From NCBI GenBank assembly GCA_028279645.1, contig JANQNJ010000027.1, forward strand, positions 1 to 46,176: 46,176 nt of DNA. Reading direction: 5' to 3'. This DNA comes from Thermoplasmatota archaeon. Its GTDB lineage: Archaea; Thermoplasmatota; JAKEGO01; JANQNJ01. Of the stretch, positions 1 through 46,176 are shown piece after piece (within the stretch, counting starts at the first letter, position 1; every line of letters starts with the position of its first letter). The translations under genes were made by a program, and so were the position numbers. Under the pieces are notes generated by a model. That model saw nothing but the letters and a program-made list of their open reading frames with translations. It was not told the origin of the DNA and ran no database searches.

Positions 1-325
1 TCGGGTCGAGATATCTGTCGGGCGGGACCTGTCCTGGACCCGGGCCGTACAGCGGCTGCCTCATCGGACCGTGATCCGGCGGTCCCTGATGATATCCGGG
101 ACCTGACGGACGGTACTCCGGTGGAGGATGGTATCGACCCGGCGGAGTATGATCCTGCGGTGGACCATGATACTGGCGTTCCGAAGGTCCCGGCACCCTT
201 GCCTCGGGCCTCCTTCCCGACCAGCCCCTGGACCGCACCTCCCTTCCGCATCCGGGACATATCGCATATTGCGAGTCGCCGAGGTCCTCGAACACCTCCC
301 CGCACTCGAGGCAGAGCACGTTCAT
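1..325 (-). CDS. N-terminal part of a zinc-ribbon protein with a Pro/Gly/His/Tyr-rich tail (cut by window edge)
   Basis: The minus strand is open from an ATG at 325 to the window edge, giving 108 residues and no stop. It begins MNVLCLECGEVFEDL and has two CxxC knuckles (C5/C8 and C23/C26) that should bind one zinc. From about residue 35 the chain becomes low in complexity and rich in P, G, Y, H and R, so it is probably disordered. The rest lies outside the window, so no function can be named. No Shine-Dalgarno sequence precedes the ATG, but an AT-rich TATA-like stretch lies about 25-30 bases upstream, which fits a leaderless transcript. The reading frame continues upstream without a stop through CKAEYTGP, so an earlier non-ATG start cannot be excluded. 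Confidence 0.7.
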   Translation of the reverse strand, partial: MNVLCLECGEVFEDLGDSQYAICPGCGREVRSRGWSGRRPEARVPGPSERQYHGPPQDHTPPGRYHPPPEYRPSGPGYHQGPPDHGPMRQPLYGPGPGQVPPDRYLDP

Positions 326-361
326 CGGGCCAGTATACTCGGCCTTACAATAAATGGATTT

Positions 362-393
362 CCCCGAGCCGGGGCCCTATGGCCCCTTCGGGG
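362..393 (-). terminator. Nested GC hairpin after trmG10
   Basis: Outer arms CCCCGA (362-367) and TCGGGG (388-393) enclose inner arms GGGGCC (371-376) and GGCCCC (381-386) around the loop CTAT. It sits just past the stop of the methyltransferase gene and before the zinc-ribbon gene. The run that follows on the minus strand is AT-rich rather than a clean T tract, so this may be an mRNA 3' end structure rather than a true terminator. Confidence 0.35.
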
Positions 394-398
394 TCGGG

Positions 399-1418
399 TC
401 AACGCCTTTCGAAGATGCAGAAGTTCCTGGTCAACGACCTGTGCACGCGGAGCGGATGGCTCTCGACCAGCTTGTAGCCGTTGACGGAGTGTGCCAGGGC
501 AAGGTCCGGAAGCACCATGACCACCCTGCCCTCCGGCTTGAGGAGGGGTGAGAATCCCGACACTGCCCGTTCGATAAGGTCCGACGTCGTCTCTCCCCCC
601 ACCGTCGTCGCCCTTCCATAGGGCGGATCGGTGACCACTGCGTCCAACCCCCCCTCCCCGATCGTCGGGAAGACCTCTCTAACGGAGCCCGCGTCGCCCC
701 TGGCGACCTCCCCTTCCAGGCCGAAGTGGGCGAGGTTCGTCCTGGCACCCTCCACCATCTGGTCGAGAATATCTATCCCGTAAGTGCTCATGCCCATGGA
801 AGCACCTTCTATGAGGACCCCTCCTGTCCCGCAGAAAGGGTCCAGGATGGATCCCCCCTCCCTCACCCGGGCCAGGTTCAGCATGGCCCGTACGTACTTC
901 GGTTCGATGGAAATGGGGGCGAAGAACGGCCTGTTCCCCACCCTCCTGTCGCGGGCGTCCTTTCGTCCTATCTCCGAAACGACCCTGCAGAGCCAAAGCC
1001 CGTCCTCCTCGAACACCCTGATCACGGTGGCCGGCCGCTCGGCGGAGTCGGGGGCGTCGACCATCTCGCCCAGGTGTTCGATGATATCCGATCGCTGGAC
1101 CGCGGTCGAGCCATCACCCAGCTTCACCCGGATGTAGAACGGTCCGTCGCCGATGGTCCGCGCAATGTCGAGCGATCTCCCATCCTCCTTCAGCAGGTCA
1201 TCGACGCCACTGCCGTTCCAGAGGACCTCCATTATCCTGTGGGACAGGCCCAGACGACCTCCCAGCTCCGATATCCCCCGGTCCGCATCCTCGAAGAGAA
1301 GGTACCTTTCCCCGATCCCGGTCGCCGTTCCGGACAGGTCGAGCATCTCAATTACACTCTCGACCTCGGCCCTGGCCATGCCCTTCTGTTCTCCGGAGAT
1401 CTCGATGAGCGCCCTCAT
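399..1418 (-). CDS. trmG10: tRNA (guanine(10)-N2)-dimethyltransferase (Trm-G10/Trm11 family)
   Basis: This 339-residue protein has the archaeal Trm-G10 layout: an N-terminal THUMP-like region (about 1-150) and a C-terminal Rossmann methyltransferase. The SAM-binding motif DPFCGTGG is at 193-200, the acidic loop YGIDILDQM follows, and the catalytic N-methylase motif DPPYGR is at 264-269. The family methylates the exocyclic amine of G10 in tRNA, giving m2G and then m2,2G, which stabilises the tRNA core. The start ATG at 1418 has a GGAG-type Shine-Dalgarno sequence about 7 bases upstream, and a TATA-like element lies near 1476-1484. It therefore seems to have its own promoter in the 78-base gap after mptE. 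The family is clear; the exact modification is inferred from homology. Confidence 0.88.
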   Translation of the reverse strand: MRALIEISGEQKGMARAEVESVIEMLDLSGTATGIGERYLLFEDADRGISELGGRLGLSHRIMEVLWNGSGVDDLLKEDGRSLDIARTIGDGPFYIRVKLGDGSTAVQRSDIIEHLGEMVDAPDSAERPATVIRVFEEDGLWLCRVVSEIGRKDARDRRVGNRPFFAPISIEPKYVRAMLNLARVREGGSILDPFCGTGGVLIEGASMGMSTYGIDILDQMVEGARTNLAHFGLEGEVARGDAGSVREVFPTIGEGGLDAVVTDPPYGRATTVGGETTSDLIERAVSGFSPLLKPEGRVVMVLPDLALAHSVNGYKLVESHPLRVHRSLTRNFCIFERR

Positions 1419-1496
1419 TGTGCTTCTCCATCTATGTTGGCCTGCTTCCGATAGCGGCCACTATAACGGAAACTTACGATGGTATAAAGAGATGTC

Positions 1497-2186
1497 TCAG
1501 AGGAAGCGGATCTCGGTGTCGACCATGGCGATGAGCCTCTGGGCCCAGGCCAGCTTTCGGGCCTTAAGGTCATCGTCAGTATGATAGGAATGGACCCCCG
1601 GCGCGGAGAAATCGAAACCGATGAGCACGATCACCTCCGCTCCCAGCTCCTCTGCCATCATAACTGCCCGGTCCCCGTCGGTGAACCCTCCGAAGTTGAA
1701 GAGGCCTTCCGGAGGGTCTATCTGGGTGGTGCCCAGTATGGGCGGCCTCATCTCGGGCACCCAGCGTTGCAGGGCGGGAACGTTGTCCCCGTGAGCGTGC
1801 ACCACAAGGACCGCACCGGCGGCTCCGGCCCTCAGCTGGTCCTCGACCGGTCCGTCAAGGTCGGTAACTATGATGTCCGGTACCAACTCCTGCGCCCGCA
1901 GACCTGTCGTGGCACCGTCGGCGGAGATCACGGCCCCCGCCTCCCTGATGATCCTGGTATGATCGTCGTCGAGCTCCCCGACGGCCCCGCCAACGACGAC
2001 CACGGTCGATCCCCGGATGAGAAGGTCAAGCCGGTCCAGCACGGGACCTGCATCGTAGAGATCGTTCGCCACAAGGAGCTCCACCAGTCTCAGACCGGCC
2101 TCCCTCTCCCTTTCCCTCGAGTAACCGAAATCCTCCTCGATCTGGCCGTATACAGGGAGCCATCCATCAAGCTCCAACGTCATCAC
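1497..2186 (-). CDS. mptE: 6-hydroxymethyl-7,8-dihydropterin pyrophosphokinase MptE (DUF115)
   Basis: MptE transfers pyrophosphate from ATP to 6-hydroxymethyl-dihydropterin, an early step of tetrahydromethanopterin (or archaeal folate) synthesis. Visible family motifs are VVVVGGAVG (61-69), DGATTGL (90-96), PDIIVTDLDG (103-112), HAHGDN (130-135) and FTDGDRA (168-174). The acidic TDLDG and TDGD loops are those expected to hold Mg-ATP. The length of 229 residues fits the archaeal family. The first possible start is GTG at 2186, followed directly by ATG at 2183. Either start lies inside the 3' end of the upstream AIR-synthase-like gene, an overlap of about 17-20 bases that implies translational coupling. 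The gene points to a methanopterin-type C1 carrier in this organism. Confidence 0.88.
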   Translation of the reverse strand: MMTLELDGWLPVYGQIEEDFGYSREREREAGLRLVELLVANDLYDAGPVLDRLDLLIRGSTVVVVGGAVGELDDDHTRIIREAGAVISADGATTGLRAQELVPDIIVTDLDGPVEDQLRAGAAGAVLVVHAHGDNVPALQRWVPEMRPPILGTTQIDPPEGLFNFGGFTDGDRAVMMAEELGAEVIVLIGFDFSAPGVHSYHTDDDLKARKLAWAQRLIAMVDTEIRFL

Positions 2187-3564
2187 CCAGGATCCGCTTG
2201 AGCCTCTCCTTCTTGAACATCGCCTCCAGCGCCCCCTTCTCGAGTCCGCCCTTCAGGGCCTTGAGGTCGGCGGTCTCCACGGCGACGACCTTCTTCACGG
2301 GGGTGTAGGGCGACTCCCTGAACTGCCGCTCGAGCCCCATGGTCCTTCCGTCCTTGAGCATCCTTGCTCCCGGCGTCGAGGTCACCTCGCCGACGATGAG
2401 CGACGTGATGCCGATCCCGTCCAGAAGCTGCGAGATGTTCCGAATCGCAGCGGGAGGCGCAACGATCATCAGGGAATCGGTCGACACCCCCAGCGGATCT
2501 ATATCGAGCTCCTCCAGCATCGTTCGGACCTCGGGATCAACGCTCCTGAGGAGCATTTCGTTGGAGAGAAGCAGACCCAGGCCTGACGCGTCGGCGAGAT
2601 CGAGCATGTCGCCCCGAACCCCGCCGTTGGTGATGTCCGACATCGTGTGAACATCAACAGCATGCTTCGAGTTCAGAACGGCGTAAGCCGCCCTCAGGAA
2701 GTCCACGTTCAGGGTGCGTTCCAGGACCTCGGCCCGCCGGTTGAAGATCGCCGTGGTCGCTATGGTGCCTCCGCCGCTTCCGACAGTGAGCAGGACCGAA
2801 TCCCCTGCTTTGATGGCCGACCGCCTCAGAGGCCTCCCTCCTTCGCTGCCCGGCACCAGGCCCACGGCGCCGACTGCGCCGCTCAGCCTGCTACCCTTGA
2901 CCAGATCGCCGCCGATCCTCAGGGTGCTTCCTGCTACCAGGGGAACGTTGAAGATGTCAGAGAGGCTCGTGATGCCCGCCGTGAACTCGAAGACCTTGGC
3001 CACATCGCCGTCGTCCCCGAGATGTACGTCAGCTAACAACGCCAGCGGTCTTGCTCCCATGACCAGCGTATCCCTCATCGCAGCCTGTGCCACGTAGAAA
3101 CCTGCAAGGAACGGGAACGCGCTGAGTCGGGAATGGACGCCGTCCACTGAGATCACTATGGTGCCCTGTTCGGATGCCACAGCACCGCCGTCGTCCTGTG
3201 CCTCGACCCCGACCACGGCTCCCTGCTCACCGACTATGTCGGCGATCAGGCGGTGCACGAGAAGGTCCCCCTCCCCCCGGCACCCCATTCCAGCCGTTCC
3301 GGCGCTGATATCCGTCCTCACAGGACGGACCAGTGCCAGGACCTCGGGGTCGATTCCCTCATGGTCATATTCCAGCCCCGGCTTCTCCTCGTCGACGCTT
3401 GCGGCGATCAGCTCCGAGGCCGCCTCCATCTCGACGAGCAGGGCCTCCGCGAACGCCTTATCAACGTGTTTTGAGAGCTCTTTAAGCACAGTCGTCCTGG
3501 ACCTGGGGGTACCCTTTGCATTGGTCGTCGATAAGAGCTGGAGCGCCAGGTCCTCAAGGTCCAT
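2167..3564 (-). CDS. AIR synthase (PurM/HypE/ThiL fold)-related protein
   Basis: The protein has 465 residues. After a helical N-terminal extension of about 80 residues come motifs of the PurM-like ATP-binding fold: ISAGTAGMGCRGEGD near 86-100, DDGG (124-127), SVDGVHSRL (139-147), a glycine-rich GAVGAVGLV stretch, LLTVGSGGGTIATTA, and MSDITNGGVRGDM in the C-terminal half. These resemble archaeal AIR-synthase-related proteins, relatives of thiamine-phosphate kinase, selenophosphate synthetase and HypE that phosphorylate a carbonyl or amide group. The substrate is unknown. It is nine bases downstream of the DUF373 gene and overlaps mptE, so a role linked to pterin or C1 cofactors is possible but not shown. 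The long N-terminal and roughly 50-residue C-terminal extensions are not part of the core fold. Confidence 0.75.
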   Translation of the reverse strand: MDLEDLALQLLSTTNAKGTPRSRTTVLKELSKHVDKAFAEALLVEMEAASELIAASVDEEKPGLEYDHEGIDPEVLALVRPVRTDISAGTAGMGCRGEGDLLVHRLIADIVGEQGAVVGVEAQDDGGAVASEQGTIVISVDGVHSRLSAFPFLAGFYVAQAAMRDTLVMGARPLALLADVHLGDDGDVAKVFEFTAGITSLSDIFNVPLVAGSTLRIGGDLVKGSRLSGAVGAVGLVPGSEGGRPLRRSAIKAGDSVLLTVGSGGGTIATTAIFNRRAEVLERTLNVDFLRAAYAVLNSKHAVDVHTMSDITNGGVRGDMLDLADASGLGLLLSNEMLLRSVDPEVRTMLEELDIDPLGVSTDSLMIVAPPAAIRNISQLLDGIGITSLIVGEVTSTPGARMLKDGRTMGLERQFRESPYTPVKKVVAVETADLKALKGGLEKGALEAMFKKERLKRILGDDVGA

Positions 3565-3573
3565 TGAACAGCC

Positions 3574-4662
3574 TCAGAGTCTCCATTCGTCCACCGACTT
3601 CGAGGAGATCACCCTCTCCCTCAGGTAGCCGTATGATACGATCCCCACGAAGGCCGCGATCCCTGCGAGCAGCATGTGAACCAGTATGCTCACCAGGGCG
3701 TCGTCGCCCTTGATCTGCCTGACGTACTCGAAGAACGTCAGCGATCCGAGGATCATGAAGTACAGTGATATCAGTCCGAACGTCGCCGGCCAGAGCGACC
3801 AGTCGGTCTTGTTGTGCTTGTAGTAATCGTCGAGGGCCTTTGAGAACAACGAAAGCCAGGTTCCCACAAGGAAGACCCAGATGCTGCCCCTGATGAACTG
3901 GATCACGACCTTCTCGGGGGTCGGTTCCCCCGAGCTCTGGGTGTACCCGATCACGATGCCGAATATCACGATAATGACCGATAATATGTACAGATAGACC
4001 GAGACGTTGCCGGTCTTGACCGCCTCCCGCATATCCTTTCCGAGATTTGTGACCATCTCCTCCAGGTGATAGGCCCAGATCAGGAACGATACTCCCAGAA
4101 CGAACACGATCCCTGCCAGGCCGAGGTCCGGCCTGCCCATGAAGGCCGACAACGACCACAACAGACAGACGGCGGCCAGGGGGATCATGATCCGCTTCCT
4201 GCTCTTCTCCTCGAACAGGATCTTCTTGATGATGTAGTAGAACGACTCGATGTTCGTGCTCTGCTTGACCGTCACCCGGACCCGACGGTCTATCTTCACC
4301 CGTGAGCTGATTATCGGAAGGATCGCCTCGTCCTCGGCCCCGTCGTCCACCAGGATGATGCTGTCGGGCTTCAGCCTCTCCAGGACCTCCTCGACCTCCT
4401 TCCCGATCTTCTCGTCGGAGATCCGCCCGACCTTCTGGTCGCCGCATATGGTGGCGATGGAGACCTTCTCCCCCTCCTCCTTCAGCTGATCGTACTCCTT
4501 GATGGCGGCGAACAGGGTGTTGACATCGGAATCCTCCGGATCGACGAGCGCAAGGCTGTTCGCAGCCTTGAGGTTCGCCCTCCTTCCGACAATCGGCGTT
4601 TCAACGGCTGACTTGAAACCGAAGTCGTTATCCCTGTCCACGCAAAGGACCAGCCGTTTCAT
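3574..4662 (-). CDS. DUF373 family archaeal membrane protein
   Basis: The likely protein starts MKRLVLCVDRDNDFG at ATG 4662 and has 362 residues. The frame is open further upstream, but a TATA box at 4685-4695 lies 23-33 bases before this ATG, so the upstream codons are promoter. Residues 1-150 form a soluble domain with the DUF373 signature CVDRDND and a second acidic motif ILVDDGAEDE. About six membrane segments follow between roughly 155 and 350. The function of DUF373 is not known to me; the family is confined to archaea. It heads an apparent operon with the AIR-synthase-like gene (nine-base gap) and mptE. Confidence 0.8.
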   Translation of the reverse strand: MKRLVLCVDRDNDFGFKSAVETPIVGRRANLKAANSLALVDPEDSDVNTLFAAIKEYDQLKEEGEKVSIATICGDQKVGRISDEKIGKEVEEVLERLKPDSIILVDDGAEDEAILPIISSRVKIDRRVRVTVKQSTNIESFYYIIKKILFEEKSRKRIMIPLAAVCLLWSLSAFMGRPDLGLAGIVFVLGVSFLIWAYHLEEMVTNLGKDMREAVKTGNVSVYLYILSVIIVIFGIVIGYTQSSGEPTPEKVVIQFIRGSIWVFLVGTWLSLFSKALDDYYKHNKTDWSLWPATFGLISLYFMILGSLTFFEYVRQIKGDDALVSILVHMLLAGIAAFVGIVSYGYLRERVISSKSVDEWRL

Positions 4663-4684
4663 ACATTGATTAGAACGTCCTTCC

Positions 4685-4695
4685 TTTATATAAAA
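4685..4695 (-). promoter_or_regulatory. TATA box of the DUF373 operon
   Basis: On the minus strand this reads TTTTATATAAA, 23-33 bases before ATG 4662, the spacing expected if transcription starts at the start codon (leaderless mRNA). Confidence 0.65.
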
Positions 4696-4785
4696 GTGGC
4701 GAGGTTCCGGCGTTACTCCAGTCGAAATGAAGGTCTGGTGGCCAGGCATCCCGAGGAGGGGTCGAAAACCGGGCCAGAGGGCCGA

Positions 4786-4913
4786 TTCAGGCCGGATTCG
4801 TTGAATTCGGCGATCGACGGAGGCTGTTTTTACCCGATATTCGATCTTGAAGGATCGACGGACCTTCGGCAATGAACCTGCCCAAGATCCCTTCCAGGGC
4901 GGTTTCAGGCCGG
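4786..4913. repeat. Short direct repeats in the divergent intergenic region
   Basis: The 363-base gap 4663-5025 between divergent genes has no convincing gene. It holds two copies of TTCAGGCCGG (4786-4795 and 4904-4913) and two copies of GATCGACGGA (4812-4821 and 4853-4862). They could be regulator sites or chance repeats in GC-rich DNA. Confidence 0.3.
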
Positions 4914-4994
4914 TTTAGATCGATCTGGACCCTGTGTGTTATCGACCGGAAAACGGCCCGTTCCACATGCTGGCTCGAATGCGATTTCCATAGC

Positions 4995-5005
4995 TTTTTT
5001 ATATA
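4995..5005 (+). promoter_or_regulatory. TATA box of the ABC exporter
   Basis: TTTTTTATATA ends 21 bases before ATG 5026, with its centre about 26 bases away. No Shine-Dalgarno sequence precedes the ATG, so a leaderless transcript is likely. Confidence 0.65.
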
Positions 5006-5025
5006 CCCTTCACGATTGAACCAGC

Positions 5026-5766
5026 ATGTCGGCCATCGTCGCCATGAACGTCTACAAGAAGTTCGGAGATTTTACCGCGCTCAACGGTGTCAACCTCGAT
5101 ATCCAGCAGGGCACCTTCTTCGGGTTCTGCGGACCGAACGGTGCCGGCAAGAGCACCCTTCTCAAGATACTCACATGCCAGATCCCACCCTCGGCAGGGG
5201 CGGCCAGCATCTTCGGCCTCGATATCGAGGAGAAGCCGTTCACCATCAAGAACCAGATCGCCATCATGCCCGAGTCCGAATCCCCGCCCAGCTTCCTCAC
5301 CGCCGAGGAGTTCCTCTACTTCGTTGCAAAGGTACGCGAGCTGGACAACATCGAGGAACGGGTGGAGAAGTGGCTGGAGTTCTTCAAGATAGTGGAGAAG
5401 CGGAACACCCTGTGCAAGGACCTTTCCAAGGGGATGAGGCAGAAGGTGATGCTGGCGGCGACCATGATGCCCGACTCCCCGCTTCTCTTCCTCGACGAGC
5501 CCTTCATCAACCTCGATCCGATCTTCCAGCGCAAGCTGAGGGTATACCTGGCCGAGTACATCCGGAGGGGCGGGACGATCTTCATGTGCACACACATCCT
5601 AGAGATCGCCGAGAAGCTCTGCAGCCAGCTGGCCATCATCAACCGGGGCACCGTCATCGCCTCAGGAACCATGGGCCAGCTGAGGATCGCCCCCAACGAG
5701 AACCTGGAACAGGTCTTCATGCGGCTGGTCGGAAACGTGGAAGCCGGCTACGTTGAGGGGATCTGA
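5026..5766 (+). CDS. ABC transporter ATP-binding protein
   Basis: This is a 246-residue ABC ATPase with Walker A GPNGAGKST (36-44), a Q-loop region around IAIMPESES, signature LSKGM (133-137), Walker B LLFLDEP (153-159) and the H-loop in CTHILE. It should power the membrane protein encoded next, whose gene overlaps the last bases of this one. The pair matches ABC-2-type exporters, which move lipids, drugs or natural products outward. No solute-binding protein is nearby, which argues against import. A leaderless promoter precedes it. The substrate cannot be told from sequence. Confidence 0.9.
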   Translation: MSAIVAMNVYKKFGDFTALNGVNLDIQQGTFFGFCGPNGAGKSTLLKILTCQIPPSAGAASIFGLDIEEKPFTIKNQIAIMPESESPPSFLTAEEFLYFVAKVRELDNIEERVEKWLEFFKIVEKRNTLCKDLSKGMRQKVMLAATMMPDSPLLFLDEPFINLDPIFQRKLRVYLAEYIRRGGTIFMCTHILEIAEKLCSQLAIINRGTVIASGTMGQLRIAPNENLEQVFMRLVGNVEAGYVEGI

Positions 5767-5797
5767 GGACAGGCCCGCGGGTAACGACACCGGAGGA

Positions 5798-7264
5798 ATG
5801 AAGTTGCTGCTGCTGATCAAGACACTGATGCGCGAGGAATGGCGCATGCACGTCTCCTACTCAGGCTCCAACTTCACCATGTTCCCCGTCATGATAGGCG
5901 CCGCGGCGCTATTCATCGGAATCATGTCGGAGGCCTTCTTCAAGGCGGCGGACATCCAGTCGTTGATGCTCCTTCTTCATATCAGCGCCCTCATGTACGG
6001 ATTGATCATCGGAGGGTTCGCCTTCATGAGCCCCGAGATCGCCGAGAGGAGGTTCGGCGAGGTCAGGATGCTCATGAACACCCCCGACTTCCTCCCGCTC
6101 GAGTACCGGCGGATGTACTTCTCCGCTTACATCAAGGACATCATCTTCTACGCGTCCATCCTGCTCCTGCCCGCCTGTATCGGGCTTCTGGGGGCTGCAA
6201 TGACGGGGTTCGGCATCCTCACCGTCAAGGACACCCTCGTTCTGACCGGGACGATGTTCATAACCTTCAACCTGGGCTTCGCCGTGAGCTTCGCCATCGC
6301 CATGGCCAACATAAGGTCCACCAGCCTCGCCGCAGCCATCGCCGGCCTCATCTTCACCGTGGTCGGATTCGGCCTCTTCCTCGAGGTCCCGCTCACATAC
6401 TTCATCCCGTCGGTCGGACTGCAGGACCACTACTTCGATCCCGTGGCCGACATCGAGTTCCTGGCGTTCATCCTCCTCTCCTTCGTCTACATCCTGATGT
6501 TCGCCACCATGGCCATAGCCATATCGAGGGAACGATGGGAGGCGAAGGAATCGACCCATGAGTCGAACCTGCCCGAGACGGCGGAGCGATTCAGCTTCTT
6601 CAGGGACAGCATCCTCGTCGCAAAGGAGTTCACAGACCTCGCTCGTAGCGGAGGCGTATCTAAGATCGCGTTCACCCTCGTCCTGCCCATGGGTGCACTG
6701 TACGTACTGGACCTCATCGGTGAGGCGATCTCGGTGGAGATCACCTTCGATCCGGTCTTCTACGCCATCATGCTGGGCTTCTTCGGCATGCTCATCTACT
6801 ACTGGATCGCATCGTCCGACAGTCTTACCTTCCTGCAGACGACGCCGGTGAGGCCTTCCGATGTCATCTATGCCAAACTGAAGCTCCATTCACTGCTGAC
6901 CGTCCTTGTCAGCCTGCCCATGGCGGCCGGTATCGCCGTGTTCTTCATGGACCCGTTCGCCTTCGTGGTCGCCTTTCCCATGATCTTCATCACGAGCCTC
7001 CATATGGGCCTCGTGCTGGCGTATCTCACCGGGTTCAGGACCGCCGAGTACATGCTGGAGGCCAGGGTCCTGATGCTGTTCGTGATCCTCGGCGCCCTGC
7101 CAATGAACATAGCCGCCGCCTTCATCACCGTCCTGGAGGTCGAGAAGTACTCCACCATGGCGCCACTCGGCCTGATCGCCATCGCCGGCTACCTGGTCGC
7201 CATCGATCCCTTCTTCTTCAAGAGGATCCGGGCGAAGTGGGAGGACACCAACTTCACCAGCTGA
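5798..7264 (+). CDS. ABC transporter permease, multi-pass membrane protein
   Basis: The 488-residue protein starts MKLLLLIKTLMREEW and contains about ten to twelve hydrophobic segments, in two blocks separated by a soluble stretch near residues 250-290 (ESTHESNLPETAERFSF). It is the membrane partner of the preceding ATPase. The frame is open from TTG 5753, inside the ATPase gene. I chose ATG 5798 because GGAGG lies at 5792-5796, but the gap of one base is too short. TTG 5804 would give a seven-base gap, so the exact start is uncertain by a few codons. The two-block layout suggests duplicated transmembrane halves, so it may act as a single-chain permease. No closer family was recognised. Confidence 0.82.
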   Translation: MKLLLLIKTLMREEWRMHVSYSGSNFTMFPVMIGAAALFIGIMSEAFFKAADIQSLMLLLHISALMYGLIIGGFAFMSPEIAERRFGEVRMLMNTPDFLPLEYRRMYFSAYIKDIIFYASILLLPACIGLLGAAMTGFGILTVKDTLVLTGTMFITFNLGFAVSFAIAMANIRSTSLAAAIAGLIFTVVGFGLFLEVPLTYFIPSVGLQDHYFDPVADIEFLAFILLSFVYILMFATMAIAISRERWEAKESTHESNLPETAERFSFFRDSILVAKEFTDLARSGGVSKIAFTLVLPMGALYVLDLIGEAISVEITFDPVFYAIMLGFFGMLIYYWIASSDSLTFLQTTPVRPSDVIYAKLKLHSLLTVLVSLPMAAGIAVFFMDPFAFVVAFPMIFITSLHMGLVLAYLTGFRTAEYMLEARVLMLFVILGALPMNIAAAFITVLEVEKYSTMAPLGLIAIAGYLVAIDPFFFKRIRAKWEDTNFTS

Positions 7265-7300
7265 TCCCGCACCGGGCTGGCCAGCCTCCTTTCCATGACA

Positions 7301-7310
7301 AATTATATCT
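7301..7310 (+). promoter_or_regulatory. TATA box before the PAS/GAF sensor gene
   Basis: AATTATATCT lies about 30 bases before an out-of-frame ATG at 7338 and 45 bases before the TTG at 7351. The likely transcription start is near 7332. Confidence 0.5.
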
Positions 7311-7350
7311 CTTAATAGACACTTAACGGGTCAGCCTATGCTCCGGCAGT

Positions 7351-10300
7351 TTGACCGAGGCGTGGGCAAGTCGACCAGGGGGAATAGAACTGGAAGAACA
7401 GACCATCATGGACGGGATCATGGACACCTCCTCTGACGCCCTTCTCATACTGAACAAGGACGGGAACATCTGGGCGTGCAACAGGAACGTGACTGAGCTT
7501 GGCTACGGCATCGAGGACCTCGTGGGCAAGCCGTTCGAGGTGTTGATCCCGGAGGCCGACCGGCAGCAGGTCCTCACTGCCATGGCGGATGCGTTCAAGA
7601 CCACCAACAAGGCCTACTTCAACCTGCCTATCATACCCAAGGGGGGTACCCTCAAGGTCTATCCCGTCCAGTGGAGGGAGTTCTTCGACGAGGCGACCGA
7701 CAGCCCCCGCGGCGCCATCGTATCGATACGGACCGGAAGCAAGGGCGGAGAGGTGCTGGGCCGGATCGCGTCGATCCTCCGGCGGGAGGAGACGGAGAGC
7801 CTGTTCAACTTCATAGCCGACGACCTGCACGAGAGCCTCGGCGTCGACTCCATGACCATCGTGATATTCAACTCCCGCCTGAAGCAGTTCTCGCTCCTGT
7901 TCATGAGGACCGAGGGGAAGGAGGTCCAGAGGATGGGCCTCATCCTGCCCATGGGGTTCTCCCATCTCGACAGCTATGTCGATAGATACGTTCACAACCA
8001 ACCTGATCCCGAGGAGGGGGAAGGGAATGGCCCCGAAGGGACAGAGGCTGACATCGATGATGCTCCCACCGTTCCGTCCGACCAGGGTCAGATCATCATA
8101 CGAGGCCCCAGCGACATGGTCTCGACGAACCCGTTCGACCAGATCACCATGGAGGACGGCGTGGTCAGGGACTTCACCCTGCCTCTCCTGGCCAGCGGCG
8201 AGCTCGAAGGGGCCGTCGTCCTCGGCTTCTACAACGAGGTCCTTCTGACACCTGAGCAGATCGAGTACATCAGGCATGCCTCCTCCGTTCTCTCGTACAC
8301 GGTCATGACAGGCGAGGGGCTGGTCAACCAGAGGCTCAGGGAGGACGCGCTCCTCCTGGGGCTGCCTGCCCTCAGCACAGACGACGAGGGACGGATCATA
8401 TGGGCCAATAGATACCTTGGAGACCTCATCGGTTTCGAGCCTGTGGACATCGACGGCAGGCTGGTCGCCGACATCTGCTCGGAGGGGTTCAAGAGCTTCA
8501 AGGACCCGCCCAGCGGGTTCAGTCCTTTCCACTGCTCCCTCAAGAAGGGGGACGGGACCGGCGTTCCCGTCATCTCGATCCCTTTCATCACCAAGGGGGA
8601 GCCAACTGTCTTCTTCGTCTTCGGGGAGACCGAGCTCGACTCGGGAAGGTTACTCGACTTCACGGCAGCCTTCGAGAACACCGGAGACGCCACCATACTC
8701 CTCGATTCCGACAGGGCGATCCGCAAGTTCTCAACCACCGGATCGAAGATGCTTGACTACGAACAGGTCGAGCTGGTCGGAAAGTCACTCTCACGCATCC
8801 TACCAGGGGACCACGGCGTGGAGAAGCTCTCTCAGATGTTCCAGGAGACCGACCGGTCGGGTCGTTGGCGGGGCGAGCTCAGTCTGAGCAACCGCAACGG
8901 CGATCCAGTACCCACTGTATTCACGATGAACAGGGTCGCCTCCGACGCCTTCTCCGGATACCTGGTGACCGTGGTCGACACCACCAACCTGCTGGAGCTA
9001 CAGAAACGTCTCAGGGACTACGGCGAGAAGCTGGAGGAGGAGATCGACGACAAGAGCAGCGTCCTCGAGGAGTCCGAGAGGACCATCGAGGAGCTCGAGT
9101 CCAAGGTCAGGGACCTGGAGCAGAAGGTCGAGGCGGAACACGACCGCAGCAGGAAGATGGAGAGCTCCAACTCCCTGCTGTTCGACCTGGAGAAGGTCCC
9201 CGGGACCAAGGAGGCCTGCGACACGATCCTGGACTGGTCGAAGGAGAACTTCGGCGATATCAGGACCCTTCTGCTGCTGGTCGACGAGGACACGGGAGAC
9301 CTTCGGGTCCGCGGAACCAACAAGGTCGGTTCCGGAGTGCTCGATATCGATTCCACCTACAGAGCCGGCGACCTTCCGCTGAAGGAGGTTGTCCAGGACC
9401 TCCATCCCCACGTCTACGAGGTCAAGGACTTCAAGGTCCTGGGCCCGCTGGCAGGGAAGGACGACCTGGTCCAGGTCATACCCCTCTCATCCGGCGAGGA
9501 GCTCGCCGGGATCATCATGCTAATGATCGACAAGAAGCAGCTGAAGCTGCTGGACGAGGAGATCATGGAGGCCCTCTCAAGGAAGACGGGCCATATACTG
9601 AACCTGCAGATGAAGCTGGAACGGGAGCACATGAAAGGGGCCTATCATGCCACCGCCAAGGAGGTCGAAAGGGCCATCCTCTCCAACCTGGAGCCTGCCA
9701 TGGTCATCGACCTCCTGCTGAAGAAGGTCGGCTCGACCATGGGCGCCGATGCATCGATGCTGACCATGACCGGCAGCGAGGAGGGCGTCCTCGTGGTTAT
9801 GGGGACCGATCCGAAGGACTCAGGGATGGAGGTCGGAAAGGTCATCGACTACTCCGTTCTGCAGATCACCGAGTTCGTGAACGCCCGGGACCCGCTGGTT
9901 AAATCGCTGGTGGACGAGGAGGCCCTGGACCCGGTGGAGAAGAGGTTCAAGGAGAACGGCATGGTCTCGTACATCTCGATACCGCTGTTGATCGGGGACG
10001 AGCTGAAGGGGATACTGGCCCTCGGGTCCAAGAAGGCTGGCGTCTTCGAGGGCGCTGTCGGCCCGATGAGCCAGGAGATCGCCGAGGCGGCCGCACTGGC
10101 GCTCAACAATTCCGATGTATATTCCAAGATGAAGGAGGCGGAGGAGCGATACGAGGTCCTGGTGGAGAAGGCAGTGGACGGGATCTTCATGGTCCAGAGC
10201 GGCCGGGTCCGGTTCGCGAACCAGGGGCTCGCCGACCTCCTGGGCCGGGAAAGGTCCTCCATGGTCGGCACGTCGTTCGCGGAGATCGTGGTCGATGGTT

Positions 10301-12969
10301 CAAGGGAGGCCGTGGATAAGGCGATCGAGGCCCGGCTGAGGACGATCGGCTCCGCCGAGAGGTCCCAGATCGGGGTCCTGACCGGCAAGGGAGCCGAGAG
10401 GGAGGCCGAGGTCAGCATGGTCTCCGTCGTGCTCGACGGAACCCCTTCGATCCTCGGGGTGATGAGGGACGTTACCGAGCTGAACCAGGCCCAGCGGGAG
10501 ATATCGCACCTCAAGGAGTACAACGAGCAGATCCTCGGCGCCACACCCCTCGGGATACTGAGGTTCGACAACGGCGGCGAGATCGAGTTCATCAACCCCG
10601 TGATGCTGGGCATCCTGGGAAAGGGCGTGAAGCCCAAGGATGGTGGTTTCGGCAAAGCGGCCGACCTGCCCCCGTTGAAGGTATCCGGACTTGATGCCAA
10701 CCTCGAGGCGTTGGCCGCCGGAAAACCGTTCATGGACAAGGTAGTCCCCATCGACTCAAAGCCCGATACCCGGACCGTCCGGGTCAGCGGTGTTCCGCTC
10801 ATGTCAAAGGATGAGACGGTCGAGGGCGGGCTGCTGTTCATGGAGGACGTCTCCGAGAGGGAGACGGCCGCCGCCGAGATACGATACCTGAACGAGCTGA
10901 ACCAGCTCGTCAACTCCACCATCCCGTCGGCCATAGTCGTTGTCGACAGCGAACTCAATGTCGTCTACATGAACGATAACTTCGCGCGCATGGCGAACCA
11001 GAAGGATGCATCGGTCCTGATGGGGCGGGCGGTCATGGAGCTGGTCCCGCCCATGGTAGACAGGCAGGCGGATGTGGTCAGGAACATGAAGAAGGCGTTC
11101 AAGGAGGACGGCCCCGTGGAGGTCGCCGACCTGACCATGAAAGGGTCCGACGGAAAGGACAGGCACTTCCACATGGACTACATCCCTCTCGGTCCGGCCG
11201 GCGACAGGAAGGTCCTACTGTCCATCGACGAGGTCACGACATTGGCCGAGACCAAGCGCGCCCTCGCCCTGAGCGAGAAGCAGTACAGGGAGCTGTTCGA
11301 GAGGGCCGACTCACCGTTCATCACCCTGGACATGGATGGAAAGGTGATGAACATGAACCTATCCGCTGCCTCGTCCACCGGAAGGAAGGCGGAGGAGCTG
11401 GCCGGTACGGAGTTCTCCAGCCTCTTGGAGGCCGATTCGAGGAAGGGCTTCGAGGAGGGTTTCGACAGGGCCAGGAAGGGGAAGGAGGCCGAACAGGAGG
11501 TCTCGGTCCCCGATCCAGAGGGCGGACGGACCGTGCTCTCACTGACCGAGAGGCCGCTCATCAAGGAGGGGGAGATCGTCGGCGTCCTCGTGACCGGGCG
11601 GGATATCACCGAGGTCTGCGACCTACGGCAGGAGCTGGCCTCGGCACCAGGCCTGGACGATATCGATACATCGTCGCTGCGGGATGAGATGCGGGCAGAG
11701 CTCCAGGGTGAGGTCAGGGACCAGGTCAGGACCGAAGTTCGTAGCGAGCTGCGGAACGAGGTGCGGGAGGAGGTCCGCGGCGAGGTCAAAGGCGAGGTTA
11801 CCGACGAGGTCCGGAACGAGCTGGCCGACGATTTCGAGCGCAAGCTCATGGAGATGAAGGAGCGTCTGGAACAGGAGAGACCGGTCCCGGAAGCACCCGC
11901 TGCGTCCGTCGCCGACATAGTGGCGTCGCTTCCCGGCTTGATGGTGGCCGTGGACGCGGACGGCTGCATCGTGGGAGCGAGCGATGCCTTCGGAAAGCGT
12001 TTCAGGATCACAGCCGAGATGATGGGAACCCCCTGGACGAACATGGTGCCCATGAACATTCGCCAGGAGGCGGCATCCTCCTCGCAGCAGGGGGTCCCGT
12101 TCAGGACCCGGCTCCTGCTCAGGGATGGGTCCGAGATCCCGGTCAACGCCGTCTCTTCCAGGATGGACGAGGGAATAACGATCATCGGCTTCACCGACAT
12201 CTCGAAACTCAGCGAGCTTGAGAACCGCCTCAAGGCGGAGGAGGCGCAGGTCAAGTCGCTGGTGAAGAAGAAGCGGATCGTGACCTACAGGATGAACCTC
12301 AGCGGCGAGTTCGACCATGTGAGCAGGAACGTGAAGGAGTTGCTGGGCTACGAACCCGACGAGTGCGCCCAGATCCCGTACTTCATGGCCAAGATCATCC
12401 ATCCCGACGATTCGGAGGCCCTCAAGAAGCGCTTTATCAGGCTCATCAAGTTCAAGGAGGTCGACGGCCCCCTTGAGTACCGCGTCAACACCCGCGAGAA
12501 GGGAACCAAATGGGTCAGGGACACCAGCGCCCCCATGTACAACGACAGCGGTAAGCTGATCGGGGTTCGCGGGGAGCTCGAGGACATCACGGGAATGAAG
12601 GACGCGGTGGAGCGGGAGGGCTCAAAGGTCCGCCTGTTCGCCGCCGCGCTCAATGAGATCGACGATATCCTCCTCATACTGGATGCGTCCCAACAGGTGG
12701 TGGAGTGCTCGGACCAGGCCCGCTCGATGCTCGGGATCGACCCATCGGCATCCCCTGCCTTCAGGAGCCTTGTCCAGCCGGCCGACGCCGAGAGGGCGAG
12801 CCGATCGCTGCGGGACGCCGAGAGCGGGAAGGTCATGACCGAGTTCACCTTCAACACCGGTTCAGGACCCCAGCGGTTCCTCGTTCGCATGACCCCGATA
12901 CGGATGGACGGCGCCTCCAGGGGTTTCACGGTGAAGCTGCAGCAGAAGGGACCGTCAATCGCGCCGTGA
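7351..12969 (+). CDS. Giant multi-PAS/GAF sensor protein without output domain
   Basis: The protein has 1872 residues and no membrane segment. Apparent domain order: PAS (about 18-125), GAF (130-320), PAS (330-430), PAS (440-545), coiled coil (550-607), GAF (610-760), GAF (770-925), four PAS (930-1425), a helical rod with a four-residue repeat (1445-1510), then three more PAS up to about 1865. Typical PAS cores are DALLILNKDGNIWACN near 28 and YRMNLSGEFDHVSRN near 1647. There is no HisKA, HATPase, GGDEF, receiver or methyl-accepting domain, so the protein must signal through a partner. The coiled-coil protein encoded next is one candidate. The start is uncertain: TTG 7351 is the first in-frame option and ATG 7408 (MDGIMDTSSD) is close to the first PAS boundary. 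Confidence 0.85.
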   Translation: MTEAWASRPGGIELEEQTIMDGIMDTSSDALLILNKDGNIWACNRNVTELGYGIEDLVGKPFEVLIPEADRQQVLTAMADAFKTTNKAYFNLPIIPKGGTLKVYPVQWREFFDEATDSPRGAIVSIRTGSKGGEVLGRIASILRREETESLFNFIADDLHESLGVDSMTIVIFNSRLKQFSLLFMRTEGKEVQRMGLILPMGFSHLDSYVDRYVHNQPDPEEGEGNGPEGTEADIDDAPTVPSDQGQIIIRGPSDMVSTNPFDQITMEDGVVRDFTLPLLASGELEGAVVLGFYNEVLLTPEQIEYIRHASSVLSYTVMTGEGLVNQRLREDALLLGLPALSTDDEGRIIWANRYLGDLIGFEPVDIDGRLVADICSEGFKSFKDPPSGFSPFHCSLKKGDGTGVPVISIPFITKGEPTVFFVFGETELDSGRLLDFTAAFENTGDATILLDSDRAIRKFSTTGSKMLDYEQVELVGKSLSRILPGDHGVEKLSQMFQETDRSGRWRGELSLSNRNGDPVPTVFTMNRVASDAFSGYLVTVVDTTNLLELQKRLRDYGEKLEEEIDDKSSVLEESERTIEELESKVRDLEQKVEAEHDRSRKMESSNSLLFDLEKVPGTKEACDTILDWSKENFGDIRTLLLLVDEDTGDLRVRGTNKVGSGVLDIDSTYRAGDLPLKEVVQDLHPHVYEVKDFKVLGPLAGKDDLVQVIPLSSGEELAGIIMLMIDKKQLKLLDEEIMEALSRKTGHILNLQMKLEREHMKGAYHATAKEVERAILSNLEPAMVIDLLLKKVGSTMGADASMLTMTGSEEGVLVVMGTDPKDSGMEVGKVIDYSVLQITEFVNARDPLVKSLVDEEALDPVEKRFKENGMVSYISIPLLIGDELKGILALGSKKAGVFEGAVGPMSQEIAEAAALALNNSDVYSKMKEAEERYEVLVEKAVDGIFMVQSGRVRFANQGLADLLGRERSSMVGTSFAEIVVDGSREAVDKAIEARLRTIGSAERSQIGVLTGKGAEREAEVSMVSVVLDGTPSILGVMRDVTELNQAQREISHLKEYNEQILGATPLGILRFDNGGEIEFINPVMLGILGKGVKPKDGGFGKAADLPPLKVSGLDANLEALAAGKPFMDKVVPIDSKPDTRTVRVSGVPLMSKDETVEGGLLFMEDVSERETAAAEIRYLNELNQLVNSTIPSAIVVVDSELNVVYMNDNFARMANQKDASVLMGRAVMELVPPMVDRQADVVRNMKKAFKEDGPVEVADLTMKGSDGKDRHFHMDYIPLGPAGDRKVLLSIDEVTTLAETKRALALSEKQYRELFERADSPFITLDMDGKVMNMNLSAASSTGRKAEELAGTEFSSLLEADSRKGFEEGFDRARKGKEAEQEVSVPDPEGGRTVLSLTERPLIKEGEIVGVLVTGRDITEVCDLRQELASAPGLDDIDTSSLRDEMRAELQGEVRDQVRTEVRSELRNEVREEVRGEVKGEVTDEVRNELADDFERKLMEMKERLEQERPVPEAPAASVADIVASLPGLMVAVDADGCIVGASDAFGKRFRITAEMMGTPWTNMVPMNIRQEAASSSQQGVPFRTRLLLRDGSEIPVNAVSSRMDEGITIIGFTDISKLSELENRLKAEEAQVKSLVKKKRIVTYRMNLSGEFDHVSRNVKELLGYEPDECAQIPYFMAKIIHPDDSEALKKRFIRLIKFKEVDGPLEYRVNTREKGTKWVRDTSAPMYNDSGKLIGVRGELEDITGMKDAVEREGSKVRLFAAALNEIDDILLILDASQQVVECSDQARSMLGIDPSASPAFRSLVQPADAERASRSLRDAESGKVMTEFTFNTGSGPQRFLVRMTPIRMDGASRGFTVKLQQKGPSIAP
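11707..11826 (+). repeat. Ten tandem four-residue repeats (x-E-V-R) within the sensor
   Basis: Residues 1453-1492 read as ten tetrapeptides: GEVR, DQVR, TEVR, SELR, NEVR, EEVR, GEVK, GEVT, DEVR, NELA. Hydrophobic residues every four positions in a highly charged helix suggest a rigid rod or an unusual coiled coil rather than a normal heptad pattern. Confidence 0.8.
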
Positions 12970-13086
12970 GACCCGGCAGGACCTGTCCACCTGAACGATC
13001 CGACTCCCCAGAAGCCCCACTTCCAATCGTTTCCAGCGTTACAGAAAAGGTTATGAACAGTGAAGATATTCACACCCTAACCTGCT

Positions 13087-13098
13087 CTATTTAAATAG
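13087..13098. promoter_or_regulatory. Perfect palindrome CTATTTAAATAG before the coiled-coil gene
   Basis: This 12-bp palindrome resembles a TATA element but ends only 15 bases before ATG 13114, too close for normal transcription initiation. A GGAGGGG Shine-Dalgarno sequence follows at 13100-13106. It may be an operator, or a TATA box used by a leaderless mRNA starting downstream. Confidence 0.4.
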
Positions 13099-13113
13099 CG
13101 GAGGGGACAGAAA

Positions 13114-13614
13114 ATGGCCGATGATTATAAGACGGAGTACGAGAAGGAACAGAAGCGATTGGCGAAGCTTTGGGAGGCCTACGAGCTGCAGCAGAAGGAG
13201 CTCGAATCGCTCAACGACAAGATCCTCAGCCTCGAGAAGCAGATCGACGAGAAGGATCGGATCATCAGGTCACTGAAGGATGTTCTGGAACAGAGGGACA
13301 AGGAGATCAGGGAGATCGATCTCGACAGGACCAACCTCAAGCACCTCAACCAGGAGCTCGAGCCCAAGATCGAGAACCTGGACACCTCGCTCAGGACCGA
13401 GAAGGACAGGTTCGCCAAGCTGCTGGCCCTGGCCGAGGACCTGGAAGCGAACCTCAACGAGGCCCGGAAGCAGATCAGGACGCGGGACGAGTGGTTCATC
13501 AGCAACATCGCCGTGTTCAGGGGCCTCTGCAAGTCGGTGGACGACCGCGAGGACCTCGTGAAGACCACCGATGTGACCGCCGTCGACAAGTCCGACGAGC
13601 TACAGAGACTCTAG
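13114..13614 (+). CDS. Coiled-coil protein of unknown function
   Basis: The product is 166 residues, almost all charged helix. Residues 1-145 show continuous heptad-like leucine spacing (LESLNDKILSLEKQIDEKD), and a short tail with one cysteine follows (FRGLCKSVDD). It has no signal peptide or membrane segment. ATG 13114 is preceded by a strong Shine-Dalgarno sequence (GGAGGGG, seven-base gap). The gene lies 144 bases after the giant PAS/GAF sensor and 33 bases before an aminotransferase. I infer that it could couple the sensor, which lacks an output domain, to other proteins. The helical content is clear; the role is unknown. Confidence 0.8.
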   Translation: MADDYKTEYEKEQKRLAKLWEAYELQQKELESLNDKILSLEKQIDEKDRIIRSLKDVLEQRDKEIREIDLDRTNLKHLNQELEPKIENLDTSLRTEKDRFAKLLALAEDLEANLNEARKQIRTRDEWFISNIAVFRGLCKSVDDREDLVKTTDVTAVDKSDELQRL

Positions 13615-13647
13615 GCCGGCCCTCCCTCTGGGACCGGGGTCGTTACG

Positions 13648-14775
13648 ATGATAAAGGACCGACTGGAGCAGATCGGCAGCAATCCCCTCAAGGAGATCTT
13701 CTACTTCCGTGGAGAGGGCACTGTCAACCTCGCCGTGGGCGAGCCCGACTTCTCGCCGCCGACATCGGTACTGGACACGTTGAGGGAGCTCAAGGGCTCC
13801 GAGGTCCACAGGTACGGCGACCCCCAGGGCCTCATGGCCCTTCGCTCTGCCATCCTGGAGTTCATGGACGACGCCCCCGACCACTTCGACGAGGGCAACG
13901 TCGTCATAACCTGCGGGGCAACGGAGGCTCTGGCCTCCTCGATCCTGGCCCATTTCGATCCCGGGGACGAACTTCTCATCCCTGATCCCGGATTCATCCT
14001 GTTCAACGCCCTTCCAACGGTCTTCAACATCACTCCCATCACATATCCGCTGCACTTCGACAACGGCTTCGAGATCGATGTCAACGACCTCGAGAGCATG
14101 CTGACGGAGCGGACCAGGGGCATCCTTCTCAACTACCCGTCCAACCCGACCGGAGCCGTCCTGGGGGAGGACAAGGTCAGGGCGGTCCTGGAGTTCGCCG
14201 AGGAGCACGACCTCAAGGTCATCTCCGACGAGGTCTACCACCGGTTCGTATATGACGCCGATCACAGCTCCCCCCTGTCCCGCTATCACGGGGTCATCCA
14301 CGTGAACTCCTTCTCCAAGACCTTCGCTCTCACCGGATGGCGCCTCGGTTTCACCATGGCCGAGAGGGAGCTGATCGATCCGATCAAGATCGTCCACCAG
14401 TACCTCGTGACATCGCCATCTACCATCCTCCAGCATGCCGCAGTCCAGGCGCTGACATCGTCTGGCAACTACCTCAGATCGTTCGTGGAGGAGATGAGGT
14501 GGCGCCGCGACTACGCCCACCAGAGGTTGACCGAGATGGGCCTCGACACCCTCTCCCCGGCCGGAGCGTTCTACGCCTTCCCGTCGGTCAAGGACCTGGG
14601 CGGAGATTCGCTCAAGATCTCGAAGCACCTGATCGAACACGGTGTGCTGACCGCGCCCGGTGTTGCGTTCGGTCCCGGCGGGGAAGGTCATATTCGGATA
14701 TCCTTCGCCGCCTCCAGGGACTCCCTCGAGGCCGGCCTGGACGCGATGGAGAACGGTCTCCGGGAGCTGAGATAG
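13648..14775 (+). CDS. Class I/II PLP-dependent aminotransferase (AspC-like)
   Basis: The protein has 375 residues and fold-type I aminotransferase motifs: LAVGEPDFSPP near residue 30, the YGDPQG segment, the CGATEA phosphate-binding region, NYPSNPTG, SDEVYHRF, and the PLP lysine in SFSKTFALTGWRLG. A substrate-carboxylate arginine sits in HIRISFAAS near the C-terminus. The archaeal aspartate/aromatic subgroup is the best fit, and the actual amino donor cannot be assigned. The stop TAG directly abuts the ATG of the next gene, a radical SAM enzyme, so the two are probably co-translated. A second aminotransferase of similar type occurs at 32046-33233. Confidence 0.88.
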   Translation: MIKDRLEQIGSNPLKEIFYFRGEGTVNLAVGEPDFSPPTSVLDTLRELKGSEVHRYGDPQGLMALRSAILEFMDDAPDHFDEGNVVITCGATEALASSILAHFDPGDELLIPDPGFILFNALPTVFNITPITYPLHFDNGFEIDVNDLESMLTERTRGILLNYPSNPTGAVLGEDKVRAVLEFAEEHDLKVISDEVYHRFVYDADHSSPLSRYHGVIHVNSFSKTFALTGWRLGFTMAERELIDPIKIVHQYLVTSPSTILQHAAVQALTSSGNYLRSFVEEMRWRRDYAHQRLTEMGLDTLSPAGAFYAFPSVKDLGGDSLKISKHLIEHGVLTAPGVAFGPGGEGHIRISFAASRDSLEAGLDAMENGLRELR

Positions 14776-15744
14776 ATGGCCTGGGAACCCGAAACGTCCC
14801 CGACCGACCGCCGGACGGTCCGTCTCTACAACGTCTGGCCGAGCTTCCCCTCGATCTCGATCTCCGGCAGCAGCTGCGGCCTCGGATGCGGTCACTGCTC
14901 CGGCAGGTTCCTGAGCTTCATGAAGGATGCCGAGGACCCGGCCGGCCTGAGGAACCTCCTCATCACCTCGGACGGCGGCATCAGGGAGGAGGCCAGAGGC
15001 GCCCTCATCAGCGGCGGATATGACAGCCAGGGCCGGTTGATGAACCTGGACGAGTTCCTTCCCGCCGTCCAGGAGCTACGCGAGAGCGGACTGATAATCA
15101 AGCTTCATACAGGCTTCGTCGATCAGGCCACGGCTGCCAGGATCGCCGATGCCGTGGACATCGCGTCGATGGAGATGGTCTCCGAGATCACGGTGATCAG
15201 GCATCTGTACCATCTTGACGCCACTCCCGAGACATATCTCGACACATTCAGGAACCTGCGCGATGCGGGCGTCTCTCACATCGCGCCGCATATCTGCCTG
15301 GGCCTTCCGCACAGCAGCGAGGAGTATGTGGAATGGTGCCTCGAGATGCTTGCCGAGGAGATCCAGCCCTCGACCATATCCTTCATTCTGTTCACTCCCA
15401 CCGAGGGCACGCCCTCGGAAGGCCATAATCCTCCTTCACCGAACCTCGTGGAACACGCCTTCGCAAGGGCGAAATGGACCTTCCCGGGGGTGAAAACGAT
15501 ACTGGGCGCCGTTCGACCGCGCGGAGCCGCGTTCGAGTCGGAACCGTCGAAGGGCGGCGCATCGGACCGCAGGCACGAGGTGGAGATGGCGGCCATCAAG
15601 GGCGGTGCCGACGGGATAGAGGTCCCGGCCAGGTCAACCATCGGACGTCTCACAGCCAGGGGGCACCACCTTGTACGGGTCGACTCCTTCGGCGTCCTTC
15701 CCATCGAGCTCGAGGGCAAGGTCAACGTGGAAGAGGTCCACTAG
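14776..15744 (+). CDS. Radical SAM protein of the biotin-synthase-homologue type (possibly LipS-like)
   Basis: In this 322-residue protein the radical SAM triad is CGLGCGHC (C34, C38, C41, spacing CX3CX2C). It is preceded by the beta strand SISISGSSC and followed by the segments LLITSDGG, LISGGYDSQG, IKLHTGF, MVSEITVIRHLY and FILFTPTEGTP. From memory this pattern matches COG1856 (uncharacterised archaeal biotin-synthase homologues), the region of the superfamily that also holds archaeal lipoyl synthase LipS proteins. The substrate is unproven. The ATG follows the aminotransferase stop with no spacer. There is no second Cys-rich cluster typical of LipA, so any auxiliary cluster must be ligated differently or supplied by a partner. 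Confidence 0.72.
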   Translation: MAWEPETSPTDRRTVRLYNVWPSFPSISISGSSCGLGCGHCSGRFLSFMKDAEDPAGLRNLLITSDGGIREEARGALISGGYDSQGRLMNLDEFLPAVQELRESGLIIKLHTGFVDQATAARIADAVDIASMEMVSEITVIRHLYHLDATPETYLDTFRNLRDAGVSHIAPHICLGLPHSSEEYVEWCLEMLAEEIQPSTISFILFTPTEGTPSEGHNPPSPNLVEHAFARAKWTFPGVKTILGAVRPRGAAFESEPSKGGASDRRHEVEMAAIKGGADGIEVPARSTIGRLTARGHHLVRVDSFGVLPIELEGKVNVEEVH

Positions 15745-15818
15745 GCCCTTATTTCGGAGCGATCCATTCCCGGGAGCCTAAATGCGGTCCCTTGGACCAG
15801 AAGAGGCACGCTTGTTCA

Positions 15819-15843
15819 CCAGGATGCAGGATGATTCTGCTGG
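15819..15843 (+). terminator. Candidate hairpin after the radical SAM gene
   Basis: CCAG and GCAG pair with CTGC and TGG around a short A/T-containing loop. It lies about 80 bases after the stop at 15744. There is no T tract, so this is weak evidence for termination. Confidence 0.25.
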
Positions 15844-15903
15844 CAGAACGAGTAAAACCGCCTTTAGACCGACTGTAACGTATTTACAACGGTAAAACGA
15901 AAC

Positions 15904-15910
15904 GTTTATA
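15904..15910 (+). promoter_or_regulatory. TATA-like element of the surface-protein gene
   Basis: GTTTATA lies about 45 bases before the start. A Shine-Dalgarno sequence GAGGTGA is at 15939-15945, so this gene is expected to have a short 5' leader, unlike its leaderless neighbours. Confidence 0.5.
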
Positions 15911-15950
15911 CTTACAAGCGACATAATCAGGACAACCAGAGGTGAAAAGC

Positions 15951-16979
15951 TTGAAAATGAAGTACCTTATCCTCATAGCGTTCTTTTTGATATTCGCGTC
16001 ACTGCACTCCGTGTCGGCGGGAACATCCTCCGATCCGGAGATCCTGGACGACCCGGCCCAGGACCATGGAGGCGACTCCCTCGATATCGATTACGCCTTC
16101 TTCCACAACGAGACGGCGGACGAATTCAACATCACCCTTCAGATGTACGAGCTGCCCGCTCCCGTCAGCTGGCAGTTCAACACCATCGAGTACGAGGTCT
16201 ACTTCGATTACGGCAACGATTCGTATGCGGCAGTCGCGGTCTACGAGCCCGGCCTGGTCGCTTTCACCCCGGTGAACTACGAGCTCAGGAAGGTCGTTTA
16301 CACCTCCAACGGCACCAACGAGACATCGATGCACTCCATCGACGGTGACTCGAGCGTAAACGACGCACAGATCTACTGGCAGGTTCCCAAGAACGCCATC
16401 GGGGCAACGAACCCCGAGATGGGCACCCCGCTGAAGCTCAACTGGGCAGCCACCTATGCCGATGACAACCTGGAGGACTACGCTAACAACCACACCGACG
16501 ACCCCGGCCGCTCGTACTACTTCCTCGGTGTCAAGATAACCGTGGACAACGCTACCAAGAACGGCAGCGCCGGCGACACGGTCACCTACGCGTTCATGCT
16601 TGACAACCCCGGCGAGGGGAACTACACCCTGAACATCTCCATGAGCACCTCCGAATGGGAGATATCCATCGACAAGGCATCCATCGTCGTGATGAACTCC
16701 GGCGACTCGATCACCCTTACCCTGACCGTCAACATCCCCTCCAACGCCAAACAGGGCGCGTTCAAGGGGGTCATTCTCACCTTCAAGTACATGCTGTACG
16801 GTGAGATGAAGGAGTTCACCGCAGGCACCACCACCACTGTGGCATCCGGCGGCGGCGGGGGCGGCGGAGGCGGCGGCGGAAAGGACGACGACGATGACGG
16901 ATGGCTCCCCGGTTTCGAACCGTTCATCCTCGTAGGCGCGATGCTCGTGGCACTGTTCCTCGTGACCCGGCGCAGGTGA
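15951..16979 (+). CDS. Secreted surface protein with PGF-CTERM sorting signal
   Basis: The chain starts with a signal peptide (MKYLILIAFFLIFASLHSVSA and cleavage near SAG). A beta-rich domain with an acidic N-terminal segment follows (about 25-190), then an Ig-like NEW3/CARDB-type domain (about 200-295, VKITVDNATKNGSAGDTVTY). A run of glycines and an aspartate run precede the C-terminal signal WLPGFEP, a hydrophobic helix and RRR. This is the PGF-CTERM layout, which an archaeosortase removes so the protein can be lipid-anchored. Several NxT/NxS sites suggest glycosylation. The frame opens at GTG 15942, but that codon overlaps the Shine-Dalgarno sequence. TTG 15951 (six-base gap) and ATG 15957 are better starts. 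Confidence 0.85.
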   Translation: MKMKYLILIAFFLIFASLHSVSAGTSSDPEILDDPAQDHGGDSLDIDYAFFHNETADEFNITLQMYELPAPVSWQFNTIEYEVYFDYGNDSYAAVAVYEPGLVAFTPVNYELRKVVYTSNGTNETSMHSIDGDSSVNDAQIYWQVPKNAIGATNPEMGTPLKLNWAATYADDNLEDYANNHTDDPGRSYYFLGVKITVDNATKNGSAGDTVTYAFMLDNPGEGNYTLNISMSTSEWEISIDKASIVVMNSGDSITLTLTVNIPSNAKQGAFKGVILTFKYMLYGEMKEFTAGTTTTVASGGGGGGGGGGGKDDDDDGWLPGFEPFILVGAMLVALFLVTRRR

Positions 16980-17084
16980 GCCTGACCGGTGCAAATCAGC
17001 CTGCCGGGATCCAGACCAATGATAGATCGTTCCAGCCTGAGAGCTGGGCCGAAAATGATATCCATGGTCTACTGGACCGATGAT

Positions 17085-18506
17085 TCAACAACAGATCGGT
17101 CGCAGCTCCACCTCTACCTCGGTGCCATCTGCACCGTCCTTAAGGTGGACCCCCTTCTCCAGAAGTGAGTCCCGGATCTCGTCCGAGCGGCCCCAGTCCT
17201 TCTGCGCCCTGAACTCCTCCCGAAGTTCGATCTGCTCCTCGAGCGCGTCGCAGTCGATGATCTCCTCCTGCGGGAATAGGCCGAATACCCGGTCCATCTC
17301 CGCGAAGAGGTCGCCGGCCTCGTTGAGTCCCTCGAGGGAGAGGGAGGTCATATTGCCCTGCAGCGATCTGACCACCTCGAATATGATGCCGAGCGCCTCC
17401 CGGCTGTTGAAGTCGTTGTCCATCGCCTCGACGATGCGCTTCCTTGCATCCTCGATCTCCTCCGTCATCGACCCGTCTCCGGCAGTTCGCTTCCCCTTCC
17501 CTATCAGCATGATCTGCCTGTTCAGGGAGAAGTAGGCGTTGAACATCCTCCGGTAGGCCTTCTGCGCCTCATCGAGTGCCTCCCTGGTGTAATCGATGGG
17601 CTTCCGGTACTGGGTGTTCATGAGGTAGAACCTGACGACCCTGGGGTGATACTGCTCGAGGACCGCTCTCACCGTGGCCAGGTTGCCGAGGGACTTGCTC
17701 ATCTTCTCCCCGCCCATGTTCAGGAATCCGTTGTGGAGCCAGTACCTGACGAACTCCTGTCCGTTGATCCCCTGCGACTGCTGTATCTCGTTCTCGTGGT
17801 GGGGGAATATCAGGTCCTGACCCCCTCCATGGATATCGATGGTGGGACCAAGGTATGTGTTCGACATCACCGAGCACTCTATGTGCCAACCGGGCCTCCC
17901 CGGCCCCCACGGGCTCTCCCAGGAGGGTTCCCCCGGTTTGGCCGCCTTCCAGAGGGTGAAGTCCTTCGGATTGCGCTTGGTGTCGAGGATGTCGACCCGT
18001 GAACCGGCGATCACCTCGGTGGCCTCGACGCCGGAGAGCTGACCGTAGTCCTCGGCCCTGTCCACACTGAAGTAGACGTCGCCGTCCGATTCGTAGGCAA
18101 GCCCCATGTGGACCAGCTTGGCGACGGCGGCGATGATCTTATCTATCTCCGTGGTGGCCTTCGGGTGCACATCGGCCCTGAGAACGCCGAGAGAATCTAT
18201 GTCCTGGAAGAATGCATCGGTGCACTCCTCTGCGATCTCCTCGGCGGGACGCCCCTCCTCGAGCGACCTGGCGATTATCTTGTCGTCGATGTCGGTGATG
18301 TTCACCACGTACTTCACCTCGAACCCACGGTAGGTGAGGTACCGCCTGATGACGTCGAACGCCACGTAACAGCGTCCGTTACCGATATGAATGAGATCAT
18401 AGACGGTCGGACCGCAGACGTACATGGTCACCTCTCCGGCCTTGAGGGGGTAGAACTCCTCCTTCCGGTTGGAGAGGGTGTTGTATACACGGATGTTCTC
18501 TGTCAT
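17085..18506 (-). CDS. cysS: Cysteinyl-tRNA synthetase
   Basis: The 473-residue class I synthetase shows the zinc cysteine and signature in CGPTVYDLIHIGNGR (C31, HIGN at 40-43), zinc ligands in GWHIECSVMS (C211) and HHENE (236-240), and KMSKS at 268-272. It charges tRNA-Cys with cysteine. This matters because some methanogens lack CysS and use the SepRS/SepCysS route, so this organism has the direct route. The length is normal. ATG 18506 has no Shine-Dalgarno sequence but has a TATA box centred 30 bases upstream. It is convergent with the surface-protein gene across a 105-base gap in which I see no gene. Confidence 0.96.
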   Translation of the reverse strand: MTENIRVYNTLSNRKEEFYPLKAGEVTMYVCGPTVYDLIHIGNGRCYVAFDVIRRYLTYRGFEVKYVVNITDIDDKIIARSLEEGRPAEEIAEECTDAFFQDIDSLGVLRADVHPKATTEIDKIIAAVAKLVHMGLAYESDGDVYFSVDRAEDYGQLSGVEATEVIAGSRVDILDTKRNPKDFTLWKAAKPGEPSWESPWGPGRPGWHIECSVMSNTYLGPTIDIHGGGQDLIFPHHENEIQQSQGINGQEFVRYWLHNGFLNMGGEKMSKSLGNLATVRAVLEQYHPRVVRFYLMNTQYRKPIDYTREALDEAQKAYRRMFNAYFSLNRQIMLIGKGKRTAGDGSMTEEIEDARKRIVEAMDNDFNSREALGIIFEVVRSLQGNMTSLSLEGLNEAGDLFAEMDRVFGLFPQEEIIDCDALEEQIELREEFRAQKDWGRSDEIRDSLLEKGVHLKDGADGTEVEVELRPICC

Positions 18507-18531
18507 CGAAGGCGACTACCCGTAGAATGAG

Positions 18532-18541
18532 ATTTAATACT
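18532..18541 (-). promoter_or_regulatory. TATA box of cysS
   Basis: The minus strand reads AGTATTAAAT, centred about 30 bases before ATG 18506, which predicts a leaderless or very short-leader mRNA. Confidence 0.6.
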
Positions 18542-18614
18542 TTCGATGTCCCGTCGTCCTTGCATCTTCCCCATGTGGCAAATGAACTTCCTACATCCAC
18601 ACCCGCTTGGCGGA

Positions 18615-20654
18615 TCAGGTCAACAACGACCTGAGCTCCTCTAGGGTGTGCACCGGTGCGCTGCACGACGTGCCCTTGCAGAGGTATACCGTCGTCCTGT
18701 CGTCGACCATTTCCAGTTCTGCAAGATCGGGTGCTATCCGGAACAGAGGTTGTTCCTTCACTTCAGGGTCAAGATCGATGACCAACGTATCTGGCTGGTA
18801 GGCAGTCCTCAGATATCCGGCAATGGCCGCCTTGCCATCGTCATGGTCGCGGCCGACGATAACGATCTTCGTATGACCCCCATAGCCGTATATCAGAGCT
18901 GAAAGCAGGTGCGTCATGCCGGTTGGCGATCGATCGAGCTGGCGCGATACAGCCTTGATCGCGTTCCAGGCGGTCTCCGATAGGTCCGATCTGCCCGTGA
19001 TGGTCGAGAGCCGGAGAAGCTCGGACACGGCGACGGAATATCCCGAAGGCATCGCTCCATCGTAGGTCTCCCTGTCCCTGAACGGAAGCCGCTCCCCGTC
19101 CTCGCGGGTGAAGTAGAATCCGCCATAGTCCGGGTCCTCGAAGAGCTCGATGGTCCGTTCAGCAAGGTCCAACGCACTCGCGAGATGGCCGGGGTCCATT
19201 GTCGAGAGGTAGAGCTCGAGGAGGCCCCACATCATGAAGGCGTAATCGTCCAGGTTGCCGGGGATCGCAGCATCTCCATCCCTGTATCGATGGAGCAGCG
19301 TACCGTCCACGTCCATCGTGTCGGTGATGAACCTGGCCGCATTCGTAGCCGCTTCGACATATCGCTCGTTCTCGAGGACCCGTCCGGCCCGCGCGAGGGC
19401 GGCGATCATCAGGCCGTTCCAGTCGGTCAGGACCTTGTCGTCGAGGGATGGTCTGATCCTTTTCGAACGAACCGAGTCTAGATGGGTTCGGATGGCCTCC
19501 CATTCTGGTTCAGGATATCCTTCCATGCTGGTTCGATACAGCACGTTCGCACCCGTTCTCTCACCGGTCGCCTCCTCTAGGAAGTTCCCCGCCTCGGAGA
19601 GTACGAACGTTTCGCGAAGGAACCTCAGAGCGTCCACCTCGAGTACCTTGCTGAGCTCCTCTATGGTCCATACGTAGAACTTCCCCTCCTCCCCCTCGGA
19701 ATCTGCGTCCTCCGCCGAATGGAATCCACCCTTCGTCCCCGTCATATCGTTCAGTACATAATCTGCTATCTCTTCTGCTGTGGCCCGCAGGACATCGTTC
19801 CCTGTGGCCTGATACCCTTCGAGATAGGCCAACAGCATCCCGGCCTGGTCGTACAGCATCTTCTCGAAATGCGGTAGCTTCCACTCGCGATCGGTGGAGT
19901 ACCGATGGAATCCGTGACCGACGTGGTCGTACATACCTCCGGCGCGCATCGCCATGAGCGTGTCCTCCACCATGGAGCGGGCCTTCCCGATCCCCTTCTC
20001 CTTCCAGTATCCGAGCAGGAAGACGAGGTTGTGTGGCGAGGGGAATTTCGGGGCCCTTCCGAACCCACCGTTCTGGTCGTCGAAGTTATCCAGGAGCGTC
20101 GTGAACGCCTTGTCGAGCACCCGTTCGTCGGGTTCGCCATTGCCGCCCATGGTACCGACGTGGGCCGCGGCCTGTTCCACTATTCTATCTACAGATCCAA
20201 GCAGCCTGTCCCTCTGCGTTCTCCACAGCTCATCTATCGCAGGCAGCAGCCGGAGCATTCCGGGACTGCCGAACCGGTCCTCCTTCGGAATGTAGGTTGC
20301 CGCGAAGAACGGCCTCCTGTCAGGCGTCATGATGATCGTCAGCGGCCATCCGCCGGACCCCGTCATCATCTGACACACCTTCATGTAGACGCCGTCCACA
20401 TCGGGCCGCTCCTCCCTGTCGACCTTGATCGGAACGAACATCTCGTTGAGGAGACGGGCTACCGTTTCGTCCTCGAACGACTCCCTCTCCATCACATGGC
20501 ACCAGTGACACGTTGAGTAGCCGATGGAGAGGAAGATCGGCCGGTCCTCCTTCATGGCTCTGTCGAAAGCGTCCGCTCCCCAGGGATACCAATCCACGGG
20601 GTTGTGAGCATGCTGAAGGAGATACGGGCTCTTCTCATTGGCCAGTCTGTTCAT
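18615..20654 (-). CDS. YyaL/SSP411-family protein: thioredoxin-like DUF255 domain plus alpha/alpha-barrel domain
   Basis: The protein has 679 residues. The N-terminal 165 residues are the DUF255 thioredoxin fold, beginning [17 protein letters not shown], with the redox motif [10 protein letters not shown] (C49, C52). The rest is a six-hairpin-type alpha/alpha barrel related to N-acylglucosamine 2-epimerases and glycosidases, including [14 protein letters not shown]. The C-terminus holds another Cys pair (CKGTSCSAP). The biochemical function of the family is not established. The ATG at 20654 lies 18 bases after the methyltransferase stop, making this the last gene of an apparent five-gene thiol-rich operon. 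The length matches complete family members. Confidence 0.88.
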
Positions 20655-20672
20655 GATGATCCAACCTTTCCG

Positions 20673-21482
20673 TCATTTCGTCTTCACGCCCGTGAACATA
20701 CCGTACCCTATCCCGCCCGATCTGACCATCTCGACGCCATCGCTTGCCATGGCAACAGCCTCCTCCTTCGAGATCCCGAACTCCTTCTCGAGGTCGCAGC
20801 CGCATGAGGATGTGATGAGGTCGATCAGAGGGAGCGCCGCTTCTATGCGGTCCGCCATCCTGAGGACCGGGTCGCTGTGGTCCTCGAAGACCACCTCTGT
20901 GAACCCTGCGCTCTCGAGCAATTCGACGTATCCGTCCTTCGAAAGTGCGCCTGATATGCACAGAACATGGCCTAATAGTCCCTTGAGCGAAGGCGGCAGC
21001 TCCCTCTCCAGGAGCACGTCGGTGATACCGATACGTCCGCCCTCATTGAGCGCCGCTCCCATCTGTACAAGGATGTCCTCCTTGTCCGGGAAGGTGCAGA
21101 GCGCGCACTCGCATATCACGACGTCGTAACCAGAGAGCTCACCACTGGAGGAGGCATCCATGACCTCGAACCTGACCCTATCATCCATCTGCTCCTTGAC
21201 GGCCAGTGTACGGGCTATCCCGACGTTCTCCTCGCTCAGATCGATCCCTAAAACCCCGCATCCGAACCTCCGGGCAAGTGCGATGGCGGTGGCACCCGTC
21301 CCGCATGCGACATCCAGCACCCTGTCACCCTCCTTCAAGCCAAGTTCTTTCCCCAGATGCAGAGAGAGCTCTATCCCTCCCGGATGGAAGCTCTTTCCGA
21401 AGAACCTCTTCACCATGTCGCTCTCGTAGAACCTGCAGCAGCTTTCGGCCATATCATCATCGGCCCGGTCGTTATCGTTCAT
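20673..21482 (-). CDS. Cys-rich SAM-dependent methyltransferase (ArsM-like arrangement)
   Basis: The 269-residue protein has a class I methyltransferase core: LDVACGTGATAIA (57-69), the acidic loop GIDLSEEN, and GGRIGITDVLL after motif IV. Unusually it carries four groups of cysteines: CC at 15-16, C60 with C75, CECALC at 124-129, and CGC at 227-229. As(III) methyltransferases also rely on separated Cys groups, so arsenic or another soft metal or thiol is a possible substrate, but this is inference. ATG 21482 overlaps the stop of the radical SAM gene by four bases (ATGA), so the two are translationally coupled. DUF255 follows 18 bases later. Confidence 0.8.
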   Translation of the reverse strand: MNDNDRADDDMAESCCRFYESDMVKRFFGKSFHPGGIELSLHLGKELGLKEGDRVLDVACGTGATAIALARRFGCGVLGIDLSEENVGIARTLAVKEQMDDRVRFEVMDASSSGELSGYDVVICECALCTFPDKEDILVQMGAALNEGGRIGITDVLLERELPPSLKGLLGHVLCISGALSKDGYVELLESAGFTEVVFEDHSDPVLRMADRIEAALPLIDLITSSCGCDLEKEFGISKEEAVAMASDGVEMVRSGGIGYGMFTGVKTK

Positions 21483-22948
21483 TCAGTGACCACCTCTTCG
21501 TTCCTCACTTCATCCCTGTACAGCACGTTGTGAACGCAGAACGGGATCATCCTCCCGTCCGGAAGTATCTGTGTTATGCAGCACTTGCGCGCCCGGGCGA
21601 GGTCGAAGGTGCCCCTGTCCATGAACGCATGTATCGATATCCCCGTGACACCGTCGATGAGCTCCTTGATATTGGGAACAGTGATGCCGCAGGAGGCGCA
21701 CAATGCTCTACCCGTTGTCTCGGCTCCCGGGACCACAGACATCGATAGTAGTGAGTCCAGAGCCTTCACGGCCTCCATGACCTCCCTGTCGAACGGCACC
21801 GCCTTGTTCGAGATGACGTCGATGTATCGTTCCATATCGAAGAGCTCGTTGAGGACCTTCAGGCCGTCGTTCCCTTTGAACACGTACGATGCGGTGGAGC
21901 ATGTCGGATGTGGACAGGGTATCGGAGTGAAGCTGTCTTTAGAGAGAATCCCCTCTGTCTGCTCATCAATGAGGTCGATGATCTCGGGAATGGTGAGCCT
22001 TTCGTCGGCATCAACGTCGAAACGACCCGTTCTGGCCGCTGGCTGGAAGTTGACCATCTTGATGTTCGGATCATCGATGGCGAAGCGGACGATCTCCCCA
22101 AGCTGATGGTCGTTGACCCCCTTGATGACGGTGGGAACGAGGACCACGTTGATCCCTAGTTCGCTGCAGTTCTCCAGCGCCCTCATCTTGAGATCGAGCA
22201 GGCGACGGCCTCTCATGCTCTGATTGATATCGTCATCTAGACCGTCGAACTGCAGGTATATCAACGGGGTGCTGAAGGGACCATCGTTCATGCTTCCATT
22301 GGCCACCTTTGAGATCCTCTCTGCAAATTCCCTCTCGGCAAAACGGATCCCGTTCGTATTGATCATCGGATAGATTATCCCCTTCTCGATCGCATAGGTG
22401 AGGATGTCCAAAAGGTCGGGGTGCAGGGTAGGCTCCCCTCCGCTGATCTGCAGCACCTCCGGCTCACCCTCGCACCTCACGTAGAGGTCGATCATCTCCT
22501 TGACAGTGTCAAGGGGGATGTGGTCCGAGGGATCGATCCCGCCGCCACATTCTCCGGAGTCGGCAAAGCAGACCGAACAACCGAGATTGCACGCACTGGT
22601 TATCTCTATGACCCCGACGCATGTATGCTGCTCGTGCTCATCACATATCCCGCAATCGTTCGGACATCCCTCATCCGAGGTCGACAGACGATGGAGCGGT
22701 TCCTTGCCCGGCTTGTTGAACGCTCCCGAACGAATGTATCCGTCGGTATCACCGAAGACCTTGGTCACGAACTCCCCATGTTCAGTGCAGACCCTCTCCA
22801 GGTAGACTATTCCTTCAATGTCCATCAACCTGGCATCTATCTTGGACAGGCACACCGGACAGAGGCTTTCAGTCGACCTGAGCACCCTTCCGGACCTGCC
22901 ATCATCGATATCCTCGGTTAGTCCGGTGAAACCTATCTCCTCTGCCAT
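21479..22948 (-). CDS. Radical SAM enzyme of the tetraether lipid synthase (Tes, MJ0619-like) family
   Basis: The protein has 489 residues. Features of the Tes family are an N-terminal CPVC pair (C30, C33), the GCPNDCGICDEHEQHTC segment (C95, C99, C102, C110), the radical SAM triad CNLGCSVC (C120, C124, C127), SGGEPTLHPD, and C-terminal Cys groups CASCG, KCCI and PFC. Tes joins the phytanyl tails of two archaeol lipids to make tetraethers; paralogues act on other unactivated carbons or are uncharacterised. Here the gene is coupled to a methyltransferase and sits with thiol proteins, which is not expected for a lipid enzyme, so a Tes paralogue is as likely as true Tes. ATG 22948 has a leaderless promoter at 22969-22978. 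Confidence 0.8.
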   Translation of the reverse strand: MAEEIGFTGLTEDIDDGRSGRVLRSTESLCPVCLSKIDARLMDIEGIVYLERVCTEHGEFVTKVFGDTDGYIRSGAFNKPGKEPLHRLSTSDEGCPNDCGICDEHEQHTCVGVIEITSACNLGCSVCFADSGECGGGIDPSDHIPLDTVKEMIDLYVRCEGEPEVLQISGGEPTLHPDLLDILTYAIEKGIIYPMINTNGIRFAEREFAERISKVANGSMNDGPFSTPLIYLQFDGLDDDINQSMRGRRLLDLKMRALENCSELGINVVLVPTVIKGVNDHQLGEIVRFAIDDPNIKMVNFQPAARTGRFDVDADERLTIPEIIDLIDEQTEGILSKDSFTPIPCPHPTCSTASYVFKGNDGLKVLNELFDMERYIDVISNKAVPFDREVMEAVKALDSLLSMSVVPGAETTGRALCASCGITVPNIKELIDGVTGISIHAFMDRGTFDLARARKCCITQILPDGRMIPFCVHNVLYRDEVRNEEVVTE

Positions 22949-22968
22949 ACGGTCCTAGTCGCTCCTAT

Positions 22969-22978
22969 CATTAATAAG
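22969..22978 (-). promoter_or_regulatory. TATA box of the radical SAM gene
   Basis: This reads CTTATTAATG on the minus strand, centred 26 bases before ATG 22948. The five-gene group may therefore have two promoters. Confidence 0.6.
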
Positions 22979-23017
22979 AGTGGTCCCGTAAAACGTCCAG
23001 GGGCCCCTCCTCTCCTT

Positions 23018-23389
23018 CTAACCCTGGCTCTGGTCCAAACGCTTCTTGACCAGGGCGATAAGTGCGTCCAGGTTCCCGATGCTGTTCATCTCCTCAGGGT
23101 CGATGAACGGCGAGAGCTCTCCCTTTTCACGCATGAACGCGACCGGATATCCCGTTTCGATATCTGGATACCGAGAGACGAACTCATCCTTATGGAGAAA
23201 TTCCGCGGGAACGGGCAGGCCATCGATGAAGCCCTTCCACTCCCTCCTCATACCGAGATTCCCGTATGTGAGTCCGCAGAGATTGCATTCATAGGTCGAA
23301 GGTTTCACGACCTTGTGAGCATAGTCCTTGAGCGTGTTCACTACGCCGCTATCCGCGTTGTAGACGAAGATCAATTTCCTCGATGACAT
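23018..23389 (-). CDS. Small conserved-looking protein with a CxxC motif, function unknown
   Basis: This 123-residue soluble protein begins KLIFVYNADSGVVNTLKDYAH and contains YECNLCGLTYG (a CxxC pair near residues 35-38) and the later segment VPAEFLHKDEF. I recall similar short proteins annotated only as hypothetical or, without evidence, as GTPases; there is no P-loop here. The open beta-strand and helix pattern with an early CxxC would suit a thioredoxin-like or metal-binding fold. The gene lies 14 bases downstream of the AhpD-like gene and 69 bases before the Tes-family gene, so its role is probably linked to theirs. Confidence 0.75.
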   Translation of the reverse strand: MSSRKLIFVYNADSGVVNTLKDYAHKVVKPSTYECNLCGLTYGNLGMRREWKGFIDGLPVPAEFLHKDEFVSRYPDIETGYPVAFMREKGELSPFIDPEEMNSIGNLDALIALVKKRLDQSQG

Positions 23390-23403
23390 GTCGCTCCTCC
23401 AAG

Positions 23404-23961
23404 TTAGTACCTGTATCCCCTGACCTCCTCCTCGGAGAACTCGACCCCCATGCCGAGAACGATCCTGTTGACGAAGTTGAAGTATGCGGCGATGAGGTCG
23501 ACGTTGAGTATCTCCTGGTCCGAGAGGCCCGCATCCCTCATGCGCTTGATGTCGTCCTCGATCATGCTTCCTGGATGCAGGGTCAGCTTCTCGGCGAACT
23601 CCAGCATCGAGAGGGCTCTCTCGTCGAGTCCCAGGGAACGAAAGTCCTTACCTGCCTGAGAGGATCGTGATCCATCCTTCCAGTAATGATTCAGCGCCTC
23701 GACGTGATGGTTGACGCAATAGGCGCAGTTGTTGGCAGCGGAGACCACAACACCTATGAGCTCCCTCTCATCGCGTGAGAGACCCGACCGCTCGAACATG
23801 ATCGTCAGGTACATGTCCATGTGCCTCTCCATCGCTTTTGGCATCAGGCTGTGGATGCGCATGATGTTGGACATCTTTCCCCTGCGGCGGATTATGTCGT
23901 CGTAGATATCCTTGAGATCGCCTTCCGCGTCGTTCTCGTGGATGACGTCGATGTACGGCAT
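23404..23961 (-). CDS. AhpD-like / carboxymuconolactone decarboxylase-family protein
   Basis: The 185-residue helical protein has the AhpD redox signature NCAYCVNHH (C79, C82, H86) after LSRDERELIGVVVSAAN, typical of the peroxidase-related subgroup. AhpD proteins reduce partner disulfides or peroxides through the CxxC pair; the true partner here is unknown. It opens the thiol-rich group. ATG 23961 is preceded by GGAG about eight bases upstream and a TATA-like ATTAATAC at 23994-24003. The length is usual for the peroxidase-related form. Confidence 0.85.
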   Translation of the reverse strand: MPYIDVIHENDAEGDLKDIYDDIIRRRGKMSNIMRIHSLMPKAMERHMDMYLTIMFERSGLSRDERELIGVVVSAANNCAYCVNHHVEALNHYWKDGSRSSQAGKDFRSLGLDERALSMLEFAEKLTLHPGSMIEDDIKRMRDAGLSDQEILNVDLIAAYFNFVNRIVLGMGVEFSEEEVRGYRY

Positions 23962-24097
23962 TGGTGTGTCTCCAGAGCCCTATTGGCTCCTATTGTATTA
24001 ATCATTCACCCAGAGTGGCGGTCAACTCAATTTTCCCAACACGTTAAGTATCAGTGATCGAAAACATCAGAACGAGGTATAACGACAAGGGGGTAAC

Positions 24098-24673
24098 ATT
24101 ATTCGAATTCCGATAAGAGTCCTGACCATCCCATTGTTCATAATAATAATCATTATCGTACCGTACGCTGCGTATGTATCTATAACACATGATCATGATG
24201 TCTACATCGGTCATGACAGGCCTGAGGGGACCCTCAGGTCCTCCAGTTTGAAAGGTAACTTCTGCCTAGAGGTCATTACAATGTCACCAGCTGCTGCTGG
24301 CATAGAGATCGATTATCGATTGATATATTCAAAGACCGGTGCCACTGTCTTGGATCCCGACGGGTACGAGATCGAGGGACGACTTTCCGAGCTTTTCAAT
24401 ATCAAACTACGTCATCCGCTCAATGGCAGCGTTATGACGTTGATTGACCGAAACGGGCTCGAGAAAAGGAACTACATAACATGGACTGACTCGAATCAGG
24501 ACGCTAAACTAACCAGCGGCGACACCATAACCCTTATCGGCGCTTCAAATACGACCTTTGGTGATAACGATGATGTCGAACCCGGGATCGCGACCGACAG
24601 GATGTCGTTCGTGCTCAAGGACAATGTGATCAACAAGATCATCACAACCTGCCCTCTGGAGAATAATACCTAG
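24098..24673 (+). CDS. Membrane-anchored protein with an EF-hand-like loop, paralogue of the next gene
   Basis: The chain has an N-terminal membrane anchor (IPLFIIIIIIVPYAAYV), then an extracytoplasmic beta-rich domain with KGNFCLEV, NYITWTDSNQD and an acidic loop D-S-N-Q-D-A-K-L-x3-D that resembles a calcium-binding EF-hand or dockerin loop. The first conventional start is TTG 24134, but that removes the positively charged segment before the anchor. A Shine-Dalgarno-like AAGGGGG at 24087-24093 precedes ATT codons at 24098 and 24101 in the same frame, so a rare ATT start is proposed; the start given here is tentative. The neighbouring gene encodes a clear paralogue. No known family was recognised. 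Base composition is more AT-rich than in the first 20 kb. Confidence 0.6.
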   Translation: MIRIPIRVLTIPLFIIIIIIVPYAAYVSITHDHDVYIGHDRPEGTLRSSSLKGNFCLEVITMSPAAAGIEIDYRLIYSKTGATVLDPDGYEIEGRLSELFNIKLRHPLNGSVMTLIDRNGLEKRNYITWTDSNQDAKLTSGDTITLIGASNTTFGDNDDVEPGIATDRMSFVLKDNVINKIITTCPLENNT

Positions 24674-24734
24674 GATCCGAAACAATAGAAATTATTATTC
24701 AGCGTTATTGGCCCCAGTTCCTGTCACATCGAAA

Positions 24735-24747
24735 TAGCTAAATAACT
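24735..24747 (+). promoter_or_regulatory. TATA box of the second paralogue
   Basis: The sequence TAGCTAAATAACT is centred about 21-26 bases before ATG 24761, again suggesting a leaderless mRNA. The 87-base gap before this gene holds nothing else I can identify. Confidence 0.5.
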
Positions 24748-24760
24748 TCAAGATCGATCC

Positions 24761-25336
24761 ATGATCATGGGAAGTATTATGCCGCAAGAAGGCAGGGCTA
24801 GATTCAACATCGTGATCTACACGATAATACCGATCATCATCATTGTCCTTGTATCCTTCCATATCATGGAAGATCGATCGGACGATGAGACACCACAGGC
24901 TACGATGTACTCATATGAAATGAGAGGTAATTTCCAGATCGGAGTCGATTCGATCACAGAAGCGGTACCAGGTAACAAGATCTCGTATAGTCTCCATTGG
25001 AAGAATAACGGCTCGGTCGTCAGGGGCAATGATGGACGATCGCAGGAAGGGATCCTAGGGGATATCTATGGAACTCCCCTTCGGAACAAGACCACGGGAG
25101 AGATACATCGTCTTCTGGATGGTTCCGGGAACGAGTATCTGAACTACATCACATGGTTGGACGCAAACATGGATGGATCCCTAGGTCCTAAAGATCACAT
25201 AGGGATACTTGGAGTGGATAACACTACATACGGTTCGAACAAGTACCTGGGCCCCGGGATCGGCACTGACAAGATGATCTTCAAACTCATCTACATACCG
25301 AACGGAGAACTGATCGGTGATGTGGAGCTGGAGTGA
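24761..25336 (+). CDS. Membrane-anchored protein with an EF-hand-like loop (tandem paralogue)
   Basis: This 191-residue protein has the same plan as its upstream neighbour: a basic N-terminus, an anchor helix (IVIYTIIPIIIIVLVSFHI), and an outer domain with RGNFQIGV, NYITWLDANMD and the loop D-A-N-M-D-G-S-L-x3-D followed by GVDNTTYG. The loop matches the oxygen-ligand spacing (1, 3, 5, 12) of EF-hand-like calcium sites. The anchor resembles pilin or surface-protein anchors, but I see no clear class III signal peptidase site. The stop TGA directly abuts the stop of the convergent GNAT gene (shared TGATCA). Function unknown; a pair of cell-surface proteins is the safest description. Confidence 0.72.
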   Translation: MIMGSIMPQEGRARFNIVIYTIIPIIIIVLVSFHIMEDRSDDETPQATMYSYEMRGNFQIGVDSITEAVPGNKISYSLHWKNNGSVVRGNDGRSQEGILGDIYGTPLRNKTTGEIHRLLDGSGNEYLNYITWLDANMDGSLGPKDHIGILGVDNTTYGSNKYLGPGIGTDKMIFKLIYIPNGELIGDVELE

Positions 25337-25828
25337 TCACAACTCCATTTCCATCTCGATCTCATCGGTTATCGGAACACCGTCGACCCCAGCCTCCGGT
25401 ATCTCGGGTTTAAGCTTTCTGTACTCCTCGATGATCCCCTGATAGACCGCCTTAACGGTGAATCCCCTGTTCGCGTAGAACCTCTGGGCTGCCTTGTTGT
25501 CATTGGTCGTTACCAGCCAGATCCTCTTGCATCCCTCAAGGACCGCCCAGATCCTGACCGAATCGAGGAGCCCTGTTCCTATCCCCTGCTTTTCTACCAT
25601 GCTGTTCAGGGAGACGATCTCGCACTGATCCCCATCCAGATCGTATGTGACAAGACCGATCAGCTCATGATCACGAAGGGCAACGAAGGCCGGAAGCTGG
25701 TCCGCCTCATGGACCCTTCCCCTTGATACTATCCTCGTCGATCCCCAATGCCGGGTAAGTAATGTATGAATTGCCTCTCGGTGCATCTCCATGAGCGGTA
25801 CGATCCTGAACTCCGTCATCATGTCCAC
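25337..25828 (-). CDS. GNAT-family N-acetyltransferase
   Basis: In this 163-residue protein the GNAT fold shows AFVALRDHELIGLVTYDLDGDQCEIVSL (strands 2-4), the acetyl-CoA motif A as V-E-K-Q-G-I-G-T-G-L-L near residue 80, and the later N-x3-AQRFYANRGF segment typical of motif B. It would transfer an acetyl group to an amine; the substrate is not predictable. A C-terminal acidic tail of about 25 residues (DEIEMEMEL) extends past the core. It is a single gene, convergent with the membrane-anchored paralogue. Start choice is between ATG 25828 and the nearby ATGs 25822 and 25819. Confidence 0.88.
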   Translation of the reverse strand: MDMMTEFRIVPLMEMHREAIHTLLTRHWGSTRIVSRGRVHEADQLPAFVALRDHELIGLVTYDLDGDQCEIVSLNSMVEKQGIGTGLLDSVRIWAVLEGCKRIWLVTTNDNKAAQRFYANRGFTVKAVYQGIIEEYRKLKPEIPEAGVDGVPITDEIEMEMEL

Positions 25829-25924
25829 ATCCTGCCGATATCAATGCAGCCACTGAACCCCCGGATCGTTCTAGAAATGAACGGAGGAGCTCAGCCTGTC
25901 ATCATATGCACCTTCTCGTTGATG

Positions 25925-26560
25925 TCACTTTCTGCAGCAACCTAGCAGCTGAAGGCCTACCCAGATCATGAACACGAACATGACGAATGCCAGGAGCAGC
26001 TCCAATATCGCGTTCTGTCCCCATGGCGGGGGCGCTCCGAGCACCATGAACAGCAAGGTGCCGATGATACCCAAGGTCAGGACCCCGCTCGAACGGTCAT
26101 CACCACGCAGCCTCAATCCGGTACCGATGAACAGAAGCGAGACCGGTATAAGCATGAAGAAGGTGAACGCGAACACAGCGTGATATTCGAAGAGGGAAAG
26201 CGGAAAGATCCCGACGAACATCAGGCAGGTGGCATCGAGAACCAGAAGGATAGCTCCGATCTTCAGTCTCTCTCCACCTTTCCCCCTGCCGGACCGCCAA
26301 CGGTCCAGAAGTCCTAGGGCGAATATGATGCCCAGGATGCCTGCCATGATGAGTCCGATGTTGAACAATATTGAAGGGGTCCCATGCGTCGTCCATATGT
26401 CCGTCGAGCCTTCCTCCCCTCCGAGGTCGCTCAACCAGTTCTCGGTCCAGCTGAACCACGTGACCTGCGATAGTGCGAGCACGATGAATGTGAAGCCTAT
26501 GAGAGGGGCAAGTATCCCTGATATTCCGATGATCTTATTCGGGATCCTCGTTTCGTTCAC
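25925..26560 (-). CDS. DUF998 family membrane protein
   Basis: The 211-residue protein has six hydrophobic helices, and between the first two it carries the conserved DUF998 segment W-F-S-W-T-E-N-W-L-S-D-L-G. It ends in CCRK. The family is widespread in archaea and bacteria with no established function. The start is GTG 26560 (MNETRIPNK). A TATA box on the minus strand (TGTTATATTC, 26579-26588) is centred about 24 bases upstream, so a leaderless GTG start is likely. The 96-base gap 25829-25924 beside it shows no gene. Confidence 0.82.
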   Translation of the reverse strand: MNETRIPNKIIGISGILAPLIGFTFIVLALSQVTWFSWTENWLSDLGGEEGSTDIWTTHGTPSILFNIGLIMAGILGIIFALGLLDRWRSGRGKGGERLKIGAILLVLDATCLMFVGIFPLSLFEYHAVFAFTFFMLIPVSLLFIGTGLRLRGDDRSSGVLTLGIIGTLLFMVLGAPPPWGQNAILELLLAFVMFVFMIWVGLQLLGCCRK

Positions 26561-26647
26561 ATTCCGATATTCAATTTGGAATATAACAAATGATGCAGTT
26601 CATCGACATGATCACACGGACCTGACCTTACATGAGATCGAACCGAT

Positions 26648-26677
26648 TTCGACGAATGCAGTTCAACTTCGACGAAT
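26648..26677. promoter_or_regulatory. Two TTCGACGAAT boxes with a 20-base period
   Basis: TTCGACGAAT occurs at 26648-26657 and 26668-26677. Each is nearly self-complementary (TTCG/CGAA), and they lie upstream of the TATA-like GTTTATCT at 26710-26717. This is the layout of a two-site regulator operator in the divergent promoter region 26561-26786. Confidence 0.45.
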
Positions 26678-26786
26678 CACGTACTCCGCATTATCAATGT
26701 GAGAGAAACGTTTATCTATTGCAGACAAGATATTATTATGAGGGGTAGCGACCAATTCCGTGGGAGAACGCAAAGGTGAGAGCTCG

Positions 26787-27095
26787 ATGTTAGCAAGATA
26801 CTGTTTGGAGTGCGGGTCCGAACATATACTGAAGGACGGTAACGTCATCTACTGCTACGAATGCGATTCGGAAGCGACCATATCGACCCAGAAGCATCAC
26901 TATCACCAGGAGCTGCTCGAATCAGATTACGAGTCGCTTCTGCTGAGCCAGTGCGATACGATGATCGATAATATGAACACCCTCAACAACATGATCACGC
27001 ATTCCTTCGACGTGATCGCGGAGATCGAGGGATCCGATCAGATCGATGCTCCGATGACGATGACCGGCCCTGGAAAGATCAAACCATCAAAGTGA
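26787..27095 (+). CDS. Small zinc-ribbon protein
   Basis: The 102-residue product starts MLARYCLECGSEHILKDGNVIYCYECDSEA. The two CxxC pairs (C6/C9 and C23/C26) form one zinc ribbon. A His-rich stretch (QKHHYHQE) and an amphipathic helical tail follow. The frame opens at GTG 26760, but ATG 26787 has a good Shine-Dalgarno sequence (AAAGGTGAG at 26772-26780, six-base gap) and starts right at the zinc ribbon. It has no other recognisable domain. It could bind nucleic acid or a protein partner. A candidate two-site operator lies in its promoter region. Confidence 0.78.
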   Translation: MLARYCLECGSEHILKDGNVIYCYECDSEATISTQKHHYHQELLESDYESLLLSQCDTMIDNMNTLNNMITHSFDVIAEIEGSDQIDAPMTMTGPGKIKPSK

Positions 27096-27184
27096 TCGGA
27101 CCTTGAGGAACACAAAAGAAGCAGGCTTCTTAGAACCAGTGTTACTTCTACATCGAAGATCGATCGCTCAGATGATAAACTCCA

Positions 27185-30061
27185 TCAGTTGTCGAACCTC
27201 TCCTCCTTCTTGACGAACTTCCCTTCCTTTTTCGGACCCGCTGTCCCTCGCTTCCTGGGTTCAGGCTTCTTCTTCGGCGGCTTCATCGATCTGCTTATCA
27301 GGATCAGCATGATCAGCACCACGATGACCGCGCATATCGCGTCTCCCAGCATCGATCTGTCCCTGCCCTCTTCCTTTTCCTTCTTCTCCTGTATCGTCAG
27401 GTTTTGAACGTCTTCCTGGTTCCCGACGTTGTCGGTCGTGTACCATTCGACGAAGAGGGCATCCTCCGGGATCGTAGTGTAAGAACCGATCTCCTTCCAC
27501 TCCGTCCAATTCCCATTGGAAAAGAACCTGTACATCTCACTTTGCACACCCGATCCATCATCAATTGTGAGGATCGTCATCCTCGCATCAAGGTCGATCT
27601 TCGTCACGTTATCCGATCCATCGAAGGCCAGCCGAGATATCGGTGGGGTCCTGTCTATGCCGAAGGTCAGGTTGTTCGTCTTCTCGACCAATCCCTCGTT
27701 ATCGACCGAGTAGTATTCTATGTAGTAAACACCCTCCAACTCCAAGTGCAGGTCCAGGACAGGGCCAGGAAGGACATACCAGGAACCGTTCCAGAGACGG
27801 CAATATGTGGCATCGACACCGCTTCCGAACCAATCGGTCGCCGTGCAGTTGATCCTTAACGAACGACTCCAGGGATGGTCGCCGTTGAAGATCGTCCCGT
27901 TCAGCGTAACTGTTGTTCTCGGCGGTGATAGATCCATCGCGCTGATGTTTAATGGATGCTTTAGGGGCAGGAAATCCTTTGAACCCGCCCCCCCATCTAT
28001 CTTATAAGGTTCCAGATCCTCATTAGGATCATCCTTGATGTAACTCTTGTATTCATACCAGTGATTGCCGCCCGTTGAGGTGTTCCATCGGTTCGCTGCC
28101 CCACTATCCCTTGCGTTCTCTCCGTTCCCTCCGAAATTATTCGAATGAACAAGTACGTAATAGCCCAAGACCTGCAGGCCAGTGCCTTCATTGGCATATA
28201 TACTGTTATTATTGACATCTGTCCAGAACCCAAAGAGATTGATCCCGACCTTGTTGTCGAATATGGTACAGTTCTCGATCGTCGTGTTCATTCCATCGAG
28301 GTACATCCCCTGGGAGTTGCCGCTGATCACTGTTCCATTGAACGATAGCATATCGGTATCCACGGCCTTGATCCCGATATGGTTATCGTATAGAGTTCCA
28401 TAGACCACTGATATATCGACCGAGTTCACTAGGTTCAACGCTTCGTCCGTACCGGTTATCACTAAATTATCCGCAAAGAGGCCGCGGACGTTCTCGGCGA
28501 TGATCCCATCCGCTTCTCCCGAGATCAAAAAACCTTGGATGATAATATCTTCGCAGTCGTCAAGATAGGCACTTGTGCCTGTGTTATTCCTCAACCAGGT
28601 ATTCTCCATGTATACCTCGCTGCAGGAGGTCAACATCAAGCCCTTTCCCGTGCTGTAGACCGATGTGACGTTCACCATAGCCACCTTGTCACAAGTGTCC
28701 ATGGTTATACCATCCATCCCTGTACCGATGCTGCCGCTGATCGAGATGGACACGACAAGGGAGTCAATGATGTCGATTCCGCCCTTCGAGCAGTTATAAA
28801 TGATGACCCCCTGCAATGTGACATTGACACAGTCCTTCAATAAAAGTCCTAGTGTCCCGTTCTCCACTGTACAGTTGGTCAAGATGATATTTCGAGAGCC
28901 GAAGATGCCAATATAGCCCAATCCGTCGTTCACAGTATGGTCCGAGATCGAGACGTTGGAACAGTTCGCGATGATGAAAGGATCATGGTCATCCGATATC
29001 TCAACCGAATCCATATCCTTGAAGAAATCGATATCATCTCCGTTAAGTGTGCAGTCGATCATGTCCGATCCGACTATCTCGTAAGCGTCCAGAACGATCT
29101 CGGGACCGGTCCCGACGAACGCGATGTTCGAAAGCAGGCCCTCCGTCGATAATATCAATGATGCCTCCTCATCCTCCAGGAACGACGAGTTCCTGATCAC
29201 TACCCCGTATCCGTTCTCGATCTCGCATCCTATCCTGTTCCTCTCGAAGGTCGTACCTTCAATTATCAGATCAGAGTTCAGGTACCCTTCAACCCCGGTC
29301 TCACAGTTCTCTATCATCATATTTTGCAGGGTTAGACCGTCCACCAGCCAGATGTTGACGCCATCATCGCTGCAGTTCGAAACCTGTACGCCCTCTATCC
29401 GGATATTCGAAGAGAGATCGGATCCGATGACACCTGAGGTCATGTTTGACATCGTACAATCCAGGATATCCAGGTCCCCGTAGTCCTTGTACAGGGTGAT
29501 CCCCATAGAGCCCCCGGTGAAATCGCAGCCTTGGATCGTGATCATGTGAGCTCCGTTCATAAGGATCCCATTGCCGCATTCAAGGAAGCTACAGTTCGTG
29601 ATATCTAACTCCTCGCCGCCAATAGAGATCCCCACCGTGGAGTTGATGAACACACAGTCCTTGATCCCCACCTCGCCTTCACCCGACCTGCGGAGAGAAA
29701 CAGCCCCGTAGTGATCACCTGACCTCGGATCGAACTCCCTGAAGGTCATCCCTGATAGCGTTCCGTTTCCAGGCCAGTACCAGATCGGTGAATCTATTCC
29801 GGCTCCCTCGATGAACGTCCATTCGGTACCGTTTCCGATGACCGAGACGTTGGATCGGACAACGAATCGTTCGTTGTATGTTCCAGCATGTACCAGGATC
29901 GTGTCGTTGTCCGCCGCACCGTTCGCGGCTTCTGCTATTGTTGCGAAATCCGCCCCTTCCCAGTCATCATCAACGATGTATGTCTCGCCTGTGATGGTAG
30001 TCCCGAGCAATGCGAAAAGTGTCAATCCAAGTGCTAACAGAAGTTTGGTTCTCAGTTCCAT
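27185..30061 (-). CDS. Large surface protein: right-handed beta-helix, Ig-like region, C-terminal membrane anchor
   Basis: The product has 958 residues. A signal peptide (MELRTKLLLALGLTLFALLG) precedes YIVDDDWEGADFATIAEAANGAADNDTILVHAGTYNE-like sequence that opens a NosD/PbH1-type beta-helix. The helix runs to about residue 690 with dense N-C-T/S turns and many NxS/T glycosylation sites. Two Ig-like stretches (residues about 710-880, containing G-I-D-R-T-P-P-I-S) follow, then a transmembrane helix (DAICAVIVVLIMLILIS) and a Lys/Arg/Glu-rich cytoplasmic tail. It is anchored by the helix rather than by PGF-CTERM. The frame is open from 30100, but ATG 30061 has AGAGGT eight bases upstream and begins the signal peptide. 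Such proteins bind or cleave polysaccharide, or are structural. Confidence 0.85.
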   Translation of the reverse strand: MELRTKLLLALGLTLFALLGTTITGETYIVDDDWEGADFATIAEAANGAADNDTILVHAGTYNERFVVRSNVSVIGNGTEWTFIEGAGIDSPIWYWPGNGTLSGMTFREFDPRSGDHYGAVSLRRSGEGEVGIKDCVFINSTVGISIGGEELDITNCSFLECGNGILMNGAHMITIQGCDFTGGSMGITLYKDYGDLDILDCTMSNMTSGVIGSDLSSNIRIEGVQVSNCSDDGVNIWLVDGLTLQNMMIENCETGVEGYLNSDLIIEGTTFERNRIGCEIENGYGVVIRNSSFLEDEEASLILSTEGLLSNIAFVGTGPEIVLDAYEIVGSDMIDCTLNGDDIDFFKDMDSVEISDDHDPFIIANCSNVSISDHTVNDGLGYIGIFGSRNIILTNCTVENGTLGLLLKDCVNVTLQGVIIYNCSKGGIDIIDSLVVSISISGSIGTGMDGITMDTCDKVAMVNVTSVYSTGKGLMLTSCSEVYMENTWLRNNTGTSAYLDDCEDIIIQGFLISGEADGIIAENVRGLFADNLVITGTDEALNLVNSVDISVVYGTLYDNHIGIKAVDTDMLSFNGTVISGNSQGMYLDGMNTTIENCTIFDNKVGINLFGFWTDVNNNSIYANEGTGLQVLGYYVLVHSNNFGGNGENARDSGAANRWNTSTGGNHWYEYKSYIKDDPNEDLEPYKIDGGAGSKDFLPLKHPLNISAMDLSPPRTTVTLNGTIFNGDHPWSRSLRINCTATDWFGSGVDATYCRLWNGSWYVLPGPVLDLHLELEGVYYIEYYSVDNEGLVEKTNNLTFGIDRTPPISRLAFDGSDNVTKIDLDARMTILTIDDGSGVQSEMYRFFSNGNWTEWKEIGSYTTIPEDALFVEWYTTDNVGNQEDVQNLTIQEKKEKEEGRDRSMLGDAICAVIVVLIMLILISRSMKPPKKKPEPRKRGTAGPKKEGKFVKKEERFDN

Positions 30062-30130
30062 ACCTCTCGACCTCTGAATGAGCCACGCTGATACCCACAC
30101 CCATTCCCATCAATCATTAAGGCACGGGAC

Positions 30131-30147
30131 CTTTTATTCTTTATGGA
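30131..30147 (-). promoter_or_regulatory. AT-rich promoter region of the beta-helix gene
   Basis: The minus strand reads CATAAAGAATAAAAGG here, about 75 bases before ATG 30061. That would give a leader of roughly 45-50 bases, in keeping with the Shine-Dalgarno sequence. Confidence 0.4.
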
Positions 30148-30195
30148 TGGTCCGAGGACAAACGAGACCCCCAATGGTTTAGGAAAAACGATGCC

Positions 30196-30288
30196 GGTTA
30201 TTATGATGGAACAAATGCCCAGGTCCGATCCTCGGGATCATGAGTAATCTCTAGTCTTCCCGTCTTGGCCTTTTTCCATCATAACCTC
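30196..30288. other. Gene-free region with paired inverted repeats
   Basis: Between the beta-helix gene and the tRNA gene, TATGATGG (30202-30209) pairs with CCATCATA (30276-30283), and an inner hairpin GATCC-TCG-GGATC lies near 30226-30238. No ORF is supported. It may be a structured RNA or simply flanking DNA. Confidence 0.3.
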
Positions 30289-30294
30289 ATGAGA

Positions 30295-30344
30295 GGCCGG
30301 GCCCACCGGATATAAATTGAAAAAATGCTAAGGTGGGCCCGGCC
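30295..30344. repeat. 13-bp inverted copy of the tRNA(CAU) 3' end
   Basis: GGCCGGGCCCACC (30295-30307) is the exact reverse complement of GGTGGGCCCGGCC (30332-30344). The latter is the last 11 bases of the tRNA gene plus two flanking bases. The 24-base interval contains a T6 run when read on the minus strand. It could be a terminator or trailer hairpin, or a remnant of integration at the tRNA. Confidence 0.75.
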
Positions 30345-30407
30345 GGATTCGAACCGACGGCCAACAGGTTATGAGCCTGTCGCTCCACCAGGCTAAGCTA
30401 CGGGCCC
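30334..30407 (-). tRNA. tRNA with anticodon CAU (elongator Met or Ile2)
   Basis: The 74-base gene folds as a standard cloverleaf: acceptor GGGCCCG/CGGGCCC, anticodon stem ACAGG/CCTGT with loop CTCATAA, T loop TTCGAAT and discriminator A73. CCA is not encoded. The anticodon stem lacks the three G-C pairs of archaeal initiator tRNA, so this is elongator Met or the Ile2 tRNA whose C34 is changed to agmatidine. The acceptor sequence leans towards Ile2 in my recollection. A TATA-like element at 30440-30449 gives it its own promoter. Confidence 0.92.
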
Positions 30408-30439
30408 GTAGGGATATTTCCGTCTAATGCCCATTGCAG

Positions 30440-30449
30440 ATATAAAACT
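30440..30449 (-). promoter_or_regulatory. TATA box of the tRNA(CAU) gene
   Basis: AGTTTTATAT on the minus strand lies 33-42 bases before the mature 5' end, predicting a leader of about 10 bases. Confidence 0.55.
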
Positions 30450-30494
30450 TCCTTTCATCCCGAGGAACCGACCTTTCGGTGATAAGAACAAGAA

Positions 30495-30570
30495 TGGCGC
30501 CGTCGATCGGATTCGAACCGATGACCGCCCGGTTAACAGCCGGGTGCTCCACCTGCTGAGCTACGACGGC
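30495..30570 (-). tRNA. tRNA-Asn (anticodon GUU), CCA encoded
   Basis: The acceptor stem is GCCGTCG/CGACGGC, the anticodon stem CCCGG/CCGGG with loop CTGTTAA, and the T loop TTCGAAT. The discriminator is G73, as expected for Asn, and the 3' CCA is encoded at 30495-30497, unlike in the neighbouring tRNA gene. A TATA box (AATTTATATAAG, 30625-30636) lies about 55-65 bases upstream of the mature 5' end. Confidence 0.95.
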
Positions 30571-30624
30571 ATATGGTCGCACATGCACCTCTGGGCGCAC
30601 GCGTGATTTCTGGATAGAGGAGGT

Positions 30625-30636
30625 CTTATATAAATT
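30625..30636 (-). promoter_or_regulatory. TATA box of the tRNA-Asn gene
   Basis: AATTTATATAAG on the minus strand predicts a start near 30604 and a 5' leader of about 34 bases that RNase P would remove. Confidence 0.6.
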
Positions 30637-30679
30637 GTTTATGGCACGCGCGAGATGCGTATGCACCATATGGAAAAGG

Positions 30680-30689
30680 GTAAAATAAC
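30680..30689 (+). promoter_or_regulatory. TATA box of the PHP gene
   Basis: GTAAAATAAC is centred 27 bases before ATG 30712, with no Shine-Dalgarno sequence, so a leaderless mRNA is predicted. Confidence 0.5.
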
Positions 30690-30711
30690 ACCGAGTGGCT
30701 AGCTGGCACCG

Positions 30712-31329
30712 ATGGAGACCCTTAGACTGGACCTTCACATTCATACCACCTATTCCATCGACGGCCGCAGCAAGCCGGAGGACTATGTGCGAGCAGCGAA
30801 GGCGAAGGGGTTCGATGGACTGGCGATCACCGATCATGATGCAGTGGGCGGGATCAAGAGGGCAGAGGAGGAGGGGGATAGACTAGGTGTTCTCGTTATC
30901 CCGGGTATCGAGGTCTCCACCGTTCAGGGGCATATCATCGTCCTCGGTACCCGTGAGCTCTTTCCAAGCCGCACTCCTGCGATCGAGGTCGTGGAGATGG
31001 CAAAGAGTGCAGGCGGGACCATGGTCGTAGCCCATCCTTACAGATCATATACCGGGGTCGGCGAAGAGGTGACCTTCTCTCTCGATCCAAGGATCATCGA
31101 GATCTACAATGGGCATACAGGGGAGCGGGCCAACAGAATGGCAGGCGATCTCGCAAGGAAGCTCAGCTGTTCAATGACCGGCGGTAGCGATGCCCATCAT
31201 TCGCGCGAGCTGGGAAATGCATATACACAAGTGGACTCGGAACCCGATGTTGAGAACATCCTGGACGCACTCCTCCGAGGACGATCCCGCGCGGTCCTCG
31301 AGGAGGTCGCCCCTCCCGTCTTCGAGTGA
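30712..31329 (+). CDS. PHP-domain phosphoesterase
   Basis: This 205-residue protein has all PHP metal motifs: LDLHIHTTYS (H9, H11), GLAITDHD, IPGIEVST, VVAHPYR and GGSDAHHSRELG near residue 160. This is the stand-alone archaeal PHP type, related to nucleoside monophosphate and RNA phosphatases and to histidinol phosphatase; the substrate is open. The fold should bind two or three metal ions. The length matches minimal single-domain PHP enzymes. It reads away from the divergent tRNA genes and has a leaderless promoter. Confidence 0.88.
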   Translation: METLRLDLHIHTTYSIDGRSKPEDYVRAAKAKGFDGLAITDHDAVGGIKRAEEEGDRLGVLVIPGIEVSTVQGHIIVLGTRELFPSRTPAIEVVEMAKSAGGTMVVAHPYRSYTGVGEEVTFSLDPRIIEIYNGHTGERANRMAGDLARKLSCSMTGGSDAHHSRELGNAYTQVDSEPDVENILDALLRGRSRAVLEEVAPPVFE

Positions 31330-31390
31330 TCCGACGGACTGAATGTAGATAGTTGATTTTTCTCGCTTTATCAGACATCGATGAGAATAC

Positions 31391-31399
31391 GTTTAAATA
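31391..31399 (+). promoter_or_regulatory. TATA box deciding the start of the next gene
   Basis: GTTTAAATA lies within the first codons of the longest open frame (from 31381), so those codons are not translated. With AGGTG at 31434-31438 it supports ATG 31444. Confidence 0.6.
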
Positions 31400-31443
31400 A
31401 TCATTTTACGATTGTTCAACTTGACTCTTTGGTAGGTGTTACC

Positions 31444-32049
31444 ATGACCAAGGCTATGTTCGCGCTCAAGGTGGTCGAGAGGGAGAAGCATGCGATGGAC
31501 TATATCTCCCTCGAGACCGGTGAACCGCTCAGCAACCTCTTCCGACAGGTGGTACACGATTCCGTTATCGATTATCTAGGGAAAGTGCTCATCTATCGGG
31601 CCGATCTCACCAACGATCCCGATCGACCGGCGAACATTACCCCTGCAGGGGACGAGCTTCCGATGCAGACCATCGTTCGTGACTTCATCTCTATCATGGG
31701 CTCGAAGGGGGATCGCTTCCGGAAGCTGTTCAAGAAGAGGGAGTTCCTAAAGCGCGGAGAGTACATCTACGACATCGACATGGGTTCGCTCGCTGAGAGG
31801 GTGGGCGAAAGGTTCCTCGAGCTCGAGACCACCTTCGAGATAATGGACATGGCCGCCGTCAAGAGCATAATATTCGAGGAGCTCCTATATCAGTACTTCA
31901 AGCTCCATGCCGTCGGTGCCATGATGGACCTAGAGAAGGAATGGGAGTCGAACCGACCCAAGATCGAGAAGTTCAGGGATGGCATCGTCGACGATTACAA
32001 CGCCAGATACGAGGAGGAGGTGGTCGAGGTGGAGACCCTGGAGAAGTGA
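31444..32049 (+). CDS. Archaeal soluble protein of unknown function
   Basis: The protein has 201 residues, starts MTKAMFALKVVEREKHAMDY, and is mostly helical and charged, with no cysteine motif, signal peptide or membrane segment. The segment EPLSNLFRQVVHDSVIDYLGKVL and a C-terminal EEEVVEVETLEK are visible; I do not recognise the family. The TATA box at 31391-31399 and the Shine-Dalgarno sequence at 31434-31438 fix the start at 31444 rather than the longest frame. The stop TGA overlaps the GTG start of the aminotransferase (GTGA), so the two proteins are probably made together. Confidence 0.78.
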   Translation: MTKAMFALKVVEREKHAMDYISLETGEPLSNLFRQVVHDSVIDYLGKVLIYRADLTNDPDRPANITPAGDELPMQTIVRDFISIMGSKGDRFRKLFKKREFLKRGEYIYDIDMGSLAERVGERFLELETTFEIMDMAAVKSIIFEELLYQYFKLHAVGAMMDLEKEWESNRPKIEKFRDGIVDDYNARYEEEVVEVETLEK

Positions 32050-33233
32050 TACACTTGAACGATGGCCAGTATCCGGCGAAAGGTCGTTTCATCGGCAGAA
32101 CAACGAGTGTCCAGAACGCCCCGATCCAGCATCTGATGATGCATTGTAATGTTCCGAAGGATGCGATTTCGTTCGGTCAGGGCGTACCTTTCTTCGGACC
32201 TCCAAAGGAGGCGGTCGCTGCCGCTGCAACTGTTCTTTCAGAAGAGGTTGGTTATCGATATGGACTCGACATCGGGACCGTCGGTCTTCGCAATGTCATT
32301 GCAGGGAAGCTCAAGGTCTCAAACGGCATCGATGCCGATCCCGATGAGAACATCATCGTATGTGCTGGTGCGAATCAGGCGTTCTTCAACGTGATATCGG
32401 CGATCACGGATCCCGCCGACGGGATCGTTCTCCCGACACCTTACTACTTCAACCACGAGATGGCGGTTCGAATAGCGGGCTGTCGTCCGATCCTCGTTCC
32501 GACCGATGAGGACTATCAGCTCGACGTAGATGCGATGTTCGACGCTGTCGATGAAAGGACAAGGGCCGTCGTCACGGTCTCCCCGAACAATCCGACCGGT
32601 GCAGTGTTCCCATCGTGGGCACTGAACGAGGTCAACGAACGATGTGCCGATGCCGGGATCATCCACATCTCGGATGAGGCCTACGAACACTTCGCCTTCG
32701 GAATGGCGGACCATTACAGCCCGGGATCGTTCGATAAAACTACAGAGCACACGATATCATTGTTCTCCTTCTCGAAGTCGTTCGGAATGCCGGGATACAG
32801 GGTAGGATATTCGGTCCATCCGGAATGGATGCACAACGATGTGTTGAAGGTGCAGGATACGATCGGCCTGTGTGCGCCGATGCCGTCGCAGGCAGCCGCC
32901 GAAGCTGCGCTTCGGCTCTGTCCCGACTACCCGTCACGGTTCGTTCCGACCATCGAGGAGGTACGATCGCTTTTCATCAAAGTGTTGACCGAGAACGATA
33001 TACCCTTCCCGGTGACCGACGGCGGTTTCTATTTCCTGCTCAAGTTGCCGGACGACGTAGATGCATTAGCTGTCGCAAAGCGGCTGATCGAGGATCATGG
33101 GATCATCACGATCCCTGGTCGTCCTTTTGGGGCAACGTTCCCCGCGCTTCGGGTGTCGTATGGGAACATCGATCTTGAGGTGGCGGCCGAGGGGTTGGAA
33201 CGATTGGTGAATGGGCTCGAGGCAATACTGTAG
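32046..33233 (+). CDS. Class I/II PLP-dependent aminotransferase
   Basis: The 395-residue protein has fold-type I motifs: ISFGQGVPFFGPP, YGLDIGTVGLR, CAGANQAFFNV, VSPNNPTGAVF, ISDEAYEHFAF, the PLP lysine in SFSKSFGMPGYRVG, and LRVSYGN with the carboxylate arginine. It is only distantly similar to the enzyme at 13648-14775 (for example SFSKSFGMPG against SFSKTFALTG). The frame runs back to 31941 inside the upstream gene. GTG 32046 gives the normal family length and a four-base GTGA overlap, so I chose it; TTG 32055 is an alternative. Substrate not assigned. Confidence 0.85.
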   Translation: MIHLNDGQYPAKGRFIGRTTSVQNAPIQHLMMHCNVPKDAISFGQGVPFFGPPKEAVAAAATVLSEEVGYRYGLDIGTVGLRNVIAGKLKVSNGIDADPDENIIVCAGANQAFFNVISAITDPADGIVLPTPYYFNHEMAVRIAGCRPILVPTDEDYQLDVDAMFDAVDERTRAVVTVSPNNPTGAVFPSWALNEVNERCADAGIIHISDEAYEHFAFGMADHYSPGSFDKTTEHTISLFSFSKSFGMPGYRVGYSVHPEWMHNDVLKVQDTIGLCAPMPSQAAAEAALRLCPDYPSRFVPTIEEVRSLFIKVLTENDIPFPVTDGGFYFLLKLPDDVDALAVAKRLIEDHGIITIPGRPFGATFPALRVSYGNIDLEVAAEGLERLVNGLEAIL

Positions 33234-33255
33234 GTTACTTTCAGAACGCTCGACG

Positions 33256-33324
33256 ACCCGCGCTTGGAAAATGCTTACACCCATGCTAATAATTGGCTTG
33301 GACCCACCCTCGCGTACCATCCGG
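33256..33324. repeat. Copy A of the dispersed 23-base-period element
   Basis: ACCC starts occur at 33256, 33279 and 33302, exactly 23 bases apart. Unit 1 begins ACCCGCGC, unit 2 ACCCATGC and ends GGCTTGG, and unit 3 begins ACCCACCC. CGACG precedes unit 1, as in copy B. The element lies just past the end of the SET-domain gene (stop at 33330). Confidence 0.75.
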
Positions 33325-33329
33325 TCGTC

Positions 33330-33839
33330 CTAAAGATCGGCGATCCTCATATTGACCAAAGGCGAGAAATGACCTCGATACCTCTCCTGCAGAACCGGGT
33401 CTCTCCAGTCCTTTCCTGTGACCACTCCTCTGCAAATGGACGAACCACAGTTGCATTCCCAAGGGCAAACGGAACCCTCATCCGCCTCGAACATCGCGAT
33501 ATCGATCATGACCTCCTCACCCTCAGCGATATACCTTCTCGCGACCACAGTGTAGGCGTCCAGCATCCATGCATTCGGGTCGCACGAGTGATTGATAGCA
33601 TATGCTTCCGGATAGACCTCGGTCTCCACCGAGAACACATCCTCGTCCCACTGCATCGTGCCTTTACCTTCCGCCATAGCCTGTTCAGCACCAGCTCTAT
33701 CTGTGTAGCTGTCTGCCCAAATGAGGACCACCTCGCCCTCTTTGAACGTAGCGGTAGCGAACATTCCGATGCCGTGGATCGGGCTCGGTCTGACCTCGAT
33801 CCTCGGATCGAGCCATGTCCTTTCGGGTCGGTCCATCAT
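33330..33839 (-). CDS. SET-domain protein (putative protein lysine methyltransferase)
   Basis: This 169-residue protein is a minimal SET domain. It opens with VRPSPIHGIGMFATATFKEGEVV, holds the catalytic pseudoknot sequence INHSCDPNAW (83-91) and GEEVMIDIAMFE, and ends with a post-SET-like Cys group (CPWECNCGSSICRG, C125, C129, C131, C136) that should bind zinc. SET proteins transfer methyl groups to lysine; in archaea known targets include DNA-binding proteins. Its ATG overlaps the stop of the upstream peptidase gene by four bases (ATGA), which couples it to that gene. The full domain is present, so activity is plausible. Confidence 0.88.
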   Translation of the reverse strand: MMDRPERTWLDPRIEVRPSPIHGIGMFATATFKEGEVVLIWADSYTDRAGAEQAMAEGKGTMQWDEDVFSVETEVYPEAYAINHSCDPNAWMLDAYTVVARRYIAEGEEVMIDIAMFEADEGSVCPWECNCGSSICRGVVTGKDWRDPVLQERYRGHFSPLVNMRIADL

Positions 33840-34909
33840 ACTCTCTGGACCTTCTGTCCGCTGCCGATGAAGATATCGTCCTCGATACGGATCCCTCCGA
33901 CCTCGGGCACGTAGATGCCGGGCTCGATGGTGAAGACGTTGCCGTCAACGAGCACATCCTTCTTCGGCGATGTGATGCGGACCCACGGGGCCTCATGGAC
34001 CTCGAGTCCGATGCCGTGTCCTGTGGAGTGGCAGAAGTATCTGTTGTAGCCGTACTCCTTGAACAGCTCCCGGATGCCGGCCTCGAGATCTCTGAGAGGT
34101 ACGCCGGCCTTGGCCTTCCTGATCGCCGTCTTCTGCGACTCCTCCACAACGTCGTAGATCTCCTGGACCTTCTTCGACACGGATGGCATGAGCAGGGTCC
34201 TGGTGATATCCGAGCAGTATCCCTGATAGTATGCACCGTAATCAACGACGACCGCGTCCCTCTTACCTATCTTGCGCTTGCCCACGTCGTGGTGCGGGAA
34301 CCATGAATGTGGCCCGGATGCGACGATGGTCGAGAACGCGATGGCCTCGGCGCCCAGGTCCCTGAGCTTGAAATCGAGTTCCTTCACCACATCCAGCTCG
34401 GTCTTTCCCGGTACGACGATATCGGGCAGGGCCTCCGCCGCCTTGAGCGCGATCCTGTTCGCCTTTCTAAGCCTCGAGATCTCCTCTGAGTCCTTGACCG
34501 CCCTCATATTGAGGATGTGTCCGCTCCTCGGGGTCTTGATCCCGTAGAACTTCGCCGGCGAATCGGTGAGAAGGGTCTTCACGTTGTTCTTCTTGAGGAT
34601 ACCCTTGATCACATCACCCATGGTCTTGCCGTCGGCGGGAATGCCGTCATAGGCTGCGAAGGTACGGACATCCTTTACGGCATTGTCGTACTTCGCCCTG
34701 TTCTCCTCCAGGGCCGATGCGACGCCTATGGGCTGTCCCTTGGGCGGAACGAAAATGTACATGAGCACGGACGACGACGGGAACGCCTCCGCCACGTGGG
34801 AACAGGACAGGTACCTGATGTTCGCATAGTTGGAGACCAGGAAGCCGTCGGCCTCCTGTCGTGCGATCTCCTTCTGGATATCCTTCCATCTCTTCTTGTA
34901 ATCGGTCAT
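33836..34909 (-). CDS. M24-family metallopeptidase (Xaa-Pro aminopeptidase/dipeptidase)
   Basis: The 357-residue protein has a creatinase-like N-terminal domain and a pita-bread catalytic domain. Metal ligands are visible in VVVDYGAYYQGYCSDITRT (two Asp), FCHSTGHGIGLEVHE (His), FTIEPGIYVP (Glu) and GIRIEDD (Glu). It should remove N-terminal residues before proline or cleave X-Pro dipeptides, using two metal ions. The open frame begins at 34933, but GAGGTGA lies within those codons as a Shine-Dalgarno sequence for ATG 34909 (MTDYKKRWK), which I chose. A TATA-like AATATATAC is at 34985-34993. The last bases overlap the SET-domain gene. Confidence 0.9.
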   Translation of the reverse strand: MTDYKKRWKDIQKEIARQEADGFLVSNYANIRYLSCSHVAEAFPSSSVLMYIFVPPKGQPIGVASALEENRAKYDNAVKDVRTFAAYDGIPADGKTMGDVIKGILKKNNVKTLLTDSPAKFYGIKTPRSGHILNMRAVKDSEEISRLRKANRIALKAAEALPDIVVPGKTELDVVKELDFKLRDLGAEAIAFSTIVASGPHSWFPHHDVGKRKIGKRDAVVVDYGAYYQGYCSDITRTLLMPSVSKKVQEIYDVVEESQKTAIRKAKAGVPLRDLEAGIRELFKEYGYNRYFCHSTGHGIGLEVHEAPWVRITSPKKDVLVDGNVFTIEPGIYVPEVGGIRIEDDIFIGSGQKVQRV

Positions 34910-35115
34910 ATGAACGTCACCTCGAAGATACATAGCCTTCGATAGCCTATGCTCCGCATCGGCCTTCGAACGTAACGTATAGGTTGTATATATTCTTTAT
35001 TTGGATCGACCTCGTTAAAAACACCGTGAACCGAAGGTCCCCTGGCACCTATTGGAACCATAGAATATTGTCATTAACACAGGTAGAATATTCTTTATCG
35101 AGGATGTGTGAGCGC

Positions 35116-38031
35116 CTAGGATACGACCTCTTCCACCGGTATCGGTTCGTCGTCGTCGACCTCTTCCCGCTCCTCTCCCCTGCCGTACGTGAACTCGTCG
35201 TAGAGCTTTCCACGGATCAGATAGATATAGATCGATGGCAGGAGGAACATCGCCGACATCATACAGACCACTAGAAGGATCTGAATGAGGCCGATGAACT
35301 TCCAGATGCTGGCGATCGGTATGAAGTAACCTGCTGTCAGACCCGCAAGGGTCACGGTGGTCGCCTCCATGAACGACCTACCGGTGGTCTCGATGGCGGT
35401 CTTCACACCCTCCACGGTCTCACCGCGCTTGCCGCCCTCCTCACGGACCCTTTCGGTCATATGAATGGAAAAATCAACACCCGCACCCACCACTATGGAA
35501 CCTAACATGGCTGTGATGATCGTGAGGGCGGCGTTCACTGATTTGAATGTAAGCGGCAGCATGGCTACAGCACATGCCAGCGGAATGATAGTAAGCACCG
35601 AATATCTCACCGACCTGAAGATGATGAGAAGCACGATCAGTACGAATAGCAGTGCGAGGATCAACGACTGCATGGCGTTGAGGAAGATCAGATCGTTGAC
35701 CGTCAGACCGATCGCAGCCACACCAGTGAGTACGGATGTGCTCTGACCTGCCTTCCACTTCTCCACCTGTTCATTGACGCCTTCAACCGACGACCGCGAG
35801 CTCTCGACATCTCTCACAGGCATGTCGACGTAGATGAGCATCTTCGAGTAGTCGTCGTTCAGAAGCATATGCTTGAGCTCGTCAGTGAGCGAGTCGTATG
35901 TGACCTCTATCCAGAAGAGTCGGGTGTTGTAAGGCTGCTGGTTCTCTGGCGAATCCTCTATGGTGTCCCATAGGCTCTGGTTCTCGTATGTGTCGAAATT
36001 GACCAGACCCAGAGATTCCGATGTGTTGATAATGAAGGCCGCACTTCCATCGTCATCGATGGCGTCTATTGCCCTGTCGGCCCGGATGGTCTTGAAGATG
36101 TCGATGATCGACACAGGCCAGGTCGCTTCAACTTCGCCGATCTTCTCTTCAAGGTATTCGGCTTCCTTCAGGACATCATAGTCCTTCATACTGCCTTCGT
36201 AATCGTCACCTTGAGCGGCTCTGCCGCGGATTATCACCATACCCGTGGCTCCGCCTTCGAATATTCGGGCGTAATCTTTGAACGTGACAAGGGATTCCTG
36301 GTCATCTGGGGCGAAGTCGAGGAAGTCAACATTGCTCTCGATCGCACCCCCCATCAGGAGGCCCGAGGAGATGATTATCAGCACAACAGTAGCACCAAGG
36401 ATCTTCCGGTTATGGTCGGCCGGGACAGGCGAGACCTTCTTGAACATCTTCGCCATTGAATCCTCGCGTTTGTGATAGTCGAGGAGCAGCACGAGGCTCG
36501 GCACCATGATGACCGCGATAACGTAGTTGATCATGATCCCCATGGTAAGGGTCAGGCCCACGGTCCTCATCGGCATAATGTTGGTCACCATCAACGATGC
36601 GAAGCCGCCGGCGGTCGTGACCGCTGAAAGGAACACGGCCTTACCGGTCGTTCTTACGGCAACCTTGGCCCTCTCGACCCTATCTTCGATCTGGGCCTCT
36701 TCAGCATAACGATTGGCTATGTATAGACCGTAGGCTACGCCTAGCGCGATGATTATCGGTCCAACGACGATAACCTGCGGTGTTATGGGCAGACCAACTA
36801 TAGAGATTATCGAGAATGTGATGGCGATCGACACCGCTACGGGTATCAATGCGATGAACAGGATCTTCAACGTCCTGTGGAAGAAGAAGAGTGTGAGCAG
36901 GACGAAGATCACAGCGATGACAAGAGCCCGGATACCCTCCTCGGTCGACCGGTCCTGGACATCCTTTGTCACAGGTATCGTGCCTGTGTCGCGGAACACG
37001 AGCTTATGACCCGCTGCGTCCACATCAGGATCCTTGTTGTATTTCCTGACCATTTTGGTATAGGTCCCTCGGACCCGCTCGACGATGTCGTCGAAGTTGA
37101 GGCCGCTGCGGAGGCCTAGCAGGACAAGGGTGCTGTCCCAGATCCCATCCTTGTTGGTGTCCTTGACGAAATGGTCGATGATGTTCGGTTCGACCTGTTT
37201 GATGTAATCATCGACCCTTTCCTGGCTATTGGGGATGCTGTCATTTCCGGAGACGTTTCCTACGACGAGGTCCTCTCCAGGTATCTCCACACCAGATGCC
37301 TTCTCAGCCTGTTTCCAAAGTGCGGCAGCAACCCGAGGTGCGCTCCCGTTGAACTCCCGAATTATCTTGGCGATGGAGAAGACGTAGATCACATCGTCCT
37401 CCTTCCCCTTGTCGTTCTGGGCATAGTTCAGCGCGAACTCGATCTTCGAGATCTGCTGAAGGATCGAAGAGTTAGTAACATTGGAGTTCTCTTTATACAG
37501 GTCCTTATCGAACGCATTCTGCGTCTCAACATAAAGCACGAAAAGATCAACGGTCCAATTGGCCCGGACCTCGTTGAGAATATCCGACGTTTCTTCACCT
37601 TCAGGCAAATACACATCAAAAGCTGCGTCCATGTTGAGATTTAAATAGCCGAGCATGTTCGGCGGGCTCTCGTTATCGTTGACCTTGGCGTCGATGGCGG
37701 TCCAATTAACCAAAGGAAATACAAGTACCGCGGTAATAAGAAGTGTAATGATCACGGTCATCTTCGGCTTCTCGACCATCTTGTCGAAGAACGTGTAGAA
37801 CGAGTCCTTTGATATCGATGAGTCGATATAGCGCGCGCTGACATCGTCGATACTGTCCTTGATGTCCGAAGCCTTCTCCCTGGCCGATGCGCCGTACCGG
37901 TCTGCGGCCCGAGATGACTTATCGACCTTCTCGCCTACCTTCGTCAAGCGGCGGTCGATGCTCATATCGAGCTTGTCCTTCACGGACTTGAAACGGCTCG
38001 TTAACCGGTCCACGGACTTCTTATCGGCCAT
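35116..38031 (-). CDS. RND/MMPL-family transporter with two sterol-sensing-type membrane halves
   Basis: The protein has 971 residues with about 12 membrane helices in the 1+5, 1+5 pattern of RND proteins: TM1 near 92-112, a large outer domain to about 365, TM2-6, TM7 in ILGATVVLIIISSG, a second outer domain, then TM8-12 with SIVVGAGVDFSIHMTERVREEGG. The motif GVAYGLYIANRYAEEAQ is typical of TM4. This resembles archaeal and HpnN/MmpL-type exporters of lipids or hydrophobic compounds, driven by ion flux. An unusual basic, helical N-terminal extension of about 85 residues precedes TM1. A TATA box lies at 38064-38073. The 182-base gap to the peptidase gene holds only AT-rich promoter-like stretches. 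Confidence 0.88.
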   Translation of the reverse strand: MADKKSVDRLTSRFKSVKDKLDMSIDRRLTKVGEKVDKSSRAADRYGASAREKASDIKDSIDDVSARYIDSSISKDSFYTFFDKMVEKPKMTVIITLLITAVLVFPLVNWTAIDAKVNDNESPPNMLGYLNLNMDAAFDVYLPEGEETSDILNEVRANWTVDLFVLYVETQNAFDKDLYKENSNVTNSSILQQISKIEFALNYAQNDKGKEDDVIYVFSIAKIIREFNGSAPRVAAALWKQAEKASGVEIPGEDLVVGNVSGNDSIPNSQERVDDYIKQVEPNIIDHFVKDTNKDGIWDSTLVLLGLRSGLNFDDIVERVRGTYTKMVRKYNKDPDVDAAGHKLVFRDTGTIPVTKDVQDRSTEEGIRALVIAVIFVLLTLFFFHRTLKILFIALIPVAVSIAITFSIISIVGLPITPQVIVVGPIIIALGVAYGLYIANRYAEEAQIEDRVERAKVAVRTTGKAVFLSAVTTAGGFASLMVTNIMPMRTVGLTLTMGIMINYVIAVIMVPSLVLLLDYHKREDSMAKMFKKVSPVPADHNRKILGATVVLIIISSGLLMGGAIESNVDFLDFAPDDQESLVTFKDYARIFEGGATGMVIIRGRAAQGDDYEGSMKDYDVLKEAEYLEEKIGEVEATWPVSIIDIFKTIRADRAIDAIDDDGSAAFIINTSESLGLVNFDTYENQSLWDTIEDSPENQQPYNTRLFWIEVTYDSLTDELKHMLLNDDYSKMLIYVDMPVRDVESSRSSVEGVNEQVEKWKAGQSTSVLTGVAAIGLTVNDLIFLNAMQSLILALLFVLIVLLIIFRSVRYSVLTIIPLACAVAMLPLTFKSVNAALTIITAMLGSIVVGAGVDFSIHMTERVREEGGKRGETVEGVKTAIETTGRSFMEATTVTLAGLTAGYFIPIASIWKFIGLIQILLVVCMMSAMFLLPSIYIYLIRGKLYDEFTYGRGEEREEVDDDEPIPVEEVVS

Positions 38032-38063
38032 TGGGATTACCCGCGCTACTGTATAGGAAGAGG

Positions 38064-38073
38064 CTTTATATGG
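38064..38073 (-). promoter_or_regulatory. TATA box of the RND transporter gene
   Basis: CCATATAAAG on the minus strand is centred about 37 bases before ATG 38031, predicting a leader of about 10 bases. Confidence 0.5.
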
Positions 38074-38106
38074 CTTTGCCCCGCTGGGCCCGTTCTGGGA
38101 ACGAGC

Positions 38107-38277
38107 CTAGGCGTGGTGTTCTACCATGTTCTTCGTTGCGTACCAAAGCGGATTCTCAACCTGCTCGTAGCTTTCGCATATCCCAGAGATCTTACCGCCG
38201 CACATCGCCTCAAGATACGACTTGCAGGCGGTGCACCGCTGTTTCGTCTCGGTTGAGCGAAAATCTATTCCGACCAT
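38107..38277 (-). CDS. 56-residue Cys-rich small protein
   Basis: This short gene encodes MVGIDFRSTETKQRCTACKS and continues YLEAMCGGKISGIC to a C-terminal EHHA. The four cysteines (C15, C18, C26, C34) could bind one zinc or an iron-sulfur cluster. The start is well supported: TAGGTG lies at the end of the TrmB gene, six bases before ATG 38277, and the gene starts nine bases after the TrmB stop, so the two form an operon. The next gene, the RND transporter, has its own promoter. I do not recognise the family. A small metal-binding partner of the regulator is one possibility. Confidence 0.72.
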   Translation of the reverse strand: MVGIDFRSTETKQRCTACKSYLEAMCGGKISGICESYEQVENPLWYATKNMVEHHA

Positions 38278-38285
38278 GTTTTCAC

Positions 38286-39002
38286 CTATCCGACTTCTGC
38301 GAACTTCTCACCATATAGGGTGTCGAAAACGAGGCTGTTCAGGCTTACCAGGGCCTTGTTCCCGGTCCAGATACCCACGAGGTCCGTGGGGCTGTCGGAG
38401 GCCGAGGAGATGTCAACCGCTCCGATGTATAGCTCGGAGTCATCCACTATCAACATCCCGGCTGTGGGAACCTCCTTTATCTGGGCTTCAAGCCTCTCTG
38501 CTATGCTGGCGAGGTCGTTGTTCTCGGTCATCGGGAAGATCGATCTGACATCGATCCCGAGGTCCTTCTTCTCGAGAAGGGTCCCGGCGATCCGTCCGAG
38601 GACGCTGGTTGGGACCAGCGTTGCGATGATCTTCACTTCGCGTTCCGCGCCGTTGATCATCCCCTCGATCTTCCTGAACGCCTCGTATCCTCTGAACACA
38701 GCAATATCCGAGAGCCTAATGCCGATATCCTTATAAACCGGCTTGAGAGCCTCCACGGCAGTGCTGTAGGCCTTTGCCACAGCCTCCCGCTTCTCGTCGA
38801 GAACGGTCTCTGGGTCAAGCGGTATGAAGGTCTTGGGGTTCTCCGTCAGCACCTTCACCCAGCCCTTTGACACCAGCCTGTCGAACAGGTTGTAGACCTT
38901 GGTCCTCGAATAGCCGAGAAGCGTACTTAGCTCGCCTACTGTGGCCATCCCTCTGGATACCAGAAGTTGGTAGATACCTGCTTCATCGCGATCGAGGCCC
39001 AT
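38286..39002 (-). CDS. TrmB-family transcriptional regulator
   Basis: From ATG 39002 the protein has 238 residues: a winged-helix DNA-binding domain (YQLLVSRGMATVGELSTLLGYSRTKVYNLFDRLVSKGWV), a coiled linker, and an effector-like C-terminal domain. TrmB proteins control sugar uptake and central metabolism in archaea. The frame stays open 12 codons further upstream as I-S-E-E-E-V-I-R-A-L-E-D, which is the usual start of the TrmB fold. No ATG, GTG or TTG is there, only ATA at 39036-39038 preceded by AGAGGGA. The true start may therefore be a rare ATA. The small Cys protein follows nine bases downstream. Confidence 0.85.
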   Translation of the reverse strand: MGLDRDEAGIYQLLVSRGMATVGELSTLLGYSRTKVYNLFDRLVSKGWVKVLTENPKTFIPLDPETVLDEKREAVAKAYSTAVEALKPVYKDIGIRLSDIAVFRGYEAFRKIEGMINGAEREVKIIATLVPTSVLGRIAGTLLEKKDLGIDVRSIFPMTENNDLASIAERLEAQIKEVPTAGMLIVDDSELYIGAVDISSASDSPTDLVGIWTGNKALVSLNSLVFDTLYGEKFAEVG

Positions 39003-39108
39003 GTCCTCGAGCGCCCTGATAACTTCTTCTTCTGATATGCTATCATCCCTCTTATGGTGGAAGATTTCTCATCCCTGTCTGGGTGTGTTAAAGGTTCTAC
39101 GAGTCGTC

Positions 39109-39120
39109 AAGTATATATAT
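39109..39120 (-). promoter_or_regulatory. TATA box of the TrmB gene
   Basis: An ATATATATA-type tract lies here, about 110 bases before ATG 39002 on the minus strand. This leaves room for a leader of 45-85 bases depending on the start used. Confidence 0.45.
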
Positions 39121-39241
39121 GTTTCCGAAAAAAAAACGAACCTAGCCTAAAATCACGGCGATCGCAGTATTTTTCCAGTGGAAATGGACCTCGGTTCATC
39201 GTATTTTATCGATCCTTCCTTCTCTTGATCGGTTTCTCTTT

Positions 39242-39259
39242 GATAATTAATTAATTATC
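39242..39259. promoter_or_regulatory. 18-bp perfect palindrome GATAATTAATTAATTATC
   Basis: This exact palindrome lies in the intergenic region between TrmB and the HTH regulator. It could be a TATA element for the structured RNA starting near 39270, an operator, or both. Confidence 0.5.
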
Positions 39260-39268
39260 TAGGAGATA

Positions 39269-39338
39269 ACTCGGTGGTACTAAAGCCGAAGGAGATGGTC
39301 CCCTCTCGGGGGCCGCAAAGCTCCCGAACGAGCCGAGG
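39269..39338 (+). ncRNA. Candidate structured RNA (nested hairpin)
   Basis: Three nested stems can form: CTCGG (39270-39274) with CCGAG (39333-39337); GGAG (39291-39294) with CTCC (39321-39324); and GGTCCCC (39297-39303) with GGGGGCC (39308-39314) around a TCTC loop. The AT-rich palindrome at 39242-39259 is placed as its promoter. T-rich DNA follows at 39366-39382. The HTH gene has its own TATA further down, so this is unlikely to be only a leader. Family unknown. Confidence 0.4.
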
Positions 39339-39376
39339 GTACTTACGTATACCAGAAGTTACAAATATTCTTCTTA

Positions 39377-39387
39377 CTATTATAAGG
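39377..39387 (+). promoter_or_regulatory. TATA box of the HTH-10 regulator gene
   Basis: CTATTATAAGG lies 35-45 bases before ATG 39422, predicting a leader of about 15 bases that holds the AGAGGA Shine-Dalgarno sequence. Confidence 0.5.
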
Positions 39388-39421
39388 CAGATCGTGAGAG
39401 GGGATACCAAGAGGAATACCG

Positions 39422-40057
39422 ATGATGGAAGCGGTAATAGGTCTGAAGTCCAGCAACGACTGGGTCACGGCAGTAACTACAAAACATCCCATCAGCGTGC
39501 GCGTTCTGGACTGCAACGCTCAGGCGGAGGATGTCATGAGAGACCTAGTGGAGATCTCGCTCAACAGGACCCCGCTGGACGATGTCGTCTCCACCATCAA
39601 GGAGCACTCCTGCGTGCAGAACGTGGAAGTGGATCCCATCGACAAGGACCGAGCAATGGCCATCGTCACGGTAAAGGGCTGCATGGGCTGCATTCTGCTC
39701 GACAAGACCGACTGTTTCCTCGTAAGCTCCTACGCCAGGGAGGGTGGAGAGCTGGAGTGGAAGCTGATCTTCAGCGAGAAGAAGAACCTCCAGTCGCTGA
39801 TCTGGAACCTCAAGGACGGCGGGGTCGACGTGAGATTGAAGAAGATCACGTCCCTCAACGAGAAGGAGGCCCTGACCGAACGACAGGAACGCATAATCCA
39901 GCAGGCCCTCGCCCTGGGCTATTACGACTTCCCAAAGAAGATCGGCATCCGGGAGCTGGCCGAGAAGTTCGACGTCTCCACAGCCACGATCTCGGAGACC
40001 CTCCGCAGGGGCCAGAAGAAGATCCTCTCGGACTATTTCGAGGAAGGTCGGCGATAG
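39422..40057 (+). CDS. Bacterio-opsin-activator-type HTH regulator (HTH_10)
   Basis: The 211-residue regulator ends in the HTH_10 domain: LTERQERIIQQALALGYYDFPKKIGIRELAEKF followed by STATISETLRRGQKKIL (about 155-205). The N-terminal 150 residues are a sensor-like domain with C41, C64, a CMGCILLDKTDC cluster and no known ligand motif. The Cys spacing could bind a metal or respond to redox state. Such regulators are common in halophiles and Thermoplasmatota. ATG 39422 (or 39425) has AGAGGA about seven bases upstream. It is divergent from TrmB across a region rich in palindromes. Confidence 0.85.
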   Translation: MMEAVIGLKSSNDWVTAVTTKHPISVRVLDCNAQAEDVMRDLVEISLNRTPLDDVVSTIKEHSCVQNVEVDPIDKDRAMAIVTVKGCMGCILLDKTDCFLVSSYAREGGELEWKLIFSEKKNLQSLIWNLKDGGVDVRLKKITSLNEKEALTERQERIIQQALALGYYDFPKKIGIRELAEKFDVSTATISETLRRGQKKILSDYFEEGRR

Positions 40058-40228
40058 GCCGCAGACCACATTTCTGAACCGCGCCCAGCCATGGCTCCGA
40101 TACGATCTTGCATCCCTATATCGATGTTTACAATCGTAGCACCATTCCAGCCCTGGCCACAAACTTGGGGCTCTATTGAATATGTTAGGGAAATCGATAA
40201 GATACGGAACTGTGAATGGAGTATCTGA

Positions 40229-40525
40229 ATGCCTACGGACGACGACATCCTGAACGCACTTCGCAACTGCGTGGACCCCGAGGTGGGCCTCAGTATAGTC
40301 GATATGGGGTTCGTCCAGGGGATCGAGCTGAACGGCGGAACCGTCCACGTGAAGCTCATAACCGGCAACACCTCCTGTCCGTTCCATCCCTTTATAGTCC
40401 AGAGGGCCTACGACCACATAAGCAAGGTGGACGGGGTCGAGAAGGTCGTCGTCGAGGTGCTACAGGACGTCCAGTGGTCTCCAAGCATGCTCACCGATCG
40501 CGGCCGTGAGTTCTTCGGACTGTGA
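40229..40525 (+). CDS. MIP18/DUF59-family iron-sulfur assembly protein
   Basis: The 98-residue protein has the full DUF59 layout: LRNCVDPEVGLSIVDMGFVQGI, VHVKLITGNTSCPFHPFI and VEVLQDVQWSPSML. DUF59 proteins (SufT, PaaD, MIP18) help deliver or mature Fe-S clusters; the cysteine in SCPFHPF is the conserved reactive one. No suf genes are nearby in the window. The 171-base gap upstream (40058-40228) holds AT-rich promoter-like sequence and no gene. Confidence 0.88.
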   Translation: MPTDDDILNALRNCVDPEVGLSIVDMGFVQGIELNGGTVHVKLITGNTSCPFHPFIVQRAYDHISKVDGVEKVVVEVLQDVQWSPSMLTDRGREFFGL

Positions 40526-40561
40526 TACCTGTCCATTTCGACCTTATCTCAATTTATCGTC

Positions 40562-40587
40562 CCAGAACTCCATCTTTCCCGTTCTGG
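40562..40587 (+). terminator. Hairpin after the DUF59 gene
   Basis: CCAGAAC (40562-40568) pairs with GTTCTGG (40581-40587), a seven-base stem with a 12-base loop, 37 bases after the stop. No T tract follows, so termination is uncertain. Confidence 0.35.
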
Positions 40588-40611
40588 AAGATATTCTCAC
40601 CAATTCGAAAC

Positions 40612-40619
40612 GTATATAT
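40612..40619 (+). promoter_or_regulatory. TATA box of rpl15e
   Basis: GTATATAT predicts a start near 40643 and a leader of about 95 bases before ATG 40738. Confidence 0.6.
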
Positions 40620-40627
40620 TGTAGAAG

Positions 40628-40713
40628 GGAATCTCCAGTATTCCCGCGAGATTCCATACCCACGGGCATAGGACCCGTGAATGGAAGACGGAGATGTGTC
40701 CCCGGGACCGGGG
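40628..40713 (+). promoter_or_regulatory. Structured promoter and leader of rpl15e
   Basis: GGAATCTC (40628-40635) is complementary to GAGATTCC (40648-40655), spanning the likely start site. TTCCAT (40652-40657) pairs with ATGGAA (40681-40686) around an inner stem CACGGG (40661-40666) / CCCGTG (40674-40679). A further hairpin is CCCCGG (40700-40705) / CCGGGG (40708-40713), shortly before the Shine-Dalgarno sequence. Such folding could allow autoregulation by a ribosomal protein. Confidence 0.5.
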
Positions 40714-40737
40714 ATGAATCCGGAGAGGGTGATCGCT

Positions 40738-41328
40738 ATGACGAAAAGCGCATACAAGTACATGAGCGAGGCCTGGAAGCGTCCGAAGGACAAGGCCACC
40801 AAGGAGCTCTACAGACAGAGGCTCATCCAGTGGAGGAGGGAGCCCGTTGTTCTCAGGATAGACAGACCCACCAGGCTCGACAGGGCCAGGGCGCTCGGAT
40901 ACCGGGCGAAGCAGGGTTATATCGTTTCACGTACCCGTGTCAGACGCGGCGGCCTCAGGAAGAGGACCATCAAGGGAGGCCGTAAGCCGAAGAGGAAGGG
41001 TATCAAGAAGATCACAATGGCCAAATCGATCCAGAGGATCGCCGAGGAGAGGGTCGCCCGCAGGTATGCCAACCTCGAGGTGCTCAACTCCTACTGGGTG
41101 GGCGAGGACGGACGACACAAGTTCTACGAGATCATACTCGTGGACCCTTCGCATCCCGCCATCAAGGCCGATCCGAAGATCAACTGGATCTGCGAGGCGC
41201 AGCACACACGGCGCGCCAACCGCGGTCTGACCTCTGCAGGCAGCAAGGGTCGCGGCCTTCGCAACAAAGGCCGCGGCGCGGAGAAGCTGAGACCGTCATT
41301 AGCCGCACACGACAGGAAAGGGAAATAA
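40738..41328 (+). CDS. rpl15e: 50S ribosomal protein L15e
   Basis: The 196-residue protein starts [18 protein letters not shown], the standard L15e N-terminus, and includes [38 protein letters not shown] and a very basic C-terminus with [14 protein letters not shown]. It is a large-subunit protein of archaea and eukaryotes. The frame runs open from 40681, but GAGAGGGTGA lies just before ATG 40738 with a normal gap, and this start gives the family length. Its leader is predicted to be strongly structured. No other ribosomal protein gene adjoins it. Confidence 0.96.
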
Positions 41329-41386
41329 GCGTTAAATACCGGAGGGCAGTAGCCTCCGTCATACACCCTGAAAGAGGTGAACCTAG

Positions 41387-42295
41387 ATGGGCAGAGAGAT
41401 CGACCTGACGAAGATGAGGAAGGGAACCGAGCTGCTGAAGCGCGGCTTCGCAAAGATGCAGAAGGGCGGCGTCGTGATGGACGTCACAGATGCCAAGCAG
41501 GCGCTCATCGCCGAGGAGGCTGGAGCCGTCGCCGTGATGGCGCTCGAGCGTGTCCCGGCGGATATCAGGGCCCAGGGCGGCGTAGCCCGGATGTCGGACC
41601 CGGTCAAGATCATCGAGATCAAGGAGGCCGTGACCATCCCGGTGATGGCCAAGGCCAGGATCGGCCACTTCGTGGAGGCTCAGGTCCTCGAGGTACTCGG
41701 CGTCGACATGGTCGACGAGTCCGAGGTCCTTACACCTGCCGATCCTTTCTACCACATCGACAAGTCCAACTTCACCATCCCGTTCGTATGCGGTGCCAGG
41801 AGCCTGGGAGAGGCGCTTCGCCGTATCGACGAGGGTGCAGCAATGGTCAGGACCAAGGGCGAGGCCGGCACAGGCAACGTCATCGAGGCGGTCCGTCATC
41901 AGCATTCGATCATCGGCGCGATCCGCGGCCTCCAGGGCAAGACCGACCAGGAGCTGTTCGAGGTGGCTAGGAAGATCGAGGCCCCATTCGACCTCGTGAA
42001 GGAGGTCTCCGTGCTCCAGAGGCTTCCGGTGGTCAACTTCGCCGCAGGCGGACTTGCGACCCCGGCCGACGCCGCCATGATGATGCAGATGGGAAGCGAC
42101 GGCGTCTTCGTCGGCTCCGGCATCTTCAAGTCCTCGGATCCCGAACCGCGTGCCAGGGCCATCGTCGAGGCGGTCACCCATTTCGACGAGCCCGATGTCA
42201 TAGCTGAGGTTTCAAAGGGGCTGGGCGATCCGATGCGCGGAATGGACATGTCCGAGATACCCGAGGACCAGCAGCTTGCTACTCGCGGCTGGTGA
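41387..42295 (+). CDS. pdxS: Pyridoxal 5'-phosphate synthase, PdxS subunit
   Basis: This 302-residue TIM-barrel enzyme makes PLP from ribose 5-phosphate, glyceraldehyde 3-phosphate and ammonia. Signature segments are [36 protein letters not shown] (with the imine-forming lysine), [13 protein letters not shown] and [14 protein letters not shown], followed by [13 protein letters not shown]. The glutaminase partner PdxT is not in this window. ATG 41387 has GAGGTGA seven bases upstream. The short gap before it holds TTAAATA-type sequence and a GGAGG/CCTCC hairpin. The two PLP-dependent aminotransferases in the window are potential users of its product. Confidence 0.96.
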
Positions 42296-42351
42296 CGTCC
42301 CGCGATAGCGCGACGCATCGACCACTGCCGGTCTTATTCGACGTTGATATA

Positions 42352-42360
42352 CGTTTTAAG
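42352..42360 (+). promoter_or_regulatory. TATA box of the acyl-CoA synthetase gene
   Basis: CGTTTTAAG predicts a start near 42383, downstream of GTG 42376, so it favours ATG 42409 as start codon. Confidence 0.45.
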
Positions 42361-42408
42361 CAAAACCATTAAGTAGTGTATCTCAGAGTGGCCCACCAAG
42401 GGCATCGA

Positions 42409-44097
42409 ATGCTCAGATATCATTTCGATGCCTACTACCAACGCATGGTGACCGATATGAACGAGGATTGCGGACCCGAGGAGTACCAGGACTACGAGAC
42501 CATGGTACGTGAGTTCGAATGGACCGTGCCGGAGCACTTCAACTTCGGCTTCGACGTCGTCGACAAGTGGGCAGAGGACCGGACCAAGATGGCCCTAGTC
42601 TCCATCGACAGCATCGGTGAGAAGACCAGTTACCAGACATTCTACGAGCTGTCGGTGCTTTCGAACCAGTTCGCCAACGTCCTTCGGAACCTGGGCGTCC
42701 AGAAGGGCGACAGGGTCCTCGTTATGCTCGAGAGCATCCCGCAGTGGTACGTCGTGATGATCGGTATGTTCAAGCTCGGCGTCGTCCCGATGCCAGGGAC
42801 CGTATTGCTGACGGCCAAGGACGTCGAGTACAGGATCAACAGGGCCGAGGCCTGTATGGTAGTGACCGACGTCAACCACATCGGCCGCGTCGAGCGGATC
42901 GCCGAGAAGTGTCCGACCCTCCAGCACAAGATGGTCGTTGACGGCAAGGTCCACGAGTGGCTCAGCTTCGACGAGGAGATGGACAAGGTGCCCCATGTCC
43001 TCGACCGGGACGAGATCGAGACCACCAGTGCCGACGATCCGATGCTGCTCTATTTCACTAGTGGGACGACAGGCCAGCCCAAGATGGTGCTCCACACCCA
43101 CAGCTACGGCAAGGGGCACGAGGTCACTGCCAGATTCGCTCAGGCCCTCAGGTCGAGCGACCTCCACTGGGCCATCTCCGAGACCGGCTGGGCGAAGGCC
43201 GCCTGGGGAAAGCTGTTCGGCCAGATGATCGTCGGTGCGGCCATCATCCAGTGGGAGACGCCGGGCCGGTTTGACGCCGATGGACTGTTGAAGGCCATGG
43301 AGCGGTACGGTGTGACGACCTTCTGCGCTCCTCCGACGGTCTACAGGATGCTCATACAGCAGTACCTTCCTCAATATCGACTCTCGCTCAGACACTGCAT
43401 GTCCGCCGGTGAGCCCTTGAATCCGGAGGTGATCAAGGTATGGAAGGACGCCTTCGGCCTGGACATCTACGATTTCTATGGACAGACAGAGACCGTCTGC
43501 GTGTTGTCCAACTACCCGTTCATGCCTATCAAGTACGGTTCCGTGGGAAAGCCCACACCCGGCCACGACGTGCGCATCGTCGATGATGATGGGAAGGAGC
43601 TCCCTGTTGATGAGGAGGGCAACATCGCCATCTACCTCGGCGAAAGAAGGCCGCCCGGTCTGATGCAGGAGTACTGGAAGGACGAGGAGGCGATGTCCAA
43701 GGCATTCCGCGGTGATTACTATTTCACCGGGGACAGAGCTTACAAGGACTCCGACGGCTACTTCTGGTTCGTCGGACGCGACGACGACGTGATCAAGTCC
43801 TCCGGATACAGGATCGGTCCGTTCGAGGTCGAGTCGACATTGCTGGAACATCCCTCGGTCGTTGAGTGCGCCGTCGTCGGCGTCGAGGACCCAGGCGGTG
43901 TGAGGGGAATCGTTGTGAAGGCCCATGTGGTCCTGGCCAAGGGCTTCGAGGGGAGTGCAGAACTGACCAAGGAGCTCCAGGAGTACGTCAAGACGAACAC
44001 CGCTCCGTACAAATATCCGAGGATCATCGAATACGCCGATGAGCTGCCGAAGACGATATCCGGCAAGATATTGAGAAGGGAGCTCAGGAAGAAGTAG
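42409..44097 (+). CDS. Acyl-CoA synthetase, AMP-binding (medium-chain type)
   Basis: The 562-residue ANL-superfamily enzyme has YFTSGTTGQPKM (ATP loop), WAISETGWAKAAWG, a DFYGQTETVCV motif, TGDRAYKDSDGYFWFVGRDDDVIKSSGYRIGP, and the catalytic lysine in PKTISGKILRREL. The arrangement fits medium-chain or short-chain acyl-CoA synthetases, which make acyl-CoA from a carboxylic acid, ATP and CoA through an acyl-adenylate. Exact chain length is not predictable. The frame opens at GTG 42376, but the TATA position and AAGGG before ATG 42409 favour the shorter form. The 113-base gap after pdxS includes a CGCG-ATAG-CGCG hairpin. Confidence 0.9.
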   Translation: MLRYHFDAYYQRMVTDMNEDCGPEEYQDYETMVREFEWTVPEHFNFGFDVVDKWAEDRTKMALVSIDSIGEKTSYQTFYELSVLSNQFANVLRNLGVQKGDRVLVMLESIPQWYVVMIGMFKLGVVPMPGTVLLTAKDVEYRINRAEACMVVTDVNHIGRVERIAEKCPTLQHKMVVDGKVHEWLSFDEEMDKVPHVLDRDEIETTSADDPMLLYFTSGTTGQPKMVLHTHSYGKGHEVTARFAQALRSSDLHWAISETGWAKAAWGKLFGQMIVGAAIIQWETPGRFDADGLLKAMERYGVTTFCAPPTVYRMLIQQYLPQYRLSLRHCMSAGEPLNPEVIKVWKDAFGLDIYDFYGQTETVCVLSNYPFMPIKYGSVGKPTPGHDVRIVDDDGKELPVDEEGNIAIYLGERRPPGLMQEYWKDEEAMSKAFRGDYYFTGDRAYKDSDGYFWFVGRDDDVIKSSGYRIGPFEVESTLLEHPSVVECAVVGVEDPGGVRGIVVKAHVVLAKGFEGSAELTKELQEYVKTNTAPYKYPRIIEYADELPKTISGKILRRELRKK

Positions 44098-44133
44098 TGC
44101 GCTGATGATCGCTGTCTGTGATGTTCACGCACA

Positions 44134-45138
44134 TCACAGGATAACCGAGATCTCGCTACCACAATTGCTGCAAATGTTCCAATCGGACCCGGTCGCTCTC
44201 GCCGAGAACCCCGATCTGGAGATCACGGTATTGTTGCATTTAGGGCAATACGTGTCCTCCTTACCAGGGATCCGTATGTTACCAAGAAAGACGTGGGCCA
44301 GACCGTTCTCTTTCGCGATGTCATAGGCCATTTCGAGGGTGGCGGCGGGGGTTGGCGGCAGGTCGGACATCTTGTAGTCGCCGTGGAACCTGGAGAAGTG
44401 GACCGGGACCTCCGGACCAAGCTCGTCATGGACCCATTTGGTGAACTTGTCGAGCTCCTCGCGGCTGTCGTTCCCGCCGGGAACGATCAGCGTCGTCAGT
44501 TCGATATGGATGCCAAGCTCGACGGCCCTCCTGCACGTCTTCTTGACCGGCTCGAGATGTGATCCGCAGAGATCTGAATAGAATCCGTCGTCGAACGACT
44601 TCACGTCGATGTTCATCGCGTCGAGGTATGGTGCGATGGTTTCGAGGGCTTCGGCAGTCATGTAGCCGTTGGTCACGTAGCAGGTGTAAAGACCCTCCTT
44701 CTTTGCCAGCTTCGACGCCTCGTACGTGAACTCGAACCAGATGGTCGGCTCGTTGTAGGTCCACGCGATCCCCGCCGCCCCCTGCCGAAGCGAGACGGCG
44801 ACGGCGTCCTCAGGTGTCATCGACGGTCCCTTCACCATGTCTATATCCCTCTGGGATATGTCCCAGTTCTGACAGAAGCCGCACCTGAAGTTGCAGCCGA
44901 CCGTGCCGAAGCTCATGACATCCGTGCCTGGGTGGAAATGATAGAGCGGCTTCTTCTCGATAGGATCGAGATGGACGGCTATCGCCTTTCCGTAGACGAG
45001 CGAGTACAGGGTGCCGTCCTGGTTCTCCCGGACGCCGCAGATACCGCGTTTTCCATCGACGATCTTGCAACGATGTGAGCAGAGGCTGCATTCGACGACG
45101 TCGTTCCCGGCGGGGTCCCAGAGCATGGCCTCCTTCAT
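44134..45138 (-). CDS. amrS: AmmeMemoRadiSam-type radical SAM enzyme
   Basis: This 334-residue protein has an N-terminal Cys group (C17, C20, C24, C34), the radical SAM triad CNFRCGFC (C82, C86, C89), AWTYNEPTIWFEF, NGYMTAEAL and VHFSRFHGDYKM. It ends in a zinc ribbon (CPKC and CSNC). This matches the PflA-like protein of the AmmeMemoRadiSam set, which usually occurs with AMMECR1 and Memo proteins; neither lies in the window. The substrate is unknown. The TATA box CCTAATAAGC is centred 27 bases before ATG 45138, so the mRNA is probably leaderless. It is convergent with the acyl-CoA synthetase gene. Confidence 0.88.
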   Translation of the reverse strand: MKEAMLWDPAGNDVVECSLCSHRCKIVDGKRGICGVRENQDGTLYSLVYGKAIAVHLDPIEKKPLYHFHPGTDVMSFGTVGCNFRCGFCQNWDISQRDIDMVKGPSMTPEDAVAVSLRQGAAGIAWTYNEPTIWFEFTYEASKLAKKEGLYTCYVTNGYMTAEALETIAPYLDAMNIDVKSFDDGFYSDLCGSHLEPVKKTCRRAVELGIHIELTTLIVPGGNDSREELDKFTKWVHDELGPEVPVHFSRFHGDYKMSDLPPTPAATLEMAYDIAKENGLAHVFLGNIRIPGKEDTYCPKCNNTVISRSGFSARATGSDWNICSNCGSEISVIL

Positions 45139-45160
45139 TCGGGGCTCTATCGGTGTGTTG

Positions 45161-45170
45161 GCTTATTAGG
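45161..45170 (-). promoter_or_regulatory. TATA box of the AmmeMemoRadiSam gene
   Basis: CCTAATAAGC on the minus strand is centred 27 bases before ATG 45138. Copy C of the 23-base-period element begins less than 20 bases further upstream, where a regulator would bind. Confidence 0.55.
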
Positions 45171-45188
45171 CTAACTGCGGACGACGAC

Positions 45189-45251
45189 GCCCACGCCGGG
45201 AATTTACTGGGACCCATGCCTGGATATAGCTTGGACCCGCCCTGCGTCGCC
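45189..45251. repeat. Copy C of the dispersed 23-base-period element
   Basis: Unit starts are at 45189 (GCCCACGCC), 45212 (ACCCATGCC, ending AGCTTGG) and 45235 (ACCCGCCC), each exactly 23 bases apart. ACGAC precedes unit 1. Unit 2 closely matches unit 2 of copy A and unit 3 of copy B. Confidence 0.75.
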
Positions 45252-45288
45252 AGTGCGTGAGCTTCCTGTGGTAGGCCCTCTCTGACAG

Positions 45289-45399
45289 CCCCCCGCTTTG
45301 CCATGGATTGGGCCTAATGGACCTAGGTTTTTATCGAAACCATTGGTTGGTGTTCGACCATCACGATCCTGGCCCAATCCATGGTCTAGCGTTGGGGGG
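45289..45399. repeat. 111-bp inverted-repeat element
   Basis: The left arm has CCCCCC (45289-45294) and CCATGGATTGGGCC (45301-45314); the right arm has GGCCCAATCCATGG (45371-45384) and GGGGGG (45394-45399). Inside are two small hairpins: GGTTT/AAACC (45326-45341) and TGGT/ACCA (45348-45360). It has no ORF. It could be a MITE-like element or a structured RNA gene. Confidence 0.65.
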
Positions 45400-45443
45400 T
45401 CGGTCCGGAAGGGTATTCATCAGAATGCCTATCACGAACGACG

Positions 45444-45535
45444 ACCCGCGCCGAGAAGATGCTTAGACCCATGCTTGAAAAACAATTGAACCCATGCCGA
45501 GATATCGCTAGCACCCTCACTAACAAGAAAGTAAT
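45444..45535. repeat. Copy B of the dispersed 23-base-period element
   Basis: ACCC starts are at 45444, 45467, 45490 and 45513, exactly 23 bases apart. Units begin ACCCGCGCC, ACCCATGCT, ACCCATGCC and ACCCTCAC. A degenerate earlier unit with ATGCC in phase may start at 45421. It ends about 20 bases past the hypC stop. The gap 45139-45554 has no gene and holds copies C and B and the inverted-repeat element. Confidence 0.78.
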
Positions 45536-45554
45536 GAGACGGGTCCGGGAAGCT

Positions 45555-45800
45555 CTACGGTATGATACCCGCGGCCTTCAACATCTCCTCCCTGGACAGG
45601 ACCTCCTCGAAGGTCTCCAGCGTCTTCCGCGCCTCCTCCTGGTCCAGGATCTCGATGGCGTACCCGGCGTGCACGATCACGTAATCTCCGATACCGGCGT
45701 CGACGAAGGTGATATCCACCTTTCGTGTCACTCCGCCGAAGTCTACCTCGGCCTTCGGGTGGTCTATCTCTACTACCTTTCCAGGTATCGCCAGGCACAT
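45555..45800 (-). CDS. hypC: Hydrogenase assembly chaperone HypC/HupF
   Basis: The 81-residue protein starts MCLAIPGKVVEID, the invariant HypC N-terminus with the essential Cys2, and continues VDITFVDAGIGDYVIVHAGYAIEILD. HypC carries the Fe(CN)2CO precursor between HypD and the large subunit of a NiFe hydrogenase. No other hyp or hydrogenase genes are in the window. The frame is open from 45845, but ATG 45800 must be the start because Cys2 has to be second. A TATA box at 45824-45834 is centred about 28 bases upstream, so the mRNA is leaderless. Confidence 0.94.
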   Translation of the reverse strand: MCLAIPGKVVEIDHPKAEVDFGGVTRKVDITFVDAGIGDYVIVHAGYAIEILDQEEARKTLETFEEVLSREEMLKAAGIIP

Positions 45801-45823
45801 ATATCTCGAAGACGCCGTCCGCC

Positions 45824-45834
45824 GAATATAAACG
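45824..45834 (-). promoter_or_regulatory. TATA box of hypC
   Basis: CGTTTATATTC on the minus strand is centred about 28 bases before ATG 45800, inside the longest open frame, which confirms the shorter start. Confidence 0.65.
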
Positions 45835-45915
45835 TTGCGGTGCACATTTTAGGTCTGGGGTGTCGTTACAAACCTTCTTATCCATGCAGTATTATCCTTT
45901 CGAACAGGTGTGCAG

Positions 45916-46176
45916 ATGATCGAGAAGGAGATGAAGACGATGCAGCTCCCCAGGGAGGTCGTCATCGGTCCAGACGCCCTTGGCTCGATACCCGATGTCG
46001 CCAAGAGGCTCTTCCTCCGAGATACCGCCATCGTCGTCTGCGACGGGGTGACCCGCGACATCGCGGGAACTCGCGTCAAGGACGAGCTTGCAGACGGCGG
46101 ACTCGATGTTGATATCACGCTGATCGAGGGCGCGAACAGGGGCGAGGTCGACAGGGTCAAGGGTCTCTCATCGGAG
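45916..46176 (+). CDS. egsA: sn-Glycerol-1-phosphate dehydrogenase, N-terminal part (cut by window edge)
   Basis: The first 87 residues are present: MIEKEMKTMQLPREVVIGPD, then a Rossmann-like region with TAIVVCDGVTRDIAG and LIEGANRGEVDRV. This matches archaeal G1P dehydrogenase, which reduces dihydroxyacetone phosphate to sn-glycerol 1-phosphate, the backbone of archaeal lipids. The catalytic metal-binding part lies outside the window. CAGGTG precedes ATG 45916 by about six bases; later ATGs at 45931 and 45940 are alternatives. It is divergent from hypC, 115 bases apart. Confidence 0.88.
   Translation, partial: MIEKEMKTMQLPREVVIGPDALGSIPDVAKRLFLRDTAIVVCDGVTRDIAGTRVKDELADGGLDVDITLIEGANRGEVDRVKGLSSE

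Follow-up and report, generated by a model that had tools for sequence, protein, structure and literature searches.

The occurrence of tandem units whose starts are 23 bases apart at three intergenic positions of an archaeal contig raises the question of what such a repeat might be, an array of protein sites on one DNA face, a mobile element and a structured RNA having all been proposed in an initial annotation. The window, by which we refer to the whole stretch of 46,176 nucleotides that was analysed, is contig C78 of a draft genome of 2,239,190 bases (2.24 Mb), which is distributed over 179 contigs and 82% complete. The named relatives of a protein encoded in the window originate mostly from Thermoplasmatota MAGs with identities of at most 57%, which defines the source as an uncultured member of this phylum without close relatives among the genomes compared, the nearest being two of the same order and of another family. 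Genes were called by our own selection of open reading frames based on codon usage and not by a published gene finder.

The repeat in the window and in its genome

All three copies are found on the + strand, with three unit starts each at 33256 and 45189 and four at 45444. No other site in the window contains at least three CCC at a 23-base period, and a tandem match at 19485, which resides inside an ORF, is unrelated to the element. The features are as follows:

33256 to 33309, + strand: copy 1, a 54-bp element with units at 33256 and 33279 and a third start at 33302 (E 7.2e-14 in its own genome), flanked by convergent genes whose ends are at 33233 (+) and 33330 (−)
45189 to 45242, + strand: copy 2, a 54-bp element with units at 45189 and 45212 and a third start at 45235 (E 3.9e-15), located 50 bp upstream of the start of a minus-strand AmmeMemoRadiSam-type radical SAM gene
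45275 to 45318, + strand: left arm of a second dispersed element, a foldback located between copies 2 and 3 (z-scores of folding −4.7 and −5.8)
45369 to 45419, + strand: right arm of the same foldback element
45444 to 45520, + strand: copy 3, composed of three full 23-bp units (45444, 45467, 45490) and a fourth unit start at 45513; 34 bp separate its end from the 3' end of a minus-strand gene

Copies 2 and 3, initially counted as separate, flank this second repeat in the gap that separates two minus-strand genes (45139-45554) and are thus parts of a single composite and not independent of each other. The minus-strand gene ending 20 bp from copy 1 (33330-33839) encodes a SET-domain protein (Pfam PF00856, E 4.7e-10).

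For the search of its own genome, which the initial annotation had named as the check that could refute the element, we used the exact pattern ACCCATGC-N15-RCCC with its reversed version as control and a sequence-only 54-bp model, with which 150 candidates were scored and counted at E<0.01. The pattern matches 73 times and the reversed control not once, while the model detects at least 140 matches with E-values to 3e-16, and further copies are therefore present well beyond chance. At a threshold of E<1e-3, the extracted genome stretches hold about 76 well-supported arrays with one (34 arrays), two (23), three (11), four (6), five (1) or six (1) matches, which are extended either by a further 23-bp unit or by the addition of entire elements joined via linkers of mostly 6-9 or 25-27 bases. 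Dispersed, intergenic and modular with a variable copy number of its module, the repeat has these properties in common with MITE- and BOX-type families.

The same annotation had also proposed a search of relatives, which yielded no convincing copy among 116 other Thermoplasmatota genomes searched by pattern and the subset of them that was also searched by model. A lone weak match in one relative (G028, E 2.9e-4) was taken as chance, as it covers 33 of 54 columns and stands by itself. The exact consensus is absent from a genome contig collection and a degenerate pattern from viral contigs, both being narrow tests, and we found no description of such a repeat in the literature searched. As far as the compared genomes show, the family thus appears to be lineage-specific.

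Spacing and base-specific constraint

The alignment of the 73 extracted copies defines a 54-bp core with sharp edges, extending from 23 bases before ACCCATGC to 30 after, of which 57 non-redundant copies align without a gap. Its consensus GCCCACGCYKGGAAAAYGCTTGSACCCATGCTNGNATNCAGCTTGGACCCGCCC comprises two full 23-bp units and the 8-bp start of a third, so that the proposed tandem organization applies to the first two units, with the third normally confined to its first 8 bases (ACCCGCCC). The profile is similar to itself at a shift of 23 (0.74) and reaches at most 0.17 at other shifts up to 31, with this minor peak at a shift of 11. Latter reflects half-units of 12 and 11 bases within each 23-bp unit, both containing a GC (columns 7, 18, 30, 41) followed by a near-invariant A (columns 13, 24, 36, 47), whereas a CCC box is found only once per 23 bp. 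The ACGACG upstream of unit 1, noted before as CGACG or ACGAC, is a real but weak flank, which in part of the copies has a counterpart on the other side and which also makes up much of the linkers. Terminal inverted repeats are absent from the 54-mer consensus.

Within arrays, the distance from CCC to CCC equals 23 in 181 cases and 22 in 12, and is never 24 or 25. The period is thus not kept every time, as had initially been described, but the postulated selection on spacing is supported by its strong constraint. As the units are directly adjacent, the spacers that characterize a CRISPR array are missing, and a period of 23 in arrays that are intergenic, except for a 17-bp overlap with the edge of a gene in one of the 76, does not conform to a coding tandem repeat. 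Both assignments had been rejected at the outset with good reason.

The constraint is also manifested in individual columns, whose information ranges from 0.0 to 1.8 bits and whose match to the consensus spans 28% to 98%, whereas an abandoned repeat would be expected to decay evenly over its columns. This heterogeneity is pronounced (chi-square 1279 on 53 df) and persists after removal of the columns used as search seed (785 on 41 df). A similar picture emerges from 14 pairs of local duplicates, the most similar ones within arrays, which differ at 0.220 positions per column where information, measured on other arrays, is low and at 0.043 where it is high, with a rank correlation between information and differences of −0.74. 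The approximately fivefold reduction at high-information columns suggests that sequence and phase are under constraint. A contribution of gene conversion or detection bias to this pattern is conceivable, although they should not generate it alone, and the correlation is still found without the seed columns (−0.71).

Fixed spacing in combination with site-specific base constraint is what would be expected of a phased protein-binding array, and the proposal of a protein array on DNA has gained in plausibility to this extent. We thus tentatively favour, with a probability that we place slightly below even, a phased array of DNA binding sites for a single lineage-specific protein that would have spread as module of a mosaic repeat. 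The protomers of this putative protein would be bound next to one another on the array, which would require the unit spacing to stay at 23 (rarely 22), whereas array length would be free to vary by addition of 23-bp units or whole 54-bp elements. Counting against this reading, 23 bp does not correspond to an integral number of turns of B-DNA. It amounts to about 2.2 turns, by which successive units would be rotated by roughly 70 degrees, and the single DNA face of the initial proposal holds only in approximation.

Mosaic structure and dispersal

The foldback element between copies 2 and 3 consists of CCCTTCCTGAACGGCCCCCCACGCT ... CCAAGGATTGGGGCC and their inverse and folds strongly. A model of its left arm (R2) identifies 24 loci in the genome, 18 of which have a 23-bp element nearby, a number that includes 13 training copies chosen for this property, whereas the 11 non-training loci divide into 5 with and 6 without, and the foldback element thus also occurs alone. 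About 14 loci combine both elements. Where measurable, their register is fixed, with 62-63 bp between the end of the 23-bp element and the left foldback stem (3 loci) and 109-110 bp between the right stem and the start of the next 23-bp element (5 loci), and it is mostly kept wherever both elements and a recognizable stem are found, the window composite being slightly shorter. Among the foldback loci (window 45275-45419; L038, L039, L040, L056, L092, L096 and L199-L204), the outer arms are conserved and the inner loops variable, with some containing extra nested hairpins. In addition, hairpin modules (GGGAGAAGCCG..CGGCTTCTCC and AGAGAAACCGCGGTTTCTCT-like) occupy the boundary between the first two units of the 23-bp element:

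L044, 2016 to 2270: junction hairpin module
L054, 1349 to 1463: junction hairpin module
L112, 2037 to 2150: junction hairpin module
L204: junction hairpin module

The fixed register and the junction modules together describe the family as a mosaic resembling BOX elements. In our preferred reading, the phased array and the foldback element would be modules of one mosaic repeat, as part of which the array would have spread through intergenic DNA. Dispersal and mosaic structure favour mobility in the past, so that the initial suggestion of a mobile element is plausible, although neither clear target duplications around the 54-mer copies nor, in searches for Y1 and DDE_Tnp_1 transposases, a cognate enzyme were found.

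The same features would also be expected of a purely selfish, non-autonomous repeat (a MITE or BOX-like mosaic), whose 23-bp units would be subterminal sites for a transposase acting in trans without gain for the host, an explanation that we consider somewhat unlikely. It would account for dispersal to about 76 intergenic places, for the modular joining to the foldback element in fixed register and for the hairpins at the unit junction (L044, L054, L112). It would equally agree with the distribution of the element over 37 tandem, 18 convergent and 13 divergent gaps, compared to 102, 21 and 23 without it, which amounts to a modest convergent excess (18 of 68 versus 21 of 146, p 0.038) as reported for BOX, RUP and IS of Streptococcus pneumoniae (PMC3049150). 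Conversely, the lack of terminal inverted repeats and of clear target duplications argues against it, as does the identity between copies at different loci (mean 64%, best 93%), which indicates that there was no recent burst, and the uneven decay that spares high-information columns after local duplication. Moreover, the genome contains a single IS200-type Y1 transposase with neither repeat beside it, and no match to DDE_Tnp_1. Within 1.3 kb downstream of this Y1 match (L205, 2041-3351), a further repeated motif (ACTCAGGCGGCGAGCGGAT and AGCGAGCCGCCCCGGCGGGAAC) is present twice.

Position relative to genes and comparison with known systems

The loci are 83% coding, and the 17-bp overlap mentioned above is the only one exceeding 10 bp. 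Many arrays are located 8-60 bp from the 3' ends of genes, which would suit an element acting at the RNA level, where arrays in 3' untranslated regions or small RNAs would present repeated GCYUGSA/CCC motifs to an RNA-binding protein. Some arrays, such as L057, L061 and L045, are moreover preceded by a TATA-like AT peak at a distance of 20-30 bp from their start, which points in the same direction. We nevertheless regard this possibility as distinctly unlikely. The 54-mer consensus shows no fold by z-score, 69 copies contain no complementary covariation including long-range pairs, and no Rfam family matches the element, so that the initially suggested structured RNA is not supported for the 23-bp units. 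The conserved structure and compensatory changes defining a structured non-coding RNA are thus not seen in the 54-mer, whereas the separate foldback element does fold. An i-motif or G-quadruplex is similarly unlikely as, judged by eye, four C3 tracts are accompanied by two 20-base loops. The element resides in tandem, convergent and divergent gaps, 13 of the latter, which excludes a single transcript position as explanation, and its orientation relative to flanking genes is mixed, being antisense in 26 and sense in 13 cases with respect to tandem genes (p 0.053, not significant). A promoter for each array was considered on the basis of the AT content at −30 to −20 (0.60 versus about 0.48) but rejected, since TATA-like sequence is equally common across the four array flanks (14, 13, 13 and 15 of 76) and several arrays begin 16-30 bp past a stop codon.

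Operators or upstream activating sites of a large regulon, to which several arrays between divergent gene starts beside TATA-like sequence (such as L055) might be assigned, are very improbable, since about a quarter of the array gaps are convergent with no promoter of a flanking gene nearby and copies in front of genes show no fixed distance to the start codon. Finally, chance or low-complexity C-rich sequence, conceivable for single units that are short and degenerate, is refuted by the 73 to 0 result of the control search, the low E-values and the near absence in relatives, and retains virtually no probability.

Taken together, a protein array on DNA is favoured by three observations: spacing is strict while internal columns are free to vary, RNA structure is lacking, and the element occurs in gaps of every type. 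We infer a protein as ligand, DNA rather than RNA as its target and a dispersal resembling that of mobile elements. In a more specific version, which we judge to be unlikely, the arrays, about 76 or more, would bind an undescribed archaeal chromosome-organizing protein acting in the nucleoid, in segregation or at domain boundaries, and the host would tolerate or favour their spread. Dispersed repeats of prokaryotes are in many cases palindromic and interpreted as debris of mobile elements or as structures in RNA. The repeat described here is direct and non-palindromic, retains, at about 76 sites, an exact 23-bp phase together with a base-specific constraint and was seen in one lineage only, which makes the search for a putative bound protein straightforward. 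Its finding would tell whether an archaeal chromosome is organized or marked by a repeat family or whether an unusual phased recognition array is part of a mobile element.

Among known systems, the BOX of Streptococcus pneumoniae is a modular dispersed intergenic repeat with its boxB module in variable tandem copy number, which is equipped with terminal inverted repeats and target duplications (PMC3049150). The present family shares the modular, dispersed and intergenic organization, the variable tandem number of one module and the convergent-gap excess. It differs in the unfolded 54-mer with its 23-bp internal phase, which lacks inverted ends and target duplications in the data seen, and in the flanking foldback module, which is a separate element also found alone. 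With MITEs and Correia-type elements it has in common a small, non-coding, intergenic and lineage-specific sequence of high copy number, and the foldback element resembles one of them, whereas the 23-bp array has no inverted ends, is not AT-rich and has no parent IS that we could find. The element is thus best read as one that may work like BOX or MITE-type repeats but without inverted ends.

Iterons and subterminal arrays of transposase sites, such as the 22-bp TnsB sites at the ends of Tn7, are built from direct, phased units of roughly two turns. The 23-bp units are comparable in all these respects and in their organization as short arrays, with protein binding being putative in the present case, although they occur on their own at about 76 sites of the chromosome and no gene of a replicon or transposon was seen attached to them. 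Archaeal ORB and mini-ORB sites are short, contain G-runs and occur in repeated arrays. The same holds for the 23-bp units, which are set apart by a number of loci that is far too large for origins. A tandem related unit of a different period, GGCCCACGCCGGTACATCATAAGCTGTTATCAGCAACC, is found upstream of the 23-bp element on the − strand of L095 (1950-2160).
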